DNA of 64,000 nucleotides from Limosilactobacillus reuteri subsp. reuteri. Lineage in GTDB: Bacteria > Bacillota > Bacilli > Lactobacillales > Lactobacillaceae. Below, piece by piece: positions 1 to 64,000 of this stretch. The notes beneath the pieces were generated by a model, which did not search any database, had not been told where the DNA came from, and saw only the letters and a list, made by a program, of their open reading frames with translations. Position 1 is the stretch's first letter, and the number at the start of each line of letters is the position of its first letter. The translations under genes and the position numbers were made by a program. The DNA is taken from NCBI RefSeq assembly GCF_000016825.1, contig NC_009513.1, positions 1,434,501 to 1,498,500 on the forward strand. The letters are read 5' to 3'.

Positions 1-32
1 AGTTAATAAAAGATACAATTCTTATAAATGCT

Positions 33-1151
33 CTAGCTAAATTCCTTATTAACAGCTGTCAATGCTGCATGTAATACTTGATCCATGTTGTAATAACGGT
101 ATTGTCCTAAGCGACCACCAAAAATAACATTATCAGCCTTTTCGTCAGCTAACTTGGTATATTGCTTGTAAAGATCGTTATTCCGTTGATTGTTAATCGG
201 ATAGTATGGTTCATCACCACGGTGCCAGTCAGCAGGGTATTCACGAGTGATGATCGTTTTATCCTTGTCACCCTTACCGAACTCAAAGTGTTTATGTTCA
301 ATAATCCGTGTGTATGGTGTTTCAGCATCGGTATAGTTAATTACCGCATTACCTTGATAGTTACCAACATTCTTTTCTTCAGTCTCAAAACGTAAACTTC
401 GGTACTGTAACTCACCTAATTGATAATCAAAGAACAGATCAATCATACCGGTAAATACTATTTTCGGATAATCTTCAAGGTACTTAGCCTTTTGATTAAA
501 GAAGTCAACACCAGTCTCAACATCAATTAAGTCGCTATCAAGCATCTTCTCAACGATCTGGGTGTAACCACCAATTGGAATTCCTTGGTAGGTGTCATTA
601 AAGTAGTTATTGTCATATACCAAACGCACTGGGAGACGCCGAATAATAAAAGCAGGTAATTCCGTTGCTTTTTGTCCCCACTGTTTTTCAGTATAGCCTT
701 TGATCAACTTTTCATAGATATCGCGACCAATAAGTGAAATAGCTTGTTCTTCAAGGTTCTTTGGTTCTTTACCAGCCATTTCTTGCCGTTGCTCATTAAT
801 CTTCGCCATTGCTTCTTCAGGTGTACGAACTCCCCACATCTCACTGAATGTATTCATATTAAATGGGAGGTTATACATTTCGCCCTTGTAATTAGCTACT
901 GGGCTATTCGTATACCGATTGAATTCTGCAAACTGGTTTACATAATCCCACACTTCCTTATTAGACGTATGGAAAATATGGGCCCCATATTGATGCACTT
1001 GAATGCCATCTACCTCCTTAGTGTAGATATTACCAGCAATATGGTCTCGCTTTTCAATCACTTTCACACGCTTACCACGTTTAGCAGCTTCATAGGCAAA
1101 AGTTGCCCCAAAAAGGCCCGCGCCTACTACTAAATAATCATATTTTTGCAT
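33..1151 (-). CDS. glf: UDP-galactopyranose mutase
   Basis: Flavoenzyme that interconverts UDP-galactopyranose and UDP-galactofuranose, supplying galactofuranose for surface polysaccharide. The N-terminus has the FAD dinucleotide fold (VVGAGLFGA), followed by the Glf signature HQYGAHIFHTSNKEVWDYV. The C-terminus has GGRLGQYRYYNMDQ, which contacts flavin in this family. The length of 372 residues is usual. I start at 1151 because AAGGAG lies seven bases upstream; an in-frame extension to 1193 has no ribosome binding site. It is the last visible gene of a leftward run of four polysaccharide genes, 25 bases behind the priming transferase. Identification is secure from the motifs. Confidence 0.95.
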   Translation of the reverse strand: MQKYDYLVVGAGLFGATFAYEAAKRGKRVKVIEKRDHIAGNIYTKEVDGIQVHQYGAHIFHTSNKEVWDYVNQFAEFNRYTNSPVANYKGEMYNLPFNMNTFSEMWGVRTPEEAMAKINEQRQEMAGKEPKNLEEQAISLIGRDIYEKLIKGYTEKQWGQKATELPAFIIRRLPVRLVYDNNYFNDTYQGIPIGGYTQIVEKMLDSDLIDVETGVDFFNQKAKYLEDYPKIVFTGMIDLFFDYQLGELQYRSLRFETEEKNVGNYQGNAVINYTDAETPYTRIIEHKHFEFGKGDKDKTIITREYPADWHRGDEPYYPINNQRNNDLYKQYTKLADEKADNVIFGGRLGQYRYYNMDQVLHAALTAVNKEFS

Positions 1152-1176
1152 AACTATCTCCTTATTAACTAACTTT

Positions 1177-1824
1177 CTAATATGCACCCTCACTCTTAAA
1201 GATACTAATAATATTCTTAAACATTATCTTCATATCAAATCCGAGTGAAGCCTCATCAACATATTCCAATTCAACATCACAACGTTCGGGATAAGGAATA
1301 TTACTGCGACCACTTGATTGCCATAGTCCCATTGCTCCTGGCTTTACTGACAAAAACTTATCAACTCGGTCACCATACTCAGCCAACTCTGCCTTAACAA
1401 CTGGTCGGGGCCCAATAATACTCATATCGCCACGCAAGATATTGATAAACTGTGGAATTTCATCAATTGATGTCTTGCGCAGCCATTCTCCCAAACGCGT
1501 AATTCGGGGGTCTTCTTCTGGTTCTAACTTATAGTTATTTGCCACATATTTAGCATAAAGTTCAGGATCATTTTCCAAAATTTTATCTGCATTCTCAACC
1601 ATAGACCGGAATTTGTAGATTTTAAATGGCTTCCCATGCCAGCCGATCCGTTCCTGCTTATAAAACAGTGGTCCCTTATTATCACCAAAACGGTTCATTA
1701 TAAAAACAGCTAAAAACACTGGGCTAAAGCAAACTAATGCTCCTGATGATAGCACAACATCAAAGAACCTCTTCCAGAAAAGGTAGCTCTTAGATTGTTG
1801 TTTAATTTTTACCTTCTCACTCAT
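1177..1824 (-). CDS. Priming sugar transferase (undecaprenyl-phosphate sugar phosphotransferase)
   Basis: Membrane enzyme of the bacterial sugar transferase family (WcaJ/RfbP type). It loads the first sugar-1-phosphate onto undecaprenyl phosphate to begin a polysaccharide repeat unit. One hydrophobic segment lies near residues 20-45, followed by the conserved KFRSM, then SIDEIPQ and GDMSIIGPRP, which form the catalytic core. The length of 215 residues matches the short catalytic-half-only members. ATG 1824 has AGGG nine bases upstream; an in-frame TTG at 1833 is the alternative start. It is 11 bases downstream of the GT2 gene, so co-transcribed. The sugar transferred cannot be read from sequence. 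Confidence 0.92.
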   Translation of the reverse strand: MSEKVKIKQQSKSYLFWKRFFDVVLSSGALVCFSPVFLAVFIMNRFGDNKGPLFYKQERIGWHGKPFKIYKFRSMVENADKILENDPELYAKYVANNYKLEPEEDPRITRLGEWLRKTSIDEIPQFINILRGDMSIIGPRPVVKAELAEYGDRVDKFLSVKPGAMGLWQSSGRSNIPYPERCDVELEYVDEASLGFDMKIMFKNIISIFKSEGAY

Positions 1825-1835
1825 GATTCTCAACC

Positions 1836-2765
1836 CTACTTTTTCTCTTTAATAATATATATCGGTCGTTTCTTTGTCTGCATATATATCCGACCAATGT
1901 AGCGACCTACTATTCCGAGGCAAAGTAACTGGATACCGCCGAGGAATAAAATAATACAAACCATTGACGCCCAGCCAAAAGCACTACTAGCAGGCTCAAT
2001 AATCTTTCTTATTATAACAATAATCATCCCGATAATGGAGATGAATGCCGTTAATCCACCAGCCCAGGTCGCAATTGCCAAGGGAGCTTCAGAAAAATCA
2101 GTAATCCCGTCAATCGCATACTTAAATAACTTCCAGGTCGACCAATCTGTTGTCCCAGCAACTCGTTCAACATTTTTATAGGGAAGATACTTAGTTTTAA
2201 AACCAACCCAGTTAAAAATACCTTTTGAGAACCGGTTATATTCAGTTAACGATAACACTGCATCCACCATCTGGCGCGTCATCATCCGGTAGTCCCGGGC
2301 TCCAGAGACAATTTTAGTATCAGAAATCTTATTGATAACATTATAGAATTGGTTAGAAAGGAAAGACTTAAACTTCGCCTCACCCTTTCGATCTGTCCGC
2401 CGCATCCCCACACAATCATATTCACCAGTGGAAATAGCCTTATACATCTCTGGTAAATATTCTGGTGGATCCTGTAAATCAGCGTCCATCACAACGACAT
2501 AATCACCCGTTGCGGCCTGTAATCCCGCGTAAAGCCCTGCTTCTTTACCAAAATTCCGTGAAAAAGAAACATAATGAACCTGTTCTGGATCCTGTTCATG
2601 AAGCTTCCGTAGTTCTGCTAAAGTCCCATCACTTGATCCATCATTGACAAACCAATACTCAGTGTCCACTGGCATCTGCTTAACCACTTTTTCAACTGCC
2701 GGGTAAAAAAGCGGAATAGTTTCTTCCTCATTATAACAAGGAACAACTATTGACAATTTTGGCAT
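1836..2765 (-). CDS. Family 2 glycosyltransferase, bactoprenol glucosyltransferase-like
   Basis: The N-terminal GT-A fold begins LSIVVPCYNEEETIPLFYP. A DXD-like metal site (VVMDADLQDPPEYLPEMY) lies near residues 90-110. Two C-terminal hydrophobic segments (about 230-255 and 265-290) match the GtrB/DPM1 group, which puts a sugar on undecaprenyl phosphate at the inner membrane face. GGAGAG precedes ATG 2765. It lies between a DUF4422 transferase and the priming transferase in one leftward operon. The donor is probably UDP-glucose by family, but this is inference. A GtrA-family flippase-like gene sits apart at 12.1 kb and could be a functional partner. Confidence 0.9.
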   Translation of the reverse strand: MPKLSIVVPCYNEEETIPLFYPAVEKVVKQMPVDTEYWFVNDGSSDGTLAELRKLHEQDPEQVHYVSFSRNFGKEAGLYAGLQAATGDYVVVMDADLQDPPEYLPEMYKAISTGEYDCVGMRRTDRKGEAKFKSFLSNQFYNVINKISDTKIVSGARDYRMMTRQMVDAVLSLTEYNRFSKGIFNWVGFKTKYLPYKNVERVAGTTDWSTWKLFKYAIDGITDFSEAPLAIATWAGGLTAFISIIGMIIVIIRKIIEPASSAFGWASMVCIILFLGGIQLLCLGIVGRYIGRIYMQTKKRPIYIIKEKK

Positions 2766-2782
2766 TCTTGTCTCTCCAATCG

Positions 2783-3550
2783 TTAATGCTCACCATGACC
2801 GGTAACTTTACGTTTTAAGAACTTCACAATCTTTAATGGCCAGTTTTGCTTTTCAAGAAATACCCGGTTAACTTCCACTGTCTTGTATTGCGGATTAGTC
2901 AACAACCAAGTATCTAGTAAAAGCTCACTTAAAAAGCCAAAGACCCGTTGCTCATATGGTGTATAGTCAGAATAATCAACTTTTTTATCAACTTCGCCTA
3001 AAACATCAAACAGCCAGGTACAATATTCATCCAACGGCTGCTTCTTCATAATCATCATGTTGAAATAATGAGCCGATGTCTGTTTCATTACTTTTTCAAA
3101 AGCGGGTAAGTACTGAGGATATTTCTCCTTTAACACCTGCCGCGTAATTTCAAGCGGCTCGTGCTCATGAACATGGAGGTAATGTGATTCATTTGTTTCA
3201 ATGTAGTAATGCCGCTTCTTTGGCAAGATTACATCGGCATCTGTCAATAACTCTTCAACCTGTTCATGATTGAGGATGGTCGAAAGATCCTTTGAGTGCC
3301 CCATCGTTAAGTAACGACGGTAGTGGACTAATCCTAACGCATCCACATCAAGATTTTTCCATCCCCAGTACAGAGCTGTTAACTCATTGTAGTGCGGATT
3401 CTTTTTTGAAATATTATCTCCGGTGTTATCACCCTGAAATGTACGATTAACAGTCGGGTGAATCTCTTTACCAACAAAAACTGGTAAATACATTGGATCA
3501 TCTGGCATCCGATAATTTTTATGGACAGCCACTAAGATTTTAATATTCAC
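2783..3550 (-). CDS. DUF4422 family glycosyltransferase
   Basis: A 255-residue protein of the DUF4422 type found in capsule and exopolysaccharide clusters. Features are an early TVNRTFQGDNTGDNIS segment, then NELTALYWGWKN and LGLVHYRRYL near residues 50-90. There is no signal peptide or membrane segment, so it is probably a cytoplasmic transferase working at the membrane on a lipid-linked sugar. It starts with GTG 3550, behind AGGAG at seven bases. It is the first gene of the visible polysaccharide run; 75 bases separate it from recX, which is transcribed in the same direction. Confidence 0.85.
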   Translation of the reverse strand: MNIKILVAVHKNYRMPDDPMYLPVFVGKEIHPTVNRTFQGDNTGDNISKKNPHYNELTALYWGWKNLDVDALGLVHYRRYLTMGHSKDLSTILNHEQVEELLTDADVILPKKRHYYIETNESHYLHVHEHEPLEITRQVLKEKYPQYLPAFEKVMKQTSAHYFNMMIMKKQPLDEYCTWLFDVLGEVDKKVDYSDYTPYEQRVFGFLSELLLDTWLLTNPQYKTVEVNRVFLEKQNWPLKIVKFLKRKVTGHGEH

Positions 3551-3624
3551 TATTGTACTCCTAATTATTGTTTTTAAACATAATCATTAAAATAATACCA
3601 GTAATTCCCAATCTTGGAAAGTTA

Positions 3625-4419
3625 TTATTGGAAATCCTGCGCATCTAACCAGCTTTGGACATCATCAAGATCAAAGCCTTTCCGATACATCGCCTGCTTA
3701 AAATGCTGCTCACGCTCGTATCCTTGATAACAACGAACACGACGCCATTGCTTTGCTGCTTCTTTTGCTAAAAGGTCGTTCTCTTGCTCCAGATCAGGTT
3801 GTGGAACAACTTCATCCTTAATCATTTCATACACACTACTAGAGAAGCCTTTTGTCATGAGTCCTTGTTGTACTTTTTGTTCTCGTCGCCGCTCTGGCTG
3901 GTTTCGATAACGGCGAAATAACTTTTCAGCTAACTTTTTTGCCAATTCTGCTTGAACTTCGGGAGTAAATTGCGTTAAAGCATCATCAATATCGTTTTCG
4001 CCAATCCCTTTTTGTCGTAAGTGTTGACGAATTACCCCAGGTCCCTTCAAGTCCGTATTAATCATCGTGCGGACATAAGAAGCCGCATAGGCATGATCAT
4101 CAATTAACTGTTGCCCGCGCAGCTTTTTTAAGATTGACTCAACAAACTCTTCTGGCGTGTCAATTTCTTTTAGCTTCTTAACGATGTCGCTTTCCGTCCG
4201 CATCTGGTAAGAAAGGTAGTCAAGCATTCGTGAATAAGCCTTCGCTTGCTGGTCAGCAGTCGCAATGGCCGCAATTTGCTTTTCATCTAGCTCGGTTCCC
4301 TTCATCAAACGGAACTGAATCAAAACACTTTCTGCAACCGGAAAAGCATACTTACCATCAAGGTATATATTATATCGACCCTTCCGTTTTTGCGCCTCAA
4401 TTTTCGAAATTTTTGCCAT
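3625..4419 (-). CDS. recX: Recombination regulator RecX
   Basis: RecX binds RecA filaments and limits recombinase activity. This 264-residue protein is the long Gram-positive form with several three-helix repeats. Visible elements are KISKIEAQKRKGRYNIYLD at the N-terminus, YLSYQMRTESDIVKKL, AASYVRTMINTDLKGPGVIRQ and the C-terminal repeat RRVRCYQGYEREQHFKQAMYRKGF. I use ATG 4419, nine bases behind AAGGAG; the longer in-frame start at 4446 lacks a site. It diverges from the DUF1659/DUF2922 pair, with about 100 bases for both promoters. Confidence 0.92.
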   Translation of the reverse strand: MAKISKIEAQKRKGRYNIYLDGKYAFPVAESVLIQFRLMKGTELDEKQIAAIATADQQAKAYSRMLDYLSYQMRTESDIVKKLKEIDTPEEFVESILKKLRGQQLIDDHAYAASYVRTMINTDLKGPGVIRQHLRQKGIGENDIDDALTQFTPEVQAELAKKLAEKLFRRYRNQPERRREQKVQQGLMTKGFSSSVYEMIKDEVVPQPDLEQENDLLAKEAAKQWRRVRCYQGYEREQHFKQAMYRKGFDLDDVQSWLDAQDFQ

Positions 4420-4520
4420 TTTTAAATTTCTCCTTAACACTCTCAATTTTTAATCGTTTATAAAGGTGTAAGCAGTGGCCACTACTTAACAAATCAAATT
4501 AAACAAAGGAAGTTTTTATC

Positions 4521-4736
4521 ATGCAAATGGTTCGTAATTTCAAGTCCGCTAAAATTCAGCTTACCCTCACTAACAGTGAACATCCCAAGGGCGTTAAACA
4601 TCCCTTTAACAACATTATTGAGGATGTCACTAATGAGCAGGTAGCACAATTTAGTGCGGCAATTGAAATGCTTACTGCTGAAAAATGCCTTGATACAGAT
4701 ATTATCGTTACTAGTCAAGTTGCAATGAACAACTAA
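4521..4736 (+). CDS. DUF1659 domain protein
   Basis: A small 71-residue soluble protein of the DUF1659 family, function unknown. Characteristic is a central FNNIIEDVTNEQVAQFSAAIE segment flanked by beta-rich ends. AAGGAAG precedes ATG 4521. It is followed after 21 bases by a DUF2922 gene; this pairing recurs across Firmicutes, so the two products probably act together. No regulatory signal is recognised. Confidence 0.85.
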   Translation: MQMVRNFKSAKIQLTLTNSEHPKGVKHPFNNIIEDVTNEQVAQFSAAIEMLTAEKCLDTDIIVTSQVAMNN

Positions 4737-4757
4737 TCTCAAGGAGGAAATTAACTT

Positions 4758-4985
4758 ATGCGTACATTAAGCTTAACTTTCAAAGGTAGTCTTGGTAAAA
4801 AGCATTCATTAAAGTTGAACTATGCCAGTGGTGATCTTGATGCCGAAACCGTTCGGAAGGCAATGCAAGAGATTGCACAAACCCACCTCTTCACTAAGGA
4901 AGGCGAAGATATTTATCAGCAACCTCTTTCTGCGAAATACGTTGATACTGTTTCTACCGTTATCTTTAACGATGAACAAAAGTAA
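4758..4985 (+). CDS. DUF2922 domain protein
   Basis: A small 75-residue protein of the DUF2922 family, function unknown. The pattern TLSLTFKGSLGKKHSLKLNYA followed by VRKAMQEIAQTHLF is typical. A strong AAGGAGG lies ten bases before ATG 4758. It is the second gene of the DUF1659/DUF2922 pair and ends at the perfect hairpin at 5019. Confidence 0.85.
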   Translation: MRTLSLTFKGSLGKKHSLKLNYASGDLDAETVRKAMQEIAQTHLFTKEGEDIYQQPLSAKYVDTVSTVIFNDEQK

Positions 4986-5018
4986 TTAAATATCAAGTTC
5001 TAAAGATCTTCAACATTT

Positions 5019-5052
5019 GGAGGCTAGGAAATTTCCTAGCCTCCATTTTTGT
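5019..5052. terminator. Bidirectional terminator shared by the DUF2922 and YihY genes
   Basis: A perfect 26-base palindrome (5019-5044) is followed by ATTTTTGTTTTTT on the plus strand and preceded by an A-rich side that serves the minus strand less well. The stop codon of the yihY-type gene (5036-5038) lies inside the hairpin. Confidence 0.85.
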
Positions 5053-5926
5053 TTTTTCTTTCTACCAGTTGCCAAAAGTGTTTCTTGGCATGCAATTCAC
5101 CTTCATGACATTCTTGCAAAGCAGCATTTAGCGCCGCCCCCAGCATGATAATATAGCCAGAAAAGTCAAGCCATACCATCATTGCAATAAAAGCTCCAAT
5201 TGTCTTGTAGGAAATTACCCCGTGACCAAATAATAAGGTATAGAACGAGAATAAACGTGATAATCCCATCCAAAGCAATGAAGCCAAGAATGAACCAGCA
5301 AGTGCATAGCGCAACCGGACCTTCGCATTAGGAACAAAGTAATACAAGAGTGTAAGAGCAATAAACAAGACGCCAAATGTTACCGGCCACCTTAATGAGC
5401 TAAAGATAGCAATGTAATCACGCCGGAAATTAAAAATTGGCTGAATACTCTTAAGAACCTGCTCCCCAAAACCGTATAAAATAATGATGATAAAGATAAT
5501 TACTAAGAGGACAATCATCCAAACAAATGAGACGATTCGGTTCATCACCGGATTCTGATTTTCCGCAATCCCATAGGCATGGTTAACGCTGCGTTGAAAA
5601 GCGGCAATTCCCTGACTGGTCGACCAGAGAGCAATCAAGGCCCCGGTTGTCAGAACACCACCACTCCCCCGTCGTAAGAAATCATAGATCAACGGCTGGA
5701 TAAAATCATAGACCGATTCAGGAATTGCAGTTGAGAGGTAGGCTAAAATCGTCTTAGCGTCAATTCCAATCATCGGCAATAAATTTCCTACTACCATCAC
5801 GGCAGGAAAAATAGATAGCAAGGTATAGTAAGCTAGAACAGCAGCAGAACTTGAAATCTGGGCCATTGTAATATGTTGAATTAATAACGCAATAAAAGTC
5901 TTGCCCTTGCCCGATTCCTTGTCCAT
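5036..5926 (-). CDS. YihY/BrkB family inner-membrane protein
   Basis: A polytopic membrane protein of 296 residues with about six hydrophobic segments. It has the family's early SAAVLAYYTLLSIFPAVMV and late GAFIAMMVWLDFSGYIIMLGA. Members were once called ribonuclease BN, which is wrong for this family; transport or envelope roles are suspected but unproven. GGAGG lies five bases before ATG 5926. Its promoter, ribosome binding site and first codons are repeated in a 107-base tandem duplication directly upstream. Confidence 0.9.
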   Translation of the reverse strand: MDKESGKGKTFIALLIQHITMAQISSSAAVLAYYTLLSIFPAVMVVGNLLPMIGIDAKTILAYLSTAIPESVYDFIQPLIYDFLRRGSGGVLTTGALIALWSTSQGIAAFQRSVNHAYGIAENQNPVMNRIVSFVWMIVLLVIIFIIIILYGFGEQVLKSIQPIFNFRRDYIAIFSSLRWPVTFGVLFIALTLLYYFVPNAKVRLRYALAGSFLASLLWMGLSRLFSFYTLLFGHGVISYKTIGAFIAMMVWLDFSGYIIMLGAALNAALQECHEGELHAKKHFWQLVERKNKNGG

Positions 5927-6134
5927 AATAACCTCCGAAAATATTTTATAGGTTTAATTATAACAAACTGCACACAGGACAAATATTACATTAAAGTAAA
6001 AAAGAAACGGACATAAGCAGATTCCTTGTCCATAATAACCTCCGAAAATATTTTATAGGTTTAATTATAACAAACTGCACACAGGACAAATATTACATTA
6101 AAGTAAAAAAGAAACGGACATAAGCAGATTCCTT
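5913..6134 (-). repeat. 107-bp tandem duplication over the yihY promoter and start codon
   Basis: Two identical head-to-tail copies (period 107 bases; copy 2 begins at 6020, plus an eight-base third start at 6127). Each carries a TATAAT box (minus strand at 5957-5962 and 6064-6069), GGAGG and an ATG. The distal ATG (6033) opens a 15-codon reading frame beginning MDKES and ending at a TAA, so translation there cannot reach the real gene. Confidence 0.95.
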
Positions 6135-6160
6135 TCATAAAAAACAGATAATACAGTATA

Positions 6161-6208
6161 ACAATAAGCCTCCAGCGCTGGTAAAACCAAATGCTGGAGG
6201 CTTATTGT
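6161..6208. terminator. Bidirectional terminator hairpin behind yjeM-type gene
   Basis: A 16-base stem (6161-6176 with 6193-6208, AATAAGCCTCCAGC side) around a 16-base loop. Transcription of the leftward permease gene ends here; A-rich sequence on the left supplies the T-run for that strand. Confidence 0.8.
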
Positions 6209-6257
6209 TGCTTACAGGAACTCGAAAACAAAGTCACACGCTTCCTTTTCACTTCCC

Positions 6258-7763
6258 TTATTCAGCAATATTATGACGCTTTGCGGAGATTTGATAGAAA
6301 ACCAATGCAACGATTGCAAAGAAGATTGGTCCCGCAAGTGTCCAGAAAGCTGTTTGATAATCTTTTTGTAATAGTGGTTGAACAAACGTAAAGACGATTC
6401 CGACAATTAAAATCAATTCAACGAAACATACTAATACATCTGTCCAGAAACGGTTCTTAAAGACAACGAATGGCCGGTCAAGGTTCTTCTTCGCCTTAAA
6501 GAATGGGAAAGCCCCGATCAAGAAAATATATGGGAAACAAGTTGAAACGTTCGCCATATCAGTCAAAATCAAGTAGAACTGTTGAGCAGCATTGCCACCA
6601 AAGGCAACCAAGAAAACAATAATTGAAACAATAATTGCTTGAAGCCACATTGCATTCGCAGGCATCCCCGCCTTATTAAGTTTCGTAAGCTTCTTTGGCC
6701 ATAAGTCTGGATTAGATCCAAGAATGAAGGCCTTGATTGGGGAGTAAAGCAGGATAAACAATGCACCCAAGAAACCAAGAGTCTGTGCAAAGGCAACGAT
6801 CCGCGTCATAATAAGTCCAAAAGTAAGGGCAGCACCGTGCGACCATCCAAGTGCATCCCCCATGGTAACCCCTAATTGATTAAAGACAACATAGGTAACA
6901 TTACCAAGGTTAACGCTGCTCTTAGTCAAAGTTTGTTGATAATTTACTGACCAACCAAGCATAAAAATCATTAAAACATAAGTACCAATCGTAAAGATAC
7001 TTGCAATGATCAATCCACGAGGGAAAGTCTTTTCAGGATTTTTCATACTATCAGTAACGGACCCTAATGATTCCATCCCACCGTAAGCAAAAATAGCATA
7101 AACAACAAATGAAATAATAGCAATTGGTGTCTGGAATTGTGGATTAGGCGATGTAATGAAAGTTGAAGCCCCATGAATTGATTGCTTTAAGATTCCCTTA
7201 TCGGCGACTAAAACAATAACGCTGACAATAACAAAGATAATGTTAACAACAATTGTAAAAATACCACCAAGTGAACCAACTTTAGCAATGGCGGTCATTC
7301 CCCGTGAACTACACCAAGTTGTCCCAAGAATCAATAGAATTCCAAGGACCCCAATCAATTGAGTCGAGGTCAGACCAAATGCGTGCCATTGTTGGGTAGT
7401 ATCCTTACCAAAAAGCAAGGCAGAAAAAGTAATCCAAATCCGTGATGCCGTTGATACCATCCATACAATCCAAGATGCTAACCATACGAAAGTACCGACA
7501 AAAGCGACTCGTTCACCAACTGAGCCGGCAAGCCAGGAATAAATTCCCCCTTTAGCATCCTTAAATGTGGAACCGTACTCTGCCATCATCAAGCCACAAG
7601 GAAAGAAGAAACAAATCCCTGCTAATGCGTACCAAATAATACTACCGTAACCCATTTGTAAGTAGGCGTTTGAAACATTCCCAAAACCAAAAATGGCGGT
7701 AATGATCATCGTCACTAGTCCAAAGGTAGTAATCATCTTTTTATTACTACTCTGTTCGTCCAA
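6258..7763 (-). CDS. yjeM: APC-superfamily amino-acid transporter, YjeM-like
   Basis: A 501-residue integral membrane protein with about twelve hydrophobic segments. It opens with TTFGLVTMIITAIFGFGNV and the helix-1 glycine-rich stretch of the APC fold. It most resembles the glutamate/GABA antiporter-like YjeM group (length about 500, early AEYGSTFKDAKGGIYSWLAG). The substrate is unproven. It starts with TTG 7763, seven bases behind GGAGG. It is transcribed alone and divergently from a second permease across a 330-base AT-rich gap. The general family is certain; the YjeM assignment is fairly confident. Confidence 0.8.
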   Translation of the reverse strand: MDEQSSNKKMITTFGLVTMIITAIFGFGNVSNAYLQMGYGSIIWYALAGICFFFPCGLMMAEYGSTFKDAKGGIYSWLAGSVGERVAFVGTFVWLASWIVWMVSTASRIWITFSALLFGKDTTQQWHAFGLTSTQLIGVLGILLILGTTWCSSRGMTAIAKVGSLGGIFTIVVNIIFVIVSVIVLVADKGILKQSIHGASTFITSPNPQFQTPIAIISFVVYAIFAYGGMESLGSVTDSMKNPEKTFPRGLIIASIFTIGTYVLMIFMLGWSVNYQQTLTKSSVNLGNVTYVVFNQLGVTMGDALGWSHGAALTFGLIMTRIVAFAQTLGFLGALFILLYSPIKAFILGSNPDLWPKKLTKLNKAGMPANAMWLQAIIVSIIVFLVAFGGNAAQQFYLILTDMANVSTCFPYIFLIGAFPFFKAKKNLDRPFVVFKNRFWTDVLVCFVELILIVGIVFTFVQPLLQKDYQTAFWTLAGPIFFAIVALVFYQISAKRHNIAE

Positions 7764-8093
7764 AATAATGCCTCCAAAGCTTTAGAATTCTTAAATAAAA
7801 ATAAGAAATTATTTAATAATTATTAGTATAGTCGTCTTTTAAAAAAATAAAAGTCTTTTACAGAATTTCACATTACTTTTATACTATTTTTCGTATTTTT
7901 ATACCAACTTAGTAATCTTTATTCGTTTGTTTGTATATTTTGGTATAAGTGATGTATACTATTTTCATTACTTAATAATTGTTTTCACATTTAATCTTAA
8001 TGCTATGGATAGCGTTTTCCGACGTTGCTATAATTGAGTTAAGAAAATTTATGTGATTTTCACTCTAAGATATAAGATCGTGAGGTGGAGTAA
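7764..8093. promoter_or_regulatory. Divergent promoter region between two permease genes
   Basis: A 330-base, very AT-rich gap without an open frame. A TATAAT box at about 8029-8034 could serve the rightward permease, with AGGTGGAG just before its ATG. A GCTATGGATAGC dyad lies just upstream. No T-box or known riboswitch fold was recognised. Confidence 0.45.
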
Positions 8094-9515
8094 ATGAGTG
8101 AGAAAAAAGGTATTAATACTACAGAACTAACCCTTTTAATTGTGGGGTCGACAATTGGTTCAGGAGTATTTGGCATTACCAGTGATTTAGCTACTGCGGC
8201 GGCTCCTGGTCCAGCAATCATTGCCTGGATTATAGTAGGGATCGGCGTCTTGACTTTAGTCCTCTCCCTAACTAATCTTTCGCAAAAACGGCCAGACCTT
8301 GATTCAGGAATTTTCAGTTATGCGGCGGCTGCTTTTGGTCCGCTGGGCGAATTTATTTCTGGTTGGGCATATTGGCTTTCCGCCTGGCTCGGTAATATTG
8401 CTTTTGCGACGATTATGATGAGCGCTCTTGGAACGTTTTTCCCAAGCTTATTTGCTAATGGTCAAAACTTATTCTCAATTATTGTTGCAATTATTTTAAC
8501 CTGGGTTTTGACATTCTTAGTAAATCGAGGGATCGAATCAGCGGCCTTTATTAATTCGATTGGGACGATCTGCAAGATTATTCCATTAGTCGTCTTTGTT
8601 ATCTGTGTGATTCTTAGTTTTAAGGCTAAGATCTTTACTGCTGATTTCTGGGGCAATGTAACACAGAACCTTAGTTCAAAAATCGAAACCGGTTCAATCT
8701 ATGACCAAGTAAAGGCCTCAATTATGGTAATGATGTGGCTATTTGTCGGTGTTGAAGGGGCCTCTGTCCTTTCTAGTCGTGCCAAAACGCGGACAGATGC
8801 TGAACGTGCTTCTATCTTCGGCTTAGTAAGTTTGCTTGTTATCTACATCGTGGTTTCCATTTTGCCATACGGGGTCATGACCCGGGCCCAGTTAGCAGCT
8901 GGTGGTCAACCGGCGCTCGGTGCTATCATGCAACACCTGGTTGGAACGTGGGGTGCCGCCCTGATCAGCATTGGATTAATCGTCTCAGTTTTAGTTTCAT
9001 GGCTCTCGTGGACAATGCTCCCAGCCGAATCATTAATGCTAATGGCTGATGATGAAACCCTTCCAACATCATGGGGCAAGCTAAATGAAAAAAAAGCGCC
9101 AACACGGGCATTAGTAATTACTGGGATTCTTCAATCGATCTTCCTCTTCTCTTTGCTTTTCACTACCTATGCCTACAACTTTGCATATACGCTTTGTACG
9201 GCTGCGATTTTGATCTGTTACCTCCTTGTTGGTATTTACCAAATGATGTACAGTTGGCAGCACCAAGAATGGGGACAATTTGTTATTGGACTAATTGCCA
9301 CCCTCTTTGAACTGATGGCGATGGTTCTCTCTGGCTGGAAAGAAATAATGGTTGTTTCAGTCGGTTTTATTCCCGGATTATTCTTCTATGTCCAAGCATG
9401 CAAGGAATTCCATCACCCAATCACAGTAAAGGAAAAATGGGCAATGGGGATTATCGCTGTCTTTGCGGTTATTTCCTTAGTATTAGTAATCAACGGAACA
9501 ATTTCAATTAATTAA
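8094..9515 (+). CDS. Basic amino-acid/polyamine antiporter family permease (ArcD-like)
   Basis: A 473-residue APC-superfamily membrane protein with about twelve helices. The first helix holds the family's IVGSTIGSGVFGITSDLA, the unwound substrate-binding segment. WLFVGVEGASVLSSRAK near residue 215 is characteristic of arginine/ornithine-type antiporters (APA family). It is followed after 15 bases by a PLP aminotransferase, so the pair probably takes up and metabolises or exchanges an amino acid. The substrate cannot be read from the sequence; no arginine deiminase genes are nearby. Confidence 0.85.
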   Translation: MSEKKGINTTELTLLIVGSTIGSGVFGITSDLATAAAPGPAIIAWIIVGIGVLTLVLSLTNLSQKRPDLDSGIFSYAAAAFGPLGEFISGWAYWLSAWLGNIAFATIMMSALGTFFPSLFANGQNLFSIIVAIILTWVLTFLVNRGIESAAFINSIGTICKIIPLVVFVICVILSFKAKIFTADFWGNVTQNLSSKIETGSIYDQVKASIMVMMWLFVGVEGASVLSSRAKTRTDAERASIFGLVSLLVIYIVVSILPYGVMTRAQLAAGGQPALGAIMQHLVGTWGAALISIGLIVSVLVSWLSWTMLPAESLMLMADDETLPTSWGKLNEKKAPTRALVITGILQSIFLFSLLFTTYAYNFAYTLCTAAILICYLLVGIYQMMYSWQHQEWGQFVIGLIATLFELMAMVLSGWKEIMVVSVGFIPGLFFYVQACKEFHHPITVKEKWAMGIIAVFAVISLVLVINGTISIN

Positions 9516-9530
9516 AGGAGGAAAAAGATT

Positions 9531-10652
9531 ATGGTAGAAATAGCACATTTTGGTGTCGAAGCATGGCTAAATAAGTGGGAAAAGAGCGCAACTTATGATA
9601 TTTCGCAGAGTACAATCGCTTCTTTGAGTATGCACGATCTCTTAAATTTAGATGGTAACAATGGCAAAGAGTTTTATGAGATGCTTGATAAGCAGCAAAT
9701 GAACTACGGATGGATTGAAGGATCACCTGAGTTTAAAGAAGAAGTTGCTAAACTGTATCACCATGTTGATCCAGAAAATATCTTGCAAACAAATGGCGCC
9801 ACTGGGGCAAACATTTTAGCCCTCTATGCCCTAATTAATCCCGGCGACCATGTAATTGCCGAATATCCTTCTTACCAACAACTCTACGATATTCCTAAAT
9901 CATTAGGTGCAGATGTTGATTACTGGCATATTCATGAAGAAGACGATTGGTACCCACGAATTGATGACCTAAAAGCGATGGTTAAACCTAATACTAAAAT
10001 GATTTGTCTAAACAACGCGAATAATCCAACGGGAACAGTTCTGGATAAAGAATTTCTCGAACAAGTTGTTGAAATTGCTAAGTCAGTCGATGCCTATGTT
10101 CTTGTTGATGAAGTCTACCTGCCCCTCGATCACCCCGAAAAGTTTGCCCAGATTATTGACCTTTATGATAAGGGAATCTCTACTAATTCTCTTTCAAAGA
10201 CTTATTCGGTGCCAGGGGCTCGGATCGGTTGGACCGCGACTAACGCTGAAGTTGCCGATGTCTTCCGTAAATTCCGTGATTACACCATGATCTGTGGAGG
10301 AGTCTTTAACGACCAGCTAGCTACCTATGTCTTACGTCACCGTGATCAGGTTCTCGCCCGGAACCGGAAGTTAGTTCTTGGGAACCTCGCTGTTTATAAG
10401 GATTGGATTGACCATGAAGACCGAGCAAGTGTTATCATGCCACAAGCAGTCTCCACTTCCTTCCCAAAGCTTGATGTGCCGGTTGATATCCATACTTTCT
10501 GTGAAAACTTGCTTCATGACGAAGGAGTTCTCCTCGTGCCCGGCGATGCTTTTGATACTCCGGGTCACGTTCGCCTCGGCTACTGTGCACCAGAGGCAAC
10601 CCTAAAAGAAGGCTTAAAGCGGCTTTCAAAGTATATGCATCAATATGATTAG
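9531..10652 (+). CDS. Class I/II PLP-dependent aminotransferase
   Basis: A fold-type I aminotransferase of 373 residues. NANNPTGT is at about 162-169, the PLP-contacting DE at 193-194, and the Schiff-base lysine is K223 in STNSLSKTYSVPGARIGW. It lies 15 bases behind the permease with AAAGGAGG before ATG 9531 and ends at a terminator at 10656. The coupling to the permease suggests a joint amino-acid pathway. The amino donor is not determinable; some close relatives are annotated as capreomycidine synthase-like, which I would not transfer. Confidence 0.88.
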   Translation: MVEIAHFGVEAWLNKWEKSATYDISQSTIASLSMHDLLNLDGNNGKEFYEMLDKQQMNYGWIEGSPEFKEEVAKLYHHVDPENILQTNGATGANILALYALINPGDHVIAEYPSYQQLYDIPKSLGADVDYWHIHEEDDWYPRIDDLKAMVKPNTKMICLNNANNPTGTVLDKEFLEQVVEIAKSVDAYVLVDEVYLPLDHPEKFAQIIDLYDKGISTNSLSKTYSVPGARIGWTATNAEVADVFRKFRDYTMICGGVFNDQLATYVLRHRDQVLARNRKLVLGNLAVYKDWIDHEDRASVIMPQAVSTSFPKLDVPVDIHTFCENLLHDEGVLLVPGDAFDTPGHVRLGYCAPEATLKEGLKRLSKYMHQYD

Positions 10653-10655
10653 CGT

Positions 10656-10704
10656 TAAAAAAAGGATGTTTGAAACATGCAAAAGTTTTCTAACATCCTT
10701 TTTA
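10656..10704. terminator. Bidirectional terminator between aminotransferase and map
   Basis: A stem AAAAAAGGATGTT (10658-10670) pairs with AACATCCTTTTT (10692-10703). Runs of A and T on either side make it usable from both converging genes. Confidence 0.85.
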
Positions 10705-10714
10705 CTGCTAGCGA

Positions 10715-11572
10715 TTAATTTTCAAACTGCTTAGCAACCTTTTCTGCGATCTCACGGTAATGTTCCAAGTACTTAGCATAATTATCATCGTACATGTAAT
10801 CAGCATCTGCTTCTGGATCTTGAGATGTCAAAATCTTCGGACCATCATTCGTAATAACTAAGGTATGCTCATATTGGCAACTCCAACCACCATCAGCAGT
10901 CTTGGCAAGCCAACCACTTGGATCACTGGTATCAGCTTCCCACGTACCGGTGTTAATCATTGGTTCAACAGTAATGGTCATCCCATTACGAAGACGGATT
11001 CCTTGACCGTGTTCGCCATAGTGAGGCACCATTGGATCTTCATGCATTGTTGGCTGAATACCATGACCAACAAATTCACGGACATCCCCATAGCCATTCT
11101 CATCTTCTGTGTAGTGTTGAATAACTGCCCCAATATCACCAATCCGGTTACCAGGAACACATTGGTCAATTCCCATAAACAGTGACTTCTTAGTAACATC
11201 CATTAACTTTTGGATTTCAGGAGAAACTTCTCCTACCGCATAGCTCCAGCAAGAATCACTGAAAGCACCGTCAACACTGACAACCGTATCAACCTTTACT
11301 AAATCGCCCTTCTTTAAGATTAACTTCTTACGAGGGAATCCGTGACAAATTTCATCATTCACACTAACACAGGTAGCATACTTGTATCCTTCAAAGCCAA
11401 TTTGTTCAGCTTTAGCTCCAGCAGCCTTGAAGTACTTCCGAGCGAATTCTTCAATCTTCCAACTTGAGATGCCCGGCTTAATAATTTTACGAAGGCCAAG
11501 GTGCATTGCCGCTAAGGCTGCCCCGGCCTTTTCCATTGCATCGATTTCTCGAGGTGATTTTAAACTAATCAT
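10715..11572 (-). CDS. map: Type I methionine aminopeptidase
   Basis: Removes the N-terminal methionine from nascent proteins; a two-metal enzyme of the pita-bread fold. Metal ligands are visible: the two aspartates in DTVVSVDGAFSDS, the histidine in VGHGIQPTMHEDP, the glutamate in ITVEPM, and the last glutamate in CQYEHTLVIT. The length of 285 residues exceeds the usual 250 because of a C-terminal extension after the catalytic core (DYMYDDNYAKYLEHYREIA). AAGGAG lies nine bases before ATG 11572. It is a single-gene unit converging on the aminotransferase. Confidence 0.95.
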   Translation of the reverse strand: MISLKSPREIDAMEKAGAALAAMHLGLRKIIKPGISSWKIEEFARKYFKAAGAKAEQIGFEGYKYATCVSVNDEICHGFPRKKLILKKGDLVKVDTVVSVDGAFSDSCWSYAVGEVSPEIQKLMDVTKKSLFMGIDQCVPGNRIGDIGAVIQHYTEDENGYGDVREFVGHGIQPTMHEDPMVPHYGEHGQGIRLRNGMTITVEPMINTGTWEADTSDPSGWLAKTADGGWSCQYEHTLVITNDGPKILTSQDPEADADYMYDDNYAKYLEHYREIAEKVAKQFEN

Positions 11573-11685
11573 TTTCGCGATCTCCTTATTTACAATCTAA
11601 CATAAATAGTATACCACTTGTCTGCCCTGATATCGCAAACCGTGCTATACTATATGAACGTTATAGATTTAATGGAGGTTATAAA

Positions 11686-12144
11686 ATGGCAAAAGCACTT
11701 GTAGTATACGCAACCATTACCGGTAATAATGAAGACGTTGCGGATATCATTACTGACGCTCTTGAAGATTTAGGAGTAGAAGTCGATGAAGTTGAAATGA
11801 CAATGGCTGATCCAGCTGACTTTGAAGAAGCTGATATTTGTGTGATCTGTCCTTATACTTACGATGAGGGAGCTCTTCCAGAAGAAGGAATTGACTTTTA
11901 TGAAGACTTGCAAGAAGAACAACTAGCAGGCAAAGTTTATGGAGTTGCCGGCTCTGGTGATACTTTCTATGGGGATGACTTCTGTGTTGCCGTTGATAAA
12001 TTTGGGGATGCTCTTGCCAGGACAGGGGCAACTAAGGGCGCTGAAAATGTTAAAATCAACCTCGCACCAGATGAAGAAGACATTCAAAAGCTCGATGCCT
12101 TCGCTAAGCAATTAGTAGAAAAGGCGGCTAAACTGAATGATTAA
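11686..12144 (+). CDS. Flavodoxin
   Basis: A small FMN-binding electron carrier (152 residues, acidic). The phosphate-binding loop is at residues 9-15 (TITGNNED), and the two isoalloxazine-flanking loops fall in CPYTYDEGALPEEG and GSGDTFYGDDFC. A clear GGAGG precedes ATG 11686. The last eight bases overlap the start of the GtrA gene, so the two are translationally coupled. The redox partner is not evident nearby. Confidence 0.93.
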   Translation: MAKALVVYATITGNNEDVADIITDALEDLGVEVDEVEMTMADPADFEEADICVICPYTYDEGALPEEGIDFYEDLQEEQLAGKVYGVAGSGDTFYGDDFCVAVDKFGDALARTGATKGAENVKINLAPDEEDIQKLDAFAKQLVEKAAKLND

Positions 12145-12574
12145 GGATCTGTGGGTAAAATATAAGTCAATCATCGCCTACCTTTTTTGGGGCGTTGTCA
12201 CAACGGTGGTTAACTTAGCAGTATTCCAGATTTTGAGTTCTGGGATTCATTGGAATTATCAAGTAGCTAATGTTATTGCCTGGTTTCTATCGGTTTTAGT
12301 AGCTTACTTCACTAATAAAGTCTGGGTATTCGGATCACATTACACTACTGTTAGTGACTTTATTGTTGAGTTTCTTCGGTTCTATTTCTACCGAGGCCTC
12401 ACACTTGTATTAGATATAATTATTATGTATGTTGGGGTTTCTTTATTAGGATTCAATGATCCTCTCCAACAATTTATCGTTAAATTTATTGATAATGTCA
12501 TTGTGGTAATTGCTAATTATATTTTCTCAAAGTGGTTAATCTTCAAAGATAATCGCGATATTGCAGATAAATAA
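12137..12574 (+). CDS. GtrA family membrane protein
   Basis: A 145-residue protein with four hydrophobic helices (about 12-32, 40-58, 75-98, 108-130). It carries the family's early FWGVVTTVVNLAVFQIL and VAYFTNKVWVF. GtrA proteins are thought to flip or help flip undecaprenyl-phosphate-linked sugars, or to work in teichoic-acid glycosylation. Its ATG overlaps the flavodoxin stop by eight bases. A GtrB-like transferase at 1.8-2.8 kb could be a partner, though it is not adjacent. A terminator follows at 12583. Confidence 0.9.
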   Translation: MIKDLWVKYKSIIAYLFWGVVTTVVNLAVFQILSSGIHWNYQVANVIAWFLSVLVAYFTNKVWVFGSHYTTVSDFIVEFLRFYFYRGLTLVLDIIIMYVGVSLLGFNDPLQQFIVKFIDNVIVVIANYIFSKWLIFKDNRDIADK

Positions 12575-12582
12575 ATGATAGG

Positions 12583-12616
12583 ATTCGGACTGTAAACTTA
12601 CAGTGCGAATTTTTTA
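12583..12616 (+). terminator. Rho-independent terminator of the flavodoxin-gtrA operon
   Basis: ATTCGGACTGTAA (12583-12595) pairs with TTACAGTGCGAAT (12598-12610), with one mismatch, followed by TTTTTTATTTA. Confidence 0.75.
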
Positions 12617-12668
12617 TTTATTTTGAGAATCCCAACTATAATAAATATTAAGAAGGGACTGACCTAAA

Positions 12669-13094
12669 ATGATGAAAAAATTCCCACCAATTGAAAAAAT
12701 ACTAGAAGCTTATACAGCAATTGCTGACGGTCACGTTAAACTTGAAAACGATCAAGCACTCATAACCTCCTCTAATGAAGCGAAAACTTATACCGTCACC
12801 TTTCACGACAATACCTATACTTCAAATGACAATGCCTCATACTGGCAAGGCTATCTTGGATATCCCGGAATTGCTGTCCTAATGCTTCAAGGAAAGTTAC
12901 CATATAATAAGGAATTAGCTCAACAATTTGCCGGGGTTGATTGGAATAAAATCAATCAAGAATATAAGCGTAATTATGCGTAAGCTGCTGATGCTGTTAT
13001 GACTGCTAAAGGAATTGATAAGAAGAAAGCAGAGACGGAACTTCATCATGTTTACGATGCCCTAAAGCAATTACCAATTACCAATTATCGTTAA
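12669..13094 (+). pseudogene. Small hypothetical protein interrupted by an in-frame stop
   Basis: The reading frame beginning at ATG 12669 (MMKKFPPIEKILEAYTAIAD) stops at TAA 12981-12983 after 104 codons. It then continues in the same frame for another 36 codons (AADAVMTAKGIDKKKAETEL and so on) to TAA 13092-13094. The continuation is well formed coding sequence, so the parent is about 141 residues with one nonsense change. I do not recognise a family. The upstream part would still be made as a 104-residue protein. It lies alone between two terminators. A sequencing error is possible. Confidence 0.75.
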
Positions 13095-13127
13095 ACGTGG
13101 AGCATTACGACCACCTAAAGCAAACTA

Positions 13128-13184
13128 AAGGTGAATAAGAGACTACTCTTTTACATAAAAAGCTCTCTTATTCACCTTTTTTAT
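13128..13184. terminator. Bidirectional terminator at the end of the epimerase gene
   Basis: AAAGGTGAATAAGAGA (from 13128) pairs with TCTCTTATTCACCTTT (ending near 13179), followed by TTTATTG. The epimerase stop codon (13181-13183) touches it. Confidence 0.85.
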
Positions 13185-14302
13185 TGTTGTGATAAGTATT
13201 TTTCAACAATTTTAAGAATCTTTTCGCTTGCGTGCCCATCTCCAAATGGTACTTCCGCTAGTTCCATTTGCCGATACTTCTTCTCATCATTTAACAATTC
13301 AAAAACCGCTTGTTGAATCGTTGTCGGATCAGTACCAACAATTTTTACGCCCCCTAGGCTGACCGCTTCTTGACGTTCTGTTTCATCACGTAAAAGCAAA
13401 AGAGGGCGATGCAATGCTGGAGCTTCTTCCTGCAAACCGCCTGAATCAGTTAACAGAATCGAACTCCGGGCAGCAATATTTAAGAAATCATGATGATTTA
13501 ATGGTGTAATAAGATGAATCCGGTCATGATCTCCTAAAATATCATTAGCCAGTGATTCTTCTTCTGGATGAGGATAGACAGGAAATATCAGGTCAAGATT
13601 GTTGTTAGTTTCCACAATATCACGCATTGTATGGAAAACACGCTTCATGGGGGCGCCAAGGTTATCTTTGCGCCGCATTGTCATTAATAAAATCCGATTA
13701 TCTGCTGGGATGGACTGCAGTAAAGGATGCGTAAAATCTTCTTGTAAATTATGCTTCACGCTATCAATTGAAGTATTTCCAGTAACATAGATTCGTTTTG
13801 CTGGATGGTGCTCTTGCAACAAATTATCGCGGGCACTTGTCGTTGGCGCAAAATAAAGGTCTGCTAGATTATCTGTAAGGCGCCGATGCATTTCATCAGG
13901 GAATGGTGAATACCGTTCATAAGTACGCAAACCAGCTTCGACATGGCCGAGTGAAATATGATGATAAAAGCTAATTAAACTGGCAGCCAAACTTGTAGTA
14001 GCATCACCAGCGACAAGGATCATATCTGGTTGTCCAGCATTAATCACATTATTTAAGTTATGCAACAGTTGGCTCAATAGTTCAACTTCATTTGTGCTTG
14101 TTACGTTCGATGAATCAACACTGAAATCAATTTGAAAATCCAGATATGCCAACGTGTCGTTTAATAATTGGGAATTTCCCGTTGCAACAAGAACTGGTTG
14201 CCAGGTTGCTGGATTTTGTTGCATCAATCTAATGATCGGCGCCAGCTTCAAAACCTCAGCCCGTGTACCAAACAAAAACATAATCTTATATGGTGACTGC
14301 AT
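13181..14302 (-). CDS. wecB: Non-hydrolysing UDP-N-acetylglucosamine 2-epimerase
   Basis: Converts UDP-GlcNAc to UDP-ManNAc for teichoic-acid linkage units or capsule (also called mnaA). The 373 residues show the GT-B-like two-domain fold. FGTRAEVLKLAPIIRLM lies at the N-terminus, then HVEAGLRTYERYSPFPDEMHR near 130-150 (active-site region), and LLTDSGGLQEEAPAL near 290. AGGGAG precedes ATG 14302 at eight bases. It is a single-gene unit immediately left of tRNA-Arg. Confidence 0.93.
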   Translation of the reverse strand: MQSPYKIMFLFGTRAEVLKLAPIIRLMQQNPATWQPVLVATGNSQLLNDTLAYLDFQIDFSVDSSNVTSTNEVELLSQLLHNLNNVINAGQPDMILVAGDATTSLAASLISFYHHISLGHVEAGLRTYERYSPFPDEMHRRLTDNLADLYFAPTTSARDNLLQEHHPAKRIYVTGNTSIDSVKHNLQEDFTHPLLQSIPADNRILLMTMRRKDNLGAPMKRVFHTMRDIVETNNNLDLIFPVYPHPEEESLANDILGDHDRIHLITPLNHHDFLNIAARSSILLTDSGGLQEEAPALHRPLLLLRDETERQEAVSLGGVKIVGTDPTTIQQAVFELLNDEKKYRQMELAEVPFGDGHASEKILKIVEKYLSQQ

Positions 14303-14327
14303 TAATGATTCTCCCTTCAGCTTCTAA

Positions 14328-14364
14328 TAAAAAAGACGTAATCACTAAACAAAGCAATCACGTC
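14328..14364 (-). terminator. Terminator of tRNA-Arg transcript
   Basis: On the minus strand GACGTGATTGC pairs throughout (with wobble pairs) with GTGATTACGTC and is followed by TTTTTTATT. It lies 17 bases beyond the tRNA 3' end. Confidence 0.75.
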
Positions 14365-14381
14365 GACAGCGCATTATCAAA

Positions 14382-14454
14382 TGGTCCCATCCGGATTTGA
14401 ACCGGAATCGACCGCTTAGGAGGCGGATGTACTATCCAATTATACTATAGGACC
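14382..14454 (-). tRNA. tRNA-Arg(CCU)
   Basis: Full cloverleaf of 73 bases: acceptor GGTCCTA/TGGGACC with discriminator A. The anticodon arm is CCGC-CTCCTAA-GCGG, giving anticodon CCU, which reads AGG. The T-arm is CCGG-TTCAAAT-CCGG. The 3' CCA is not encoded. It has its own terminator and lies between the helicase and epimerase genes; no integrase or att duplication is visible beside it. Confidence 0.95.
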
Positions 14455-14466
14455 AAACTAAAGAAT

Positions 14467-14504
14467 ATTATCGCATTTACGAAGGATTTCGTAAAGACGA
14501 TAAT
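14467..14504. terminator. Terminator hairpin behind the DEAD-box helicase gene
   Basis: ATTATCG...TTTACGAA pairs with TTCGTAAA...CGATAAT across a four-base loop, between the helicase stop (14514) and the tRNA. The T-run is stronger on the plus strand (TATTCTTTTTT) than on the minus strand. Confidence 0.65.
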
Positions 14505-14513
14505 TATTCTTTT

Positions 14514-15815
14514 TTAATTTTCGTTGTTTTTACGCCGATGTTTCAAACGAATTCCTTTATTTTTACGATTCTTTTTCTTTCGCCGTTTCTTGGGCTTAGA
14601 GAATCCACTGAGGGTTTGATTCATCTTTTTGTGGGTTTCACCACTTAATTGTTCTTTTTGTAAGTGACGACTAGCCTGCTTTTTAATTGGAACCACCCGT
14701 TGACCTTCTTCCGGTTTCTGATTGGTTAATTTATTATCACCAATGTAGAGCTTAGTTAGTTCATAATCACTGTCAGCAAGCAACTTCTTAAGGTCACGAA
14801 TGTCATGATCATCACCTAAACTAAGTGCCAGTCCTGGTTCTCCTTGGCGTCCGGTACGGCCAACCCGGTGAATGTAGGTATTAAGCGATGTTGGCAAGTC
14901 AAAGTTAATAACGACAGGCAATTTAGGAATATCAATCCCCCGGGCTGCCAAATCCGTTGTCAATAATAACTTAATTTGCCGTTTCCGAAACATCCGCATT
15001 GCTTTTTCACGTTGTACTTGTTTCTGTCTACCACCCAAAGTATCTACCGCAACATGTTCGTGCCGCAACCGACTTGCAGCATAGTTAAGGGTGCGGGTAC
15101 TGTTGAAGAAGACAAGCGCCCGAAAATCTTTAATACTCGTCAGCCGGCGTAAAGTTGCTGTTTTTTGCGCATTGGTTCGTGCACTTAAGTAACCATGTTC
15201 TACCGGTCCCTGAGAAGTATCCTCATCCCGCACATCAATAGTTTCAATATCGCGACCAAACATCACATTCAATTCATCCAGAACAGGAGATTTTGTAGCA
15301 GAAAAGAATGCTAGTTGAGTAGATAACGGGGTTGCACGCTCAATATCTTCTACGACAGCTAAAGTATCGTCCTGAAGCATGTCATCAGCTTCATCAATAA
15401 CCATTGTCATTAGATGGCCGAGCTTTAAGTGGTGGTTATCAAGCATATGGAGTACCCGTCCAGGTGTCCCTACCACGACATCAGGGTGTTGGTGCAAATT
15501 CATAACTTGTCGCCGTAAATTTGCCCCTCCTGTCAGTGATTGAACGCTAACACCAATTAAGGTTGCCCATTCACGGATTACCTTGGTTGTTTGAATTGCC
15601 AATTCTTGTGAAGGTGCGAGAACCAATAATTGAGTCCCCTCGCCTGGCATAATCTTAGGCAAGAGTGGCAACGTAAAAGCTAGAGTCTTTCCAGAGCCAG
15701 TCGGTGCTATTCCAAGGACAGATTGGTCAGTTTTTAATGCCGGCGCAACTGCTTTTTGGATTGCTGTTGGTTGCTTGTATTTTTCATCAAAGTGTTTTTG
15801 AAATTGTTCGATCAA
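14514..15815 (-). CDS. DEAD-box ATP-dependent RNA helicase
   Basis: An RNA helicase of 433 residues with a full motif set: Q-motif YKQPTAIQKA, Walker A APTGSGKT near 36-43, DEAD in VIDEADDML, SAT in FFSATKS, ARGIDIP and HRVGRTGRQG. It ends in a very basic tail (KKRRKKKNRKNKG) that probably binds RNA, as in cold-shock or ribosome-assembly helicases of Firmicutes (YfmL/CshB-like). It starts with TTG 15815, eight bases behind AGGAT. It is 11 bases downstream of the oxidoreductase gene and probably in its operon. Confidence 0.93.
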   Translation of the reverse strand: MIEQFQKHFDEKYKQPTAIQKAVAPALKTDQSVLGIAPTGSGKTLAFTLPLLPKIMPGEGTQLLVLAPSQELAIQTTKVIREWATLIGVSVQSLTGGANLRRQVMNLHQHPDVVVGTPGRVLHMLDNHHLKLGHLMTMVIDEADDMLQDDTLAVVEDIERATPLSTQLAFFSATKSPVLDELNVMFGRDIETIDVRDEDTSQGPVEHGYLSARTNAQKTATLRRLTSIKDFRALVFFNSTRTLNYAASRLRHEHVAVDTLGGRQKQVQREKAMRMFRKRQIKLLLTTDLAARGIDIPKLPVVINFDLPTSLNTYIHRVGRTGRQGEPGLALSLGDDHDIRDLKKLLADSDYELTKLYIGDNKLTNQKPEEGQRVVPIKKQASRHLQKEQLSGETHKKMNQTLSGFSKPKKRRKKKNRKNKGIRLKHRRKNNEN

Positions 15816-15826
15816 ATTAAATCATC

Positions 15827-16846
15827 CTATTCTTGATCGTTATCAGATGGGAAAACTAGTTGAGCAGATTGACGAAGGGAGTACATAACTGAGTTGACCG
15901 TCTTAGATAATTCTAACCAATGCTTGTACTTCTTCATTTCCTCTTCATCATCAGGATTGTTAAAGAGGTCTGCGAAATCATTCATTTCATCAGTCATTGA
16001 ATTTTCTTCAACTGGTGCTTCAATTGGGTGCGCATTTTGGTCAGCATCATAGTAAGTAACCTTTCGCGTATCAAAAATACTATCAAAGACTAAGGTATCC
16101 TTCAAGCCGTAAACTTCAGAATAGAGGTGAGAGTTGGCAGTCTTACCGAAGTTTAAAGTGACAGTAAATTTATCATAGTTAAGGATTGCAACCCCTTTAC
16201 CATCAACCCCAGTTTTAGTAAGCGTTGGGAAGTAAACTACAGATTCTGGTTCACCATAAATAGTAACGGCACCATAAACAGCATATACACCGAGGTCCAT
16301 TAATGCTCCCCCTGCATACTTAAGGGTAAAGATATTTGGATATGGTTCACTGCCATTAAGAACTTTGTCAAAACGCGATGAATATTTCATTACAGTGATG
16401 GTTGCGCCTTGAACGTAATGTTCCTTCATCTCATCAACTTTCTTCAAGGCAGCTTGATAAATCTTGGTATGGATATGACGGGCTGCTTCAACCAAACGAG
16501 CCTTAGGGTGGGCTGCTAATAATGATTCAATTGCACTGTATTCACTTGGATTTACGAAGGCTGGTTTTTCAACAATAATAAATTTATCATTTTCAATTGC
16601 TTTCCGTGCTTGTTGATAGTGCAAACTATTTGGTGAAGCAATATAAACAACATCAAAGTCGCCCTCTTCAAAGAACTTATCAATGTCATCATAAAATTCA
16701 GTTGCTCCATATGGCTTACCAAACTTCTCAGCATGCTCTAATGTTCGAGAATAGACAGCAGTCAATTCATATTTTCCAGTTGCCTTGGCCGCATCTAGCA
16801 TCTGATCAGTAATAATATTTGTTCCAATAACACCAAGTTTTAGCAT
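15827..16846 (-). CDS. Gfo/Idh/MocA family oxidoreductase
   Basis: An NAD(P)-dependent oxidoreductase of 339 residues. The Rossmann start is LGVIGTNIITDQMLDAA, followed by the family's YIASPNSLHYQQA and IVEKPAFVNPSE (the EKP motif carries the catalytic lysine), and a C-terminal alpha/beta domain containing GGALMDLGVYAVYGA. The substrate is unknown; close relatives act on sugars or inositols. AAGGAAG precedes ATG 16846 at a long spacing. It is the first gene of a two-gene unit with the helicase. Confidence 0.9.
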   Translation of the reverse strand: MLKLGVIGTNIITDQMLDAAKATGKYELTAVYSRTLEHAEKFGKPYGATEFYDDIDKFFEEGDFDVVYIASPNSLHYQQARKAIENDKFIIVEKPAFVNPSEYSAIESLLAAHPKARLVEAARHIHTKIYQAALKKVDEMKEHYVQGATITVMKYSSRFDKVLNGSEPYPNIFTLKYAGGALMDLGVYAVYGAVTIYGEPESVVYFPTLTKTGVDGKGVAILNYDKFTVTLNFGKTANSHLYSEVYGLKDTLVFDSIFDTRKVTYYDADQNAHPIEAPVEENSMTDEMNDFADLFNNPDDEEEMKKYKHWLELSKTVNSVMYSLRQSAQLVFPSDNDQE

Positions 16847-17006
16847 AAAATCAACTCTTCCTTTTCAAATATTTCTTTGCTTATATTTAATTTTAACAAT
16901 TATTGCGCGTTTTTAACAGAAATGAAATCTTCTGATAATAGAAATGTGTGTATAATTAGTTATGTTATAAAATGACTTATCACTTAATTGAGGAGACTGA
17001 TAAAAT

Positions 17007-17369
17007 ATGAGAAAAAAAGGAATGTTACTTTTCGGCGCGGGACTAATGGCTGGACTCACCAGTACTTTAGGGTTCAGTCGTGCGAAGAAAAGCAATAATA
17101 CGATCTCGTTACCCATCTTTTATGCGGGCACATGGCAATATTATGATAAAGAACGAGATCGCTCTCATAAAATAACCATCTCTCCTGAATTAAAGCTCAG
17201 TATCGATAACCAAATCATTCCGGCAACGGTTCAACAAATCAAACCTGATAAGTTAGTTTTCCTTGATCGGTTTGGTTATCACATTACTATCCAGGCGAAT
17301 GAGCAACGGCCAATTTCATTAACCGATGAAGCTGATGACCAAGTTTATACTATTCAACCATTAAAATAA
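17007..17369 (+). CDS. Small exported or anchored protein, probably DUF4828
   Basis: A 120-residue protein with a basic-then-hydrophobic start (MRKKGMLLFGAGLMAGLTST), most likely a signal or anchor. A beta-rich domain follows, with GTWQYYDKERDRSHKITISP and LVFLDRFGYHITIQ. It looks like the DUF4828 family of lactobacilli; this assignment is from memory of the pattern and is moderate. Function unknown. GAGGAG lies 11 bases before ATG 17007. It is a single gene with its own terminator. Confidence 0.75.
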   Translation: MRKKGMLLFGAGLMAGLTSTLGFSRAKKSNNTISLPIFYAGTWQYYDKERDRSHKITISPELKLSIDNQIIPATVQQIKPDKLVFLDRFGYHITIQANEQRPISLTDEADDQVYTIQPLK

Positions 17370-17375
17370 TGTTGG

Positions 17376-17397
17376 CGCTGCAAGACAGCGTTTTTTA
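17376..17397 (+). terminator. Rho-independent terminator
   Basis: CGCTG-CAAGA-CAGCG followed by TTTTTTATTTTT directly behind the DUF4828-like gene. Confidence 0.75.
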
Positions 17398-17400
17398 TTT

Positions 17401-17988
17401 TTAAATTATTTTTGAGTGCTGAGTGTACTGACGATGTGCCGGTGCCTTATAGTTTTGCATAAATGCCAAAATCTGGTCAAACTGGTCACTAAAACAGATA
17501 CTATTTAGATAAGGATCTTCCACAAAGCCCGCCTTATTCATTTGCTTAAATAAATCGTTTAACGAATCATAAAAGCCATTAAAGTTGTAAAAAGCAACTG
17601 GCTTATGATTATCCCCAACTGTTGTCCATGAAGCGGCCTCGGTAATTTCCTCTAATGTCCCAAAGCCGCCGGGAAAAGCTAACAATCCATCCGCAAGATC
17701 CATCATCGTTTGCTTGCGAATATCCATATTAGGGACAATTCTTACATCTTTTAATTCGTTATAAATGGCTCCACGTTCAGCTAGCTCAGTAGTTATTACC
17801 CCGTGAACAACGCCGCCATTTTTTAAGACTGTCCGAGCAAGGGTTCCCATCAAGCCAAACGCACCAGCACCATAAACTAATTCAATATCGCGTTGGACCA
17901 GCCATTCACCAAATCGTTGTGCTTCATAATTAAATGCTGGATCATTTCCGTCACGCGCACCACAATAAACTGCAATTCGTTTAATCAT
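17401..17988 (-). CDS. LOG family protein (TIGR00730, nucleotide phosphoribohydrolase)
   Basis: A LOG-family enzyme of 195 residues. It opens RIAVYCGARDGNDP and holds the signature PGGFGTLEEITEA near residues 98-110 (PGGxGTxxE). Characterised members hydrolyse cytokinin riboside 5'-monophosphate or AMP-like nucleotides to base and ribose 5-phosphate; the substrate here is unknown. GGGGAG precedes ATG 17988. It begins four bases after the stop of the hydroxyacid dehydrogenase gene, so the pair is co-transcribed. Confidence 0.9.
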   Translation of the reverse strand: MIKRIAVYCGARDGNDPAFNYEAQRFGEWLVQRDIELVYGAGAFGLMGTLARTVLKNGGVVHGVITTELAERGAIYNELKDVRIVPNMDIRKQTMMDLADGLLAFPGGFGTLEEITEAASWTTVGDNHKPVAFYNFNGFYDSLNDLFKQMNKAGFVEDPYLNSICFSDQFDQILAFMQNYKAPAHRQYTQHSKII

Positions 17989-17992
17989 ACAA

Positions 17993-18916
17993 CTACTCCC
18001 CTTTAATATTTTTTAGAGAATCTAATTGATGCTTAATTGTTGCTGCCGCACTCTTAATCTCCTCTTCTTCCAATGGGTAAAGCTTTAAGAGGAGGAGGTT
18101 GCCAATCCCTTGCCGACCAATTAACGCTGGAAAACTGATGTAAGTTGAATACTGCGGCTGATAAATTGCAACCGGCAACGCTAATTGTTCATCCGCAAAA
18201 ATTGCCGTAATAATTCGGAGAGTCCAAGCAGTAACAGCACTAACATTATACCCTAATCCATCGAGAGTGTACCAATTACTAAGGTTCGCCTTAATTTTAA
18301 GCTGACTTTGATCTAAGTGATGACCATTGATTGCCGCAGTTAAGGGTTGTCCATTCACACGAACAGTTGACCAAGCAAATACCTGGTGACCATCGTGTTG
18401 ACCATAGACAAAGCCAGTTACATTGGCAGCAGCGACCTTTGCGGCTTCTGCAATTGCCCGATAAAGGCGCGCAGTTTCAACAACCGTGCCAATCCCAATT
18501 ACTTGCTTTTGCGGCAAGCCAACTTTTTGCTGGAGAACAGCAGTAATTGCCTCATTAGGATTAGTAAGGTTAATTAAGATCCCACTAAAATCACTCTTAA
18601 AAATCTTATTACCAACTTGTAAGGCCTGCTGATAGCTAGTCTCAAGCTCAGCCATTGGTTGTTGCTTCATCAAAGCACTCTTTCCAAAGGCGGTAATAAG
18701 GATATCCGCATCGGCTAAGGCAGCGTAATCTTGAATAATTATTTTTGTGTGGGTCGCTAAAACCGTTTGGGCATCATTTAAATCGGCCTGAATTGCAATA
18801 GCTAGTTGATCTTTTTCATCAATCAAAACTAATTCATCAACTTTTCCGTTCATTACTAATTGGTTGGCTAGCATTTCACCCACATGACCGAGGCCAATAA
18901 TTCCAATCTTTCTCAT
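17993..18916 (-). CDS. L-2-hydroxyacid dehydrogenase of the LDH/MDH family (hydroxyisocaproate type)
   Basis: A 307-residue member of the lactate/malate dehydrogenase family. The NAD fold starts KIGIIGLGHVGEMLANQL. Conserved Asn is in LINLTNPNEA, Arg in GTVVETARLYRAI, and the catalytic His in the loop GQHDGHQVFAWS. The usual HGD of lactate dehydrogenases is rearranged here to HDGH. This and the general pattern fit the L-2-hydroxyisocaproate dehydrogenase branch, which reduces branched 2-keto acids. The ribosome binding site is weak (AAAGAAG). It is upstream of the LOG gene in one unit. Confidence 0.82.
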   Translation of the reverse strand: MRKIGIIGLGHVGEMLANQLVMNGKVDELVLIDEKDQLAIAIQADLNDAQTVLATHTKIIIQDYAALADADILITAFGKSALMKQQPMAELETSYQQALQVGNKIFKSDFSGILINLTNPNEAITAVLQQKVGLPQKQVIGIGTVVETARLYRAIAEAAKVAAANVTGFVYGQHDGHQVFAWSTVRVNGQPLTAAINGHHLDQSQLKIKANLSNWYTLDGLGYNVSAVTAWTLRIITAIFADEQLALPVAIYQPQYSTYISFPALIGRQGIGNLLLLKLYPLEEEEIKSAAATIKHQLDSLKNIKGE

Positions 18917-18982
18917 TTTTAGCGCTTCTTTCTATTTCCCGGGAAATAACGAAAGTGAAAACAAGGTTATTACCCTACTTTA

Positions 18983-19024
18983 AAAAGATAGAGACTAGGA
19001 AATAATCTCCTCAGTCTCTTTTTT
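18983..19024. terminator. Terminator hairpin behind gshA
   Basis: AGAGACT (18990-18996) and AGTCTCT (19013-19019) form a stem with T-runs outward on both strands. It terminates the leftward gshA transcript just at its stop codon. Confidence 0.7.
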
Positions 19025-20552
19025 ATTTTTCCTGAAAATCCTGAACTTCTGGGAAATCACTAAGAATTACATCACGGGCACCCTTTGAGAAATCAAAAGT
19101 TGCTTGAGCATTATAACTTTCTTGATGATCTCCTACATATAATACTACTTGCGTTGGTTGCAAGTCTATTTGGACACCTAACTCAATGGCAGCTTTAACC
19201 AATTGTTGAACATCGTCTGAGTAAACATCGCTGATTGCTTGCAATGGATGTTGGAAATTAATATTTTTCGTGTAACGATCATTGGCAATTTTTAACCCAA
19301 ATGATAATAAATCACCATTTTCAAGTTGATCTGCTAACTGACCGCTAAGAGTTAGTGAAGGATCATCCACTCGTCGTTGTACAAACTTCAAAGCAAGCTG
19401 GTATTCTCGCGGAGCATTAAACTCAACAATAAAGTTTTGCAACTCTGCGATTAACTGCATTGCTTCTTCATGCATCCACGGCAATTGTTCCTTTGGCTTT
19501 TGTAAGGCCACTTCATTATTCCGCTTTTTTGCTTCCGCTAATCGTTCCTCCAAGTTATCAGGTAATGGTGAAAGAATACTATTTAAAAGCATTAATTCAA
19601 GGAAGTTAATCGTATCATCACTAATTCCTGTTCGCGACAACGGGTCAAGGTCAAAATTACGAAATTCAAGATAATCAATTCCTTTATGTAAAGCCCCATC
19701 AATATCATGCATATCATGGTTATGCCGCCGTAATCGTACTGGGCCAAAGAATTCCTTCATACTATAGTAAGTGCCATTGTCCATGAAGTGCTTTAGTTCT
19801 GCAAAATGCTGGTCGTATGAAGTATAGGTAACTTGCTCATTGGTAAAGTTATCATCCCCATAATCACTACAACGCAAACTTCGAACTGGCAGCTCCAAAT
19901 CCTCTGGAATACTATGTGGCATATCTTCAGAAACCGGACTTGCTCCATATAAGTACGTAAATAACCATTGATAAAGGTAGAATTTTTGCGCTAATTTAAA
20001 GTAAAGATGATTTTGAAAATCAATGCGGTTTGGATACCGGTCTGCATAAAAGCGGTGATAAATCTCGTTGATTAATTCACCATCCAAACTAAAATTAACA
20101 TGGACATCCCCTAAAATTTCTTGAACAATACCATATTTCTTTCCTAGGTAATCATGAGTCTCTTGGTCCCATTTCTTAGTAAATGCAGTTTGTAAATATT
20201 CAAGGTCATGCTGATAAGTCGGTCCTGGCGCCATACTTAACGGCCATAATCGTTCATCACTCCGTAAATGTGAGATAACAATCTGCTCTAACATTTTTAG
20301 TTGCCGAACTGCATTTTTAGCTCCAACAACTGGACCCGTTTCAAAGTCCATCATGTCATCCGTATAGCCTGAGTTCAAATAAATATTATATTGCCGCGAA
20401 CGCAGATTTTCAGGATATGGATAACGACTTGCCCGCCCATTGGTCAAAATTCGGTGCTTCTTTGCCTCTAAACCAAACTGTGAAGAAAAAAGTTTGGCAT
20501 TTAATGACGGTTCTTTTAAAGCTGCTTTAAGTTGATCATAATCGGTTCCCAT
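19023..20552 (-). CDS. gshA: Glutamate-cysteine ligase
   Basis: Makes gamma-glutamylcysteine from glutamate and cysteine with ATP, the first step of glutathione synthesis. The 509 residues match stand-alone GshA; there is no ATP-grasp GshB domain as in GshAB fusions, so this locus encodes only the first step. Recognisable are FETGPVVGAKNAVRQLKML, the segment GDVHVNFSL, and the late GIDYLEFRNFDLDPLSRTGI. I use ATG 20552 because GGAGG lies nine bases upstream; longer in-frame starts reach 20606. Confidence 0.88.
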   Translation of the reverse strand: MGTDYDQLKAALKEPSLNAKLFSSQFGLEAKKHRILTNGRASRYPYPENLRSRQYNIYLNSGYTDDMMDFETGPVVGAKNAVRQLKMLEQIVISHLRSDERLWPLSMAPGPTYQHDLEYLQTAFTKKWDQETHDYLGKKYGIVQEILGDVHVNFSLDGELINEIYHRFYADRYPNRIDFQNHLYFKLAQKFYLYQWLFTYLYGASPVSEDMPHSIPEDLELPVRSLRCSDYGDDNFTNEQVTYTSYDQHFAELKHFMDNGTYYSMKEFFGPVRLRRHNHDMHDIDGALHKGIDYLEFRNFDLDPLSRTGISDDTINFLELMLLNSILSPLPDNLEERLAEAKKRNNEVALQKPKEQLPWMHEEAMQLIAELQNFIVEFNAPREYQLALKFVQRRVDDPSLTLSGQLADQLENGDLLSFGLKIANDRYTKNINFQHPLQAISDVYSDDVQQLVKAAIELGVQIDLQPTQVVLYVGDHQESYNAQATFDFSKGARDVILSDFPEVQDFQEK

Positions 20553-20688
20553 CCAAGAATCCCTCCAATCAATCATTTTAATTTTATTCAAATTCAACCA
20601 TAACACTTTTGAAACATAATAGACAATAATAACTTAATTATTTTACTGGATAATCACTTCAAAATAGATTAACGCTTTCTGTCCTTAA

Positions 20689-21720
20689 TTATATCAATCT
20701 CCGCCACCAAGGAACACTAAATTGCTGATACGCTTTATTCTTAGCAAAGAAATGATTAATTCCGCTATTTTTACACTGATGTTCTTTTAATGAATTGACA
20801 TAATCAGCATAAACCTTTATTCGTTGCGAATCCGGAACACCCCGCCACGCGATAACATCCTGCATATTTTTTACTAAGTCAGCATAATTACCGCCATCAT
20901 CATAATCAATAGGTGCCTGCCAATATTTTTTAGCGATCCTTCGAAGCTGACTATCGGTCGGTTGAGTAATATCAAGACGCTGATGAGTATGCCGATATTT
21001 ACCAGTTACATAATACTCTCCATAAGGAATTCCATAATTAAAAGATTCTGTATCAGCAATTTGCCGTAATTGATTGGTCGAATAATGCGTGGGATCTGAA
21101 TCAACCCTTCCTTGGTTATCAAAGCGATAAATATTCCATTGACTAATAAACTTTCCTGTTTCGATATCAACAATAAATTCAATCATTCGGGCTGGATTAG
21201 CATACCGACGATACGAATTACGAACTAATTGAACTTTCATATTAGAGGGATAAGTAAATTTATGATGGTAACGATTATGATAATTAGCACCAGTCTTAAA
21301 GTCTAATTTAAAGTGATTATCGTGGGCATAGGAAAGCAATCGTTGAAAATCTGTCGCTTCTGATGAAAGAGAGGGACGCTGATATCGGCGAATAAAAGCG
21401 ATGTTTTGCCGATCAAGATAACTGCGAAATAAATGAATTTTGCGTCCTAATAAATCTGCTTTTAGCCCTTTCTTCCCTGAATAAGCCGTCACAACTAAAT
21501 CACGAAAATAAGGATAGAAAAAACTGGTGGGGGCTAACTGAGGTGAAAATTGATATACAGTTGGTGAAAATTGAAGAAATCCATAGTTATCAATATAAGC
21601 TTTTAAATGGTGATTAATAATTAAATCAAGCTGTTCACGAGCGTTGAGACCGCTTTGTTTCAAGGCTCTTATATAGTTAACGGAACCAATTTGATTTACT
21701 TCTATCATGTTATTTGTCAT
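20689..21720 (-). CDS. Conserved hypothetical protein (possibly DUF3114)
   Basis: A 343-residue protein rich in Tyr, His and Arg, with no signal peptide or membrane segment. Visible are SGLNAREQLDLIINHHLKAY near the start, NRYHHKFTYPSNMKVQLVR in the middle, and IEFIVDIETGKFISQWNIYRF. It may belong to DUF3114, but I hold this loosely. Its ATG overlaps the end of the upstream GNAT gene by 11 bases, so the two are coupled. No catalytic motif recognised. Confidence 0.75.
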   Translation of the reverse strand: MTNNMIEVNQIGSVNYIRALKQSGLNAREQLDLIINHHLKAYIDNYGFLQFSPTVYQFSPQLAPTSFFYPYFRDLVVTAYSGKKGLKADLLGRKIHLFRSYLDRQNIAFIRRYQRPSLSSEATDFQRLLSYAHDNHFKLDFKTGANYHNRYHHKFTYPSNMKVQLVRNSYRRYANPARMIEFIVDIETGKFISQWNIYRFDNQGRVDSDPTHYSTNQLRQIADTESFNYGIPYGEYYVTGKYRHTHQRLDITQPTDSQLRRIAKKYWQAPIDYDDGGNYADLVKNMQDVIAWRGVPDSQRIKVYADYVNSLKEHQCKNSGINHFFAKNKAYQQFSVPWWRRLI

Positions 21721-22165
21721 AAATATCGTTTAACGGTTCATGAACCATCGTAACATGCTCGCGCTCGGCTTCTATAAAATGGTCACCAACAGATGCAAAA
21801 CCATATTTTTTATAAAAATCTTCAACATAGGCTTGAGCATGAATAATTATCTTAAAGTTGGGGAAATTCACTTTGATTCCACTTAATAAATGTTCAATAA
21901 TCTTTCCACCTAAACCAATCCCGCGTGCTTGTGGAGCCACAACTACGCGGCCAAAAGTTACAACATCATTCTGAATAAAATAACGTGCATAAGCAACTAC
22001 TTCACCATTAGTAGTCGCAAAAACATGGTGCGCAAGTGAGTCGCTATCATCCGGATCAGGATAGGAACTCTGTTGTTCTCCATTAAAAACTTGTGCTCGT
22101 AACTTAAGAATGGCAAAAAGTTCATTAACTGTTAGTTCAGTAAACTGTTTATCAAACCATTGCAT
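21710..22165 (-). CDS. GNAT acetyltransferase, ElaA-like
   Basis: A 151-residue acetyl-CoA-dependent N-acetyltransferase. It has ILKLRAQVFNGEQQSSYPDP, typical of ElaA, followed by the acetyl-CoA loop VVVAPQARGIGLGGKIIEHLL and the late FYKKYGFASVGDHFIE. The acceptor is unknown. AGGAGGG precedes ATG 22165. It overlaps the following hypothetical gene by 11 bases. Confidence 0.9.
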   Translation of the reverse strand: MQWFDKQFTELTVNELFAILKLRAQVFNGEQQSSYPDPDDSDSLAHHVFATTNGEVVAYARYFIQNDVVTFGRVVVAPQARGIGLGGKIIEHLLSGIKVNFPNFKIIIHAQAYVEDFYKKYGFASVGDHFIEAEREHVTMVHEPLNDIYDK

Positions 22166-22301
22166 AATTTATCCCTCCTATAATTTTATATATTATACAA
22201 AAACTAGTAAGTTAGCATAATTTTCCCGCAAAACAATTTTATTATTAAATTTATGGAATATAATAAAGGTAATGATTTATTTGTGAAGGGAGCGTTCAAT
22301 A

Positions 22302-23009
22302 ATGGATAATTTTTCACCAAATCGTCGAAACGTTGTTGATATTACCGACTTAAATAAGTTTTTAACAAAAATGTATGGTTTAATGACCCTAGCAGTATTG
22401 CTTTCTGCCTTAACTGCTTGGCTCGTAATGACTGTTTTCGCTCAGCAATTTACTGCTTTTATGGTCAATAACCGCTGGGGAATGTGGTTAATTATCCTCT
22501 TGCCAATCATCCTGACGTTGGGGATTAATTTTAATGCTACTCGCAGCCCTGGCCTTTGTCTGTTCCTATTAATTTTAACAGCAATCGTCTACGGAATTAC
22601 CTTTGCTTTTATTGCAGGTGCTTATGCTGGCACTGATATTGCAACAGCTTTCGTTTCCTCAGCGAGTGTATTCTTAACAATGGCGATTATTGGTACTTTT
22701 TCTCATCGTGATTTTACGCGAATTGGTTCTTATGCCAGTGCAGCCTTAATTGGCTTGATCATCGCCATGCTGGTTAACTTTTTTGTCCAAAGCCCAATGA
22801 TTAATTATCTGCTTTCGATCGTTGCCGTAATCATTTTTACAGCGTTAACTGCTTGGGATGCACAACGAATGAAAAATATCTATATCGAATGCAATGGTCA
22901 AGTCTCATCCAATGGACTGGCTGTTCTTGGCGCTTTACAGCTTTACCTTGATTTTATTAATCTCTTTATTAGCTTCTTAGACATTTTTGGATCAAGCAAT
23001 GACAGATAA
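22302..23009 (+). CDS. Bax inhibitor-1/YccA family membrane protein
   Basis: A 235-residue protein with seven hydrophobic helices, ending in the characteristic DAQRMKNIYIECNG and ALQLYLDFINLFISFLDIFG of the TMBIM/BI-1 family. Bacterial members include pH-gated calcium-leak channels (YetJ) and FtsH modulators (YccA); the role here is unproven. GGGAG precedes ATG 22302. It is a single gene with a terminator at 23028. Confidence 0.92.
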   Translation: MDNFSPNRRNVVDITDLNKFLTKMYGLMTLAVLLSALTAWLVMTVFAQQFTAFMVNNRWGMWLIILLPIILTLGINFNATRSPGLCLFLLILTAIVYGITFAFIAGAYAGTDIATAFVSSASVFLTMAIIGTFSHRDFTRIGSYASAALIGLIIAMLVNFFVQSPMINYLLSIVAVIIFTALTAWDAQRMKNIYIECNGQVSSNGLAVLGALQLYLDFINLFISFLDIFGSSNDR

Positions 23010-23027
23010 AAACATTAAATAACAAAA

Positions 23028-23070
23028 ATGGTCAGTGAAAAAATGCTAGTTTTTTCCTGACTATTTTTTC
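23028..23070. terminator. Bidirectional terminator between BI-1 and DUF membrane genes
   Basis: ATGGTCAG-TGAAAAAA pairs with TTTTTTCC-TGACTAT (imperfect), then TTTTTTCTTAG. It overlaps the stop of the converging gene at 23061. Confidence 0.65.
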
Positions 23071-23615
23071 TTAGTATATTTTTTCCACACTAATGCCTCT
23101 TTAATACACGGATAGTGACGAATAAGGATTAATGTATATGTACCAGTTGTAACCGTAAGTAATAGCCAAATTACCCAACCATTATCTGGCAAAAACTTAA
23201 AACGTTCTCGTAAGACTTCATCTAATAAGTCAAATAATAGTCCTTTAAATGTCATCTTTAGCCCTAAAAGGTGGTCTGTTGCAATTTCAACCATAAATAC
23301 GAGGGCAAATCCATATAAATAGGCCCAACCACGCCGATATTTAAATATATGGTTACCATATTTATCTTTTTTCGCTGTTTTTACAATGCGAACACTAAAG
23401 GTTTGGAACCAGCCAAGCATGATGCCAATTAAAATTAGAACAATTGTAACTAGCAAATGCCATTCCTGTTGCTCCGTAAAGATCGAAATAATGGTCATGA
23501 CTAATGCATAAATCGGAATAATTATAAAACTAGTCTTAGTCACAGTTTCGAATTGAAATGTTCCTTTAATGAAATTATATAAAATTAATAGGCAAAAAAT
23601 TATTAAGAGAGTCAT
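23061..23615 (-). CDS. Membrane protein, paralogue of the gene at 29267
   Basis: A 184-residue protein with about five hydrophobic segments and a lysine-rich C-terminus. No named family recognised. It is clearly related to the 179-residue protein at 29267-29806. Both share IYNFIKGTF/IYKFIKGTF near residue 10, a central basic loop before a W-A/P-YLYG/YLVG helix, L(L/F)xEVLxxx, and an HYP/RYP-x-I-(K/R)EA ending. AGGAGGG precedes ATG 23615. Confidence 0.75.
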   Translation of the reverse strand: MTLLIIFCLLILYNFIKGTFQFETVTKTSFIIIPIYALVMTIISIFTEQQEWHLLVTIVLILIGIMLGWFQTFSVRIVKTAKKDKYGNHIFKYRRGWAYLYGFALVFMVEIATDHLLGLKMTFKGLLFDLLDEVLRERFKFLPDNGWVIWLLLTVTTGTYTLILIRHYPCIKEALVWKKYTKKK

Positions 23616-23675
23616 TAAACATCCCTCCTAATATAAATATAAGATAGATTTTAATAACTCTCCACTATTACACTT

Positions 23676-24188
23676 TTAATCGTCTAAAGTAATTCTTTTT
23701 TCAAAGCGAAACATTTCATTATTAGTATCATTCTGAGTTTCATAGTTAAGATCTGGATGGCTTTGGTTATAAAATTCTACAGCAGCAAAGCCACAACGGT
23801 TGATATAAAAATGAATATTTCGTTTATCAAAATACGGGGTACATGTCTCCCAAAGAACTGTTTGTGGATATTTCTGCTCTAATGCAGTCCAAATTTTATA
23901 ACCAATTCCTTTATTTTGGTGTGCAGTATCAACGTATAAAAAGTCTAAATGATTGTGATGTGTTTGATCATCGATTTGTACAATTGCGCCACCCACAATC
24001 TCATGATCTACAACCGCTTTAAATCCGTGGGCATTATCACAAGTAAGAGATGCATAAATATCTTCAGTCGGTAATACATCTTCTAAGGAGCTATCCTGTA
24101 CTTGAGCTGCTTGATTAAACGAATCTTTCATCGCAGGAACAAAAATTGGTAAATCTTTTTCATTAAGTGGCATAAGCTTAAAATCCAT
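23676..24188 (-). CDS. GNAT family N-acetyltransferase
   Basis: A 170-residue GNAT protein. The acetyl-CoA loop is seen in FLYVDTAHQNKGIGYKIWTAL near 85-105, followed by WETCTPYFDKRNIHFYINRCGF, the usual strand-helix end. The substrate is unknown. GGAGG lies eight bases before ATG 24188. It is transcribed leftward and is divergent from the LytTR gene. Confidence 0.88.
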   Translation of the reverse strand: MDFKLMPLNEKDLPIFVPAMKDSFNQAAQVQDSSLEDVLPTEDIYASLTCDNAHGFKAVVDHEIVGGAIVQIDDQTHHNHLDFLYVDTAHQNKGIGYKIWTALEQKYPQTVLWETCTPYFDKRNIHFYINRCGFAAVEFYNQSHPDLNYETQNDTNNEMFRFEKRITLDD

Positions 24189-24334
24189 CGTTTTACCTCC
24201 TAAAATACATAAAACTAAACGACCAATAATTTAAGAAATCTTACCATTTGCTGTAAATTTTTGACCACTTATTACATATACAATATAAGCGGTGACAAAT
24301 ATAATATACTTAGATTAGAAAGGAAGTGGGAACT

Positions 24335-24769
24335 ATGAAAGTAAACTGTCATATCGACCCTAATATTGAAGAGGAACATCTCGATTTATTTGTCCGTGAA
24401 ATGAATCCCCAAATTAGCAACCTCCTAAAAAGTTTTACAAGTACCGAACCAGTATTATGGTGTTATGACGCAGATCAAATCATCCCCATTAAATTCTCGG
24501 ATATCTTTGAATTAACTGTCGCTAAGACCGGTACTAAAATTTCAACAAAAGATCATACCTACTTTTATCGTGAACGGTTATCCCACTTCAAAAGCAATCT
24601 TCCGAATGACTTTATTGAAGCATCTTGCAGCACTATTTTTAATTATCATTACCTTGATCACCTTGAGTTATTAGATAATGGCTTGATAGATGCAATTTTA
24701 ACGAATGGTAGCCATATTCAGATTTCACGACGAAAAATCAAAAATTTGAAAGCGAGGTTAGGACTATGA
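24335..24769 (+). CDS. LytTR-domain DNA-binding regulator (module 1)
   Basis: A 144-residue transcription factor consisting of a short N-terminal part and a C-terminal LytTR domain (ISTKDHTYFYRERLSHFKSN through HYLDHLELLDNGLIDAIL to RRKIKNLKARLGL). It has no receiver domain, so it is not a classical response regulator. I use ATG 24335, eight bases behind AGGAAG; a GTG at 24326 overlaps that site. Its stop overlaps the DUF3021 start (ATGA). In LytTR regulatory systems the membrane partner restrains the regulator. A second such module lies at 40.8-41.6 kb. Confidence 0.88.
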   Translation: MKVNCHIDPNIEEEHLDLFVREMNPQISNLLKSFTSTEPVLWCYDADQIIPIKFSDIFELTVAKTGTKISTKDHTYFYRERLSHFKSNLPNDFIEASCSTIFNYHYLDHLELLDNGLIDAILTNGSHIQISRRKIKNLKARLGL

Positions 24770-25212
24770 AAAAATATGTCAAATATACGATTGGTTTCTC
24801 AGGAATCGGGGTTCTAATTGGTCTAGCAATCTCTTTAGTCTTCAACTATCTTGATGGCAGTACCATCTACTACCCATCATCCCCTAATTTTGTTAACCAA
24901 TTCGCTCATCCCCTTAACAGCGTAACTGTTTCTGTTATTTTATGGATGCTAATTGGCTGTGTTTTTGGGTTTGGCAGTTTAATTTTTGAACTTAAAAATT
25001 GGTCACTGCTAAAGAAAACGATCATTAATTTTTGTGCTTACTATGCTGGCTTTGCGCCATTAGCAATCCTATGTGGTTGGTTCCCGCTGACTTGGATTAA
25101 TTTTGCTATTTTCACGCTTATTTTTATTGTAATTTATGCCATAATTTGGAGTCTTAATTGGTATTCGATAAAAAAAGAGATTCGCTCAATTAATCAGCAA
25201 ATCAAAAAATAG
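24766..25212 (+). CDS. DUF3021 family membrane protein (partner of module 1)
   Basis: A 148-residue protein with four hydrophobic helices (about 8-28, 57-72, 86-106, 112-133) and a charged C-terminus. It matches DUF3021, found directly after LytTR regulators. It overlaps the regulator by four bases, so the pair is translated together. By analogy it is a membrane-bound inhibitor of the LytTR protein; this is inference from the arrangement. Confidence 0.85.
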   Translation: MKKYVKYTIGFSGIGVLIGLAISLVFNYLDGSTIYYPSSPNFVNQFAHPLNSVTVSVILWMLIGCVFGFGSLIFELKNWSLLKKTIINFCAYYAGFAPLAILCGWFPLTWINFAIFTLIFIVIYAIIWSLNWYSIKKEIRSINQQIKK

Positions 25213-25220
25213 ATTTTTAC

Positions 25221-26144
25221 TCACATTTGATTGTAATAAGCCTGGACTAATTCAACAAAGTTATTAATATTATAAGTTGTTCCAAATAACTTACGAGCCG
25301 CTGTCGACCAATAAGAAATCGGGTCTTCGTGATCAGTCCCACCAAGATAGTTTGAAATCATTGCATGGGTCCAAACAGTTCCCCCACCATCTTTGGTTCC
25401 CTTCGTCACAGGCAAATTATTCTGTTTTAAGATATAGGCTGTATAATAAGCAGCGTTGCCAAGCTGGTTCGCAAAAGATGCTGCGGTATATTCATGAGGC
25501 ATTTCAAACTGGACAAAGTATGGATTAGCATATGGTCCTGCTCCTTCTGCCATATATTTTGTATCCGCAATATTAATAATTTGTTGATTATCAATAAATG
25601 TATGAACAAACACTCTAGTTGAACTATAATTTTGCTTCATGTAAGATACTTCACTACTAATCGTTGAATTTTCATTCCCAGTATCGTGAATTACGACCCC
25701 ACGAGGATTTCCAGATGAAGTACTGTACCCGCGTTGTTCAAATATACTTAAAATTTGTTTAGTAATTTTAGCGTGTGGAAGACCAGATTGAGTAAGATAA
25801 CTATTGATTTCGTTGTTCATTTTCAGCTCAATATCGGTGGCCCGAACAAAATAATTTTTTCCATTATAGTTAATCTGTGCGTAAGTATCATCGTTATCAT
25901 TAGAAGTCAGATAGTAGCGATTGACCTTAACTAAGGCTTGATCAGGCAGGTTGACGCGTTGAATTGCTGAAAGTGAATTATATATTCTTGCGCTACTGCT
26001 TAACGTAGCCGTTTCACTAACAGCATATGAATTACTAACCTCCCGCGTATGATGAGAATAAAACCAACTCCCACCGATTATTGCCGCGACAATTATAATA
26101 AGTGATAGATATATTAAATTTTGTTTTTTCTTTCTCTTTGCCAT
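25221..26144 (-). CDS. N-acetylmuramoyl-L-alanine amidase (Amidase_2), membrane-anchored
   Basis: A probable peptidoglycan hydrolase of 307 residues. One N-terminal transmembrane anchor (about 10-30, LIYLSLIIIVAAIIGGSW) is followed by a small beta region resembling a bacterial SH3 domain (about 45-105). An Amidase_2 domain then has zinc-ligand positions in VVIHDTGNE, VHTFIDN and WTHAMISNYLGGTDHEDP. I see no convincing ribosome binding site at ATG 26144. It converges on the DUF3021 gene with eight bases between stops. Confidence 0.87.
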   Translation of the reverse strand: MAKRKKKQNLIYLSLIIIVAAIIGGSWFYSHHTREVSNSYAVSETATLSSSARIYNSLSAIQRVNLPDQALVKVNRYYLTSNDNDDTYAQINYNGKNYFVRATDIELKMNNEINSYLTQSGLPHAKITKQILSIFEQRGYSTSSGNPRGVVIHDTGNENSTISSEVSYMKQNYSSTRVFVHTFIDNQQIINIADTKYMAEGAGPYANPYFVQFEMPHEYTAASFANQLGNAAYYTAYILKQNNLPVTKGTKDGGGTVWTHAMISNYLGGTDHEDPISYWSTAARKLFGTTYNINNFVELVQAYYNQM

Positions 26145-26213
26145 ACTAGTTATTGTAACGAATAAATTTGAATTTTGTAGGAAAAAACTAATTATTTATA
26201 AGTAAAGTTAAAA

Positions 26214-26256
26214 ATCCCTTGCCGTCATCAATACTGAAAGCAAGGGATCATTTTTT
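26214..26256. terminator. Terminator-like hairpin in the amidase/LLM gap
   Basis: ATCCCTTGC (26214-26222) pairs with GCAAGGGAT (26240-26248), followed by CATTTTTTATTT. No intact gene on the plus strand ends here, so it may be left over from a deleted gene. Confidence 0.55.
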
Positions 26257-26833
26257 ATTTACCATCCATTAAGCAGCATCACTACAAAACATGCCATTTA
26301 CGTGATTAACACCTATGCAAGTGGTATTGTTAAATAAAAATATTTATGACATTATATACTTACAAAAAATAAGCAAGAGGAAGGAGTGACTAATTATGAA
26401 TGTCGAATTAGGAATCTCAACATTTGGTGAAACGACCCCACTCGAAAAAACAGACAAGGCAATTAGCCATGATGAACGGATTAGAAATCTTATTGAAGAA
26501 GTAGAATTGGCCGACCAAGTAGGAATTGATGCATATGCTATCGGTGAACATCACCGCAAAGACTTTGCAGTTTCAGCACCTGAAATCATTATAGCGATAG
26601 CAGCTGCAAAAACAAAACAGATTCATCTTTCAAGTGCCACTACTAATTTACCAACGATTGATCCAATTTGGGTTTTTGAGCAATATGCCACAATTGATGC
26701 AATGGCTCCTGGAAGAATTGAAATTATGGCTGGCCGCGGATCATTTACTGAAGCATTTGATTTATTTGGTTATGATCTTGATAATTATGATGAACTATGT
26801 CAACCACCACTGACTAAAATTAGTGGCTTGTGA

Positions 26834-26973
26834 GCTGAAAATCCTCGTGGATTTCAGACCACAATTTGCGTAGATAGGGACAACTTGCTTGACCAGCCGA
26901 GGCTGTAATCAAGTAGTGGTCGTCTAATTACCAACGCCTTTTATGTCCCCAGGTTGCCATAGGGACAGATAAG
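26834..26973 (-). ncRNA. Candidate omega/reRNA region at the tnpB right end
   Basis: In TnpB elements a guide RNA is made from the 3' end of tnpB through the right end of the transposon. Here the 140 bases beyond the tnpB stop are non-coding and comparatively GC-rich, and end in the right-end hairpin. They occupy the expected place. Placement only; there is no direct evidence that the RNA is made. Confidence 0.3.
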
Positions 26974-27708
26974 CTAGGCTAGTTTAGCTATTCCCTTATC
27001 AAGAATATTTTTAGCTGCGTTCCAGTCACGAATATGGTGAGTACCACAGTTAGGACAAGTCCATTTGCGGTCAGCTAACGTTAGTTTGTCCGTGCCATTA
27101 GTACCCATCACAAAGCCACAATTGTGACATGTTTGGGTAGTATTTCTTGGGCTGATTGTGATAAATTGCCGACCATACAGATCTGCTTTATATGCTAACA
27201 TGCCAAGAAAGGAACGCCAGCCAACGTCAGAGATACTAAGCGCTAAAGCATGATTTTTGAGCATATTCTTACTACGCAACTCCTCAGCTACTACTAAATC
27301 GTGGTTCTTGATTAGTGCAGTAGAGATTTGTTGAAGAAAATTATGTCTTTGGTTCATTACTTTGGCATGAAGCTTAGCAACTAACAAGCGTTGCTTTTGG
27401 TAATTTTTACTGTCTCGTAAAGAACGATGTTCTTTTTTTGCACGCCATTGCCGTCTAGATAAAATACGCTGCTCTTTGGCTAATTTGTCTTTAATAGTGC
27501 GATAATATTGTGGATTAGGAACTGTGTTACCTTCACTATCGGTTAAGAAATTATCAGTATTAAGATCAATTCCAATATGTCCGTGATTAGTTTTGGACTC
27601 TTTAACGAAAGGTTTATCTGAAGCTAGTTGCATTGATAGAAAGAAGTGATCCGCCGGATCTTTAGTCAACGTCACAGTACCAATTCTAGTCTCACACATT
27701 CTCTTCAA
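26974..27708 (-). pseudogene. tnpB: TnpB (RNA-guided nuclease of IS605 group), N-terminally truncated
   Basis: The remaining 244 residues contain the whole RuvC part. First catalytic Asp is in IGIDLNTDNF, Glu in VVAEELRSKNM, the zinc ribbon is CHNCG...CPNCG, and last Asp is in HIRDWNAAKNI. The normal N-terminal wedge/REC part (about 130-150 residues) is missing. Upstream the frame reads KIGLLRVAGSQARLL back to a TAA, then meets the left end. The catalytic residues are intact but guide-RNA binding would be impaired, so I call it a relic. Confidence 0.82.
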
Positions 27709-28003
27709 AAGACGTGCTTGAGAACCGGCAACACGTAACAGTCCGATTTTAGCTCCTTACGGAGCTTGATAGGGCCTTCCATCCCATGACTAAAGTCACG
27801 GGATTTCCGGCTGAATATCATTAAAATGATGGAATTGCTTGGCTTAAAGCGTTTCTACCTCCACTTGCCAATTGCCTCAATGCCCCATAAAGATGTATTA
27901 AAAGCAATTGAAATTTATGGAAAAGAAGTTGTACCAAAAGTCAAAAAATATTTTAAGGATAAAAGCAAATTGAATGATTTTTCAATTAAATGGAAAGCAT
28001 AAA

Positions 28004-28052
28004 AAGATAGACGTGAGTGGAAAAAACACTTTTTTCTCACCCACGTCTTTTT
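28004..28052. terminator. Bidirectional terminator
   Basis: AGACGTGAGTG (from 28009) pairs with CTCACCCACGTCT (to about 28047), flanked by A-run and TTTTTATT. It lies between the LLM remnant and ogt. Confidence 0.8.
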
Positions 28053-28056
28053 ATTA

Positions 28057-28515
28057 CTAGAGCTTAATATTCTCAATTGCTAACAATTTCTTTTTGCGTT
28101 CAAGGCCACCGCTATAGCCCGTTAATTTACCATTTTGTCCAAGAATACGATGACATGGGATAAACAGTAAAATTGGATTTTTACCAACAGCATTCCCTAC
28201 TGCCCGTGGACTACTATTAAGTCTCTGAGCTAGTTGCCCATAAGTCACCGTTGTCCCATAAGGAATCTGTCTTAATTGTTGCCAAACTCTTTGTTGAAAG
28301 TCTGTACCGTTCAAATGGAACTGGGGATATGTTAAAGGAACATTTCCCAGGAAATAATCATCTAACCATCTAACGGCATCTTTAATTGCCGGATAATTAG
28401 GATTAAGATTGTCCCTTTCAGATTGATCAACAAATTTTACTTCAGTGATCCCAATCGCATCTGCTTGAATCTTAATTATTCCTAAAGGCGAAAAGTAATT
28501 AAATCTGGCAATCAT
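28057..28515 (-). CDS. ogt: Methylated-DNA-protein-cysteine methyltransferase
   Basis: A suicide repair enzyme that takes the methyl group from O6-methylguanine. The 152 residues contain the active-site IPCHRILGQNGKLTGYSGG near 115-135 and the helix-turn-helix VTYGQLAQRLNSSPRAVGNAVGKNP before it. GAGGAAG precedes ATG 28515. It is 14 bases downstream of the nitroreductase gene and probably co-transcribed. Confidence 0.94.
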   Translation of the reverse strand: MIARFNYFSPLGIIKIQADAIGITEVKFVDQSERDNLNPNYPAIKDAVRWLDDYFLGNVPLTYPQFHLNGTDFQQRVWQQLRQIPYGTTVTYGQLAQRLNSSPRAVGNAVGKNPILLFIPCHRILGQNGKLTGYSGGLERKKKLLAIENIKL

Positions 28516-28529
28516 TATACTCTTCCTCT

Positions 28530-29183
28530 TTAGTTAAAATGTAAAATTTCATTTACAGGACGACGCTCTGAATGGTAGCTATTAATTGTCGTATCAGCCG
28601 AATATCCAAGCGAGATACCAACAATAAACCGTTCATCGTCTGGCACATCTAAAGTTTGATGAAGAATAGCTGGGAAACGAACACTGTTATAGGTTGGAAT
28701 CGTTCCTAAACCATAAGCAGTTGCTGCTAACATGATGTTTTCAGCAAATAAGCCCGCATCAAAAATCGACCAATCTGGTGAAGCTTTAGGAATAGTAATA
28801 TAAAGAATTACTGGCGAATCATATAAAGTATTGCTGGCATTTGTCATCTTTTCATGTGCCTCATCGAAATTAGCAAAATGATGAACAATTCCATGCCGCC
28901 ATTGCTTCATATTATCTTGGGTTTGCGGTGCCCAATCTTCACGGCTCATCACTGGCAAATCTGAATTCCCTTGGTTACCTGCAATATCTTGATCACGATA
29001 AGCATTCTTAATTTCTTGTAATGTATCGCCCATCGCACAATATACTTGCCAAGGTTGAGAGTTTACCCATGATGGAGCACGTTGAGCTAATTCAACAATT
29101 TTAGTAATCATTTTCTTTTCAACGGGTTTGTCCGTAAATTGACGAATTGAATGGCGTTGATTAATTGCATCTTGTAATTCCAT
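28530..29183 (-). CDS. Nitroreductase family protein
   Basis: An FMN-dependent oxidoreductase of 217 residues. INQRHSIRQFTDKPVEKKMI is the classic N-terminus with FMN-binding RHSxR, followed by RAPSWVNSQPWQVYC and the late TAYGLGTIPTYNSVRF and FIVGISLGY. The substrate is unknown. AGGAGGAG precedes ATG 29183. It is first gene of a pair with ogt. Confidence 0.92.
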   Translation of the reverse strand: MELQDAINQRHSIRQFTDKPVEKKMITKIVELAQRAPSWVNSQPWQVYCAMGDTLQEIKNAYRDQDIAGNQGNSDLPVMSREDWAPQTQDNMKQWRHGIVHHFANFDEAHEKMTNASNTLYDSPVILYITIPKASPDWSIFDAGLFAENIMLAATAYGLGTIPTYNSVRFPAILHQTLDVPDDERFIVGISLGYSADTTINSYHSERRPVNEILHFN

Positions 29184-29266
29184 TAGATGACTCCTCCTAA
29201 ATCACATACTCTTACTAAAGTTTAGCATATTTAGGTTTACTTTAATAAGATCTTGTATTGGTCACT

Positions 29267-29806
29267 TTATTTCTTTCGCCGCACTGCTTCTCTAATCTTG
29301 GGATAGCGAACCATTAAGCAGGCCCCATAAGTAAAACTAGTTGCGACATTTAACACCCAGATGAACCAGGCGTTGTGACTACGGAAAAATGCGATTGTGG
29401 ATAAGTCTTTAAGAACCTCTTCAAACAGTTCATGTGATATTTCCGTAGCATTAATATGGGCCCCATAAAATACCTCAACACTGATGCCAATTGCAAATGA
29501 AACAAGCCAGCCCACAAGATACGGCCAATTCCTTTTAACCTTCAAAATTGGTCGTTGATGGGAATCTAGTTTATTGGTGTCTTTAATCTGCGTTTTGCTT
29601 GCCTGTAGAAAGCCAATCGAAGCTCCTAAGATTAGAAGAATAATTGTAAGTCCAGCGGCCGTTAAAGATCTGACGTTTTCTAAACTCAAGACCATCATAA
29701 TTGCAGAATACACGGGGATAATTATTAGCTCAAATCGTGTTACCTTTTCATATTCAAATGTGCCTTTAATGAATTTATAGATTAATAGAATTACAAATAT
29801 AGTCAT
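29267..29806 (-). CDS. Membrane protein, paralogue of the gene at 23061
   Basis: A 179-residue protein with about five hydrophobic segments ending RYPKIREAVRRKK. The family is not recognised. It shares segment order and several motifs with the 184-residue protein at 23061-23615 (KFIKGTF, basic loop then NWPYLVGW, LFEEVLKD, RYP-I-EA). The ribosome binding site (TTAGGG) is modest. It is a single gene. Confidence 0.75.
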   Translation of the reverse strand: MTIFVILLIYKFIKGTFEYEKVTRFELIIIPVYSAIMMVLSLENVRSLTAAGLTIILLILGASIGFLQASKTQIKDTNKLDSHQRPILKVKRNWPYLVGWLVSFAIGISVEVFYGAHINATEISHELFEEVLKDLSTIAFFRSHNAWFIWVLNVATSFTYGACLMVRYPKIREAVRRKK

Positions 29807-29876
29807 TGATAATACCCTAACTTTTAAGTTTGTATTTGTATTGTACTATATGACTAAGATAGTGAAACGGCCAATT

Positions 29877-30359
29877 TCAGGAATAATAATCTGAGATAGC
29901 TAATGTTAGCACCAACATGTCCCGTAACAATAGACCATTTTCGTGAATAGGTTGTACGTAATTTTTAACAAAAAAGTTCCTTTTAATCTCAGTAACGCGA
30001 AAACCTATTTTCTGGTAAAGGTATAACTGCTTAAAGCTCGTACTCCCAGTACCAATTTGCAATTGTTGATAATGATGTACCTTTGCAAAGTGAACGGCAT
30101 CCTGCAATAGCCTGGTTGCTATTCCTTGATTTTCAAGCCGTGGATCAACAGCAATATTCTTTATTTCTAATTTATCCGATGTAAGTTCTTGCAAAACCAT
30201 TACAGCAATAGGATGACCATCTTTAGACTGTACGAAAAGCATCCCTGATTGCAGATAATTTTGAACTAATTTCTTACTTGGATCAGCACTGAGAAGCAAA
30301 TCCCAATGTTCAGGAGTTACTGTCGTTACTAATTCTATCCTTGTATCGTTATTAGTCAT
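29877..30359 (-). CDS. GNAT family N-acetyltransferase
   Basis: A 160-residue GNAT protein. The acetyl-CoA loop is in IAVDPRLENQGIATRLLQDA near 72-92, followed by FKQLYLYQKIGFRVTEIKRNFF. The acceptor is unknown. I use ATG 30359, eight bases behind GAGGG; a longer start at 30374 would have none. A 24-codon reading frame ends across this start, so the gene may be translationally coupled to it. Confidence 0.87.
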   Translation of the reverse strand: MTNNDTRIELVTTVTPEHWDLLLSADPSKKLVQNYLQSGMLFVQSKDGHPIAVMVLQELTSDKLEIKNIAVDPRLENQGIATRLLQDAVHFAKVHHYQQLQIGTGSTSFKQLYLYQKIGFRVTEIKRNFFVKNYVQPIHENGLLLRDMLVLTLAISDYYS

Positions 30360-30426
30360 TCGACAATCCCTCATCCATACTATTGATAGTTAGAAACTGC
30401 TGATGAAGCTGTTTTGAAAATTTCAT
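30352..30426 (-). CDS. Possible 24-residue leader peptide upstream of the GNAT gene
   Basis: ATG 30426 has AAGGAG at eight bases. The frame runs 24 codons (MKFSKQLHQQFLTINS...) and stops within ATGACTAA at the GNAT start, an eight-base overlap. The good ribosome binding site and overlap make translation plausible. It could be a leader or the stub of a lost domain. No family recognised. Confidence 0.4.
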   Translation of the reverse strand: MKFSKQLHQQFLTINSMDEGLSND

Positions 30427-30503
30427 TACTCAAACTCCTTTTTTCCATTAAGACTGTTTGCACACATTTTCTTATTAAGGAGACTAATTCCCACTTACAT
30501 TAC

Positions 30504-31829
30504 TTAAGGCAACAACCCAGCAACCTTATCACCTAACGTTGGATAAATCGCCATTACTTTTTGGCGATACTCATCCCCATTAATCTTCAAACCAATAATT
30601 GGCAAGAAGTTATTAATATCATCAGCCGCATAATCGCCAATTTCACTTGCCCCTACCAATTGCTGATCTTTAAAGACTAAAGTAAGGGTACTGATTTGAT
30701 CGTTTTGGCCCGCGTAAAGACTACCATATTTTAGTGAAACTGTCTTAACTTGATATTGTGAGTCACCAGTGACATCATCTGGATTAACACCGGCACGGGC
30801 AACCTCTGGGAAGGTAAAGGCTGCTTGACCAATTGTCGGGTAAACAATATCTTGATCCGTTTTACCTGTTAAATAGTCAAAAAGATATTGACCCTCAAAT
30901 TCAGCGACCGGTGTTAATTTAGGTTGTTTCCGATTAACAACATCCCCAATTGCGTACACCCCGTCAACCGTTGTCATCAAGTGATCGTCGACATTAATAC
31001 CATGACGATCATATTCAATATCAGTATTTTCAAGCGCTAATTTTTCGATATTTGGATGACGACCAGTTGCATCAAGTACATAGTCAGCTTGTACTTCACC
31101 ATGATTAGTTATAACGAGCAAGCCATCTTTCCTTTGACTTACTTTTTGGGTATCAGTATTAAAGCTAAATTTTATTCCCCGTTGCTTCATCGCATTAACT
31201 AGCACTTCATCTTCCGCCTTTGTAAATTCACGAAGGACGCGGTCAGAATGAACAACGATTGTTACTTCAGCGCCAGCAGCTGCTACAAGGGTTGCTAACT
31301 CTAAGCCCACAAAGCCAGCACCGATTATCGTAATCCGTTGTGGAAGTTCTTTTAACGAGAGGAGGTCATAACTGGTATAAAGATATTCTTTACCAGGAAT
31401 ATCCAGAATATTTGGTGTTTGCCCCGTCGCAATAATAATATGATCAGCCCGGTATTGGTGACCATTTACAGTAATAGTATGGTTATCAACGAAACTTGCG
31501 TAGCCGTCTTCAATATCATAACTTTTCTTAATAATATCGCGAGTTTCACCTGGCCATGGATCAAACCGCTTAAGCTTAGTCTGCATTAATGCTTCCCAAT
31601 CTAATTTTGCTGGTTGACTAATGCCTCGACCAAGAAGTTGCTGAGATTGGAGGACAGTCCGGGCTGCTCCCTCCAGAAAAATTTTGGGCTCGCATCCATA
31701 ATTAGGACAAGTGCCCCCATATTCGAAGCCCTCGATTACCAATACTTTACGGTCGGTTTTAGCCAAAAGATTAGCCATTTTATAGGCTGCTGGTCCTGAT
31801 CCGATCAGAATATCATCATACTTTTTCAT
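30504..31829 (-). CDS. NAD(P)/FAD-dependent disulfide-reductase family oxidoreductase
   Basis: A 441-residue flavoprotein related to glutathione and mercuric reductases. The FAD-binding motif is IGSGPAAYKMANLLA, the redox-active pair sits in GGTCPNYGCEPK (CxxxxC), the NAD(P) fold is ITIIGAGFVGLELATLV, and the second FAD motif is VYAIGDVVNR. The C-terminal dimer domain lacks the usual HPTxxE and ends IYPTLGDKVAGLLP. It may therefore not be a true glutathione reductase. I use ATG 31829, six bases behind GGAGGG. It is divergent from the ammonium transporter gene. Confidence 0.88.
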   Translation of the reverse strand: MKKYDDILIGSGPAAYKMANLLAKTDRKVLVIEGFEYGGTCPNYGCEPKIFLEGAARTVLQSQQLLGRGISQPAKLDWEALMQTKLKRFDPWPGETRDIIKKSYDIEDGYASFVDNHTITVNGHQYRADHIIIATGQTPNILDIPGKEYLYTSYDLLSLKELPQRITIIGAGFVGLELATLVAAAGAEVTIVVHSDRVLREFTKAEDEVLVNAMKQRGIKFSFNTDTQKVSQRKDGLLVITNHGEVQADYVLDATGRHPNIEKLALENTDIEYDRHGINVDDHLMTTVDGVYAIGDVVNRKQPKLTPVAEFEGQYLFDYLTGKTDQDIVYPTIGQAAFTFPEVARAGVNPDDVTGDSQYQVKTVSLKYGSLYAGQNDQISTLTLVFKDQQLVGASEIGDYAADDINNFLPIIGLKINGDEYRQKVMAIYPTLGDKVAGLLP

Positions 31830-32060
31830 GTTCATCCCTCCAGATTCTTACATTATTGAATCAAGTGTAACTTAAGTAATGAAAAGAGTACAAACGTTTT
31901 GTTTCGTCGTATAAAAATATTAATCAAAACTCAATTAATACTTATCCTCTTTCATCATGAAAACGAATTCAACTAATGATTTAACAGTATTTTGTCTAAC
32001 CTATTGTATGATCCATTCAAGAATGATAGATTAGCCTTTAATTATTAGGAGGTGGTCTAC

Positions 32061-33242
32061 ATGTTAAAAGTTAATACATTATTTATCATGACCGCCAGTA
32101 TTCTCGTGTTATTGATGACACCAGGACTGGCTTTTTTCTATGGTGGTCTAGTCAATCGGCGCCACGCTAATAACATGTTGCTAACTGTTTTTATGATGTG
32201 TGGCTTAGCCGTGATTCTCTGGATTACAGTAGGCTATTCTCTTTCATTTTCCGGCAACCATTGGGGAATAGTCGGAAATTTAAATAATATATTAATGATT
32301 CATGTGCCAATCGATGCTATCACTAAAACCGGTATTCCAATTGGTGATTATGCAATGTTTATGATGATGTTTGCAATTATTACCCCGGCAATCTTTTGTG
32401 GATCGGTCGTCGGTCACGGACGCTTTAATTTTTTAGTAATGTTTACCATTTGCTGGTCTATCTTTGTTTACTACCCCCTTGTCCATATGGTTTGGGCACC
32501 ACATGGACTATTAGCAAGATTAGGGGCAGTTGACTTTGCTGGTGGATTAGTTGTTCATGTAAATGCGGGGATAACGGCCTTAATCCTTTCAGCCTGGGTT
32601 GGTCGACGGAAAGATGTTCGTTCTCAACGCAATAATTTATCGTGGGTATTAATTGGAACAGCCCTTTTATGGATTGGTTGGTACGGCTTTAACGCTGGTT
32701 CGGCCCTCGCCGTTAATGATACGGCCGTGCAAGCCATGTTAACAACGACCATCTCATGTTCAAGTGCAATGGTAACATGGATGTTATTGGATCGTTATCA
32801 GTTTAATCATGTTACCCTAGCTGGTGTCTGTAACGGTGCAATTACCGGTTTAGTAGCAATCACTCCTGGAGCAGGTTACGTTACACTAGGTGGTTCAATG
32901 ATTATTGGAATAGTCGGTGCAATCGTTAGCCAATACTTTATTACTAAGATCAAACCACAACTGCCAATTGATGATGTTGTTGATGCATTCGGTTGCCATG
33001 GAGTTAGTGGTATCTGGGGAAGTATTGCAACTGGTATTTTTGCTAGCCATCAGATCAGTCATCTAGTACCTAATGGGCTTTTATTTGGTGGCGGTTTGCA
33101 CCTTTTGCTTGTTCAAATCTTCGTTACCTTATTGACAATTATATTTATCGGTGTGATGGATATTATCTTAATAAAACTGCTCTCAATTATTTTACCGGTT
33201 TCGATTGATAATGAAAAACTGGCGGCAATTCAAAGTAAGTGA
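32061..33242 (+). CDS. amtB: Ammonium transporter
   Basis: Amt/Rh-family channel of 393 residues with eleven helices. Hallmarks are MTPGLAFFYGGLVNRRHANN, DFAGGLVVHVNAGITALIL (conserved pore His) and GWYGFNAGSALA, plus the second pore His in FGCHGVSGIWG. I use ATG 32061, eight bases behind AGGAGG. No glnK gene follows, unlike the common arrangement; instead an Rpn remnant is found. Confidence 0.93.
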   Translation: MLKVNTLFIMTASILVLLMTPGLAFFYGGLVNRRHANNMLLTVFMMCGLAVILWITVGYSLSFSGNHWGIVGNLNNILMIHVPIDAITKTGIPIGDYAMFMMMFAIITPAIFCGSVVGHGRFNFLVMFTICWSIFVYYPLVHMVWAPHGLLARLGAVDFAGGLVVHVNAGITALILSAWVGRRKDVRSQRNNLSWVLIGTALLWIGWYGFNAGSALAVNDTAVQAMLTTTISCSSAMVTWMLLDRYQFNHVTLAGVCNGAITGLVAITPGAGYVTLGGSMIIGIVGAIVSQYFITKIKPQLPIDDVVDAFGCHGVSGIWGSIATGIFASHQISHLVPNGLLFGGGLHLLLVQIFVTLLTIIFIGVMDIILIKLLSIILPVSIDNEKLAAIQSK

Positions 33243-33248
33243 GCTTAA

Positions 33249-33848
33249 ATTTTTGCTGCAAAATTAGATTATTTACGTATATATTCCTTTAGAAGCAAAA
33301 ATAACATACCAGCACGCTTGCGTTATTACCAAGAACAGGTTGATCATGAGCTATTAAGACCTGGAGATAATTACTCAGTACTCAATAATTACCCTACTTA
33401 TATTATTATGTTTTGTAATTTTGACTATTTTAAGCAGGGATGGGCACGATATGAATTTAATCTTACTTGTACTAGAGACCATAATCTAAAATTTGGTGAT
33501 AATCGGACAGTCGTTATCTTCAATGCTCTTGCTAAAAAATTTGATAAAAATGATGAACCGATTAAGAACTTCCTTGCTTTAATGTGCAATCAAGGCGACA
33601 ATAAGAATAGATTTATTGCACAGATTCAAGACGAAATTGATAAAGTCAAACAAGATCCAGAAAGGAGAAATGGCTTTATGAAGTACGAATTAAACTTAAT
33701 GGACGCTAAAATGGAAGTTCGCGAGGAAGACATAAAAAAGTTAATTGACTCTCTCTATGAACTCAATATTAAACCAGAGATCATTAAACAAAAAGTTATG
33801 GAAAAATATAATTTAACTGATGATGAATATGATAAATTTCTCGAATAA
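33249..33848 (+). pseudogene. Rpn-family PD-(D/E)XK nuclease/transposase, 5'-truncated
   Basis: The open frame (33249-33848) reads as the C-terminal two-thirds of a Rpn (recombination-promoting nuclease) protein. It has SKNNIPARLRYYQEQVDHEL, YIIMFCNFDYFKQGWARYEF, VIFNALAKKFDKNDEPIKNF and a charged tail. The nuclease-active N-terminus is absent and there is no ribosome binding site; the first usable start is TTG 33318. So it is a remnant right behind amtB. Confidence 0.7.
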
Positions 33849-33852
33849 TAAA

Positions 33853-33897
33853 AAGAGTGTATACAAATGAACTTTTTGTATAGCACTCTTATTTTAT
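33853..33897. terminator. Terminator hairpin behind the Rpn remnant
   Basis: AAGAGTG-TATACAAA pairs with TTTGTATA-GCACTCTT and is followed by ATTTTATT. Confidence 0.75.
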
Positions 33898-33931
33898 TGA
33901 TGTATCTGATATCCAGCTGCCCAGGCATCAG

Positions 33932-34207
33932 CTAATGAATCTTTTCAGGGGCAATTCCAGGATCTGGATATTGTCCTGGCAAGTAACAATACATTGTAGA
34001 ACTATCTTTCCCTTTGTCCTTAGATTCTTTTGTCGACTTTTTCTTCTTATCTAATTCTTTGGTTGCTTTAGCGACTGAATCCTCGTGAGTTTTCTGTGCC
34101 TGATTATGGTTACTAATAAACCATCCACCACCAACTAGTAATAGGGCAACTACTATTTATAGCCATGGGCGGCAGTAAAATGGTTTCTAATGTTGTTTCC
34201 TGTTCAT
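33932..34207 (-). pseudogene. Broken small anchored protein
   Basis: GGAGG six bases before ATG 34207 opens a frame that meets TAG after six codons (MNRKQH) and TAA ten codons later. It then continues in frame with a membrane helix (IVVALLLVGGGWFIS), a lysine-rich linker (ELDKKKKSTKESKDKGKD) and YLPGQYPDPGIAPEKIH to a stop at 33932. The intact parent was probably a single-pass surface protein. I do not recognise the family. Confidence 0.65.
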
Positions 34208-34371
34208 AACTAACCTCCCTTATATCTGGACTTTCTATTTTGTATCAATTATTTTCTGCTTTTATTATATAGAATTCATATGTGAACAAGATACTGCATT
34301 TGGAAAAGATTAATGCGGTTAATTAATCTTTAGGAGATTAGTTATAGGATATTCATAAATAGATAAAATTG

Positions 34372-35475
34372 TTAACTATAATTAACTAAATACTGGCCAT
34401 CATCAAGTAAAAATTGCTTAAATAATGGCAGCGTAAATTTTAGTTTTCCATATCCTGCCGGTGTTATTAGTTGACTATCCATTAACCGCCGACGATACAT
34501 TCCAATATAACCAGGCTTTCTCTTTAACTTTGTTCTTAAGTAACTAGTTGAAACAGGATACTCAGAAGCTTTAGCCATAGTCATAACAAATTGCTGATCC
34601 ATAATAGATAATTCTTCAAGCATCTTACTGTAAGCATTTCGACTTAATTGGGCTTGATACTCTGTTTGAATACTATCTATGGTTTTCATCGTAATATGTT
34701 TATCCGGTGATTCCCATAAAAGATAAACAAGCAATTGAAAGGCATATGCATATGCGTCCGAAAGAAGAGCGGCGCGGCGAACCACTGCTGGCGAAATTTC
34801 CGGATCTCGTACTTTCAATGCTTGTTGATATTGCGCTCTGATATCATAGTAATTTAGTGGGGAAAGACTTATTCTTCCGCTACGTAATTAGAATGTTAAT
34901 ACATGATTATTTTGCAAGTCTTGAACATTTTTGGGTAATCCAGTCATGATTATTGAGATGGGTAGCCCCTCACTAATCATGACTTGATATACTGATGCTA
35001 ATTCAACCATTCCCGTTACTTCTTGAGCTTCATCAATCATTACCAATACTTTCTGATTATTTTTTTCTAATATTTTTAACATTTTCTTTAATACAAGTTG
35101 ATAATTTGATGTTTGTTTATCATTAAGAGTGAATTTTAAGCCTAATCCACCAATTTCAAAATTAATATCGGAGAGTTGGTCAAATATTTTTTTAATTTTA
35201 TTTGTTGATTGTTGGTAAATCATTTCAGCCAAACGCCCCACCATATTATCTCCAATAATTAAATGAATAGTTATCCACGTCGGATCTTGATCAATCTGTT
35301 TGCCAACAGAATTCATAAAAACTGTTTTTCCAACTCCACGATTTCCATAAATCAAAGTAGTTCGATAAGGAGTATCAAGCGCTTTAATGTCTTTAACCAA
35401 TTTTGATTGTACTTCTTCGCGATCTAATAACACAGTTGGTTGAATACCAAAACTTGGATTAAACGGATTTCTCAT
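34372..35475 (-). pseudogene. AAA ATPase (Orc1/Cdc6-like ATP-binding protein) with one nonsense codon
   Basis: The frame from ATG 35475 encodes Walker A (YGNRGVGKT), Walker B (VMIDEAQE) and sensor-like SIIMTGLPK, then stops at TAA 34888-34890 after 195 codons. Translation continues in exactly the same frame for 23 codons (LRSGRISLSPLNYYDIRAQY) into the 148-codon frame ending at 34372. That last part has a winged-helix-like look. The whole would be 367 residues. Function of intact relatives is unclear; they occur on mobile elements. It is flanked upstream by AT-rich repeats and a terminator. Confidence 0.8.
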
Positions 35476-35490
35476 ATTCTTTTCCCCTAT

Positions 35491-35560
35491 TTTATATTTC
35501 TAATATAATTTTATATCTTTACTCAAGTTTTATATCTGTTTATATCTTAAATTTTATATG
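35491..35560 (-). repeat. Cluster of AGATATAAA-type repeats upstream of the ATPase gene
   Basis: On the minus strand the motif GATATAAA occurs three times, and close variants (AAATATAAA, CATATAAA) at both ends, within 70 bases before the ATPase start. The spacing is irregular. It could be a regulator or initiator binding array, or just AT-rich promoter DNA. Confidence 0.5.
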
Positions 35561-35561
35561 T

Positions 35562-35615
35562 AAAAAGCCAGGTAACTCCCTTCTCTAAAAAAGTTAGGAA
35601 TTACTTGGCTTTTTA
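35562..35615. terminator. Bidirectional terminator between the primase-helicase and ATPase genes
   Basis: AAAAAGCCAGGTAA (from 35562) pairs with TTACTTGGCTTTTT (to 35614) with an internal bulge region. T-runs are available on both strands. Confidence 0.8.
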
Positions 35616-35657
35616 TCAATCTAATTTTCTACTCTAATAAAAGTAATACTCATTTCA

Positions 35658-38420
35658 TCATATTTGATATTTAGAACTAGTAATCTTTTTAGCTAATTCA
35701 GTATTTACTAATCGAATAGCTGATGAATTCTTATAAGAATTTCCCCCAAAGTTTAAATCACCATACCAACAAATTTTTTGATCAAAAACACAAATATTAT
35801 TACCAATTTTTTCTTTTAACTTAAAATCGACTTTATTTGATAAAAGTTTATAGTCACAATTTCTCTGCTTTTTATCCAAAGTAAGGGAAATCTGACTAAA
35901 TTTTACCATTTCATTCAACATTTCAATTTGTTTTTGATTAATCCTTTTTAAACAGATAAAAACTTTCTTAGCATTAGCAAGATCTTGTCTCCATACTGGC
36001 AAATAGTCATCTTTAGTATAGTAAGCAGTTGAATAACTATTCCATTGCTTACTATGAACAAAACTATATCCTTGTTGCTTATAGACTCTTACCCTCTTCC
36101 GATACATCTTTGCAAATGTCTCATCAGCAATATCAACATAATCATATACACGTAATTCGTCTTTTTTATCTAGGTTTCGTTCTAATCGACCAAGATATTG
36201 CTTTGTATTACCTTTCCAAGAAAAAGGTAACGTTAAAAATAATGTATCTAAACTTGGTAAATCAAATCCTTCTCCCACATATTTGCCAGTTGACAAAAGA
36301 ATATATGGGTCTTTAATTTTTGATAACTTAATGGATAATTTTTGTGTTCCAGTAGTCAAATATACTTTGCTAGTTTTCTGCTTTAGTTTTGCGTAAAGTT
36401 CATTAAGATGTTTAATTCGTTCACTCAACAATAAAATATGTCTTCCTTCAGACAATGCTTGGAGTGCATCTTTTACTATTTGTTCATTACGGTCATTATT
36501 TTCAGCAATCAACCTTATCTTTTGCGCATAAGTATCACGTTCTAATTTACTTTTAGTTTCAAGAAAACTATTATAACGCGGATATATATAACGAGAAATC
36601 AAATATTCTTTTTCACTATCTTGAGCTTGGTAGAGAATATTTCCACAACGATAATACATAAAATTTTCTAATCCATCTTTTCTTTCGGGCGTTGCTGTTA
36701 ACCCCAGAACATATCGTGTGTTTGCTTCTATTAAAGTTTTTTCGAAGGTTACCGCAGAAATATGATGACATTCATCAACAATTATTTGTTCATAGTCTTG
36801 AAATAGTTTTGTACGCTCAGTAGCTGATAAATGAATTAATTTACGAATATTAATAATATCGACTAATTTTGAAGGATGATTACGAGTTCCAGAAATAATT
36901 TCAATTTGTTTTTTCTTAACAGATCGTCCAGTCTTAGTTAATTCTTTATATGGCACATCCTTAATTTTCAAAAATCTTAAAGCAGCATCTCGCCATTGAT
37001 TAGCAATGTTAACAGTAGACACAATAATCAATGTTCTTGCTTTACGCCTTGCAATTAGCGCACATCCAACAACCGTTTTTCCAAATCCAGTATGAGCACA
37101 CAGCATCCCCAATTTATTTTTATCAATTTTATTTACTGCTTCTTCTTGTTGCGGCCGCAGGGTACCTGTAAATTCAACATTCAACGCTTTGGACAGAGTA
37201 AATTGTTCTTTTAAATAACTATGACAATTATCTTTTAATGACGACTCTACTCCTCGTGGCAATCGTAAATATTTACCATCAATTTTTGCTGCTGTTAAAA
37301 TTGAAGGAACATCCCACACAGGCATACGCATTCTTTGTCTCTTAATATATTCTGGGTTACTAAAAGTAGCTAAGTTTAATAATGATAATTGCTCTTGACG
37401 CGTTAAATTTTGACGATTAATAAATATTTCCCCAGCAATAAAGCCTTCAACTTTTTTAGGAAAATTTTGCAAAAACGGGATAATTAATCTAGAGTTTTCG
37501 CCTTTTAGAATTTTCAGATCTTTAGTAATTCGACTAATGAAATTTTTTACTTCTTCTTCACTATACTTTTTTGTGCTTTCTAATTGGTCAAATAACTGTG
37601 ACAGTGCTAAAGGCTGAAGATTATTATCAGTAAAAATAGACTTTTTCTCTTTTACATCACTCCATTTTAATGGCAAAGCAATCAAATTTCCAAATCCTTT
37701 TTCAGGTAATCGATCTTGATTAGGAATCATACGATCAAATGATGACAAATCAAGACTTTCACTAGTAATCATCGACTCTACTAAAATCAATTTACCAAGA
37801 AATCTAGCTGTACTTGCCGCAATTGGTTGACTAAAAAATATCCATAGATGATAACTATTACCAGATGATGATATTTCAGGAAGACAGTTAAGATCATATT
37901 TTTGGCAAGTCCTAATTACCGCCTTAGTCATTTTATAAGGTTCAGCGGCTGATTGATGTTTATCAAAATCAAAAACTAATAGCTTTGTTTTATCATCTTT
38001 TAATAAAGGATAGATCCCGTAACGATGATATTTATCTGAAGAAGAAATCTGCTCATAAATCACTTTCCTAGTATAAGGAAGATATTGTTTCTTCAGTTTT
38101 GACAATGCTTCTTTATTATTTCGCAATTGATAAAAGATTCGCCAATTTTTTAATGCTGGACTATACCCTTTACCATTACTCCACTTTTGAGCAAATACAT
38201 CAGGACGACCTGCAAAATAATCAGCATATAATGCTAACTTTTCACTAGTTGTTCTTTTCTTAGCTATAAGACTTAATAATTCCTGTTCACTAACAATCCA
38301 ATCCGTCCCTTTATCAGTGGTAATTGAGTAAAATTTTTCTTTAGTTTCGTAATGCCAATATACTTGAGTAACGGTAATGATATCACCGTTATTTAACGCG
38401 TATTCTTTACCTATTTCCAT
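35658..38420 (-). CDS. TOTE-type primase-helicase with PLD-like C-terminus
   Basis: A large protein (920 residues from ATG 38420; an ATG at 38435 is the alternative, but GGAG lies nine bases before 38420). Positions count from 38435. An archaeo-eukaryotic primase domain has the DxD motif in LLVFDFDKH (D156, D158), SSSGNSYHLW (H196) and the highly typical MIPNQDRLPEKGFGNLIALP (from 236). A superfamily 2 helicase follows: Walker A AHTGFGKT (447-454), DECH (555-558), TATPERKDG and QYLGRLER (746-753). The end CVFDQKICWYGDLN (about 882-895) resembles the second half of a phospholipase D/nuclease site. This arrangement matches proteins of the TOTE conflict class; anti-phage or anti-element action is proposed for the class, not shown here. 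Confidence 0.82.
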   Translation of the reverse strand: MEIGKEYALNNGDIITVTQVYWHYETKEKFYSITTDKGTDWIVSEQELLSLIAKKRTTSEKLALYADYFAGRPDVFAQKWSNGKGYSPALKNWRIFYQLRNNKEALSKLKKQYLPYTRKVIYEQISSSDKYHRYGIYPLLKDDKTKLLVFDFDKHQSAAEPYKMTKAVIRTCQKYDLNCLPEISSSGNSYHLWIFFSQPIAASTARFLGKLILVESMITSESLDLSSFDRMIPNQDRLPEKGFGNLIALPLKWSDVKEKKSIFTDNNLQPLALSQLFDQLESTKKYSEEEVKNFISRITKDLKILKGENSRLIIPFLQNFPKKVEGFIAGEIFINRQNLTRQEQLSLLNLATFSNPEYIKRQRMRMPVWDVPSILTAAKIDGKYLRLPRGVESSLKDNCHSYLKEQFTLSKALNVEFTGTLRPQQEEAVNKIDKNKLGMLCAHTGFGKTVVGCALIARRKARTLIIVSTVNIANQWRDAALRFLKIKDVPYKELTKTGRSVKKKQIEIISGTRNHPSKLVDIINIRKLIHLSATERTKLFQDYEQIIVDECHHISAVTFEKTLIEANTRYVLGLTATPERKDGLENFMYYRCGNILYQAQDSEKEYLISRYIYPRYNSFLETKSKLERDTYAQKIRLIAENNDRNEQIVKDALQALSEGRHILLLSERIKHLNELYAKLKQKTSKVYLTTGTQKLSIKLSKIKDPYILLSTGKYVGEGFDLPSLDTLFLTLPFSWKGNTKQYLGRLERNLDKKDELRVYDYVDIADETFAKMYRKRVRVYKQQGYSFVHSKQWNSYSTAYYTKDDYLPVWRQDLANAKKVFICLKRINQKQIEMLNEMVKFSQISLTLDKKQRNCDYKLLSNKVDFKLKEKIGNNICVFDQKICWYGDLNFGGNSYKNSSAIRLVNTELAKKITSSKYQI

Positions 38421-38490
38421 GTAGTTTAACTCCATTTAGCTAGCTACTATTATTACCCATCAAGATTCTCGAAATTTTAGATTAGCCAAA

Positions 38491-38805
38491 TCATTTAACA
38501 ACATCATTAATCATATCTCTTAATTCTTCGCTAAAGCCATTTAAATCTTCATCTGTAATTACTTTCTCTGATATTAACTGCAATAAAATCTGAAACATGG
38601 ATCTCCTCGATGCTTCAACAATAACCCCCGGCGATTTTCGATCTGCTTTTATTCGTTTTTCCAACTTCCAAAATTTATTTGCTGCCGAACCATCACCATC
38701 TAATATTCTTTTGTATTCTTGGTTAAGTCGATTCATATATCTTTCTTGCCATTCTGGAAGCAGCTTGTTGAATAATTGCCAGTCACTTTTAGAGATATTA
38801 TTCAT
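38491..38805 (-). CDS. Small helical protein upstream of the primase-helicase
   Basis: A 104-residue charged, all-helical protein (NNISKSDWQLFNKLLPEWQE; FWKLEKRIKADRKSPGV; MFQILLQLISEKVITDEDLN). No family recognised. It is 70 bases upstream of the primase-helicase start in the same direction, so probably one transcript. It could be a regulator or partner of that system; this is inference from position only. Confidence 0.65.
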   Translation of the reverse strand: MNNISKSDWQLFNKLLPEWQERYMNRLNQEYKRILDGDGSAANKFWKLEKRIKADRKSPGVIVEASRRSMFQILLQLISEKVITDEDLNGFSEELRDMINDVVK

Positions 38806-39095
38806 TTCTCCTTACCTCGCTTTTACTTTAATTATACGATTAAATTGCTTTATAAAATTCGACTTTTTGCGCCTTATACTAACACCAAAGCCTACTCCAC
38901 CCCAACATGGAATTCACATTCAAAGATGGTATTAAAGTTTACATAGCACTCCGCTCTTCGAATTTGGATGCTATTTTTAGTTAATCATAATTGCATTTCA
39001 TATTCATATATTAACCACTTATCTTTCTATCAATCACAAATATTGTTTTTACTGATATATTCACACTATCAAATATATCAGGAGGCATTCTAATC
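38806..39095. other. Intergenic region with a terminator-like hairpin
   Basis: A 290-base gap between diverging genes. A hairpin ATAGCACTCC...GGATGCTAT followed by TTTT lies at 38943-38979. A frame at 38909 could give 25 residues (MEFTFKDGIKVYIAL...) but has no ribosome binding site. Promoters for both neighbours must lie here; no clear boxes. Confidence 0.4.
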
Positions 39096-39947
39096 ATGTT
39101 AATTAAGGCAAATAATCTTACTAAAAGATACGGAACAAAATTAGCTCTAGATAACGTAAATTTACAGATCGATCGCGGTCAATTAATTGCTTACCTAGGT
39201 ACTAATGGTGCAGGAAAATCAACTACTATCAATCTTCTTACTGGTTTAATGACGCCAACCTCCGGGATGATCGCACGCCGTCAAGGAATAAAAATTGGCG
39301 TTGTCTTCCAAGATAGCATTCTTGATAAAGAGCTTTCAGTTAAAGATAATCTTAACTTTAGATCAAACTTATATCATGAAGATCATACTGAATGGGTTCA
39401 CCATTTAATTAACTTAATGGGTCTCACTCACTTTCTAAATCAGCGCTATGGAACATTATCTGGGGGACAGCGACGAAGAGTTGACATCACTCGTGCCTTG
39501 ATTACTGACCCAGATATTCTTTTCCTTGATGAACCGACAACTGGATTGGATTTACAAACGCGACTTGTTATTTGGAACCTCCTTCAAAGGCTACAAAAGG
39601 AACATGGTCTAACTATTTTTCTAACAACTCATTACTTAGAAGAAGCCGAAAATGCCGATCAAATGTATATCTTAGAAAACGGCAAAATTTTAGTTTCTGG
39701 CTTAGCAACCGATATTAAACAACATTATGCACCAACTAAATTAGTGGTTACAACAAATGGACATAAGCTACAAACTAACTACTCTGAGAAACAATTAACA
39801 TCTCAAAAATTTTCTTTTGATGGTCTTAATTGTTCAGAAGTTATTACATTACTACATAGCAATCAAGAATATATCATTAACTTCTCATATACCCCCGGTT
39901 CAATTAACGATGCTTTTGTCAAAATTACCGGAAAGGAGCTTCAATAA
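39096..39947 (+). CDS. ABC transporter ATP-binding protein
   Basis: A 283-residue ABC ATPase: Walker A GTNGAGKST, Q-loop VVFQDSI, signature LSGGQRRRVDITRALI, Walker B ILFLDEPTTGLD and H-loop TTHYLEEAE. The layout fits the DrrA/CcmA-like exporters of drugs or peptides. A good AGGAGG site precedes ATG 39096. It is the first gene of a four-gene operon: ATPase, permease, LytTR regulator and DUF3021 protein. Confidence 0.93.
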   Translation: MLIKANNLTKRYGTKLALDNVNLQIDRGQLIAYLGTNGAGKSTTINLLTGLMTPTSGMIARRQGIKIGVVFQDSILDKELSVKDNLNFRSNLYHEDHTEWVHHLINLMGLTHFLNQRYGTLSGGQRRRVDITRALITDPDILFLDEPTTGLDLQTRLVIWNLLQRLQKEHGLTIFLTTHYLEEAENADQMYILENGKILVSGLATDIKQHYAPTKLVVTTNGHKLQTNYSEKQLTSQKFSFDGLNCSEVITLLHSNQEYIINFSYTPGSINDAFVKITGKELQ

Positions 39948-39948
39948 T

Positions 39949-40800
39949 ATGATCGCGTTAATTAAAAGAAACTTAAAGATTTACTTTGCTAATAAGATTG
40001 GTGTCTTGATGTCTTGCCTTGGTGCTTTAATTTCATTCTTTATTTATATTGGTTTTTTGCAGCAAAACCTGATATCTTCATGGCAATCATTGCCTCATGC
40101 AAAGGAAATGTTAGATTTATGGATGATTAGTGGAATTGTCGCCATCGCTGGCATTACCACTTCGTTTCAAGCTCTTGGTCAATTAGTCAAAGATCGAGAA
40201 AGTCGAACATGGGATGATTTAAGCCTAACTGATTTGACACCGTTCCAAATTAATTGTAGCTATTTAACTGCAACAATATTTATTAGCACACTAATGCAGA
40301 TTATTACATTCTTCATCATGGCAGTTTACTTTATTTTAGTAGATAGTATTACTATTCCAACTACTGCATTGCTTCCTGGATTAGTTTTTATTGTTTTAGG
40401 TGCAATTGGCGCAAGTGCTGTTAATTTAATTATTGTTGATCTAATCCATTCTTCTACGACTTTTAGCCGCCTTTCTGCCATAATTGGCGCAGCTTCCGGA
40501 TTTATGATTGCTACTTATATGCCCTATGGAACATTATCCAAATCAGCACAATTTGTAGTAAAATTATTTCCAAGTAGTTATGAGGCTGCTAGTTTGCGAA
40601 GCCTTCTGCTAAATAAACTAAGCAAAAAATTTTTACCGCCATCCAGTCGGTACCAAATGATTGAATATCTGGGTATCCACTTCAAGATTCATGGTTATCA
40701 GTTAAATAATTATAGTAATGCATTAATGATTGTGGGAATGTCTATAGTTTTAATAGGTCTTGGAGCTGTTTTGGCAAATCGATATCAGAGGAAGAGTTAA
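39949..40800 (+). CDS. ABC-2 type transporter permease
   Basis: A 283-residue membrane protein with six hydrophobic segments, starting MIALIKRNLKIYFANKIGVL, typical of ABC-2 exporters. I start at ATG 39949, behind AAAGGAG at ten bases within the end of the ATPase gene; a longer frame to 39817 is only overlap. The spacing to the ATPase stop is one base. Cargo unknown; drug or bacteriocin export is a common role. Confidence 0.9.
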   Translation: MIALIKRNLKIYFANKIGVLMSCLGALISFFIYIGFLQQNLISSWQSLPHAKEMLDLWMISGIVAIAGITTSFQALGQLVKDRESRTWDDLSLTDLTPFQINCSYLTATIFISTLMQIITFFIMAVYFILVDSITIPTTALLPGLVFIVLGAIGASAVNLIIVDLIHSSTTFSRLSAIIGAASGFMIATYMPYGTLSKSAQFVVKLFPSSYEAASLRSLLLNKLSKKFLPPSSRYQMIEYLGIHFKIHGYQLNNYSNALMIVGMSIVLIGLGAVLANRYQRKS

Positions 40801-40802
40801 TT

Positions 40803-41255
40803 GTGCAAATTCATTTTCAGTCAGATCCATTACTAGGTCCTGACGATCTTAATGTTACTGTGAACGCTGTTGCTAAAAACGACAAAGTTATTAAGCTGCT
40901 TAATTATTTAGATAAGTATAATCAAAAAAGTAGCTCCTTAATCCCAATAAAAACAGAAGACAGGATTTTAACTATAAAGCAAACAGAGCTTATCAAGGTA
41001 GAGGTAACCAAAAACATTCTCTCTTTTTATACAAAAAGTGATGTAATTCAAACAAACGGACGACTATATCAGGTATTAACAAGGCTTAACGAAAATTTTG
41101 TTCAAGTATCAAAACACGCCATTATTAATTTAAATCATTTACTTTCCTTAGAAGCTGGATTTACTGGTAACATGATTGCTAAATTAAATTTTGATCAACG
41201 TGCCGATGTTTCACGGAAATATCTACCAGAGTTAGAAAGAAGATTGGGACTATAA
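40803..41255 (+). CDS. LytTR-domain DNA-binding regulator (module 2)
   Basis: A 150-residue regulator. The C-terminal LytTR domain runs from about residue 55 (ILTIKQTELIKVEVTKNILS) to the end (ISRKYLPELERRLGL-like tail), with HAIINLNHLLSLEAGF in the middle. There is no receiver domain. It begins with GTG 40803, eight bases behind AGGAAG and two bases after the permease stop. It probably controls the exporter operon it lies in. Confidence 0.9.
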   Translation: MQIHFQSDPLLGPDDLNVTVNAVAKNDKVIKLLNYLDKYNQKSSSLIPIKTEDRILTIKQTELIKVEVTKNILSFYTKSDVIQTNGRLYQVLTRLNENFVQVSKHAIINLNHLLSLEAGFTGNMIAKLNFDQRADVSRKYLPELERRLGL

Positions 41256-41256
41256 A

Positions 41257-41643
41257 ATGATAAATTTAAAAAGGGGTATCCGTTACTTTATTCGCGGGAT
41301 GGGTTATGGATCTATTACTTATCTCGCAATTATTGCATTTCTCACACATAATATGACTGTTTCTACTACTAGTGTCATTACAGTGTTCATTATTAGTGGA
41401 TTGATCGGGGAATTAAGTTTTGTCTTTCAAACAGAACTACCGTATTCGATCGCTCTCGTTATTCACCTAATCGGGACCTTTATTCTATATTCTGTAATGA
41501 TGCTAATCAATCACTGGCCTCTTAATTGGCAAACCATTGTAATTTTCATTATCGTCTATATCGCTATTTGGCTTTTTATTCGTTTGTTAGAAGAGCAACA
41601 TATTAATCGAATTAATAAGCAAATTAGAAACAGGCAAAAATAA
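41257..41643 (+). CDS. DUF3021 family membrane protein (partner of module 2)
   Basis: A 128-residue protein with four helices and a basic tail (EEQHINRINKQIRNRQK), very like the tail of the module 1 partner (KKEIRSINQQIKK). It starts one base after the regulator stop. Family and position suggest a membrane-bound restraint on the LytTR regulator. Confidence 0.87.
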   Translation: MINLKRGIRYFIRGMGYGSITYLAIIAFLTHNMTVSTTSVITVFIISGLIGELSFVFQTELPYSIALVIHLIGTFILYSVMMLINHWPLNWQTIVIFIIVYIAIWLFIRLLEEQHINRINKQIRNRQK

Positions 41644-41655
41644 ATTTTGTATCGC

Positions 41656-41694
41656 AATCATCGCTTCGTTACTAAAATGAGGTGATGATTTTTG
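41656..41694 (+). terminator. Terminator of the ABC-LytTR operon
   Basis: AATCATC (41656-41662) and GATGATT (41684-41690) form a stem followed by TTTTGTATAG. Confidence 0.55.
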
Positions 41695-42064
41695 TATAGG
41701 TTAATGTCCATACAATCAGACGTTTGATAACTTCTTAGTTTCACATTTGCTTGTCGATCTGTCATTTCGTTGCCTCCCTTAACACTTTTCTTTTATATAA
41801 AACGTTAAGTACACGGTTACCCTACAAACGCCTACTTGACTATCGAAATAGAACATAGAATACTCGACTAGTTAGTTCAAAATAAAAAGAATCACCATCT
41901 TTCAACGTTACATAAAGTTCACGTTCAAAGATGGTGAAGTGGTTAATTTAACTATTTAAGGTTGAGTTTTCAATGCAATGATCGCCATTATTATCTCATT
42001 GAAGGCTGACAAAGATTTCCGTATATCCGTTACCTTACACCTCTTACAAAAATAGTGAGACGAA
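41695..42064. other. Intergenic stretch with a strong leftward hairpin
   Basis: There is no credible gene in these 370 bases. At 41893-41936 a stem of 16 bases (CACCATCTTTCAACGT with ACGTTCAAAGATGGTG, one mismatch) is followed on the minus strand by TTCTTTTTATTTT. It would terminate leftward transcription from the pRiA4b-type gene at 42065. Confidence 0.6.
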
Positions 42065-43036
42065 TCATTTAATTAACTGGTTTAATTCGTTGATGTCCAC
42101 AGCGTTAAGGTCAATTGCTTCTCCACCTAACCAGTCTAAAAGGTCCGGATCAACTTGCCCTTTTTGGTAATCATCATAATACTGCTCTAAAGCACCGACA
42201 CCACCAATATCTTCAATAATACCGTAACCACGGGCTTTTTGAACATGTGGTAGCTCCTCATTAGTAACTGGTTGAATTTTTTGGACATGAAGTTTAAACT
42301 CCCAGCCGTCCCCATAGTCATAATGAATAGTTAATTTATCTTTTTCATTTAATAATGAGACCGTTGCTAGATCAAGCTTAACTTTTGTCATCCCTCCTGG
42401 CACAAAATCCTCTGACTGAGTATAAAATTCCTCAGTCTGTTCATTAATTGCATCATACAAGTGTGCCAAGTCGCCATGAAACATCAAAATCACTGTTTCA
42501 GCAAGTTCCTCAATTGTACTACTACCCTTAATCACGAACGTACGGCTTGCTAGCGGTTTGAAATCAGCTAATTTAGCAGTAATTACATACGCTTGGTCAT
42601 AGTTTTCCGGATTAATCAATTGACGGTTACCAACATTCGCTGACGTATCTGCTTGTGCCGGAGATAGTTCATCAAGTAACTGCTGAATAAAGGAATCTTG
42701 ATAGTCATCTTCTGGCGCAGCTAATTCCGGTTCTCCATTGATAATATCGTAGCTTGTATCTAGATAGTCTACAACATCCCTAGAAGCTGATTGGCTCACG
42801 ATCCCTGTGTGACTTAGAAAAACATAAAAATTGGATAACGTAGCAGAAAGAAGATCCTCATCAATTTGATCTAACGTTCCGGCAAAAAAGATGTTTGGCG
42901 CAGCTAGGTTAGTAGTGACCGTGCAAATTTTATTTTTTAACATGAAATGGTTCAAAAATTGATCCAAGATACGACGAGCAGTCTTATCATCCCCCATTAA
43001 CTGACCATCAGCACTGGCGATAAACTGGTCAATCAT
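42065..43036 (-). CDS. Plasmid pRiA4b ORF-3 family protein
   Basis: A 323-residue protein whose C-terminal half has the pRiA4b ORF-3 pattern: TFVIKGSSTIEELAETVILM, IHYDYGDGWEFKLHVQKI and RGYGIIEDIGGVGALEQYY. The N-terminal half is of unknown type. Function is unknown; family members are common on plasmids and beside transposons. The frame stays open above ATG 43036, but no start with a ribosome binding site is seen, so the start is uncertain. It follows a hypothetical gene after 44 bases. Confidence 0.75.
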   Translation of the reverse strand: MIDQFIASADGQLMGDDKTARRILDQFLNHFMLKNKICTVTTNLAAPNIFFAGTLDQIDEDLLSATLSNFYVFLSHTGIVSQSASRDVVDYLDTSYDIINGEPELAAPEDDYQDSFIQQLLDELSPAQADTSANVGNRQLINPENYDQAYVITAKLADFKPLASRTFVIKGSSTIEELAETVILMFHGDLAHLYDAINEQTEEFYTQSEDFVPGGMTKVKLDLATVSLLNEKDKLTIHYDYGDGWEFKLHVQKIQPVTNEELPHVQKARGYGIIEDIGGVGALEQYYDDYQKGQVDPDLLDWLGGEAIDLNAVDINELNQLIK

Positions 43037-43080
43037 TTGCTGGTTGTTTTGGCTAATCGCTTGAACTGTTGCTGGATTAT

Positions 43081-43611
43081 CTACTGAGGCTTTTCCTTCG
43101 TCATCCGCTTTACCGGATATTCTTTATTAACCAATTGGCAAAATTTCATTAATACTTCCTGATCATTTCCAGATAGAGCTAACAATAAGTAGACAAGATC
43201 ATTGAAATCCTCAGTTGATGAAAAATCATCATTATCGTTAAGGGTTTCCTTAAATTCTGCTTGGTGGCTAGCAATTATCTGCAAATAATTTTTAAGCTTT
43301 TTGTTTTCAGCAGATGGGATTGGCCGGTATAGATTAAATGAAAAAACATTTTGCATTAACCAAGTACGTTGCGGATCAACCAAAAAGGGCATTTCATTTA
43401 GAAAGTTAATGGTAACTTGACCAAACTTACCCTCGCCTAATTTGTCAGTAAAGACTGGCAAACCAGTTTCCTCTTCTACATATAGGTAGTATGTTTTATT
43501 ATCAATCTTTACCGGACTAAGCTGCCACCGTCGTAAAGGTTTTTGGCTAATCTTACCAGTATTATGAGGTAGCCGATCAGCCAAATCAGGACTATAAAAT
43601 AACTGCGCCAT
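43081..43611 (-). CDS. Hypothetical protein, possibly DUF6933-like
   Basis: A 176-residue soluble protein starting MAQLFYSPDLADRLPHNTGK, with KIDNKTYYLYVEEETGLPVF near residue 35 and an acidic linker near 125. The N-terminal pattern resembles small proteins of the DUF6933 type; this is a weak guess. It is upstream of, and probably co-transcribed with, the pRiA4b-family gene. Confidence 0.6.
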   Translation of the reverse strand: MAQLFYSPDLADRLPHNTGKISQKPLRRWQLSPVKIDNKTYYLYVEEETGLPVFTDKLGEGKFGQVTINFLNEMPFLVDPQRTWLMQNVFSFNLYRPIPSAENKKLKNYLQIIASHQAEFKETLNDNDDFSSTEDFNDLVYLLLALSGNDQEVLMKFCQLVNKEYPVKRMTKEKPQ

Positions 43612-43783
43612 GATGATTGCTCCTTTATTTTTGAATGTGTGAGAAATGAATTTTATTCGCTGTCTATAAAAGAAAGCGAAGGGAATATCACTTATAGTTT
43701 ACAGTTGTAAGAATGTCCAAGCAAGTTATGATCCCTGAACATTAATCCACAGTTTTAGCAAATTTTTGATAGTAGTAACCATT

Positions 43784-44275
43784 TTACTTAAACTGATATT
43801 GGGCGATTTTTTGCAAATAACTTTGGCGGCGTTGCGGGGATGACCAGGAAATCCCGCCAAAGTTAAGCCATTTCCGATGCTCAAAGCCAAGTTGTTTCAG
43901 GGTCGTATTAACAAATACCCGCTGAATAGCATTCCCACAGAAAAACCGCAAGTACCAAGTTGGCGAAGTTGAAGTAGTTAATACATAGCAATGCTGGACG
44001 TTCGTCAGTAGCCCTTTAATTCCGGTCCTGGTTACCGTATGGGAGAGATCGGCTCCCTCTTTCATCACCTTATCAATAAACCCCTTTAACATTCCGGGAA
44101 TACTATTCTACCAGCAAGGAGTTCTAAAAATTACTGTCCAACACGATTTTAAAAGTTCTAAATATTTGCGCACCAAGGGATCAACTGTCCCTCCTTGATG
44201 ATACAATGAAAGTTCTTCCGCAGAATAAGTAGGATCAAAATGTTCCGCATAAAGGTCAATTAATTGAACCAATTA
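43784..44275 (-). pseudogene. Flavodoxin-fold NAD(P)H oxidoreductase, broken
   Basis: The part from ATG 44092 to 43784 (MLKGFIDKVMKEGADLSHT, LRFFCGNAIQRVFVNTTLKQ) is the C-terminal half of a quinone reductase/KefF-like flavoprotein. Upstream the same frame reads VQLIDLYAEHFDPTYSAEEL...WTVIFRTPCW then TAG, then NSIPG joining the start. A normal protein has W-W-N-S-I-P-G-M-L here, so the stop replaces a Trp codon. The first 40 or so residues are also missing, the frame beginning after a stop near 44275. Confidence 0.78.
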
Positions 44276-44345
44276 GTCGAAAAAAGTTAGAAATTAACAC
44301 TTGACCATCGAGTTCATGTTGGATTTGAGTTATACTTTTTATTGT

Positions 44346-44424
44346 GCAAGACCCCTTTATACTTTGTTTTTAGTTATTTGTTTTTAGTTATTTAAAGTAT
44401 AGTCCAAAGGGGCTTGCTTTTTTA
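44346..44424. repeat. Long hairpin containing two 14-bp tandem repeats
   Basis: GCAAGACCCCTTT...ACTTT pairs with AAAGT...AAAGGGGCTTGC. The loop holds GTTTTTAGTTATTT twice in tandem (44366-44379 and 44380-44393). TTTTTTAATTTTT follows on the plus strand. It could be a terminator or a tiny non-autonomous element. Confidence 0.55.
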
Positions 44425-44432
44425 ATTTTTCA

Positions 44433-44474
44433 TAAAAAAAACTGATAACCTCGCCTGTTTGACATGGTTATCAG
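44433..44474 (-). terminator. Terminator of the metal/redox operon
   Basis: On the minus strand CTGATAACC pairs with GGTTATCAG, followed by an eight-base T-run, 15 bases after the flp stop codon. Confidence 0.85.
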
Positions 44475-44488
44475 CTTTCAAGTTTCAG

Positions 44489-45127
44489 TTATAAATGAAT
44501 AATTTGGATCGTTCGCAAATGACGCGTGAGTTTACTATCCGCTTCCAATTGGGCAAGCGTCCGCGATAATGTTTCGGGGGTTGTCCCAAGGTATGAAGAA
44601 AGGTCCTTGAGTTTCAAGGGTAGCTTAACTTTCGAACTCTGTTGATCAACCATCAATTGTTTCAGATAAGTCACTACCCGTTCTTCAATGTTTGGTAGTC
44701 CCATTAGCCGTGTTTGCTGACGAAGACTTTCAATCATTGCTGCCTGTCCTGCCATTAGTTTTAAGGCAATTTCGCTTTGGTGGTGAATCAACTGGATAAA
44801 GTCTTGCCGATTAAGAATACAGATATCACTGTCTGTAGTCATTTCTACATAACTACTATGGTTGGCAACCCCCAGGAGCCAGGTTTCACCAACATAATCA
44901 CCTGTCTTCAGCATTCGTTGCACCCGTTCTTCACCATCTTCACTTAGTTGGTACATTCGACCATGGCCACTTTTTACAATCATTAACCGGTCATCCATGT
45001 CTGGACTCACAACAATTGTTCCGCGCTTAATACGCTGGTGATGAACCAGCTGTTCCACTTGGCGCTGGCGTTCTAAACTTAACTGATTAAAGAGCGGAAC
45101 CAGGTGAACACAAAGTTCTTCTTTCAT
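44489..45127 (-). CDS. flp: Crp/Fnr-family redox regulator, FLP type
   Basis: A 212-residue Crp/Fnr transcription factor. An N-terminal cyclic-nucleotide-fold beta barrel (about 10-115) is followed by a dimer helix and a winged helix with recognition part LKDLSSYLGTTPETLSRTLA. There is no four-cysteine FNR iron-sulfur set. Instead two cysteines occur, at residue 6 (KEELCVHL) and 103 (SDICILN). That matches the L. casei FLP protein, whose Cys5/Cys102 form a dithiol-disulfide switch. I use ATG 45127 (GGAGG at eight bases; longer frame to 45145). It is the last gene of the operon and probably acts on the FNR-like boxes at 45979 and 47898. Confidence 0.88.
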   Translation of the reverse strand: MKEELCVHLVPLFNQLSLERQRQVEQLVHHQRIKRGTIVVSPDMDDRLMIVKSGHGRMYQLSEDGEERVQRMLKTGDYVGETWLLGVANHSSYVEMTTDSDICILNRQDFIQLIHHQSEIALKLMAGQAAMIESLRQQTRLMGLPNIEERVVTYLKQLMVDQQSSKVKLPLKLKDLSSYLGTTPETLSRTLAQLEADSKLTRHLRTIQIIHL

Positions 45128-45151
45128 TAGAGTATCCTCCATCATTTAATG

Positions 45152-45697
45152 TTAGAAGTCATCATCATCTTCTTCAGTATACAACCCCATCCGTAAATCA
45201 TGCCCCAAGAAGCGCTGGGTTAAAGCAATTTGCTTTTTGATCCATGACAATAATTCAGTTAAATCTACTGCTAATTCGGGCCATTCTTCTTTATTGCCAA
45301 GAGCAATGGCCTTCGTGATAAAGAGAATCTGCGTGTCAAAATCCTTTACCAAGGCAAATAATTGGTCATCCCCTGGTAAATACTTATCAGCACCACTTTC
45401 TTCTAGCATGGTAAATTCACGAAACTGATCCGTCGTCGTTGGGATACTCTCACCATTCTGAACTAGCAGCTGATTCAGGTGATTAAATGCTTCCTGTTCA
45501 TGCGCAATCCAATCATCGCCATATTGGGATAAAAACAATGCCGCATTCCCTTTCGTAAACAGCTTTGCCTGACTAATCTTTAGTGAATGAATTAATAAGT
45601 TAGCAATGATATGACCCGTCATCGCCCCTGCCGTTGGTGTATGGTGATCAATATCGCTCTGTTTTAGTTCCTGTTGATACTGTTCTTCACTAGTCAT
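45152..45697 (-). CDS. dps: Dps/ferritin-like protein
   Basis: A 181-residue four-helix protein of the Dps family. AMTGHIIANLLIHSLKISQAKLF is the first helix. DDWIAHEQEAFNHLNQLL holds the D-x3-E-like ferroxidase residues of the partner site; a strongly acidic C-terminus follows. The usual first-helix His/Trp pair is not conserved, so iron chemistry may differ. Its ATG overlaps the end of the HMA gene by eight bases. It stores iron and protects DNA from peroxide by family. Confidence 0.82.
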   Translation of the reverse strand: MTSEEQYQQELKQSDIDHHTPTAGAMTGHIIANLLIHSLKISQAKLFTKGNAALFLSQYGDDWIAHEQEAFNHLNQLLVQNGESIPTTTDQFREFTMLEESGADKYLPGDDQLFALVKDFDTQILFITKAIALGNKEEWPELAVDLTELLSWIKKQIALTQRFLGHDLRMGLYTEEDDDDF

Positions 45698-45926
45698 CTG
45701 ATAGCTCCTTTACCTTAATTCCCTGAACCGTGTATCCCATTTTTTCAATATTTGCTTGAACATCATCGGGTGAAGCTTTGGCCAAATCTAGTGTAAATTT
45801 AACCTTTCCCGCATTGAACAGTACCTTCACGTCATCGGTCCCGTCAATGGTTTCAACACTTTTTTGAATCTTAGTTAGGCATGATGGACAAGTTAAACCA
45901 TCAAGTTTCATCATTACTTTTTCCAT
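45690..45926 (-). CDS. Heavy-metal-associated (HMA) domain protein
   Basis: A 78-residue ferredoxin-like metal-binding domain with the motif GLTCPSCLTKI (CxxC) near residue 12, like copper chaperones of the CopZ type. I use ATG 45926, eight bases behind AAAGGAG; the longer frame up to 45992 would run through the promoter. A strong FNR/FLP box lies 53 bases upstream. It probably delivers a metal to the neighbouring ATPase. Confidence 0.88.
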   Translation of the reverse strand: MEKVMMKLDGLTCPSCLTKIQKSVETIDGTDDVKVLFNAGKVKFTLDLAKASPDDVQANIEKMGYTVQGIKVKELSDD

Positions 45927-45943
45927 GGTTATCACTCCTTTGT

Positions 45944-45992
45944 TATTTTCATTGTAGTTTAGCCACCGTAAATAAAAATTGATTATCATCAA
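45944..45992 (-). promoter_or_regulatory. FNR/FLP-box promoter of the HMA-dps-flp genes
   Basis: TTGATTATCATCAA (45979-45992), a perfect TTGAT-N4-ATCAA palindrome, is followed on the minus strand by TACAAT (45951-45956) as -10. With a start near 45944 the box centre is at -41.5, the class II activator position. It overlaps the ATPase stop codon. Confidence 0.8.
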
Positions 45993-47844
45993 TTTTGAGA
46001 AATTCGTTTCATCAACCGCATACTGTTCAAAATAACAATCAGAATACTAAGCTCATGAATCAGCATTCCTGATGCCATTTCGATATAACCAACAAAAAGT
46101 CCAATAAACAATAGCACTACCGTCAGTAAGGCAATCAAGATGTTTTCATTCATATTGGTGATGGTTCGCCGTGCCAAGCGAAAACTGGTGACTAGACTAT
46201 TCAGATCTGATTTCACAAGTACTAGGTCGGCTACATCCATTGCAACATCAGTACCGGAACCCATTGCCACTGCAACATCAGCTGCGGAGAGTGCCGGACT
46301 ATCATTAATCCCGTCACCAATAAATGCGATCCGGTGACCGTCAGCCTGTTGCTGTTTGAGATAGTCAGCTTTCCCTTGAGGAAGCATCGCTGCGTGAACT
46401 TCATCGATTGGCAGGTTAGCTGCGATCTGATGAGCGGTTCCTTCATTATCGCCAGTCAACATTATGAGTCGTTTGACCCCTAACGCTTTTAATTGTCGTA
46501 ACGCCGATTGTGCCTGTGATCGTAACTGATCTTTGATACCAAAGATTGCCAATTCATGGTGATCCATGCTGGCAAAAATAACAATCGAATTTCCATCACT
46601 CGTCAGTTGATCAATGAGTTGGTCGAGAGTTGAACTGTACCTAATAAGTCTTTAATCAGGGTTGGATTACCTAATAAGTACTCACCTTCACCAATTTGCG
46701 CTCGGATTCCCTGTCCCTTAATCGTTTGAATATCGGTTGGTTGATAATCGTGCTTCCTATCTAGCTTGCCAATTGCTTGTGCCAACGGGTGGTCCGATCG
46801 TTGTTCAACTGCTACCGCTTGATCAATAATCGTCTGTCGGTCTCCGTTCAGAACATTGACACTAGTAACAACCGGCTTCCCGATAGTTAAGGTACCCGTC
46901 TTATCAAAGGCAATCGTGTCAATATGCTTCATTCGGTCCATGACATCGGAACCCTTAAAGAGAATCCCCTGACGAGCACCATTACCGATTCCAGCAACAG
47001 TAGATGCAGGGACACCAATCACAAGCGCACCTGGACAGCCAAGAACCATTACGGTAATTGCTAACCGCACGTCTCGTGTAATCAAGCCAACCATAATTGC
47101 TACCAATAGCACAACTGGCGTGTAATAACGGGCGAAGCGATCAATAAAGCGTTGCGTCTTCGTTTGCGAATCCTGAGCTTCTTCCACTAGTTCAATAATT
47201 TTACCGAACGTAGTATCTTCGCCTGCCGCGGTAGTATTCACCGTCACCGTCCCATTCTCCAAAATGGTTCCCGCAAAAACTGCATCTCCAGGATGTTTCT
47301 TAACTAACCGGGACTCCCCAGTAATACTGGCTTCATTTAGAACGGCAGTCCCAGTCTTGATCGTGCCATCGACTGGAACCTGATTTCCAGTCTTAATTAA
47401 GACCATGTCCCCTGGATCAATGAAGTCCACATCCTCATCACTGGTATTGCCATCTTCATCAATCACCACCGCGGTTCGAGGAGCAAGTTCGGTTAGCTGC
47501 TTAATTGCCGACCGTGTCTTCCTTAAAGTAGCGTTTTCTAATACCTCACCAACCATAAAAAGCCAGGTAACAATCGCCGCTTCGTTATATTCGCCAATGA
47601 TAAAAGCACCGATCACCGCAATACTGACGAGAACATCAATCGATATCAGCCGTACCTCTAATGATGAGATGGCTGTGAACAAAATCGGCAATAGACCGAT
47701 GACCCCTGCAGTGGCCATTAGGATCTGATACATTAAGTTATTTGAGCTGATAAAGCGAAAAGCTTCTGCCAGAATTAATAAAACGGTCAAGCCGATCACC
47801 AATGCTTGTCGTTGCTCAGTCAGGAATCGTTGTACTTTGACCAT
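45989..47844 (-). pseudogene. Heavy-metal P1B-type ATPase, frameshifted
   Basis: The first frame (47844-46603, 413 codons) has six helices, TGES in ASITGESRLVKK, the metal-site CPG in VLGCPGALVIGVPAS (usual CPC/CPx) and DKTGTLTIG. It stops at TGA 46603. The next frame (open from about 46650 to 45989) continues with LDQLIDQLTSDGNSIVIFAS, MLTGDNEG and the hinge IGDGINDSPALSAADVAVAMG, plus two last helices. A one-base deletion or two-base insertion in 46605-46650 explains it. Restored length is about 617 residues without an N-terminal metal-binding domain. No obvious slippery heptamer is seen. Confidence 0.85.
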
Positions 47845-47862
47845 ATCGGCACCTCCTTTTAC

Positions 47863-47911
47863 TGTCCTTAGTATAAGAAAAGAAGCCAGTAAGTTACTTG
47901 ACCGTCATCAA
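47863..47911 (-). promoter_or_regulatory. FNR/FLP-box promoter of the P-type ATPase gene
   Basis: TTGACCGTCATCAA (47898-47911; half-sites TTGA and TCAA six apart) is followed on the minus strand by TATACT (47870-47875). The spacing from box to -10 is the same as at the HMA promoter, giving a box centre at -41.5 from a start near 47863. Confidence 0.78.
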
Positions 47912-47926
47912 GTTTGGTAATTTAAA

Positions 47927-47961
47927 AAGCCTCATAATTGGATTAACCAAATATAAGGCTT
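47927..47961. terminator. Weak hairpin between NUDIX remnant and ATPase promoter
   Basis: AAGCCT and AGGCTT form a short stem with a 23-base loop and A/T-rich flanks. Possible weak terminator for leftward transcription from the NUDIX remnant's neighbours. Confidence 0.3.
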
Positions 47962-48053
47962 GATACGTGTTTCTACTTATTTAATTTGCTAATGATTTCA
48001 TTAATTGAATATTTGATTTAGTTTGAATCAGTCCAGCAAGATATTTACCATCA

Positions 48054-48344
48054 TCAATACTCATTGTGGATCGATGATTCAGCCAAAAGATCGGTGAAGG
48101 TTGCCAACTGTTCGGTAGCACTGTTTGATAGACGAACACCAATTTTATCCTTAATCAGGCGGATACAGGCAGTGTCAGCACTTTCATCCCGCCACAATAG
48201 GGTTTTTGGTAAAGCCCAGTGGCCCTCAAATGGCGGATAAGCCCGTTTGACCAGCAGGACTTGTGGTAAATGGGTCAGGGGATTAAAACTCCAAATAATA
48301 TTTGCAATCGTAATTAGCGGATGCGCAACAACTTTGTCAGCCAT
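48054..48344 (-). pseudogene. NUDIX hydrolase family protein, 3'-truncated
   Basis: About 96 residues of a NUDIX-type domain: VLLVKRAYPPFEGHWALPKT, then LWRDESADTACIRLIKDKIG in place of the NUDIX box, which is altered at several conserved positions. Relatives of about 230 residues carry a C-terminal winged helix (NrtR-like); that half is missing and the frame ends SSIHNEY. Immediately after, another frame reads the end of an unrelated gene (DDGKYLAGLIQTKSNIQLMK), which suggests a deletion joint near 48060. ATG 48344 has GAGGTG upstream. Confidence 0.65.
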
Positions 48345-48387
48345 CTCTTTCACCTCACAAAATATTATAGCGCAATCAAGAATCACA

Positions 48388-50268
48388 ATTATCGACCTCT
48401 CACACCACCGTACGTACGGTTCCGTATACGGCAGTTCGACAACTTAATCACTTTGAATTGACTGGAGCGTCTTGGACATATTCATAAGTCCGAGTTGTTC
48501 CAGTTTTCTATTTGTTAGAGAATAGCTCAAGGTCTTACTGTGTGCAGTTCGCCAGTAGCCCTTGCGGGTACTAGCGAAGACATATGCATCACGCTGGGAC
48601 AGCCCCAGCTTCTGTAAGTTAGTTACCTTAGTTTTAAGTTTCTTCCATTGCTTCCAGATATACTGTCTTATTCGGGCCCTCAACCACTTGTCAAGGCGTT
48701 GAATAAAGTCAGTTAGTTTCCCAATTGAGTAGTACTGAAGCCATCCACGCATTTTTCGCTGAATTTCTTCAAACATTCTTGTCAGAGATATTCCACGATT
48801 ACGTTTAGTTAATAACTTCAATGCTTTCTTTATTCTTTGTTGCGATTGTTTTGCTGGACGGGCGTAGGCTCCATTGTGGTCTACACCCAACGAAAAGCCA
48901 AGAAACTTCAACCGTAGTGGGCTACCGACTTTGGTTTTATCTGAGTTCACTTTAACTTTCAATCGCTTTTCAAGAAACTGGGTAATGCTTCGCATTACTC
49001 GTTCTCCGGCTCGTTGACTTTTAACATAAATGTTACAATCATCCGCATAGCGCACAAAGTGGTGACCACGTCTAGTCAACTCTTTGTCCAACTCATTTAG
49101 ATAGATGTTCGCCAGTAGTGGTGACAATGGCCCTCCTTGTGGGGTTCCTTTTTCACTCTTAGCGAAAAGCCCATGGTCTAAGACTCCGCTAGTTAGAAAC
49201 TTACGAATGAGTCTTAGTGTCCATGGGTCATCAATATATTGTTGGAGATACTTAATCATCAAGTCATGATTAACGTTATCAAAATAGGCTTTTAGGTCTA
49301 AGTCGACAACTCTTCGATAACCTTGATTATAAAGATCTACTACTTTTGCAATAGCGTCGTGAGCCCCACGGTGAGGGCGGAAGCCAAAACTATTATCAGA
49401 GAAAACACGCTCAAAGATAGGTGTAAGAATTTGGGCCACAGCTTGTTGAACCATTCGGTCCACCACTGTTGGTATTCCGAGTTTTCTTACTCCACCATTA
49501 GGCTTCGGAATTTCTACCCGTTTGACTGGTGCTGGTTTATACTTGCCCTCACGCAAACTAGCGATCAATTCCGTCTTATTTTCTCTGAGATATGGCAGAA
49601 GGTCATTGACTGTCATATCGTCAATGCCTGCTGCCCCTTTATTTCTCTTAACTCGCAAATAAGCTTGATTAAGGTTATTGCGGTCCAAGACTAAGTCTTG
49701 GATAGTGACACTCATACCTTTACCTTCACCATAATCGGTACTACGCGCCCTTGTGTACTTTCGGTTTTCCAAACCTATCCTCGACAAGCGGTCAGCTTGT
49801 TGTTCTGTTTTCTGCGATTGTCGCACCTGATTACACCTCCGATATAAGTTACAAGTTATTGTCGTTCAGTCCTTCATCTGATTACTCAGACTACTATGAC
49901 CTCAGCTGACTTCTGGCTTACTCAACGCTACATCACTGCACCGCTTGTTTCTGTGGAATTAAACTTATTCCTCTTGTCGGAAACGTGTAGGCCAGCTCTC
50001 CCCGGGTAAGGATATTAACTTTCGTACCATGTCACCGGTAGCTTTACTGAAAGTAACTTCGAGTAGTATTGGACTTCAACTTGTCATGCAGTCTTATCCA
50101 GTTAGTTCCAGCCTTATAGCTACTTCTTGTTCATCGGTGCAGTACTTTGCCTTAGACTTCCTTCAGATTCCACCTCACAGTGGACACCCTTGTCCTCAGC
50201 TCATGTTTCCGACTACTACGGTCCATAGCGGACTCTCACCGCCTAGCTAATACCCATGCCGGGCGCAC
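48388..50268 (-). mobile_element. Group II intron, class C type, with internal reverse transcriptase
   Basis: The 5' end GTGCGCCCGGCATGGGT is at 50268-50252. Domain V lies at about 48403-48437, with CCGTATACGGAACCGTACG and the ACGGTGGTG that follows. The 3' end is about 48388 (ending GATAAT). The length is about 1.88 kb. The ribozyme part between 49827 and 50268 has no other gene. It sits right behind a terminator hairpin (50274-50320), the preferred target of class C introns. It is in the same strand sense as the gene whose terminator it uses. Confidence 0.88.
48444..49826 (-). CDS. ltrA: Group II intron reverse transcriptase/maturase
   Basis: Intron-encoded protein of 460 residues. RT blocks include LGIPTVVDRMVQQAVAQIL, FGFRPHRGAHDAI, VVDLDLKAYFDNVNHDLM, GTPQGGPLSPLLANIYL and the catalytic FVRYADDCNIYV. 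The maturase (X) domain has MRGWLQYYSIGKLTDFIQRL. There is no HNH endonuclease domain, as in class C. It starts with GTG 49826 behind GGAGG at eight bases. All key residues are present, so the intron may still be active. Confidence 0.93.
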   Translation of the reverse strand: MRQSQKTEQQADRLSRIGLENRKYTRARSTDYGEGKGMSVTIQDLVLDRNNLNQAYLRVKRNKGAAGIDDMTVNDLLPYLRENKTELIASLREGKYKPAPVKRVEIPKPNGGVRKLGIPTVVDRMVQQAVAQILTPIFERVFSDNSFGFRPHRGAHDAIAKVVDLYNQGYRRVVDLDLKAYFDNVNHDLMIKYLQQYIDDPWTLRLIRKFLTSGVLDHGLFAKSEKGTPQGGPLSPLLANIYLNELDKELTRRGHHFVRYADDCNIYVKSQRAGERVMRSITQFLEKRLKVKVNSDKTKVGSPLRLKFLGFSLGVDHNGAYARPAKQSQQRIKKALKLLTKRNRGISLTRMFEEIQRKMRGWLQYYSIGKLTDFIQRLDKWLRARIRQYIWKQWKKLKTKVTNLQKLGLSQRDAYVFASTRKGYWRTAHSKTLSYSLTNRKLEQLGLMNMSKTLQSIQSD

Positions 50269-50273
50269 ATGTA

Positions 50274-50320
50274 AAGAAAATCATCATTTTAGAATACAAC
50301 ATCGAATTCAAAAATGATGA
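50274..50320 (-). terminator. Terminator of the isochorismatase gene; intron target site
   Basis: On the minus strand TCATCATTTT pairs with AAAATGATGA, followed by TTTTCTTTACAT and then the intron's first base at 50268. Confidence 0.8.
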
Positions 50321-50348
50321 CTTTCAAAATATGAATGTTCACTTCAAA

Positions 50349-50843
50349 TCAAATAAATGTAAGAAACCTATTATTCCAAATATTTTCAAAAAAATTGATA
50401 GTATCTTCAGCTGTCATATATTTATTATCAAATGTACTGCTAGCATTGTGTTGCATTATTACTTGATATCCTAATCCATGTGCCATTTTAATTGTTGCAT
50501 CAACACAGTATTCAGTCTGAGCTCCACAAATTTCTAAATTATTAATACCTAAGTTTTCTAAAATTTTCTTTAGATTGGTTTGATAAAAAGAATTAGGATG
50601 CTTTTTACTCAGTAAAATATCGTTTTTCTTATAATGCAAATCGGACACAAGCTGCCAAGCAATAGAATTTTTTTGAAGGAAATTATCTTCGTGCTGGATA
50701 AAGATAATTGGAAAATTCTGGCTCCGATAGTAATCAATACGTCTATTTATTTTTGATATTAAATTTTCATAGTTAAAAATAACTTGATCTGATTTACAAA
50801 CACCATTTTGTAAATCTATTATTATAAGAGCTGACTTAGTCAT
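50349..50843 (-). CDS. Isochorismatase-family cysteine hydrolase
   Basis: A 164-residue hydrolase of the isochorismatase/nicotinamidase fold. The triad is visible: Asp in LIIIDLQNG, Lys in ILLSKKHPNSF and Cys in ICGAQTEYCVDATI. The substrate is unknown; the fold covers nicotinamide, ureidoacrylate and others. ATG 50843 has AAGGAG upstream. It is a single gene ending at the terminator that hosts the group II intron. Confidence 0.92.
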   Translation of the reverse strand: MTKSALIIIDLQNGVCKSDQVIFNYENLISKINRRIDYYRSQNFPIIFIQHEDNFLQKNSIAWQLVSDLHYKKNDILLSKKHPNSFYQTNLKKILENLGINNLEICGAQTEYCVDATIKMAHGLGYQVIMQHNASSTFDNKYMTAEDTINFFENIWNNRFLTFI

Positions 50844-51068
50844 ATAGTCTCCTTATTAATAATTAATGGTTCAAAAAAATCCCGTAACGTTAAAATGTGG
50901 ATCTTTCTACTTATATTCTTTACTTTCCCTGTCATACTTCTTTAGCAAAGTGTGATGACAGATTTTGCTTTTTATTACGTACTAGCACTATGAGCGTTTC
51001 ATTAGATAAGATTATTGATCTTACGTATCCATATCTATGAAGTTCATCATTATTATTCTCTAAAATAC

Positions 51069-54000
51069 TTAAGCTACGCCAACTCCAGCATTACTATTAA
51101 TTTCATCAATTGCTCTTTTTACTTTGAACCAAATATTTTTATCTGATTCAAAGAGTTCTGAAATTGATCCTTGATTTGTAAATGGAGATTCCTGTAAAAC
51201 ATGCATATCAGTTAATGTACCATTTTTAACAATATACTCTATAATTTCATTTATAAAATATATCTGCTGTTTATTAAGTGAAACTGTATCTAAATATTTA
51301 TTAAAAGCTTCTTTGGCAGCTTTCATATCTAAACCAACAATACTACGAACAAATTCACCAGGAGTTTTATTTCCTATTTCTTTTTGATACTCTTCTTTAC
51401 TTCCAAGTTTTTGCCATAGAATATTCTCGAGCTCTTTTATATCACTGCTATTTAAAGGTGCATTATCTTTAATTTTACACATTATATTTTCACTTTGATG
51501 TTGCTTAATATAAAATTCTGCTTCTGCTTTGTAGTTTTTCAAAGTAGAAGTTTCAAGTTCAGCTTCATGAACAGTTGAATCTAATATACTATCAGTGAAA
51601 TTTGTATAATACACTACTCCCTTTTTTGGAAGATATTGAATTAAGTCCCGTATATTTTGACGGATATGCTCTAAATCTTGAACATTTGCAGATTCAACAT
51701 ATTCTGACTCTGACATAACTTTAATTAAGTCGGCTTTTGCTTTAATCTGTGGGATAGTCATTAAATCAGATAATTTAGAAATTTTATTACAGAGATCTAC
51801 TTTTAATCGTCCATAGGATTCTTGTGACATTTTTGCCAGTTCCATTTTATAGACTAAAGCATCAAAGCGTAGGGCATTTGGTTCATCATTATCCGGAAGA
51901 ATTAGAGGTGCTAACTCTTTTTGAACATTTACAATGTCCTCATAAGTTAAGTTATTGTAATTATCTATTTGAGAAAATTTATCAACATAGGCAAGATGTT
52001 GTTTAACAGCAAAATTTTTTCTATTTAATTCTTTAACTTTTTTAGATAAATCTTCAACTAAAAAGTTTCGATACTGCTTAAAATCTTCTGTTTGATATGG
52101 GGCTTCTTGTAATTTCCGTACTAATTTCATTTTCAAATTGAATAAAGCACTTTGTAACGTTTCTTGGGCCCCCGCTTCACGTCCCTTTTTCATACGGAAA
52201 AATTGAAAGTTATCGCAAAAATCAAAAATGTAAAATTCTTCTTTATCTTTTCCATCTAACAAATTTGGACATAAACGTGTTCCTCTTCCAATCATCTGGA
52301 AGAATTTCGCCTTACTCATTACTTTTTTGAAAAATACTAAATTTAAACATTCTGGTACATCAATTCCTGTGTCCAACATATCCACGGAAATAGCAATTTG
52401 TGGTAATTTATTTGGATCTGAAAATTCATCAATTGCACTTTGTGCGTAATTAGTATAATTATCAATTACGGTTGCATAAGGTTGACCATTTTTACAAAAC
52501 TGAGGATATTCTTCATTAAAAACTTTCAGAATTTCCTCAGCATGGCGATGATTCTTAGCAAAGATAATAGTTTTACCTATTCTTTCGCCATAATTAATCT
52601 TTAGTCCCTGACTCATTAAAATATTCAAAGCTTTGCGAATAGTGTCTTTATTAAATAACCACTTATTCAACTTTCTTGATTCAATCTTCTTTGGCAGCTC
52701 ACCATCTTCATCTGTGAAAGTTTCCTCATATTCTTCCTTTTCTTGATCAGTTAAATCGTCATAATTAATACCCTTTTCCATAAATTTTAAGCGGGTCTCT
52801 ATTGATCTGTAGGGTACTAAACACTTATCTTTAACAGCTTCTGCTAGATCATACCCATAAGTGGGCACTCCATCTTCCAAGTTAAAAATAGAATAGGTAT
52901 TTTTATCAATATCATCTTTAGGGGTAGCAGTTAGCCCAACTAATGGTGCATCAAAGTAAGTAAAGATATTTCTATATTTATTATAGATTGATCGGTGAGC
53001 CTCATCGACAATAATTAAGTCAAAATGTCCTGCTGTATACAGTTTTTGCTTTTCGTCATCTATTGCTGTATCAATGACATTCATCATTGTTGCATAGGTA
53101 GAAAAAACACATCGAGCGTTATAATTTTTCTTATCTTCAACTAAATTAGTTACGGAAAGATCAGGTAGTAAATTGACAAAGCTCCTTTTAGCCTGTGTCA
53201 CTAAAGCATCTCTATCGGCTAAAAATAAAATATGTTTAATCCAACCAGCGTTTAAAAGAACTTTAACTAATCCAACTGCAGTTCTTGTTTTACCGGATCC
53301 TGTCGCCATGACTAATAAAGCTTTACGTCTATTTTCTTTTGAAAAACTTTCGCAAACAGCTTGAATGGCAGCCTTTTGATAATAACGTCCCGCAATATTA
53401 TCATCTACTACAATATTCGTTAAAGGTTGGCGTACTTTTTGCAAATTAAACAACTTTTCTAAATCACGCTTAGAATAAATTGATGAAACTTGTCTCTCAG
53501 GGTATTGATTATCAATAATTCGTGTTTCAAATCCATTACTTAAAAATATAACTGGTCTACGTCCATACTTATTCTCTAATATATCCGCATATAGTTTTGC
53601 TTGTTGGCGCCCAACTGCTACATCTTTACAAGTTTTCTTTGCCTCAATAACTGCAAGAGGTTGATGCGCATCATCATATAAGACGTAATCGGCATATCCA
53701 GTACCAGCTTTGTTAGGCATTCCTTTAAGTTCTACTTCGTTTAACCAATTTTGGCCCTCAATCCAACCTACTTCAGCTAGCATAGTATCAATATAAATTT
53801 TACGAGTTTTAAACTCTGAGATTCCAAATGGTTTAGGAGTATAGCTCTTTCCTTGTACTTTTCTTTGCGCAGTTAAAGATTCCTGTAAAGGTTTGTTCTT
53901 TTTCGTAAGTTTTTCGAGAGAAATTGTTGACTCTTCCATTGGAGAGACTTTAGGAACAAACTCCAGACGATAATTCCCAACAATCGACTTGTCAAAATCT

Positions 54001-54395
54001 TTCTTTTGATAATTGCTTCCATAACAATAATCAAGCATATCAAAAAAGCTAAATAAAGCTTTTAAACATAAAATAGCTTCATCTAGAGATACTTTTCTAT
54101 TAGTGTGTACAGCAATATTTCCTAAACGACGAATTAATTCTAGGCCTTGCCAAGTATTAGGATCAACAATATCCTTAAAATCTAGAGTATTGATTAAGGT
54201 TACTAATTTATCCTGATAGGGAGTTCTTAAGTCTGAGTCAACTGAATACATCCACTTAACCGCTAATTCCATTGCACGTCGACAGTCAATTACTGCTGTT
54301 GCAGGATCAATAACGGCTACTTTTTCAGCTGCTATTGCTATTTGCACGAAATCTTTAAATTGTGGTTCTTCTAGTAAATAATCAAAGTTAGTCAC
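51069..54395 (-). CDS. hsdR: Type I restriction enzyme R subunit
   Basis: The translocating nuclease subunit, 1108 residues. It begins with a DUF4145-like helical domain (about 1-130), then the PD-(D/E)XK nuclease (YADYVLYDD...LAVIEAKK near 245-275). A superfamily 2 motor follows with Walker A VMATGSGKT, VDEAHRS and LTATP, and a helical end that docks onto M/S. I use GTG 54395, nine bases behind AGGAG and overlapping the hsdS stop as GTGACTAA; the ATG at 54404 abuts the Shine-Dalgarno. It is the last gene of the locus. Confidence 0.93.
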   Translation of the reverse strand: MTNFDYLLEEPQFKDFVQIAIAAEKVAVIDPATAVIDCRRAMELAVKWMYSVDSDLRTPYQDKLVTLINTLDFKDIVDPNTWQGLELIRRLGNIAVHTNRKVSLDEAILCLKALFSFFDMLDYCYGSNYQKKDFDKSIVGNYRLEFVPKVSPMEESTISLEKLTKKNKPLQESLTAQRKVQGKSYTPKPFGISEFKTRKIYIDTMLAEVGWIEGQNWLNEVELKGMPNKAGTGYADYVLYDDAHQPLAVIEAKKTCKDVAVGRQQAKLYADILENKYGRRPVIFLSNGFETRIIDNQYPERQVSSIYSKRDLEKLFNLQKVRQPLTNIVVDDNIAGRYYQKAAIQAVCESFSKENRRKALLVMATGSGKTRTAVGLVKVLLNAGWIKHILFLADRDALVTQAKRSFVNLLPDLSVTNLVEDKKNYNARCVFSTYATMMNVIDTAIDDEKQKLYTAGHFDLIIVDEAHRSIYNKYRNIFTYFDAPLVGLTATPKDDIDKNTYSIFNLEDGVPTYGYDLAEAVKDKCLVPYRSIETRLKFMEKGINYDDLTDQEKEEYEETFTDEDGELPKKIESRKLNKWLFNKDTIRKALNILMSQGLKINYGERIGKTIIFAKNHRHAEEILKVFNEEYPQFCKNGQPYATVIDNYTNYAQSAIDEFSDPNKLPQIAISVDMLDTGIDVPECLNLVFFKKVMSKAKFFQMIGRGTRLCPNLLDGKDKEEFYIFDFCDNFQFFRMKKGREAGAQETLQSALFNLKMKLVRKLQEAPYQTEDFKQYRNFLVEDLSKKVKELNRKNFAVKQHLAYVDKFSQIDNYNNLTYEDIVNVQKELAPLILPDNDEPNALRFDALVYKMELAKMSQESYGRLKVDLCNKISKLSDLMTIPQIKAKADLIKVMSESEYVESANVQDLEHIRQNIRDLIQYLPKKGVVYYTNFTDSILDSTVHEAELETSTLKNYKAEAEFYIKQHQSENIMCKIKDNAPLNSSDIKELENILWQKLGSKEEYQKEIGNKTPGEFVRSIVGLDMKAAKEAFNKYLDTVSLNKQQIYFINEIIEYIVKNGTLTDMHVLQESPFTNQGSISELFESDKNIWFKVKRAIDEINSNAGVGVA

Positions 54396-55506
54396 GGATA
54401 ACATCTCCTATTTGACTAAGAATTTTGTTTAAGAGCGTTTTATTTAAGTATACTATATTTTCAAATTTTGATTTGTCGACTTGGTGGACGAAGTTTGCGT
54501 ATTCATTTTGGAGGGAAATTGGTGGAAGTATAATTTTTAACATTTCAAGTTGCTTTTTAGTAATTGCTTGTCTCGTTGCCCCACCCGATAAACCAATAGA
54601 CAATAATATTCTTTTAAAAGAATCATTAAGAAACAAATTATTAATAAAGATTGGATTCAATACATCCGATTTGCACCTAATAATAGAAACATGCTGATTC
54701 ACTCGTGCAGGTAATATATCATCAGGTACAATACAAGATCTAGCAACAGAAGCTCCTGTAATATTTATAAATACATCTTGAGACTGCACTATTACATTTG
54801 AAAGTTGCTTGGCTTGTGTTGAATTTATATAAGCTAAATCCTTGTAATTGAAGTATCCGTCATGAACATTCATACTCCTTATAAAACTGATGCCATGATC
54901 TTGATAGCTTTCTTTTCCACCTTTAGGAGTGGCGCCAGAGCCAATCTTATCAACTAAATCATTTAATAATCGTTTCTTCCAGCTTTTTTTATTACTTATC
55001 GGATCACCAAACATCTCGACAAATCGGGCTTTGATTAGTTTGTCAAAAAAGGCTAATTCTTTTTGTCTAACTTTAATAATTCGAGTTAAACTATCAAGAA
55101 TATCAACTATATTTTTTTGTTCGTTAAGGTCCGGATAATTCATATTTATTTGCTTAAGCCATTTAAAATGACGATTATATCCCGTATTTGGAATATGTGC
55201 TGCTTTTAAAGCATAGTATAAATATTTATAGTTAGATTCTTTTTCCTTACTCTTTAATACTTTCACTCCATCTGCACCAAGAAAAAAAGGTTTATCAATA
55301 TATTTCACTATTCTTGTATGATCTCCAAAAACTATCACTGGGACCTCTTCAAATATACCTTTTTGACGATCTGTATATCCTGCAATACTATCTTTTCCTT
55401 GATCAATTATTATATTTTTTCCCGTAGTTAAATATTCATCTTTGGGGATTTTTGTTCCTGTTTTAGTCACATCGGTAAAAAGCGCTGTAAATTTTTTATA
55501 CTCCAT
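54388..55506 (-). CDS. hsdS: Type I restriction enzyme specificity subunit (copy 2)
   Basis: DNA recognition subunit of 372 residues with two target-recognition domains. The central conserved link is LIKARFVEMFGDPISNKKSW near 165-185 and the C-terminal conserved region is LQNEYANFVHQVDKSKFE. The recognition domains differ from those of copy 1, while the three conserved links match at DNA level. It is directly downstream of the recombinase gene and overlaps hsdR by eight bases. Confidence 0.9.
   Translation of the reverse strand: MEYKKFTALFTDVTKTGTKIPKDEYLTTGKNIIIDQGKDSIAGYTDRQKGIFEEVPVIVFGDHTRIVKYIDKPFFLGADGVKVLKSKEKESNYKYLYYALKAAHIPNTGYNRHFKWLKQINMNYPDLNEQKNIVDILDSLTRIIKVRQKELAFFDKLIKARFVEMFGDPISNKKSWKKRLLNDLVDKIGSGATPKGGKESYQDHGISFIRSMNVHDGYFNYKDLAYINSTQAKQLSNVIVQSQDVFINITGASVARSCIVPDDILPARVNQHVSIIRCKSDVLNPIFINNLFLNDSFKRILLSIGLSGGATRQAITKKQLEMLKIILPPISLQNEYANFVHQVDKSKFENIVYLNKTLLNKILSQIGDVIRD
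54466..54509 (+). repeat. Direct repeat C (hsdS C-terminal link), copy in hsdS2
   Basis: 44 bases matching 56619-56662 in the same orientation with four mismatches. It encodes the EYANFV-QQVDKSK segment. Confidence 0.85.
54998..55040 (+). repeat. Direct repeat B (hsdS central link), copy in hsdS2
   Basis: 43 bases identical to 57075-57117 in the same orientation. It encodes LIKARFVEMFGDPI, the link between recognition domains. Confidence 0.9.
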
Positions 55507-55509
55507 TAA

Positions 55510-55531
55510 TCACCCTACAAACCTGAATTTG
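55510..55531 (+). repeat. Direct repeat A (hsdS leader), copy before hsdS2
   Basis: 22 bases identical to 57578-57599 in the same orientation. It supplies the GTAGGGTGA ribosome binding region before each hsdS and abuts the recombinase stop. Confidence 0.9.
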
Positions 55532-56500
55532 CTAGGATATATATTTTCGATGTGCTGCTTTCACATTATTTTGATTAACAATAGCGTATTGCATTGTAGT
55601 GTCTATCTGAGAATGACCTAAAATCTTTTGAACTTGTTCAATTGGCATACCTTTATCAATAGCTCTTGTCGCCATACTTCGTCTGAACTTATGTGGATGA
55701 ATCCTATCTAAGTGTAGCTTTCTTCCTAATTGGCGTAGTCTAATTTCTACTCCACTAATTTTCAATCGATCATTTGGCTTATCTAAAGAAACAAAAAGCG
55801 CAGGATTATCATCATTTCTACTCCTTAAGTAATTAATCAAATGCACTTTTGACTTAGCATCAAAATATACTCGCCTTTCTTTATCTCCTTTTCCAAACAC
55901 AACACACTCACGTTCAGAAAAATTAATATCAGTTCTGTTAAGTCTAACCAATTCCCCAACTCTTATACCCGTTGAATACAATAAATCGATTATAGCTACA
56001 TCTCTTAAACAAGAACAACCATCACGAAGTTTTTCAATATCTTCATCAGTTATTACATTCTTCACAAGCTTTTCAGCCCGAATTTTATGAATACGACGCA
56101 TAGGACTCTTTAATATATAGTCTTCTTCCTCAAGCCAGGAAAAGAAACTTGAAATATTACGCCTGATATTGTCAATAGTTGTTTTGCCACAATTATTAAT
56201 CTTTTGATAATCAACCAAATATTCACGCATTTCCTCTGTAGTAATCCTTCTTACCGGTCTAACTACTTTCTTTAAAAGTTGTTCAACTGTAACTCGATAA
56301 TATTTGATTGTTCTATCAGAGCAACCTTCCATTTTTTTAGCTTCCAAAAACTTCGCTAGGTATTCTTTATTACTGATTTTCCGTTTTTGTGGCTCTCTTT
56401 CTACTAAATGCTTCAACATTACTTCTTGAAGTCGTTTTAACTGTGAGGCATTAAGCACTTCGGCCATCTCATTTATTATTTCAACAAACTTTTCATTCAT
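55532..56500 (-). CDS. Tyrosine recombinase (XerC/D-like) inside the type I locus
   Basis: A 322-residue phage-integrase-family recombinase. A SAM-like core-binding domain (about 50-140) precedes the catalytic domain. Catalytic residues are R in STGIRVGELVRL, K in GKGDKERRVYF, HxxR in HPHKFRRSMATR, H in ILGHSQIDTT and the nucleophile Y in MQYAIV. I use ATG 56500, seven bases behind GGGAG. Lying between two hsdS genes, it is the kind of enzyme that shuffles specificity genes in phase-variable type I systems. Confidence 0.92.
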   Translation of the reverse strand: MNEKFVEIINEMAEVLNASQLKRLQEVMLKHLVEREPQKRKISNKEYLAKFLEAKKMEGCSDRTIKYYRVTVEQLLKKVVRPVRRITTEEMREYLVDYQKINNCGKTTIDNIRRNISSFFSWLEEEDYILKSPMRRIHKIRAEKLVKNVITDEDIEKLRDGCSCLRDVAIIDLLYSTGIRVGELVRLNRTDINFSERECVVFGKGDKERRVYFDAKSKVHLINYLRSRNDDNPALFVSLDKPNDRLKISGVEIRLRQLGRKLHLDRIHPHKFRRSMATRAIDKGMPIEQVQKILGHSQIDTTMQYAIVNQNNVKAAHRKYIS

Positions 56501-56545
56501 AGTGAATCTCCCAAATTTAGAGTTTTTCACTATTAAACCACTTTT

Positions 56546-57574
56546 TTACCCAAAATATTCTTGCATTAAGCTATCATATAATTTTTGTGTCTCATCAAGC
56601 GATTTTTGAATTACAACTTTTGATTTGTCGACTTGTTGAACAAAGTTTGCGTATTCGTTTTGTGAATTCAAATCTGCAACTGGAACAATAATCTCATTTA
56701 GTGTTTTAACTGCTAGACCTGGTTGAGCTGCTCCAGATCTAAATCGATTAAGTTTTTCCAAGTTTAATAGTTCAAATAGCCAACGACTGTTAATCTCTAT
56801 ATTCGGACTTACTAAAATAGCATGTTCAGTATTTCTAAATTTTCCCGTTGCAAACTTAACATTTCCACATAAAGCACCTTGTCTTCCAATTAAAGAATAA
56901 TTTCCTTGATGTGTATAGTTATCAACATATCCTCTTATACCATTTCCTCCAAAGCAGGGATACTTATTAATAGATGTTTTAACAGGAGATATTTTTTTAG
57001 AAGGGGTAAAGTCGCCAGCTTTTAATAAGCAAATGTCACCTAGTTTTTTCTTTTTTATATTTTTATTGTTGATAATCGGATCACCAAACATCTCGACAAA
57101 TCGGGCTTTGATTAGTTCGTCCAGCTTAAGCAATTGCTGTTGCTTATTACTTATCATTTTTTCTAATAAAGAAAATCTCCAAATAATTTGTTCTTGTTCT
57201 TTTTTTGAAACTAATACAAATCTTTCGTGCTTATAGTTTTTAAAATATATATGAGGAATAGTAGCACCAGAATAGTATTTTTCTAAATGCATAGATGATA
57301 CTGCGTAATACAAATACTTGGGTAATACATTTTTCTTTGGTATCAAAGCCTGCATGGTTCCAATAATTGAGGAATTGCTAGGTAAATATGTTGCTCGGCC
57401 AATACCAGCCCCATCTTTTACCACACCAACATATGGTTCATCATATTGAAAAGAATTCATAAAGCCCACTGGACCAGCTGCTCCATAGACAGGATATCTT
57501 CCACTATCATTTACATCTTTTTGCCTGATATTTGATGTACCTTTTATACAAACATCTTTAAGTTTCACTATCAA
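56546..57574 (-). CDS. hsdS: Type I restriction enzyme specificity subunit (copy 1)
   Basis: 342 residues with two recognition domains. The central link is ELIKARFVEMFGDPIINNK and the C-terminal link is SQNEYANFVQQVDKSKVV, ending DSLMQEYFG. The start is not ATG: TTG 57574 or GTG 57568 behind GTAGGGTGA. It follows hsdM after 35 bases. As the copy next to hsdM it is probably the better expressed one. Confidence 0.9.
   Translation of the reverse strand: MIVKLKDVCIKGTSNIRQKDVNDSGRYPVYGAAGPVGFMNSFQYDEPYVGVVKDGAGIGRATYLPSNSSIIGTMQALIPKKNVLPKYLYYAVSSMHLEKYYSGATIPHIYFKNYKHERFVLVSKKEQEQIIWRFSLLEKMISNKQQQLLKLDELIKARFVEMFGDPIINNKNIKKKKLGDICLLKAGDFTPSKKISPVKTSINKYPCFGGNGIRGYVDNYTHQGNYSLIGRQGALCGNVKFATGKFRNTEHAILVSPNIEINSRWLFELLNLEKLNRFRSGAAQPGLAVKTLNEIIVPVADLNSQNEYANFVQQVDKSKVVIQKSLDETQKLYDSLMQEYFG
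56619..56662 (+). repeat. Direct repeat C, copy in hsdS1
   Basis: 44 bases paired with 54466-54509; four mismatches; same orientation. Confidence 0.85.
57075..57117 (+). repeat. Direct repeat B, copy in hsdS1
   Basis: 43 bases identical to 54998-55040; same orientation. Confidence 0.9.
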
Positions 57575-57577
57575 AAT

Positions 57578-57599
57578 TCACCCTACAAACCTGAATTTG
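57578..57599 (+). repeat. Direct repeat A, copy before hsdS1
   Basis: 22 bases identical to 55510-55531; same orientation; lies between hsdM and hsdS1. Confidence 0.9.
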
Positions 57600-57609
57600 T
57601 TTTTCCTTT

Positions 57610-59163
57610 CTAGTCTTTTAAAAGAGCTTTTAACTCTTGTAATGCGTCATTTGCTTCCTTATCTAACTTTTCAATTTCAGCAATAATCTCTTCTGTTGGT
57701 GGATATTTAACTGGTTTATACTCAATTTCTTTATACCGATTAATTGAAAGATCATAATCATTGTCAACAATATCTTTCTTATCAACCATAAAGGATTTAT
57801 TTGTCTTTTTACGGTCAACCTCTTTATCTAGATGATTAAAACGTTCAATAATATCAGGTATATCATTTTCTTTAACTGGCGTTCTCTTGTCATCAAGAGA
57901 AAATCCATCAGCAGTCATATCATAGAACCAAACTTTATCAGTTCCTCCATTACCTGTCTTAGTAAAAATCAAGATGGCAGTTGAAACTCCAGCATAAGGC
58001 TTAAACACTCCGGAAGGCATTGAAATAACTGCTTCTAAATTGTTATTTTCAATTATTTCTTTTCTAATTGACTTATGTGCCTTAGATGATCCAAATAAAA
58101 CACCATCTGGAACAATACAGGCACATCTTCCACCCACTTTTAGCATTTGTAAGAATAAAGTTACAAAAAGTAATTCTGTTTTTTTAGTTTTACAAATTTT
58201 AAGCAGGTCTTTTGAAACTGAATTATAATCTAGGCTTCCCTTAAATGGAGGATTAGCCATAATTAAAGAATATTCATCTCTATCCGTATTTTGTTCAGAT
58301 AAACTATCTTGATACTCAACATTAGGATTATCCACTCCATGAGATAACATATTCATAGCTCCGATACGAAGCATGGTTTGATCAGTATCGTATCCTGTAA
58401 ACATTTCATTATGAAAATAATGTCGATTTTCTTTATTATAAAAAATTTCTTCTTTCTTCTTATCTTGAAGGAATTCAGCACTTTCTACTAAGAAACCCGC
58501 TGTTCCTGCAGCTGGATCACAAATTTTATCAGTAACTTGCGGATTCATTAATTCCACAATCATTTTGATAATGTGACGTGGAGTTCTAAATTGACCATTT
58601 CTACCTGCAGTAGACAACTTTCCTAAAAGATATTCGTATACATCCCCACGAACGTCTCCTCTGTTTATAATCAGAGCTTTCTCTTTATTTTTAGAGTTAT
58701 CTTTTTGAACTTCTTCATCCATCAGTCGGTAAATATCATCTAATTCTCCAATCACCTTAGATAGTAGACCGGGAGTTGGGATGAGGAAAGTTGCATCTTT
58801 CATGTAGCGAGCATACGAACCTTCTTCATTATTTTTCAAATTCTTAATGAATGGAAATACCTCTGTTTGAACAATAGTAAACATCTTTTCAGGTGCAAAA
58901 TCTTTAAATGTGGACCATCTTAGCTCATCGCCATTAACTGTTAGATCATCATCAATTTTTACCTCTCCATCAAAAATAGACTGATAATCGTTCAATCCTA
59001 ATAAGATATTATCCTTTTTTCTTCTATTATCTGAATCATCCAAGTCCTTGATAAACATTAAATATGTAATTTGTTCAATTACATTCAATGGATTGGTTAG
59101 GCCTCCCGTTGCAAAGGTTTCCCATAAACCATCAATCTTACTTTTTAGTTCTCCTGCAATCAT
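57610..59163 (-). CDS. hsdM: Type I restriction enzyme methyltransferase subunit
   Basis: N6-adenine methyltransferase of 517 residues. The N-terminal HsdM helical domain (LWETFATGGLTNPLNVIEQI) is followed by the SAM motif KICDPAAGTAGFLV near 217-230 and catalytic NPPF in LIMANPPFKGSLDY. The C-terminus is a coiled helix (EIIAEIEKLDKEANDALQEL). It is the first gene of the operon hsdM-hsdS1-recombinase-hsdS2-hsdR. No known regulator box was recognised upstream. Confidence 0.95.
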   Translation of the reverse strand: MIAGELKSKIDGLWETFATGGLTNPLNVIEQITYLMFIKDLDDSDNRRKKDNILLGLNDYQSIFDGEVKIDDDLTVNGDELRWSTFKDFAPEKMFTIVQTEVFPFIKNLKNNEEGSYARYMKDATFLIPTPGLLSKVIGELDDIYRLMDEEVQKDNSKNKEKALIINRGDVRGDVYEYLLGKLSTAGRNGQFRTPRHIIKMIVELMNPQVTDKICDPAAGTAGFLVESAEFLQDKKKEEIFYNKENRHYFHNEMFTGYDTDQTMLRIGAMNMLSHGVDNPNVEYQDSLSEQNTDRDEYSLIMANPPFKGSLDYNSVSKDLLKICKTKKTELLFVTLFLQMLKVGGRCACIVPDGVLFGSSKAHKSIRKEIIENNNLEAVISMPSGVFKPYAGVSTAILIFTKTGNGGTDKVWFYDMTADGFSLDDKRTPVKENDIPDIIERFNHLDKEVDRKKTNKSFMVDKKDIVDNDYDLSINRYKEIEYKPVKYPPTEEIIAEIEKLDKEANDALQELKALLKD

Positions 59164-59933
59164 TATTAACTCCTAATTTTTTTATATCGATAATATTTCT
59201 ATTTTACCCTGAGTAATTATTTCATAACAAGACCATCAATTAATGACGCCGTTTTATTAATATTATACGTCGAATACACCAACGCCCTGTTAATTTTCTT
59301 TTTTCAGCAAAATCGCTAAAATTCAATATCGTACTTATCCACTTAACCATTATTCTTAGATCAGCCTACTTTCGTACCAATTAAAATGTCCTTCATATCA
59401 ACCTTTGCTCTCACATTCGCTACTCTAGTCCATACGACTGTTCAAACTGGACAGTCGCACACTCGACCCGCTAAACCAAAATAAAAAAGTGTACTAATTC
59501 CAATCCCTAAAATCAAAATTATTACACCTTCAATCACTTATAAATGCCTTTGTACCAGCAACTATAGGCTATTTCCTGTCCGTTCCTACACAGTATGCTC
59601 CTAGCCATCGCTTGGCGCACTGGGGACGCTATCGTGTGGAGCGTTTCTAACGCTTGAACGCTTCTGTTAGTCACTCTCTGAGTTATTCGTAAGTAATCGA
59701 GTTTCGCTATACTCGCTCCAACAATGTCACCGACTCAACATATCCTAGCGACCTTGCTGTCAAGCCTAAAACATGCCCAAAAGCTGCCCAATCAACGTTT
59801 TTACTACTAACTAATCAACTTATCACTACTACTACCCACAATTAGTCCACCACAAACACATTTGTGTCTGATAGACCAATATAGTTTATAGTCGTTTGAG
59901 GAAAATAATCAAAAAAACGCACTCTAATATAAT
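59164..59933. other. 770-bp region without genes, in part unusually GC-rich
   Basis: No credible open frame on either strand. The part 59570-59790 is visibly richer in G and C than its surroundings. It contains short dyads, such as AGCGTTTCTAACGCTTGAACGCT around 59640-59665, and ACTCGCTCC with GGAGCG. The composition and lack of coding suggest a remnant of a mobile element, a structured RNA or an origin/transfer site. I recognise no known RNA family. Confidence 0.5.
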
Positions 59934-61142
59934 TTAACACCAATCTATACCGAAATATGTTTCTGATTCATATTCATTCCTGATCTCCTGCTCGACATCC
60001 GCAATAGCATCAAGTTCAGTATCGCAACCTTCAAGAAAATTTACTATGGCCTTTAGATAAACATATATGTTACTCAAATCAAGAGCCCTATTATCAAAAC
60101 GATATTCTAAACTATATGAGGTTGGATAACGGAAAATATCCCCATTTTTATCTAGCTTATTTATTTCAAATAGCATTTTTTCAACTAACTCCGTGGTTTT
60201 TAACTCCTCATCCGAGACACCTAAATAATTGACAATCACATCTTTTACATTTTTCCACAAATCTTTTTTTATACGATGACTCTTTCTTTTTGACTTAAAA
60301 GCCTTTTTCGAGACACCTTTTTCAACTCGGCTATAAAATAATATTTTTAAACATAACTCTATAGTATTCCTAAACATAAAAATCAATGGATAAAGCTTAT
60401 CTTCATTTGAAATACTATCAACTTGATAGATAAAGTCAATTACTTCAGTATACCCCATGATTTTGACATGAAAGCCCTCATCCAAAAGGCTTTGCCATAA
60501 GTAACAATTTTCAGAACTACGAGAAGTAAAAATAAAGAACTCAGGTTTTAATGTATTATTAAATTCCTCTTCTTCAGCAATATCTCCCATTTCCAGGCAC
60601 TTCTTTACTAAATAGAAAGCCTGTAGCAAATTGTTAGCGACCTGTATATTATCTAAGAATTTGTCTCTGTATTTTGAAAGAAATTCATCGTCAAAAGGGA
60701 ATCTAAAAACATCGGATTTTCTATCTACCTCTTCTAGAGAATCACAGTACTTTGATAACCATCTTTTTTCTCTATTATTTAGAAAATTCTCATGTCCAAC
60801 TTCATCATATTTTTTTAATAATGAAGCTACATCATGACCAAAATTTTTAAACGTATCTTGAATATCTTTTTTTTGAGGTAATACCCTACATAATAATGAT
60901 TTCAACCCTAATTCAAGACTGTGGCGGATCAAAAATATACCTGTTAAAAACCACATATCTGACTTAACATTATTAAGGTTATCATTTATTACTTCCTCCA
61001 ATATTTTATACCCACAGCTATAAAATTGATAAGTTAGTCTTTTATAGTCTAAAAAATTATTGCGACTCCATTCGACTACTACTTTTGTGTCATTATTTTC
61101 TATTTTCCAAAAATCCATATCCGAAGAAGGCCAAATATACAC
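59934..61142 (-). CDS. Unknown protein with an internal duplication, HEPN-like
   Basis: A 402-residue soluble, mainly helical protein; no named family recognised. Two halves repeat. FLIRHSLELGLKSLL (71-84) matches FMFRNTIELCLKILF (255-269). FGHDVASLLKKY (101-112) matches SHRIKKDLWKNV (288-299). EEVDRKSDVFRFP (137-149) matches NKLDKNGDIFRYP (328-340), each followed by a helix with N/A-x2-L. The paired R-x3-E helix and D-(V/I)FR(F/Y)P look like HEPN-type helical domains seen in abortive-infection proteins, but the classical R-x4-6-H is not clear. It lies upstream of the type I locus on the same strand. Its codon use is AT-rich, suggesting acquisition. Confidence 0.7.
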   Translation of the reverse strand: MYIWPSSDMDFWKIENNDTKVVVEWSRNNFLDYKRLTYQFYSCGYKILEEVINDNLNNVKSDMWFLTGIFLIRHSLELGLKSLLCRVLPQKKDIQDTFKNFGHDVASLLKKYDEVGHENFLNNREKRWLSKYCDSLEEVDRKSDVFRFPFDDEFLSKYRDKFLDNIQVANNLLQAFYLVKKCLEMGDIAEEEEFNNTLKPEFFIFTSRSSENCYLWQSLLDEGFHVKIMGYTEVIDFIYQVDSISNEDKLYPLIFMFRNTIELCLKILFYSRVEKGVSKKAFKSKRKSHRIKKDLWKNVKDVIVNYLGVSDEELKTTELVEKMLFEINKLDKNGDIFRYPTSYSLEYRFDNRALDLSNIYVYLKAIVNFLEGCDTELDAIADVEQEIRNEYESETYFGIDWC

Positions 61143-61239
61143 TTAATTACTCACTTCCCTAATCATTGTTCATAAGCTTTAAAATTTTCTGTCATATCTT
61201 CTTGAAAATTTCCTCATACTATTCTGGGGGAAAACATTT

Positions 61240-61532
61240 TCATAAAGATAGAATTACACTGGATATTAAAGCTACAGTAGTTAGCCAAAAGTACAATTTT
61301 CCTACAGTAAAATATCTATACGTTGAAAATGAAAATACCACTATACCCAATAAAATAAATATATAAGGAACAACTTCATAATTTTGAGAATCCTTTAACC
61401 CATCTTTAGCTATTCTAGAAAAAACCTCACCAGATTTAATCTTATCCCATAAATTGGATAGTAAAAAACAAATCTTCTAGTATTAAAGTGATTAACAATA
61501 TAAAAAAGGATGCTCTTTAGTAAATTAATCAT
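61240..61532 (-). pseudogene. Small membrane protein with frameshifts
   Basis: GGAGAAGAGGTGG and ATG 61532 open MINLLKSI. After two apparent indels the sense continues in other frames as ILLITLILEDLFF, then LSNLWDKIKSGEVFSRIAKD, two hydrophobic helices (VVPYIFILLGIVVFSFS; YFWLTTVALISSVILSL) and a stop at 61240. The last 65 codons are open and plausible. The family is not recognised. Confidence 0.5.
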
Positions 61533-61725
61533 TAATTCATAAATCCACCTCTTCTCCTTAAAAGTTGCACTCTTGCTTTTTAAGTGTACTAAGCTTTACC
61601 CCAATCCACTCAAATTGCTAAAGTCCTCTCATAATAAGCAAATTTATCAAATCACCACTATATACCATAACGTTGGCCTTAGTCTCACTTCCAGTACGGC
61701 AAGCCATCCAACCTTTCAACGAATT

Positions 61726-63105
61726 TTAATCGTTTTGTGCTCGTTCCAGCACCGTTACTGACTCAACATGCGTCGTCTGTGGGAACTGGTCTACTGGCTG
61801 AATTGGCTTTGTTACATGGTAGCCTTGGTCAGCGAACCGCTTGATATCACGAACTAAAGTAGCTGGGTTGCAGGAAACATAAATCACTTTCTTCGGTCCC
61901 ATCTTACCAGTAGCTTCAATCAATGATTCAGCCAAGCCCTTCCGTGGTGGATCAACGATGACAACATCTGGTTTGAGCCCTTCTGCTTGCCACTTAGCAA
62001 ATTGTTCTTCCGCCTTACCAACAACAAATTTGGCGTTCTTAATACCATTCCGTTTAGCATTATGTTTGGCATCTTCAATCGCCGCTGGAACAATTTCGAC
62101 CCCGTAAACTTGCTTAGCGTGCTTAGCTACTGCCAGGGAAATCGTGCCAATTCCACAATAGGCATCAATGACGGTTTGATTACCGTCCAAGCCTGCATTG
62201 TCGATGGCTGTTTGGTAAAGGCGTTCAGTCTGTTGCGGATTAACCTGGTAGAAGGATAATGGTGAAATTGCAAAATCAATCCCGAGGAGCTGATCATGAA
62301 TTTCATCAGCACCCCATAACGTTTTATTCTTATTGCCGAGCAAGCGGTTCGTTCGCTTATCATTGATATTTTGCACAATACTTTTTACTTCTGGCACTCC
62401 GGCAACGATTCCGTCGACGATTTGCTTTTCCATTGGCAGCCGCTTCGTATTCGTGACTAAGACTACCATCATTTCATGGCTGTAGTATCCCCGCCGAACC
62501 ATTACTGTGCGAATCACGCCCTTACCAGTTTGTTCATCATATGGCGTAATGTGGTATTGTCGTAATAAGTCACGGACAACCACAATGGCCTTATCAATTT
62601 CTGGATCCTGGATATAGAAATCTTCAATGGGTACTAAATTGTGGCTCCCCCGCTTATAAAAACCGGTTTCTAATTGACCGTGGACCATTTTTACTGGTAC
62701 TTGGGCCTTGTTGCGGTAATGATAAGGCTTTTCCATCCCCATCGTTGGCAAAACTTCAATCTCATCTAAGTGGGCTTTAGCCAATAATTCTTGAATTTGA
62801 TGTTGCTTAAATTTCAGTTGAGCATCGTATTTCAAATGACCAAGTGGAGCGATTCCCGTTTGAATGTACTTTTTATCCTTAACATCAACGCGGTCTGGAC
62901 TCTTCGTCTGCCAGTCCATTACTCGTCCCCATGCAAAGTGGCTGGTTACTTTGGTGATCTTTACCGTAATCTCTTCACCAGGAAGGGCATTAGGAACAAA
63001 GACGGGAAAATCATCAATCTTAACGACCCCATTGCCTTCGTAAGATAAATCCACTACTTTTGCGGGATATTCTTCATTTTTATGTACTGGAATGTTTAGT
63101 TTCAA
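61726..63105 (-). CDS. rlmD: 23S rRNA (uracil-C5)-methyltransferase, RlmD/RumA family
   Basis: SAM-dependent methyltransferase for a uracil in 23S rRNA (U1939 type), 459 residues. It has an N-terminal TRAM domain (VVDLSYEGNGVVKIDDFPVF), then the SAM motif VIDAYCGIGTISLAVA, DPPRKG and the nucleophile Cys in YVSCNPATLVRDI. The four-cysteine iron-sulfur site of E. coli RumA is absent (APLGHLKYDAQL instead), as is common in lactobacilli. I use TTG 63105, seven bases behind GGAGG; the frame extends to 63168. Whether it modifies U747 or U1939 cannot be told. Confidence 0.88.
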   Translation of the reverse strand: MKLNIPVHKNEEYPAKVVDLSYEGNGVVKIDDFPVFVPNALPGEEITVKITKVTSHFAWGRVMDWQTKSPDRVDVKDKKYIQTGIAPLGHLKYDAQLKFKQHQIQELLAKAHLDEIEVLPTMGMEKPYHYRNKAQVPVKMVHGQLETGFYKRGSHNLVPIEDFYIQDPEIDKAIVVVRDLLRQYHITPYDEQTGKGVIRTVMVRRGYYSHEMMVVLVTNTKRLPMEKQIVDGIVAGVPEVKSIVQNINDKRTNRLLGNKNKTLWGADEIHDQLLGIDFAISPLSFYQVNPQQTERLYQTAIDNAGLDGNQTVIDAYCGIGTISLAVAKHAKQVYGVEIVPAAIEDAKHNAKRNGIKNAKFVVGKAEEQFAKWQAEGLKPDVVIVDPPRKGLAESLIEATGKMGPKKVIYVSCNPATLVRDIKRFADQGYHVTKPIQPVDQFPQTTHVESVTVLERAQND

Positions 63106-63145
63106 AGTTATTCCTCCATTAATTTCAACGTTACAAACTTCTCCT

Positions 63146-63196
63146 ATTATAACAAAACAAACGGCCAACTTCCTCTTTGTGAAGCTGACCGTTTAT
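63146..63196. repeat. Terminator repeat, copy 1
   Basis: 51 bases matching 63535-63585 with one mismatch. It forms an AAACGG...CCGTTT hairpin with T-rich tail for leftward transcripts. Here it ends the small-gene remnant and lies upstream of rlmD. Confidence 0.9.
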
Positions 63197-63319
63197 GCTT
63201 TTACGCAATGCTTTTCTAAAAAGTGCGAAATTTCTATCATTTCTTCTTCAGAATCGTCGGCTAAGGTTATTTGAACGACAAATGCCTCACCCTCATCTGC
63301 GTTTAAATGTAATTCCCAA
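63193..63319 (-). pseudogene. Open remnant following the 55-codon gene
   Basis: A frame of about 42 codons (SWELHLNADEGEAFVVQITL, then ISHFLEKHCVKA) ends at TAA 63193-63195 inside the terminator repeat. It has no start codon near its beginning, is shifted by one relative to the preceding small gene and begins at its stop. It is either a lost C-terminal part of that gene or a truncated second gene. Confidence 0.4.
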
Positions 63320-63487
63320 CTATTTATTCTTTAAGCACTCCATCAATTCTTTATTCTCATCAAATAGTTGATTAATCATTGTCAATATTTTATCGCTGCT
63401 CTGTTCTTTATCATTTTTAGTTAATTGCAGGTCAACAGAATTATCGGTTTTGAAGAATCTTGAACTATTATTTAATTCTCCCACATT
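63320..63487 (-). CDS. Small hypothetical protein, 55 residues
   Basis: ATG 63487 with GAGGTG upstream gives MWGELNNSSRFFKTDNSVDL... ending ELMECLKNK at TAG 63320. It is charged and helical; no family recognised. It lies between two copies of the same terminator, as though a small transcription unit was inserted or duplicated here. Confidence 0.5.
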   Translation of the reverse strand, partial: NVGELNNSSRFFKTDNSVDLQLTKNDKEQSSDKILTMINQLFDENKELMECLKNK

Positions 63488-63534
63488 ATCACCTCATAAT
63501 TACATTATAGAATAATGTAATCATAAATTTTCCA

Positions 63535-63585
63535 TTATAACAAAACAAACGGCCAACTTCCTCTTTGCGAAGCTGACCGTTTATT
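63535..63585. repeat. Terminator repeat, copy 2 (terminator of the kinase gene)
   Basis: 51 bases matching 63146-63196 with one mismatch (63569 versus 63180). On the minus strand AAACGGTCAGCTTC pairs with GGAAGTTGGCCGTTT, followed by GTTTTGTT, five bases after the diacylglycerol kinase stop. Confidence 0.9.
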
Positions 63586-63589
63586 TATT

Positions 63590-64000
63590 CTATTTCTTTT
63601 CGCGATCTTTATAATCGTCAATGCCATTCATAAAGTCTTTTTCAACCCGCTTAAAATCAGCTGAAGTTGTAATCGCATCTTCTGGAATCTCATCCAAGTT
63701 AGCAATTACTTCTAGGTGCTGTTTAAGGTTATGGAATTTCATTGGCGCATCGCCACCATATTCCCCGTCCAGGTTAACCATCAAGCGGTCATCCTTGTTT
63801 AGCGGAATAACTTCAATATCGGTTGCCTTAGCATAAATAATGCGCGGATCATCAAGGTGCTTTCCTTGAAGTGCCTTTGCCATTAAGCTGAGCATATCGA
63901 TCACGCTGCTCTTCTTGACGATAATCATCGTAAACTTTCCATCATCAAGTGAAGCATCCGGCACAATCTGTTCAAAACCGCCGACCGAATTAGTCAAGGC
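63590..64000 (-). CDS. Diacylglycerol kinase family lipid kinase, C-terminal part
   Basis: The gene continues past the right edge of the window; the last 136 or so codons are here. SVGGFEQIVPDASLDDGKFT is the conserved second-domain region of DagK/YerQ-type lipid kinases, followed by VIPLNKDDRLMVNLDGEYGG, the region near the active site. The family phosphorylates diacylglycerol for recycling in lipoteichoic-acid synthesis. Its neighbour rlmD and this kinase are commonly adjacent in lactobacilli. Confidence 0.85.
   Translation of the reverse strand, partial: ALTNSVGGFEQIVPDASLDDGKFTMIIVKKSSVIDMLSLMAKALQGKHLDDPRIIYAKATDIEVIPLNKDDRLMVNLDGEYGGDAPMKFHNLKQHLEVIANLDEIPEDAITTSADFKRVEKDFMNGIDDYKDREKK

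Follow-up and report, generated by a model that had tools for sequence, protein, structure and literature searches.

The window analysed here is a 64,000-nucleotide stretch of the Limosilactobacillus reuteri subsp. reuteri genome (G000; positions 1434501-1498500 on a single contig), and the locus of interest within it comprises two open reading frames on the same strand, present where a preliminary description of this DNA had placed them. The larger (35658..38435, minus strand) has 925 codons and encodes a 925-aa protein in which a primase-polymerase domain and a helicase are followed by a PLD-fold tail without its catalytic His and Lys; in the related genome G034, which is available as coding sequences only, the product starts at residue 6 and is 920 aa long. 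The smaller ORF (38491..38805, minus strand) lies upstream at a distance of 55 bases and encodes a 104-aa orphan protein with no family above cut-off, as had been said of it. Downstream of the larger gene is a terminator-like hairpin (35555..35625, minus strand; -25.8 kcal/mol, z -6.2), which supports the bounding terminator proposed earlier and is 82-83% alike in three relatives, G035, G036 and G037. This hairpin is not listed by a simple terminator scan. The description of the surroundings as decayed mobile genes holds in part: an AAA neighbour with an in-frame stop and an Rpn neighbour with a missing 5' end are indeed decayed, but the place of the larger gene is common to L. rudii and no mobile element is recognisable.

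The primase-polymerase domain (37542..38243, minus strand; residues 65-298) matches the Pfam family AEP-TOTE (PF22548) with an E value of 8.1e-69 and 232.2 bits against a gathering cut-off of 27, over profile positions 1-229 of 230. The motifs that we take to be those of the primase are DFD at 156-158, SGNSYH ending at H196, and FD ending at D234, while those that we assign to the helicase are Walker A (447-455), DECHH (554-558), GLTATP (578-583), motif V (716-725) and motif VI (746-753). DxD, H and D are the catalytic residues of archaeo-eukaryotic primases, and in an alignment of 44 rows D156, D158 and H196 are invariant in all 42 rows that cover them and D234 in all 43, with no variation at any checked primase or helicase residue in the 42-44 rows covering each. 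The helicase is XPB/UvsW-like and of superfamily 2 (SF2; 36066..37163, minus strand; residues 425-790), with a Pfam ResIII/DEAD match at residues 425-585. Two assertions of the preliminary description, archaeo-eukaryotic primase (AEP) motifs and a complete SF2 helicase, are therefore sound, and the HMM search that it proposed finds both domains, that of the primase over its whole length.

Other comparisons agree with this architecture. PADLOC gives a Prim-Pol match to the 925-aa protein at 3e-54, and NCBIfam returns two matches below cut-off, one to CAPP type A1 (NF040561; E 4e-28, 98.2 bits of the 200 needed) and one to XPB (1e-19, far below). The solved relatives found by sequence are XPBII, a CAPP Prim-Pol (7nqd) and Rad25, to which a 38-row profile adds UvsW and RadD, and a model of the full-length protein (pLDDT 78.9, pTM 0.58) has UvsW and XPB as its first structure matches. 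This 38-row alignment (A1) omits six rows of the main one (L041, L107, L115, L122, L131 and L132), the residues of which were checked separately. Outside both alignments are four broken or cut copies (L042, L060, L065 and L129) and the matches taken without a full frame (G500, G532, G690, L098-L106, L133 and L134).

The remaining part of the protein is the PLD-fold tail (35661..36050, minus strand; residues 796-925). PLD nucleases carry the motif HxK(x)4D, and at the HxK position the aligned tail reads G878-N-N880, with D885 and N895 retained. The resemblance to half of a PLD nuclease site stands as far as the fold is concerned: a model of the tail (pLDDT 81.5, pTM 0.76) finds NucT first (E 6e-8), with TrmBL2, Zucchini, Nuc and FAM83 further down among the best 50 matches, and a profile built from 30 tails also matches NucT (E 5e-5). 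TrmB/TrmBL2 and FAM83, all among the structure matches, are PLD folds not known to be active. Pfam gives no PLD match in the window protein's own tail, nor in that of L. rudii, but PLDc_2 is matched in seven of the eight relatives scanned, five of them above cut-off, so that the proposed PLDc search succeeds for relatives only. An active nuclease is a different matter. In NucT one histidine is described as essential (PMC5714352). With the catalytic His and Lys both absent from the window protein no cutting is expected and, judged by its residues, the half-site is dead.

Loss of these residues is widespread among relatives. HxK is retained in six of 31 tails (L117, L120, L121, L123, L125 and L126), all from other classes of the phylum outside the Lactobacillales, and is missing from the other 25, which comprise 15 from Lactobacillaceae, eight from other Lactobacillales and two from other members of the phylum. 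It is also missing from 12 further Lactobacillaceae tails and, because two of the sampled loci (L286 and L034) are the same contig, HxK is found overall in none of 26 distinct tails from Lactobacillaceae and in 6 of 16 others; the tail of G008 is not among these counts. The broken copies L060 and L065 likewise lack HxK, one of three viral-contig tails (L155) has it, and 13 of the 44 aligned rows have no tail at all. In a quick tree built from 43 rows of the primase-helicase part, the lost state takes six changes, at least four of which are forced by strong branches, and for this reason the loss of nuclease residues looks recurrent in the family. That these residues have been lost repeatedly with the primase and motor left intact suggests that the function shared by the family would be priming and translocation.

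The primase-helicase gene is a patchy accessory gene that has been repeatedly lost. Full or broken, it occurs in nine of 50 genomes of the genus (G000, G005, G008, G010, G011, G023, G031, G034 and G038, with G005 and G008 broken), a count taken from a manual reading of the matches since the raw tally of 41 includes weak helicase matches; it is not a core gene of the genus, and to this extent its occurrence is compatible with the preliminary description. More widely, AEP-TOTE scores above the Pfam cut-off in ten of 251 Lactobacillaceae genomes (24 of 396 in a larger draw), 12 of 246 of the order and 30 of 299 of the phylum. Within the larger family draw 371 of the 396 genomes are without any match, and one genome with a single fragment below cut-off (G196) was excluded from the carriers. 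The frame is interrupted in eight of 30 Lactobacillaceae carriers (G005, G008, G090, G176, G849, G857, G890 and G909), some possibly through assembly errors. The window's gene is under purifying selection: dN/dS is 0.20 in comparison with G034 (23 nonsynonymous changes to 31 synonymous) and 0.18 in comparison with L. rudii, for which dS is 1.27 and near saturation. Two nearby genes, labelled by eye as a reductase and a nitroreductase, are also found near the gene in L. rudii (L036), where a different gene lies upstream, and this common place means that the locus is not a recent island.

Comparison of close relatives separates the histories of the two genes. The 104-aa gene is also present in nine of the 50 genus genomes, as fragments in G004, G028 and G029, and in two of 249 genomes of the phylum, its own included; one contig was found for it among phages. 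Three genus genomes have both genes, six have the small gene alone, six the large gene alone and 35 neither (Fisher P 0.19), and of the three with both the genes are adjacent in G000 and, by CDS order, in G034, and on different contigs in G011. In G004, where it is split in two, and in G035, G036 and G037 the small gene stands at the syntenic place without its neighbour. In the last three the interval 35620-38400 is missing and about 35 bases remain, which in G036 code for MELTYIEIGKE, the first 11 codons of the large gene; it follows that the large gene was deleted at these sites and the small gene kept, and a recent insertion of the large gene at the locus is ruled out. The two genes also differ in divergence from G034, with a dS of 0.05 for the large and 0.34 for the small. 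The stretch from G034 (L035) is a string of coding sequences on one strand without spacers, so that only the order of its genes and its letters were relied on, its gaps being disregarded, and it was rejected as evidence of context. The two-gene unit of the preliminary description does not survive these comparisons: each gene occurs alone in six genus genomes, the large gene has been deleted in three relatives and, as to the conservation of the small gene beside homologues, only three of the nine genus carriers have it, two of them adjacently. With a distribution independent of the large gene, the 104-aa gene was rejected as a fixed partner.

Whether the genes around relatives point to defence was addressed with 138 neighbouring ORFs (up to seven nearest of at least 100 aa, at 20 loci) and 138 control ORFs from stretches chosen arbitrarily in those 20 genomes, two of 140 having been dropped (L245:3987-7796 and L250:11009-13993). 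At 1e-10 the neighbours match 206 PADLOC models and the controls 32, counts that are inflated by overlapping models and in which the ORFs behind the matches are not resolved. Among the best 25 rows for the neighbours nine names fall below 1e-50 (PDC-S01, AbiLi, PDC-S72, Cas1, RmrA, PDC-S05, PDC-M41B, PDC-M30B and dGTPase), against a best control value of 5.1e-50; Cas1 probably comes in part from G199, discussed below. The best 25 of 181 Pfam families of the neighbours are mainly housekeeping and transposase families, while Fic and NERD account for two ORFs each. Individual loci offer, in operon-like arrangement, an McrC gene directly before the primase-helicase gene with a 4-base overlap (L158; PF10117, E 3e-100), a weaker McrBC match (L120; 6e-12) and adjoining HipA (L157) and Fic (L160) genes; at L115 a type II methyltransferase is encoded 2.2 kb upstream. 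An upstream ORF at L130, suspected of being a defence gene, was rejected as it is PriA. In the window's own clade only Rpn-family ORFs were seen to recur as candidate defence neighbours (in the window, L039 and the remnant L042), and most of 12 freshly drawn Lactobacillaceae loci lie, by eye, among metabolic or transport genes. Neighbours in the first set therefore lean towards defence, and those in the fresh set do so weakly.

The name of the primase domain invites the reading given in the preliminary description, in which the 104-aa gene would regulate a TOTE conflict effector. AEP-TOTE is the Pfam name of the domain, and the PGAP label for the relatives in Escherichia coli is 'TOTE conflict system archaeo-eukaryotic primase domain-containing protein'. 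TOTE is spelled out as TPR, OB, TBP, Effector in PMC12458937, which cites Aravind, Iyer et al. 2022. A TBP gene (PF00352) is absent from all 32 carrier genomes searched, the window's own included, the control search being positive in four archaea, and a partial look found no TPR or OB (cold-shock) partner in five window ORFs or among the best 25 of the 181 Pfam families of the neighbours. With the small gene independent and the PLD site dead as well, we consider this model very improbable; the AEP-TOTE domain name does not make the locus a TOTE system, and the class assignment fails as TOTE is worded in PMC12458937.

A second named group, the CRISPR-associated CAPPs, fares no better. A role as a spacer-acquisition helper would suit the NCBIfam match to CAPP type A1, although this reaches 98 of the 200 bits needed, and also three of 40 carriers (G069, G233 and G199; L256-L258) in which cas1 lies within 10 kb of the gene, against 0.26 expected. 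All three loci are of type II and carry cas9, cas1 and a gene of cas2 size; their arrays have 54, 119 and 60 repeats, respectively, and begin 0.5-3.2 kb from the gene at the near edge. On the other hand cas1 is found in 19 of the 40 carriers overall and is absent from the window's own genome, so that linkage to cas1/cas2 does not extend to it, and in 12 fresh carriers (eight with cas1, some on short contigs) the closest cas1 is 20 kb away (G890), beyond the 10-kb limit. The CRISPR linkage of the family is weak, and a true CAPP at this locus is about the least probable reading that we considered.

Our preferred reading, to which we give a probability of roughly 0.4, is that this is a chromosomal accessory gene and that its product, a solitary enzyme of the non-CRISPR CAPP_A-helicase or AEP-TOTE Prim-Pol type, most likely serves to restrict foreign DNA. 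Its biochemical activities may be surmised from CAPP and XPB relatives, and in PMC8211822 CAPPs are reported to prime, polymerise and displace strands. The XPB/UvsW-like motor would open or translocate on DNA, for example at a fork or D-loop, and the Prim-Pol domain would make or extend primers on the exposed strand; the dead PLD fold is by analogy probably a nucleic-acid-binding (ssDNA) or dimerisation module. Targets would be incoming or abnormally replicating DNA of phage or plasmid, with any cutting left to host nucleases. A defence role is possible, and we infer it in the face of two observations: the place shared with L. rudii, hence no recent island, and the ordinary surroundings of most fresh loci. 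A narrower proposal, that DNA synthesis is itself the effector, starts from the observation that several lineages have an inactive nuclease domain or none at all, with primase and helicase residues invariant, and the invader would then be countered by forced priming or strand displacement on its DNA; this we regard as rather improbable. AEP-TOTE helicases are common, one relative alone being matched in 1714 of 5426 complete E. coli genomes (in 681 of them over at least 80%), and are named after a conflict system, yet the literature searches made found no paper testing a member of the family.

Two alternatives do without defence. The enzyme could serve genome maintenance by repriming or remodelling the host's stalled forks, as a Prim-Pol equipped with a motor of its own and in balance with AddAB-type nucleases, and we hold this to be somewhat unlikely. 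Its nearest helicases, XPB and UvsW, are repair and recombination motors, Thermus Prim-Pol mutants are reported with addAB loss and fragmented genomes (PMC9751324), and the gene, with a dN/dS of about 0.2, already stood at this place before L. rudii diverged; yet it is missing from 41 of the 50 genus genomes as well as from most of the family, and three relatives have deleted it. The gene could also be what remains of a primase-helicase replication module, retained from a mobile element that has otherwise decayed, as AEP-helicase proteins are described as common in mobile elements (PMC5862659; PMC8211822) and the neighbours at the locus are decayed. The protein is covered to at least 80% by 14 plasmid records, the two inspected having adjoining genes for an AlpA-family regulator and YfjI and one of them an integrase, and primase and helicase are matched together in seven of the 80 IMG/VR loci listed. 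Among phage records none reaches 80% coverage. Against such a relic stand the lack of any integrase, relaxase or element boundary seen at the locus, the lack of a near match of the locus DNA among 72,556 plasmid records and the persistence of purifying selection, and we hold it to be unlikely.

Set beside known systems, the solitary restricting enzyme that we favour shares with family PF22548 the same full-length domain, far above cut-off, and the same AEP-SF2 architecture, without the TPR, OB, TBP and Effector set that PMC12458937 spells out for TOTE having been found around the gene (for TPR and OB in a partial look). The nearest solved AEP sequences are those of CAPP_A helicase-type Prim-Pols (7nqd, 7nqf); PMC8211822 describes the Prim-Pol-helicase type and gives CAPP_A-helicase as the commonest non-CRISPR architecture. 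The CAPP name rests on CRISPR linkage. The genome studied here has no cas1, and the window protein differs in its PLD-fold tail, dead here, the likeness to full-length CAPP_A members being one of description. The tail is alike in fold to the nucleases NucT and Nuc (6ehi, 1byr) but lacks their catalytic His and Lys. Prim-Pol plus helicase in an accessory stretch is likewise found in the Ppol-Hel of ICETh2 in Thermus thermophilus, which has been studied genetically (PMC7693054, PMC9751324); there the two are separate genes and the helicase is described as DnaG-helicase-like, and this likeness too is one of description. The Thermus Prim-Pol was reported as a barrier to DNA (PMC7693054), an anti-transformation effect later tied to secondary addAB mutations (PMC9751324). 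Finally, the six relatives with AEP, SF2 and PLD parts that belong to other classes of the phylum have these three domains in the same order at 29-32% identity and retain the PLD HxK that the window's clade has lost.

The gene encoding the AEP-TOTE helicase (the primase-helicase-pseudoPLD protein; 35658-38435, minus strand) has decayed genes as neighbours in the window. A phrog_6841-like AAA ATPase gene (34372-35475, minus strand) carries an in-frame stop that leaves one ORF of 195 codons and another of 148, whereas the frame is uninterrupted over 367 codons in G034, a genome of the same genus. The Rpn-family nuclease gene (33318-33848, plus strand) is short at its 5' end by about 290 bases when compared with that of G036, also of this genus, where the frame has 280 codons. 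Elsewhere in the window are a TnpB-like gene of 244 codons that looks partial by eye (26974-27708, minus strand) and two genes labelled by eye, a metal P-type ATPase-like gene divided between a 192-codon and a 413-codon ORF (45989-47844, minus strand) and a group II intron-type reverse transcriptase (48444-49826, minus strand). The last has a 92% identical protein in the congeneric G031 (L038:3128-4561), encoded about 4 kb away from the AEP-TOTE gene of that genome.

In the G034 stretch L035, coding sequences run without spacers on a single strand throughout, a layout that is a database artefact and would mislead operon or neighbourhood analysis.

In one genome each of three Lactobacillaceae genera, a type II CRISPR-Cas9 locus lies close to the gene for the AEP-TOTE helicase: L256 of G069 with 54 repeats, L257 of G233 with 119 and L258 of G199 with 60, the near edges being 0.5-3.2 kb from that gene; in a fresh draw of 12 carriers, none had cas1 within 10 kb of it.

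A relative of the 104-aa protein encoded upstream of the helicase gene, 50% identical, is encoded at MT836552.1:8774-9064, on a 9.75-kb contig from human faeces deposited as bacteriophage. In L158, a contig carrying a viral label, the beginning of an AEP-TOTE helicase gene shares four bases with an McrC gene (L158:4583-8325), an operon-like arrangement.
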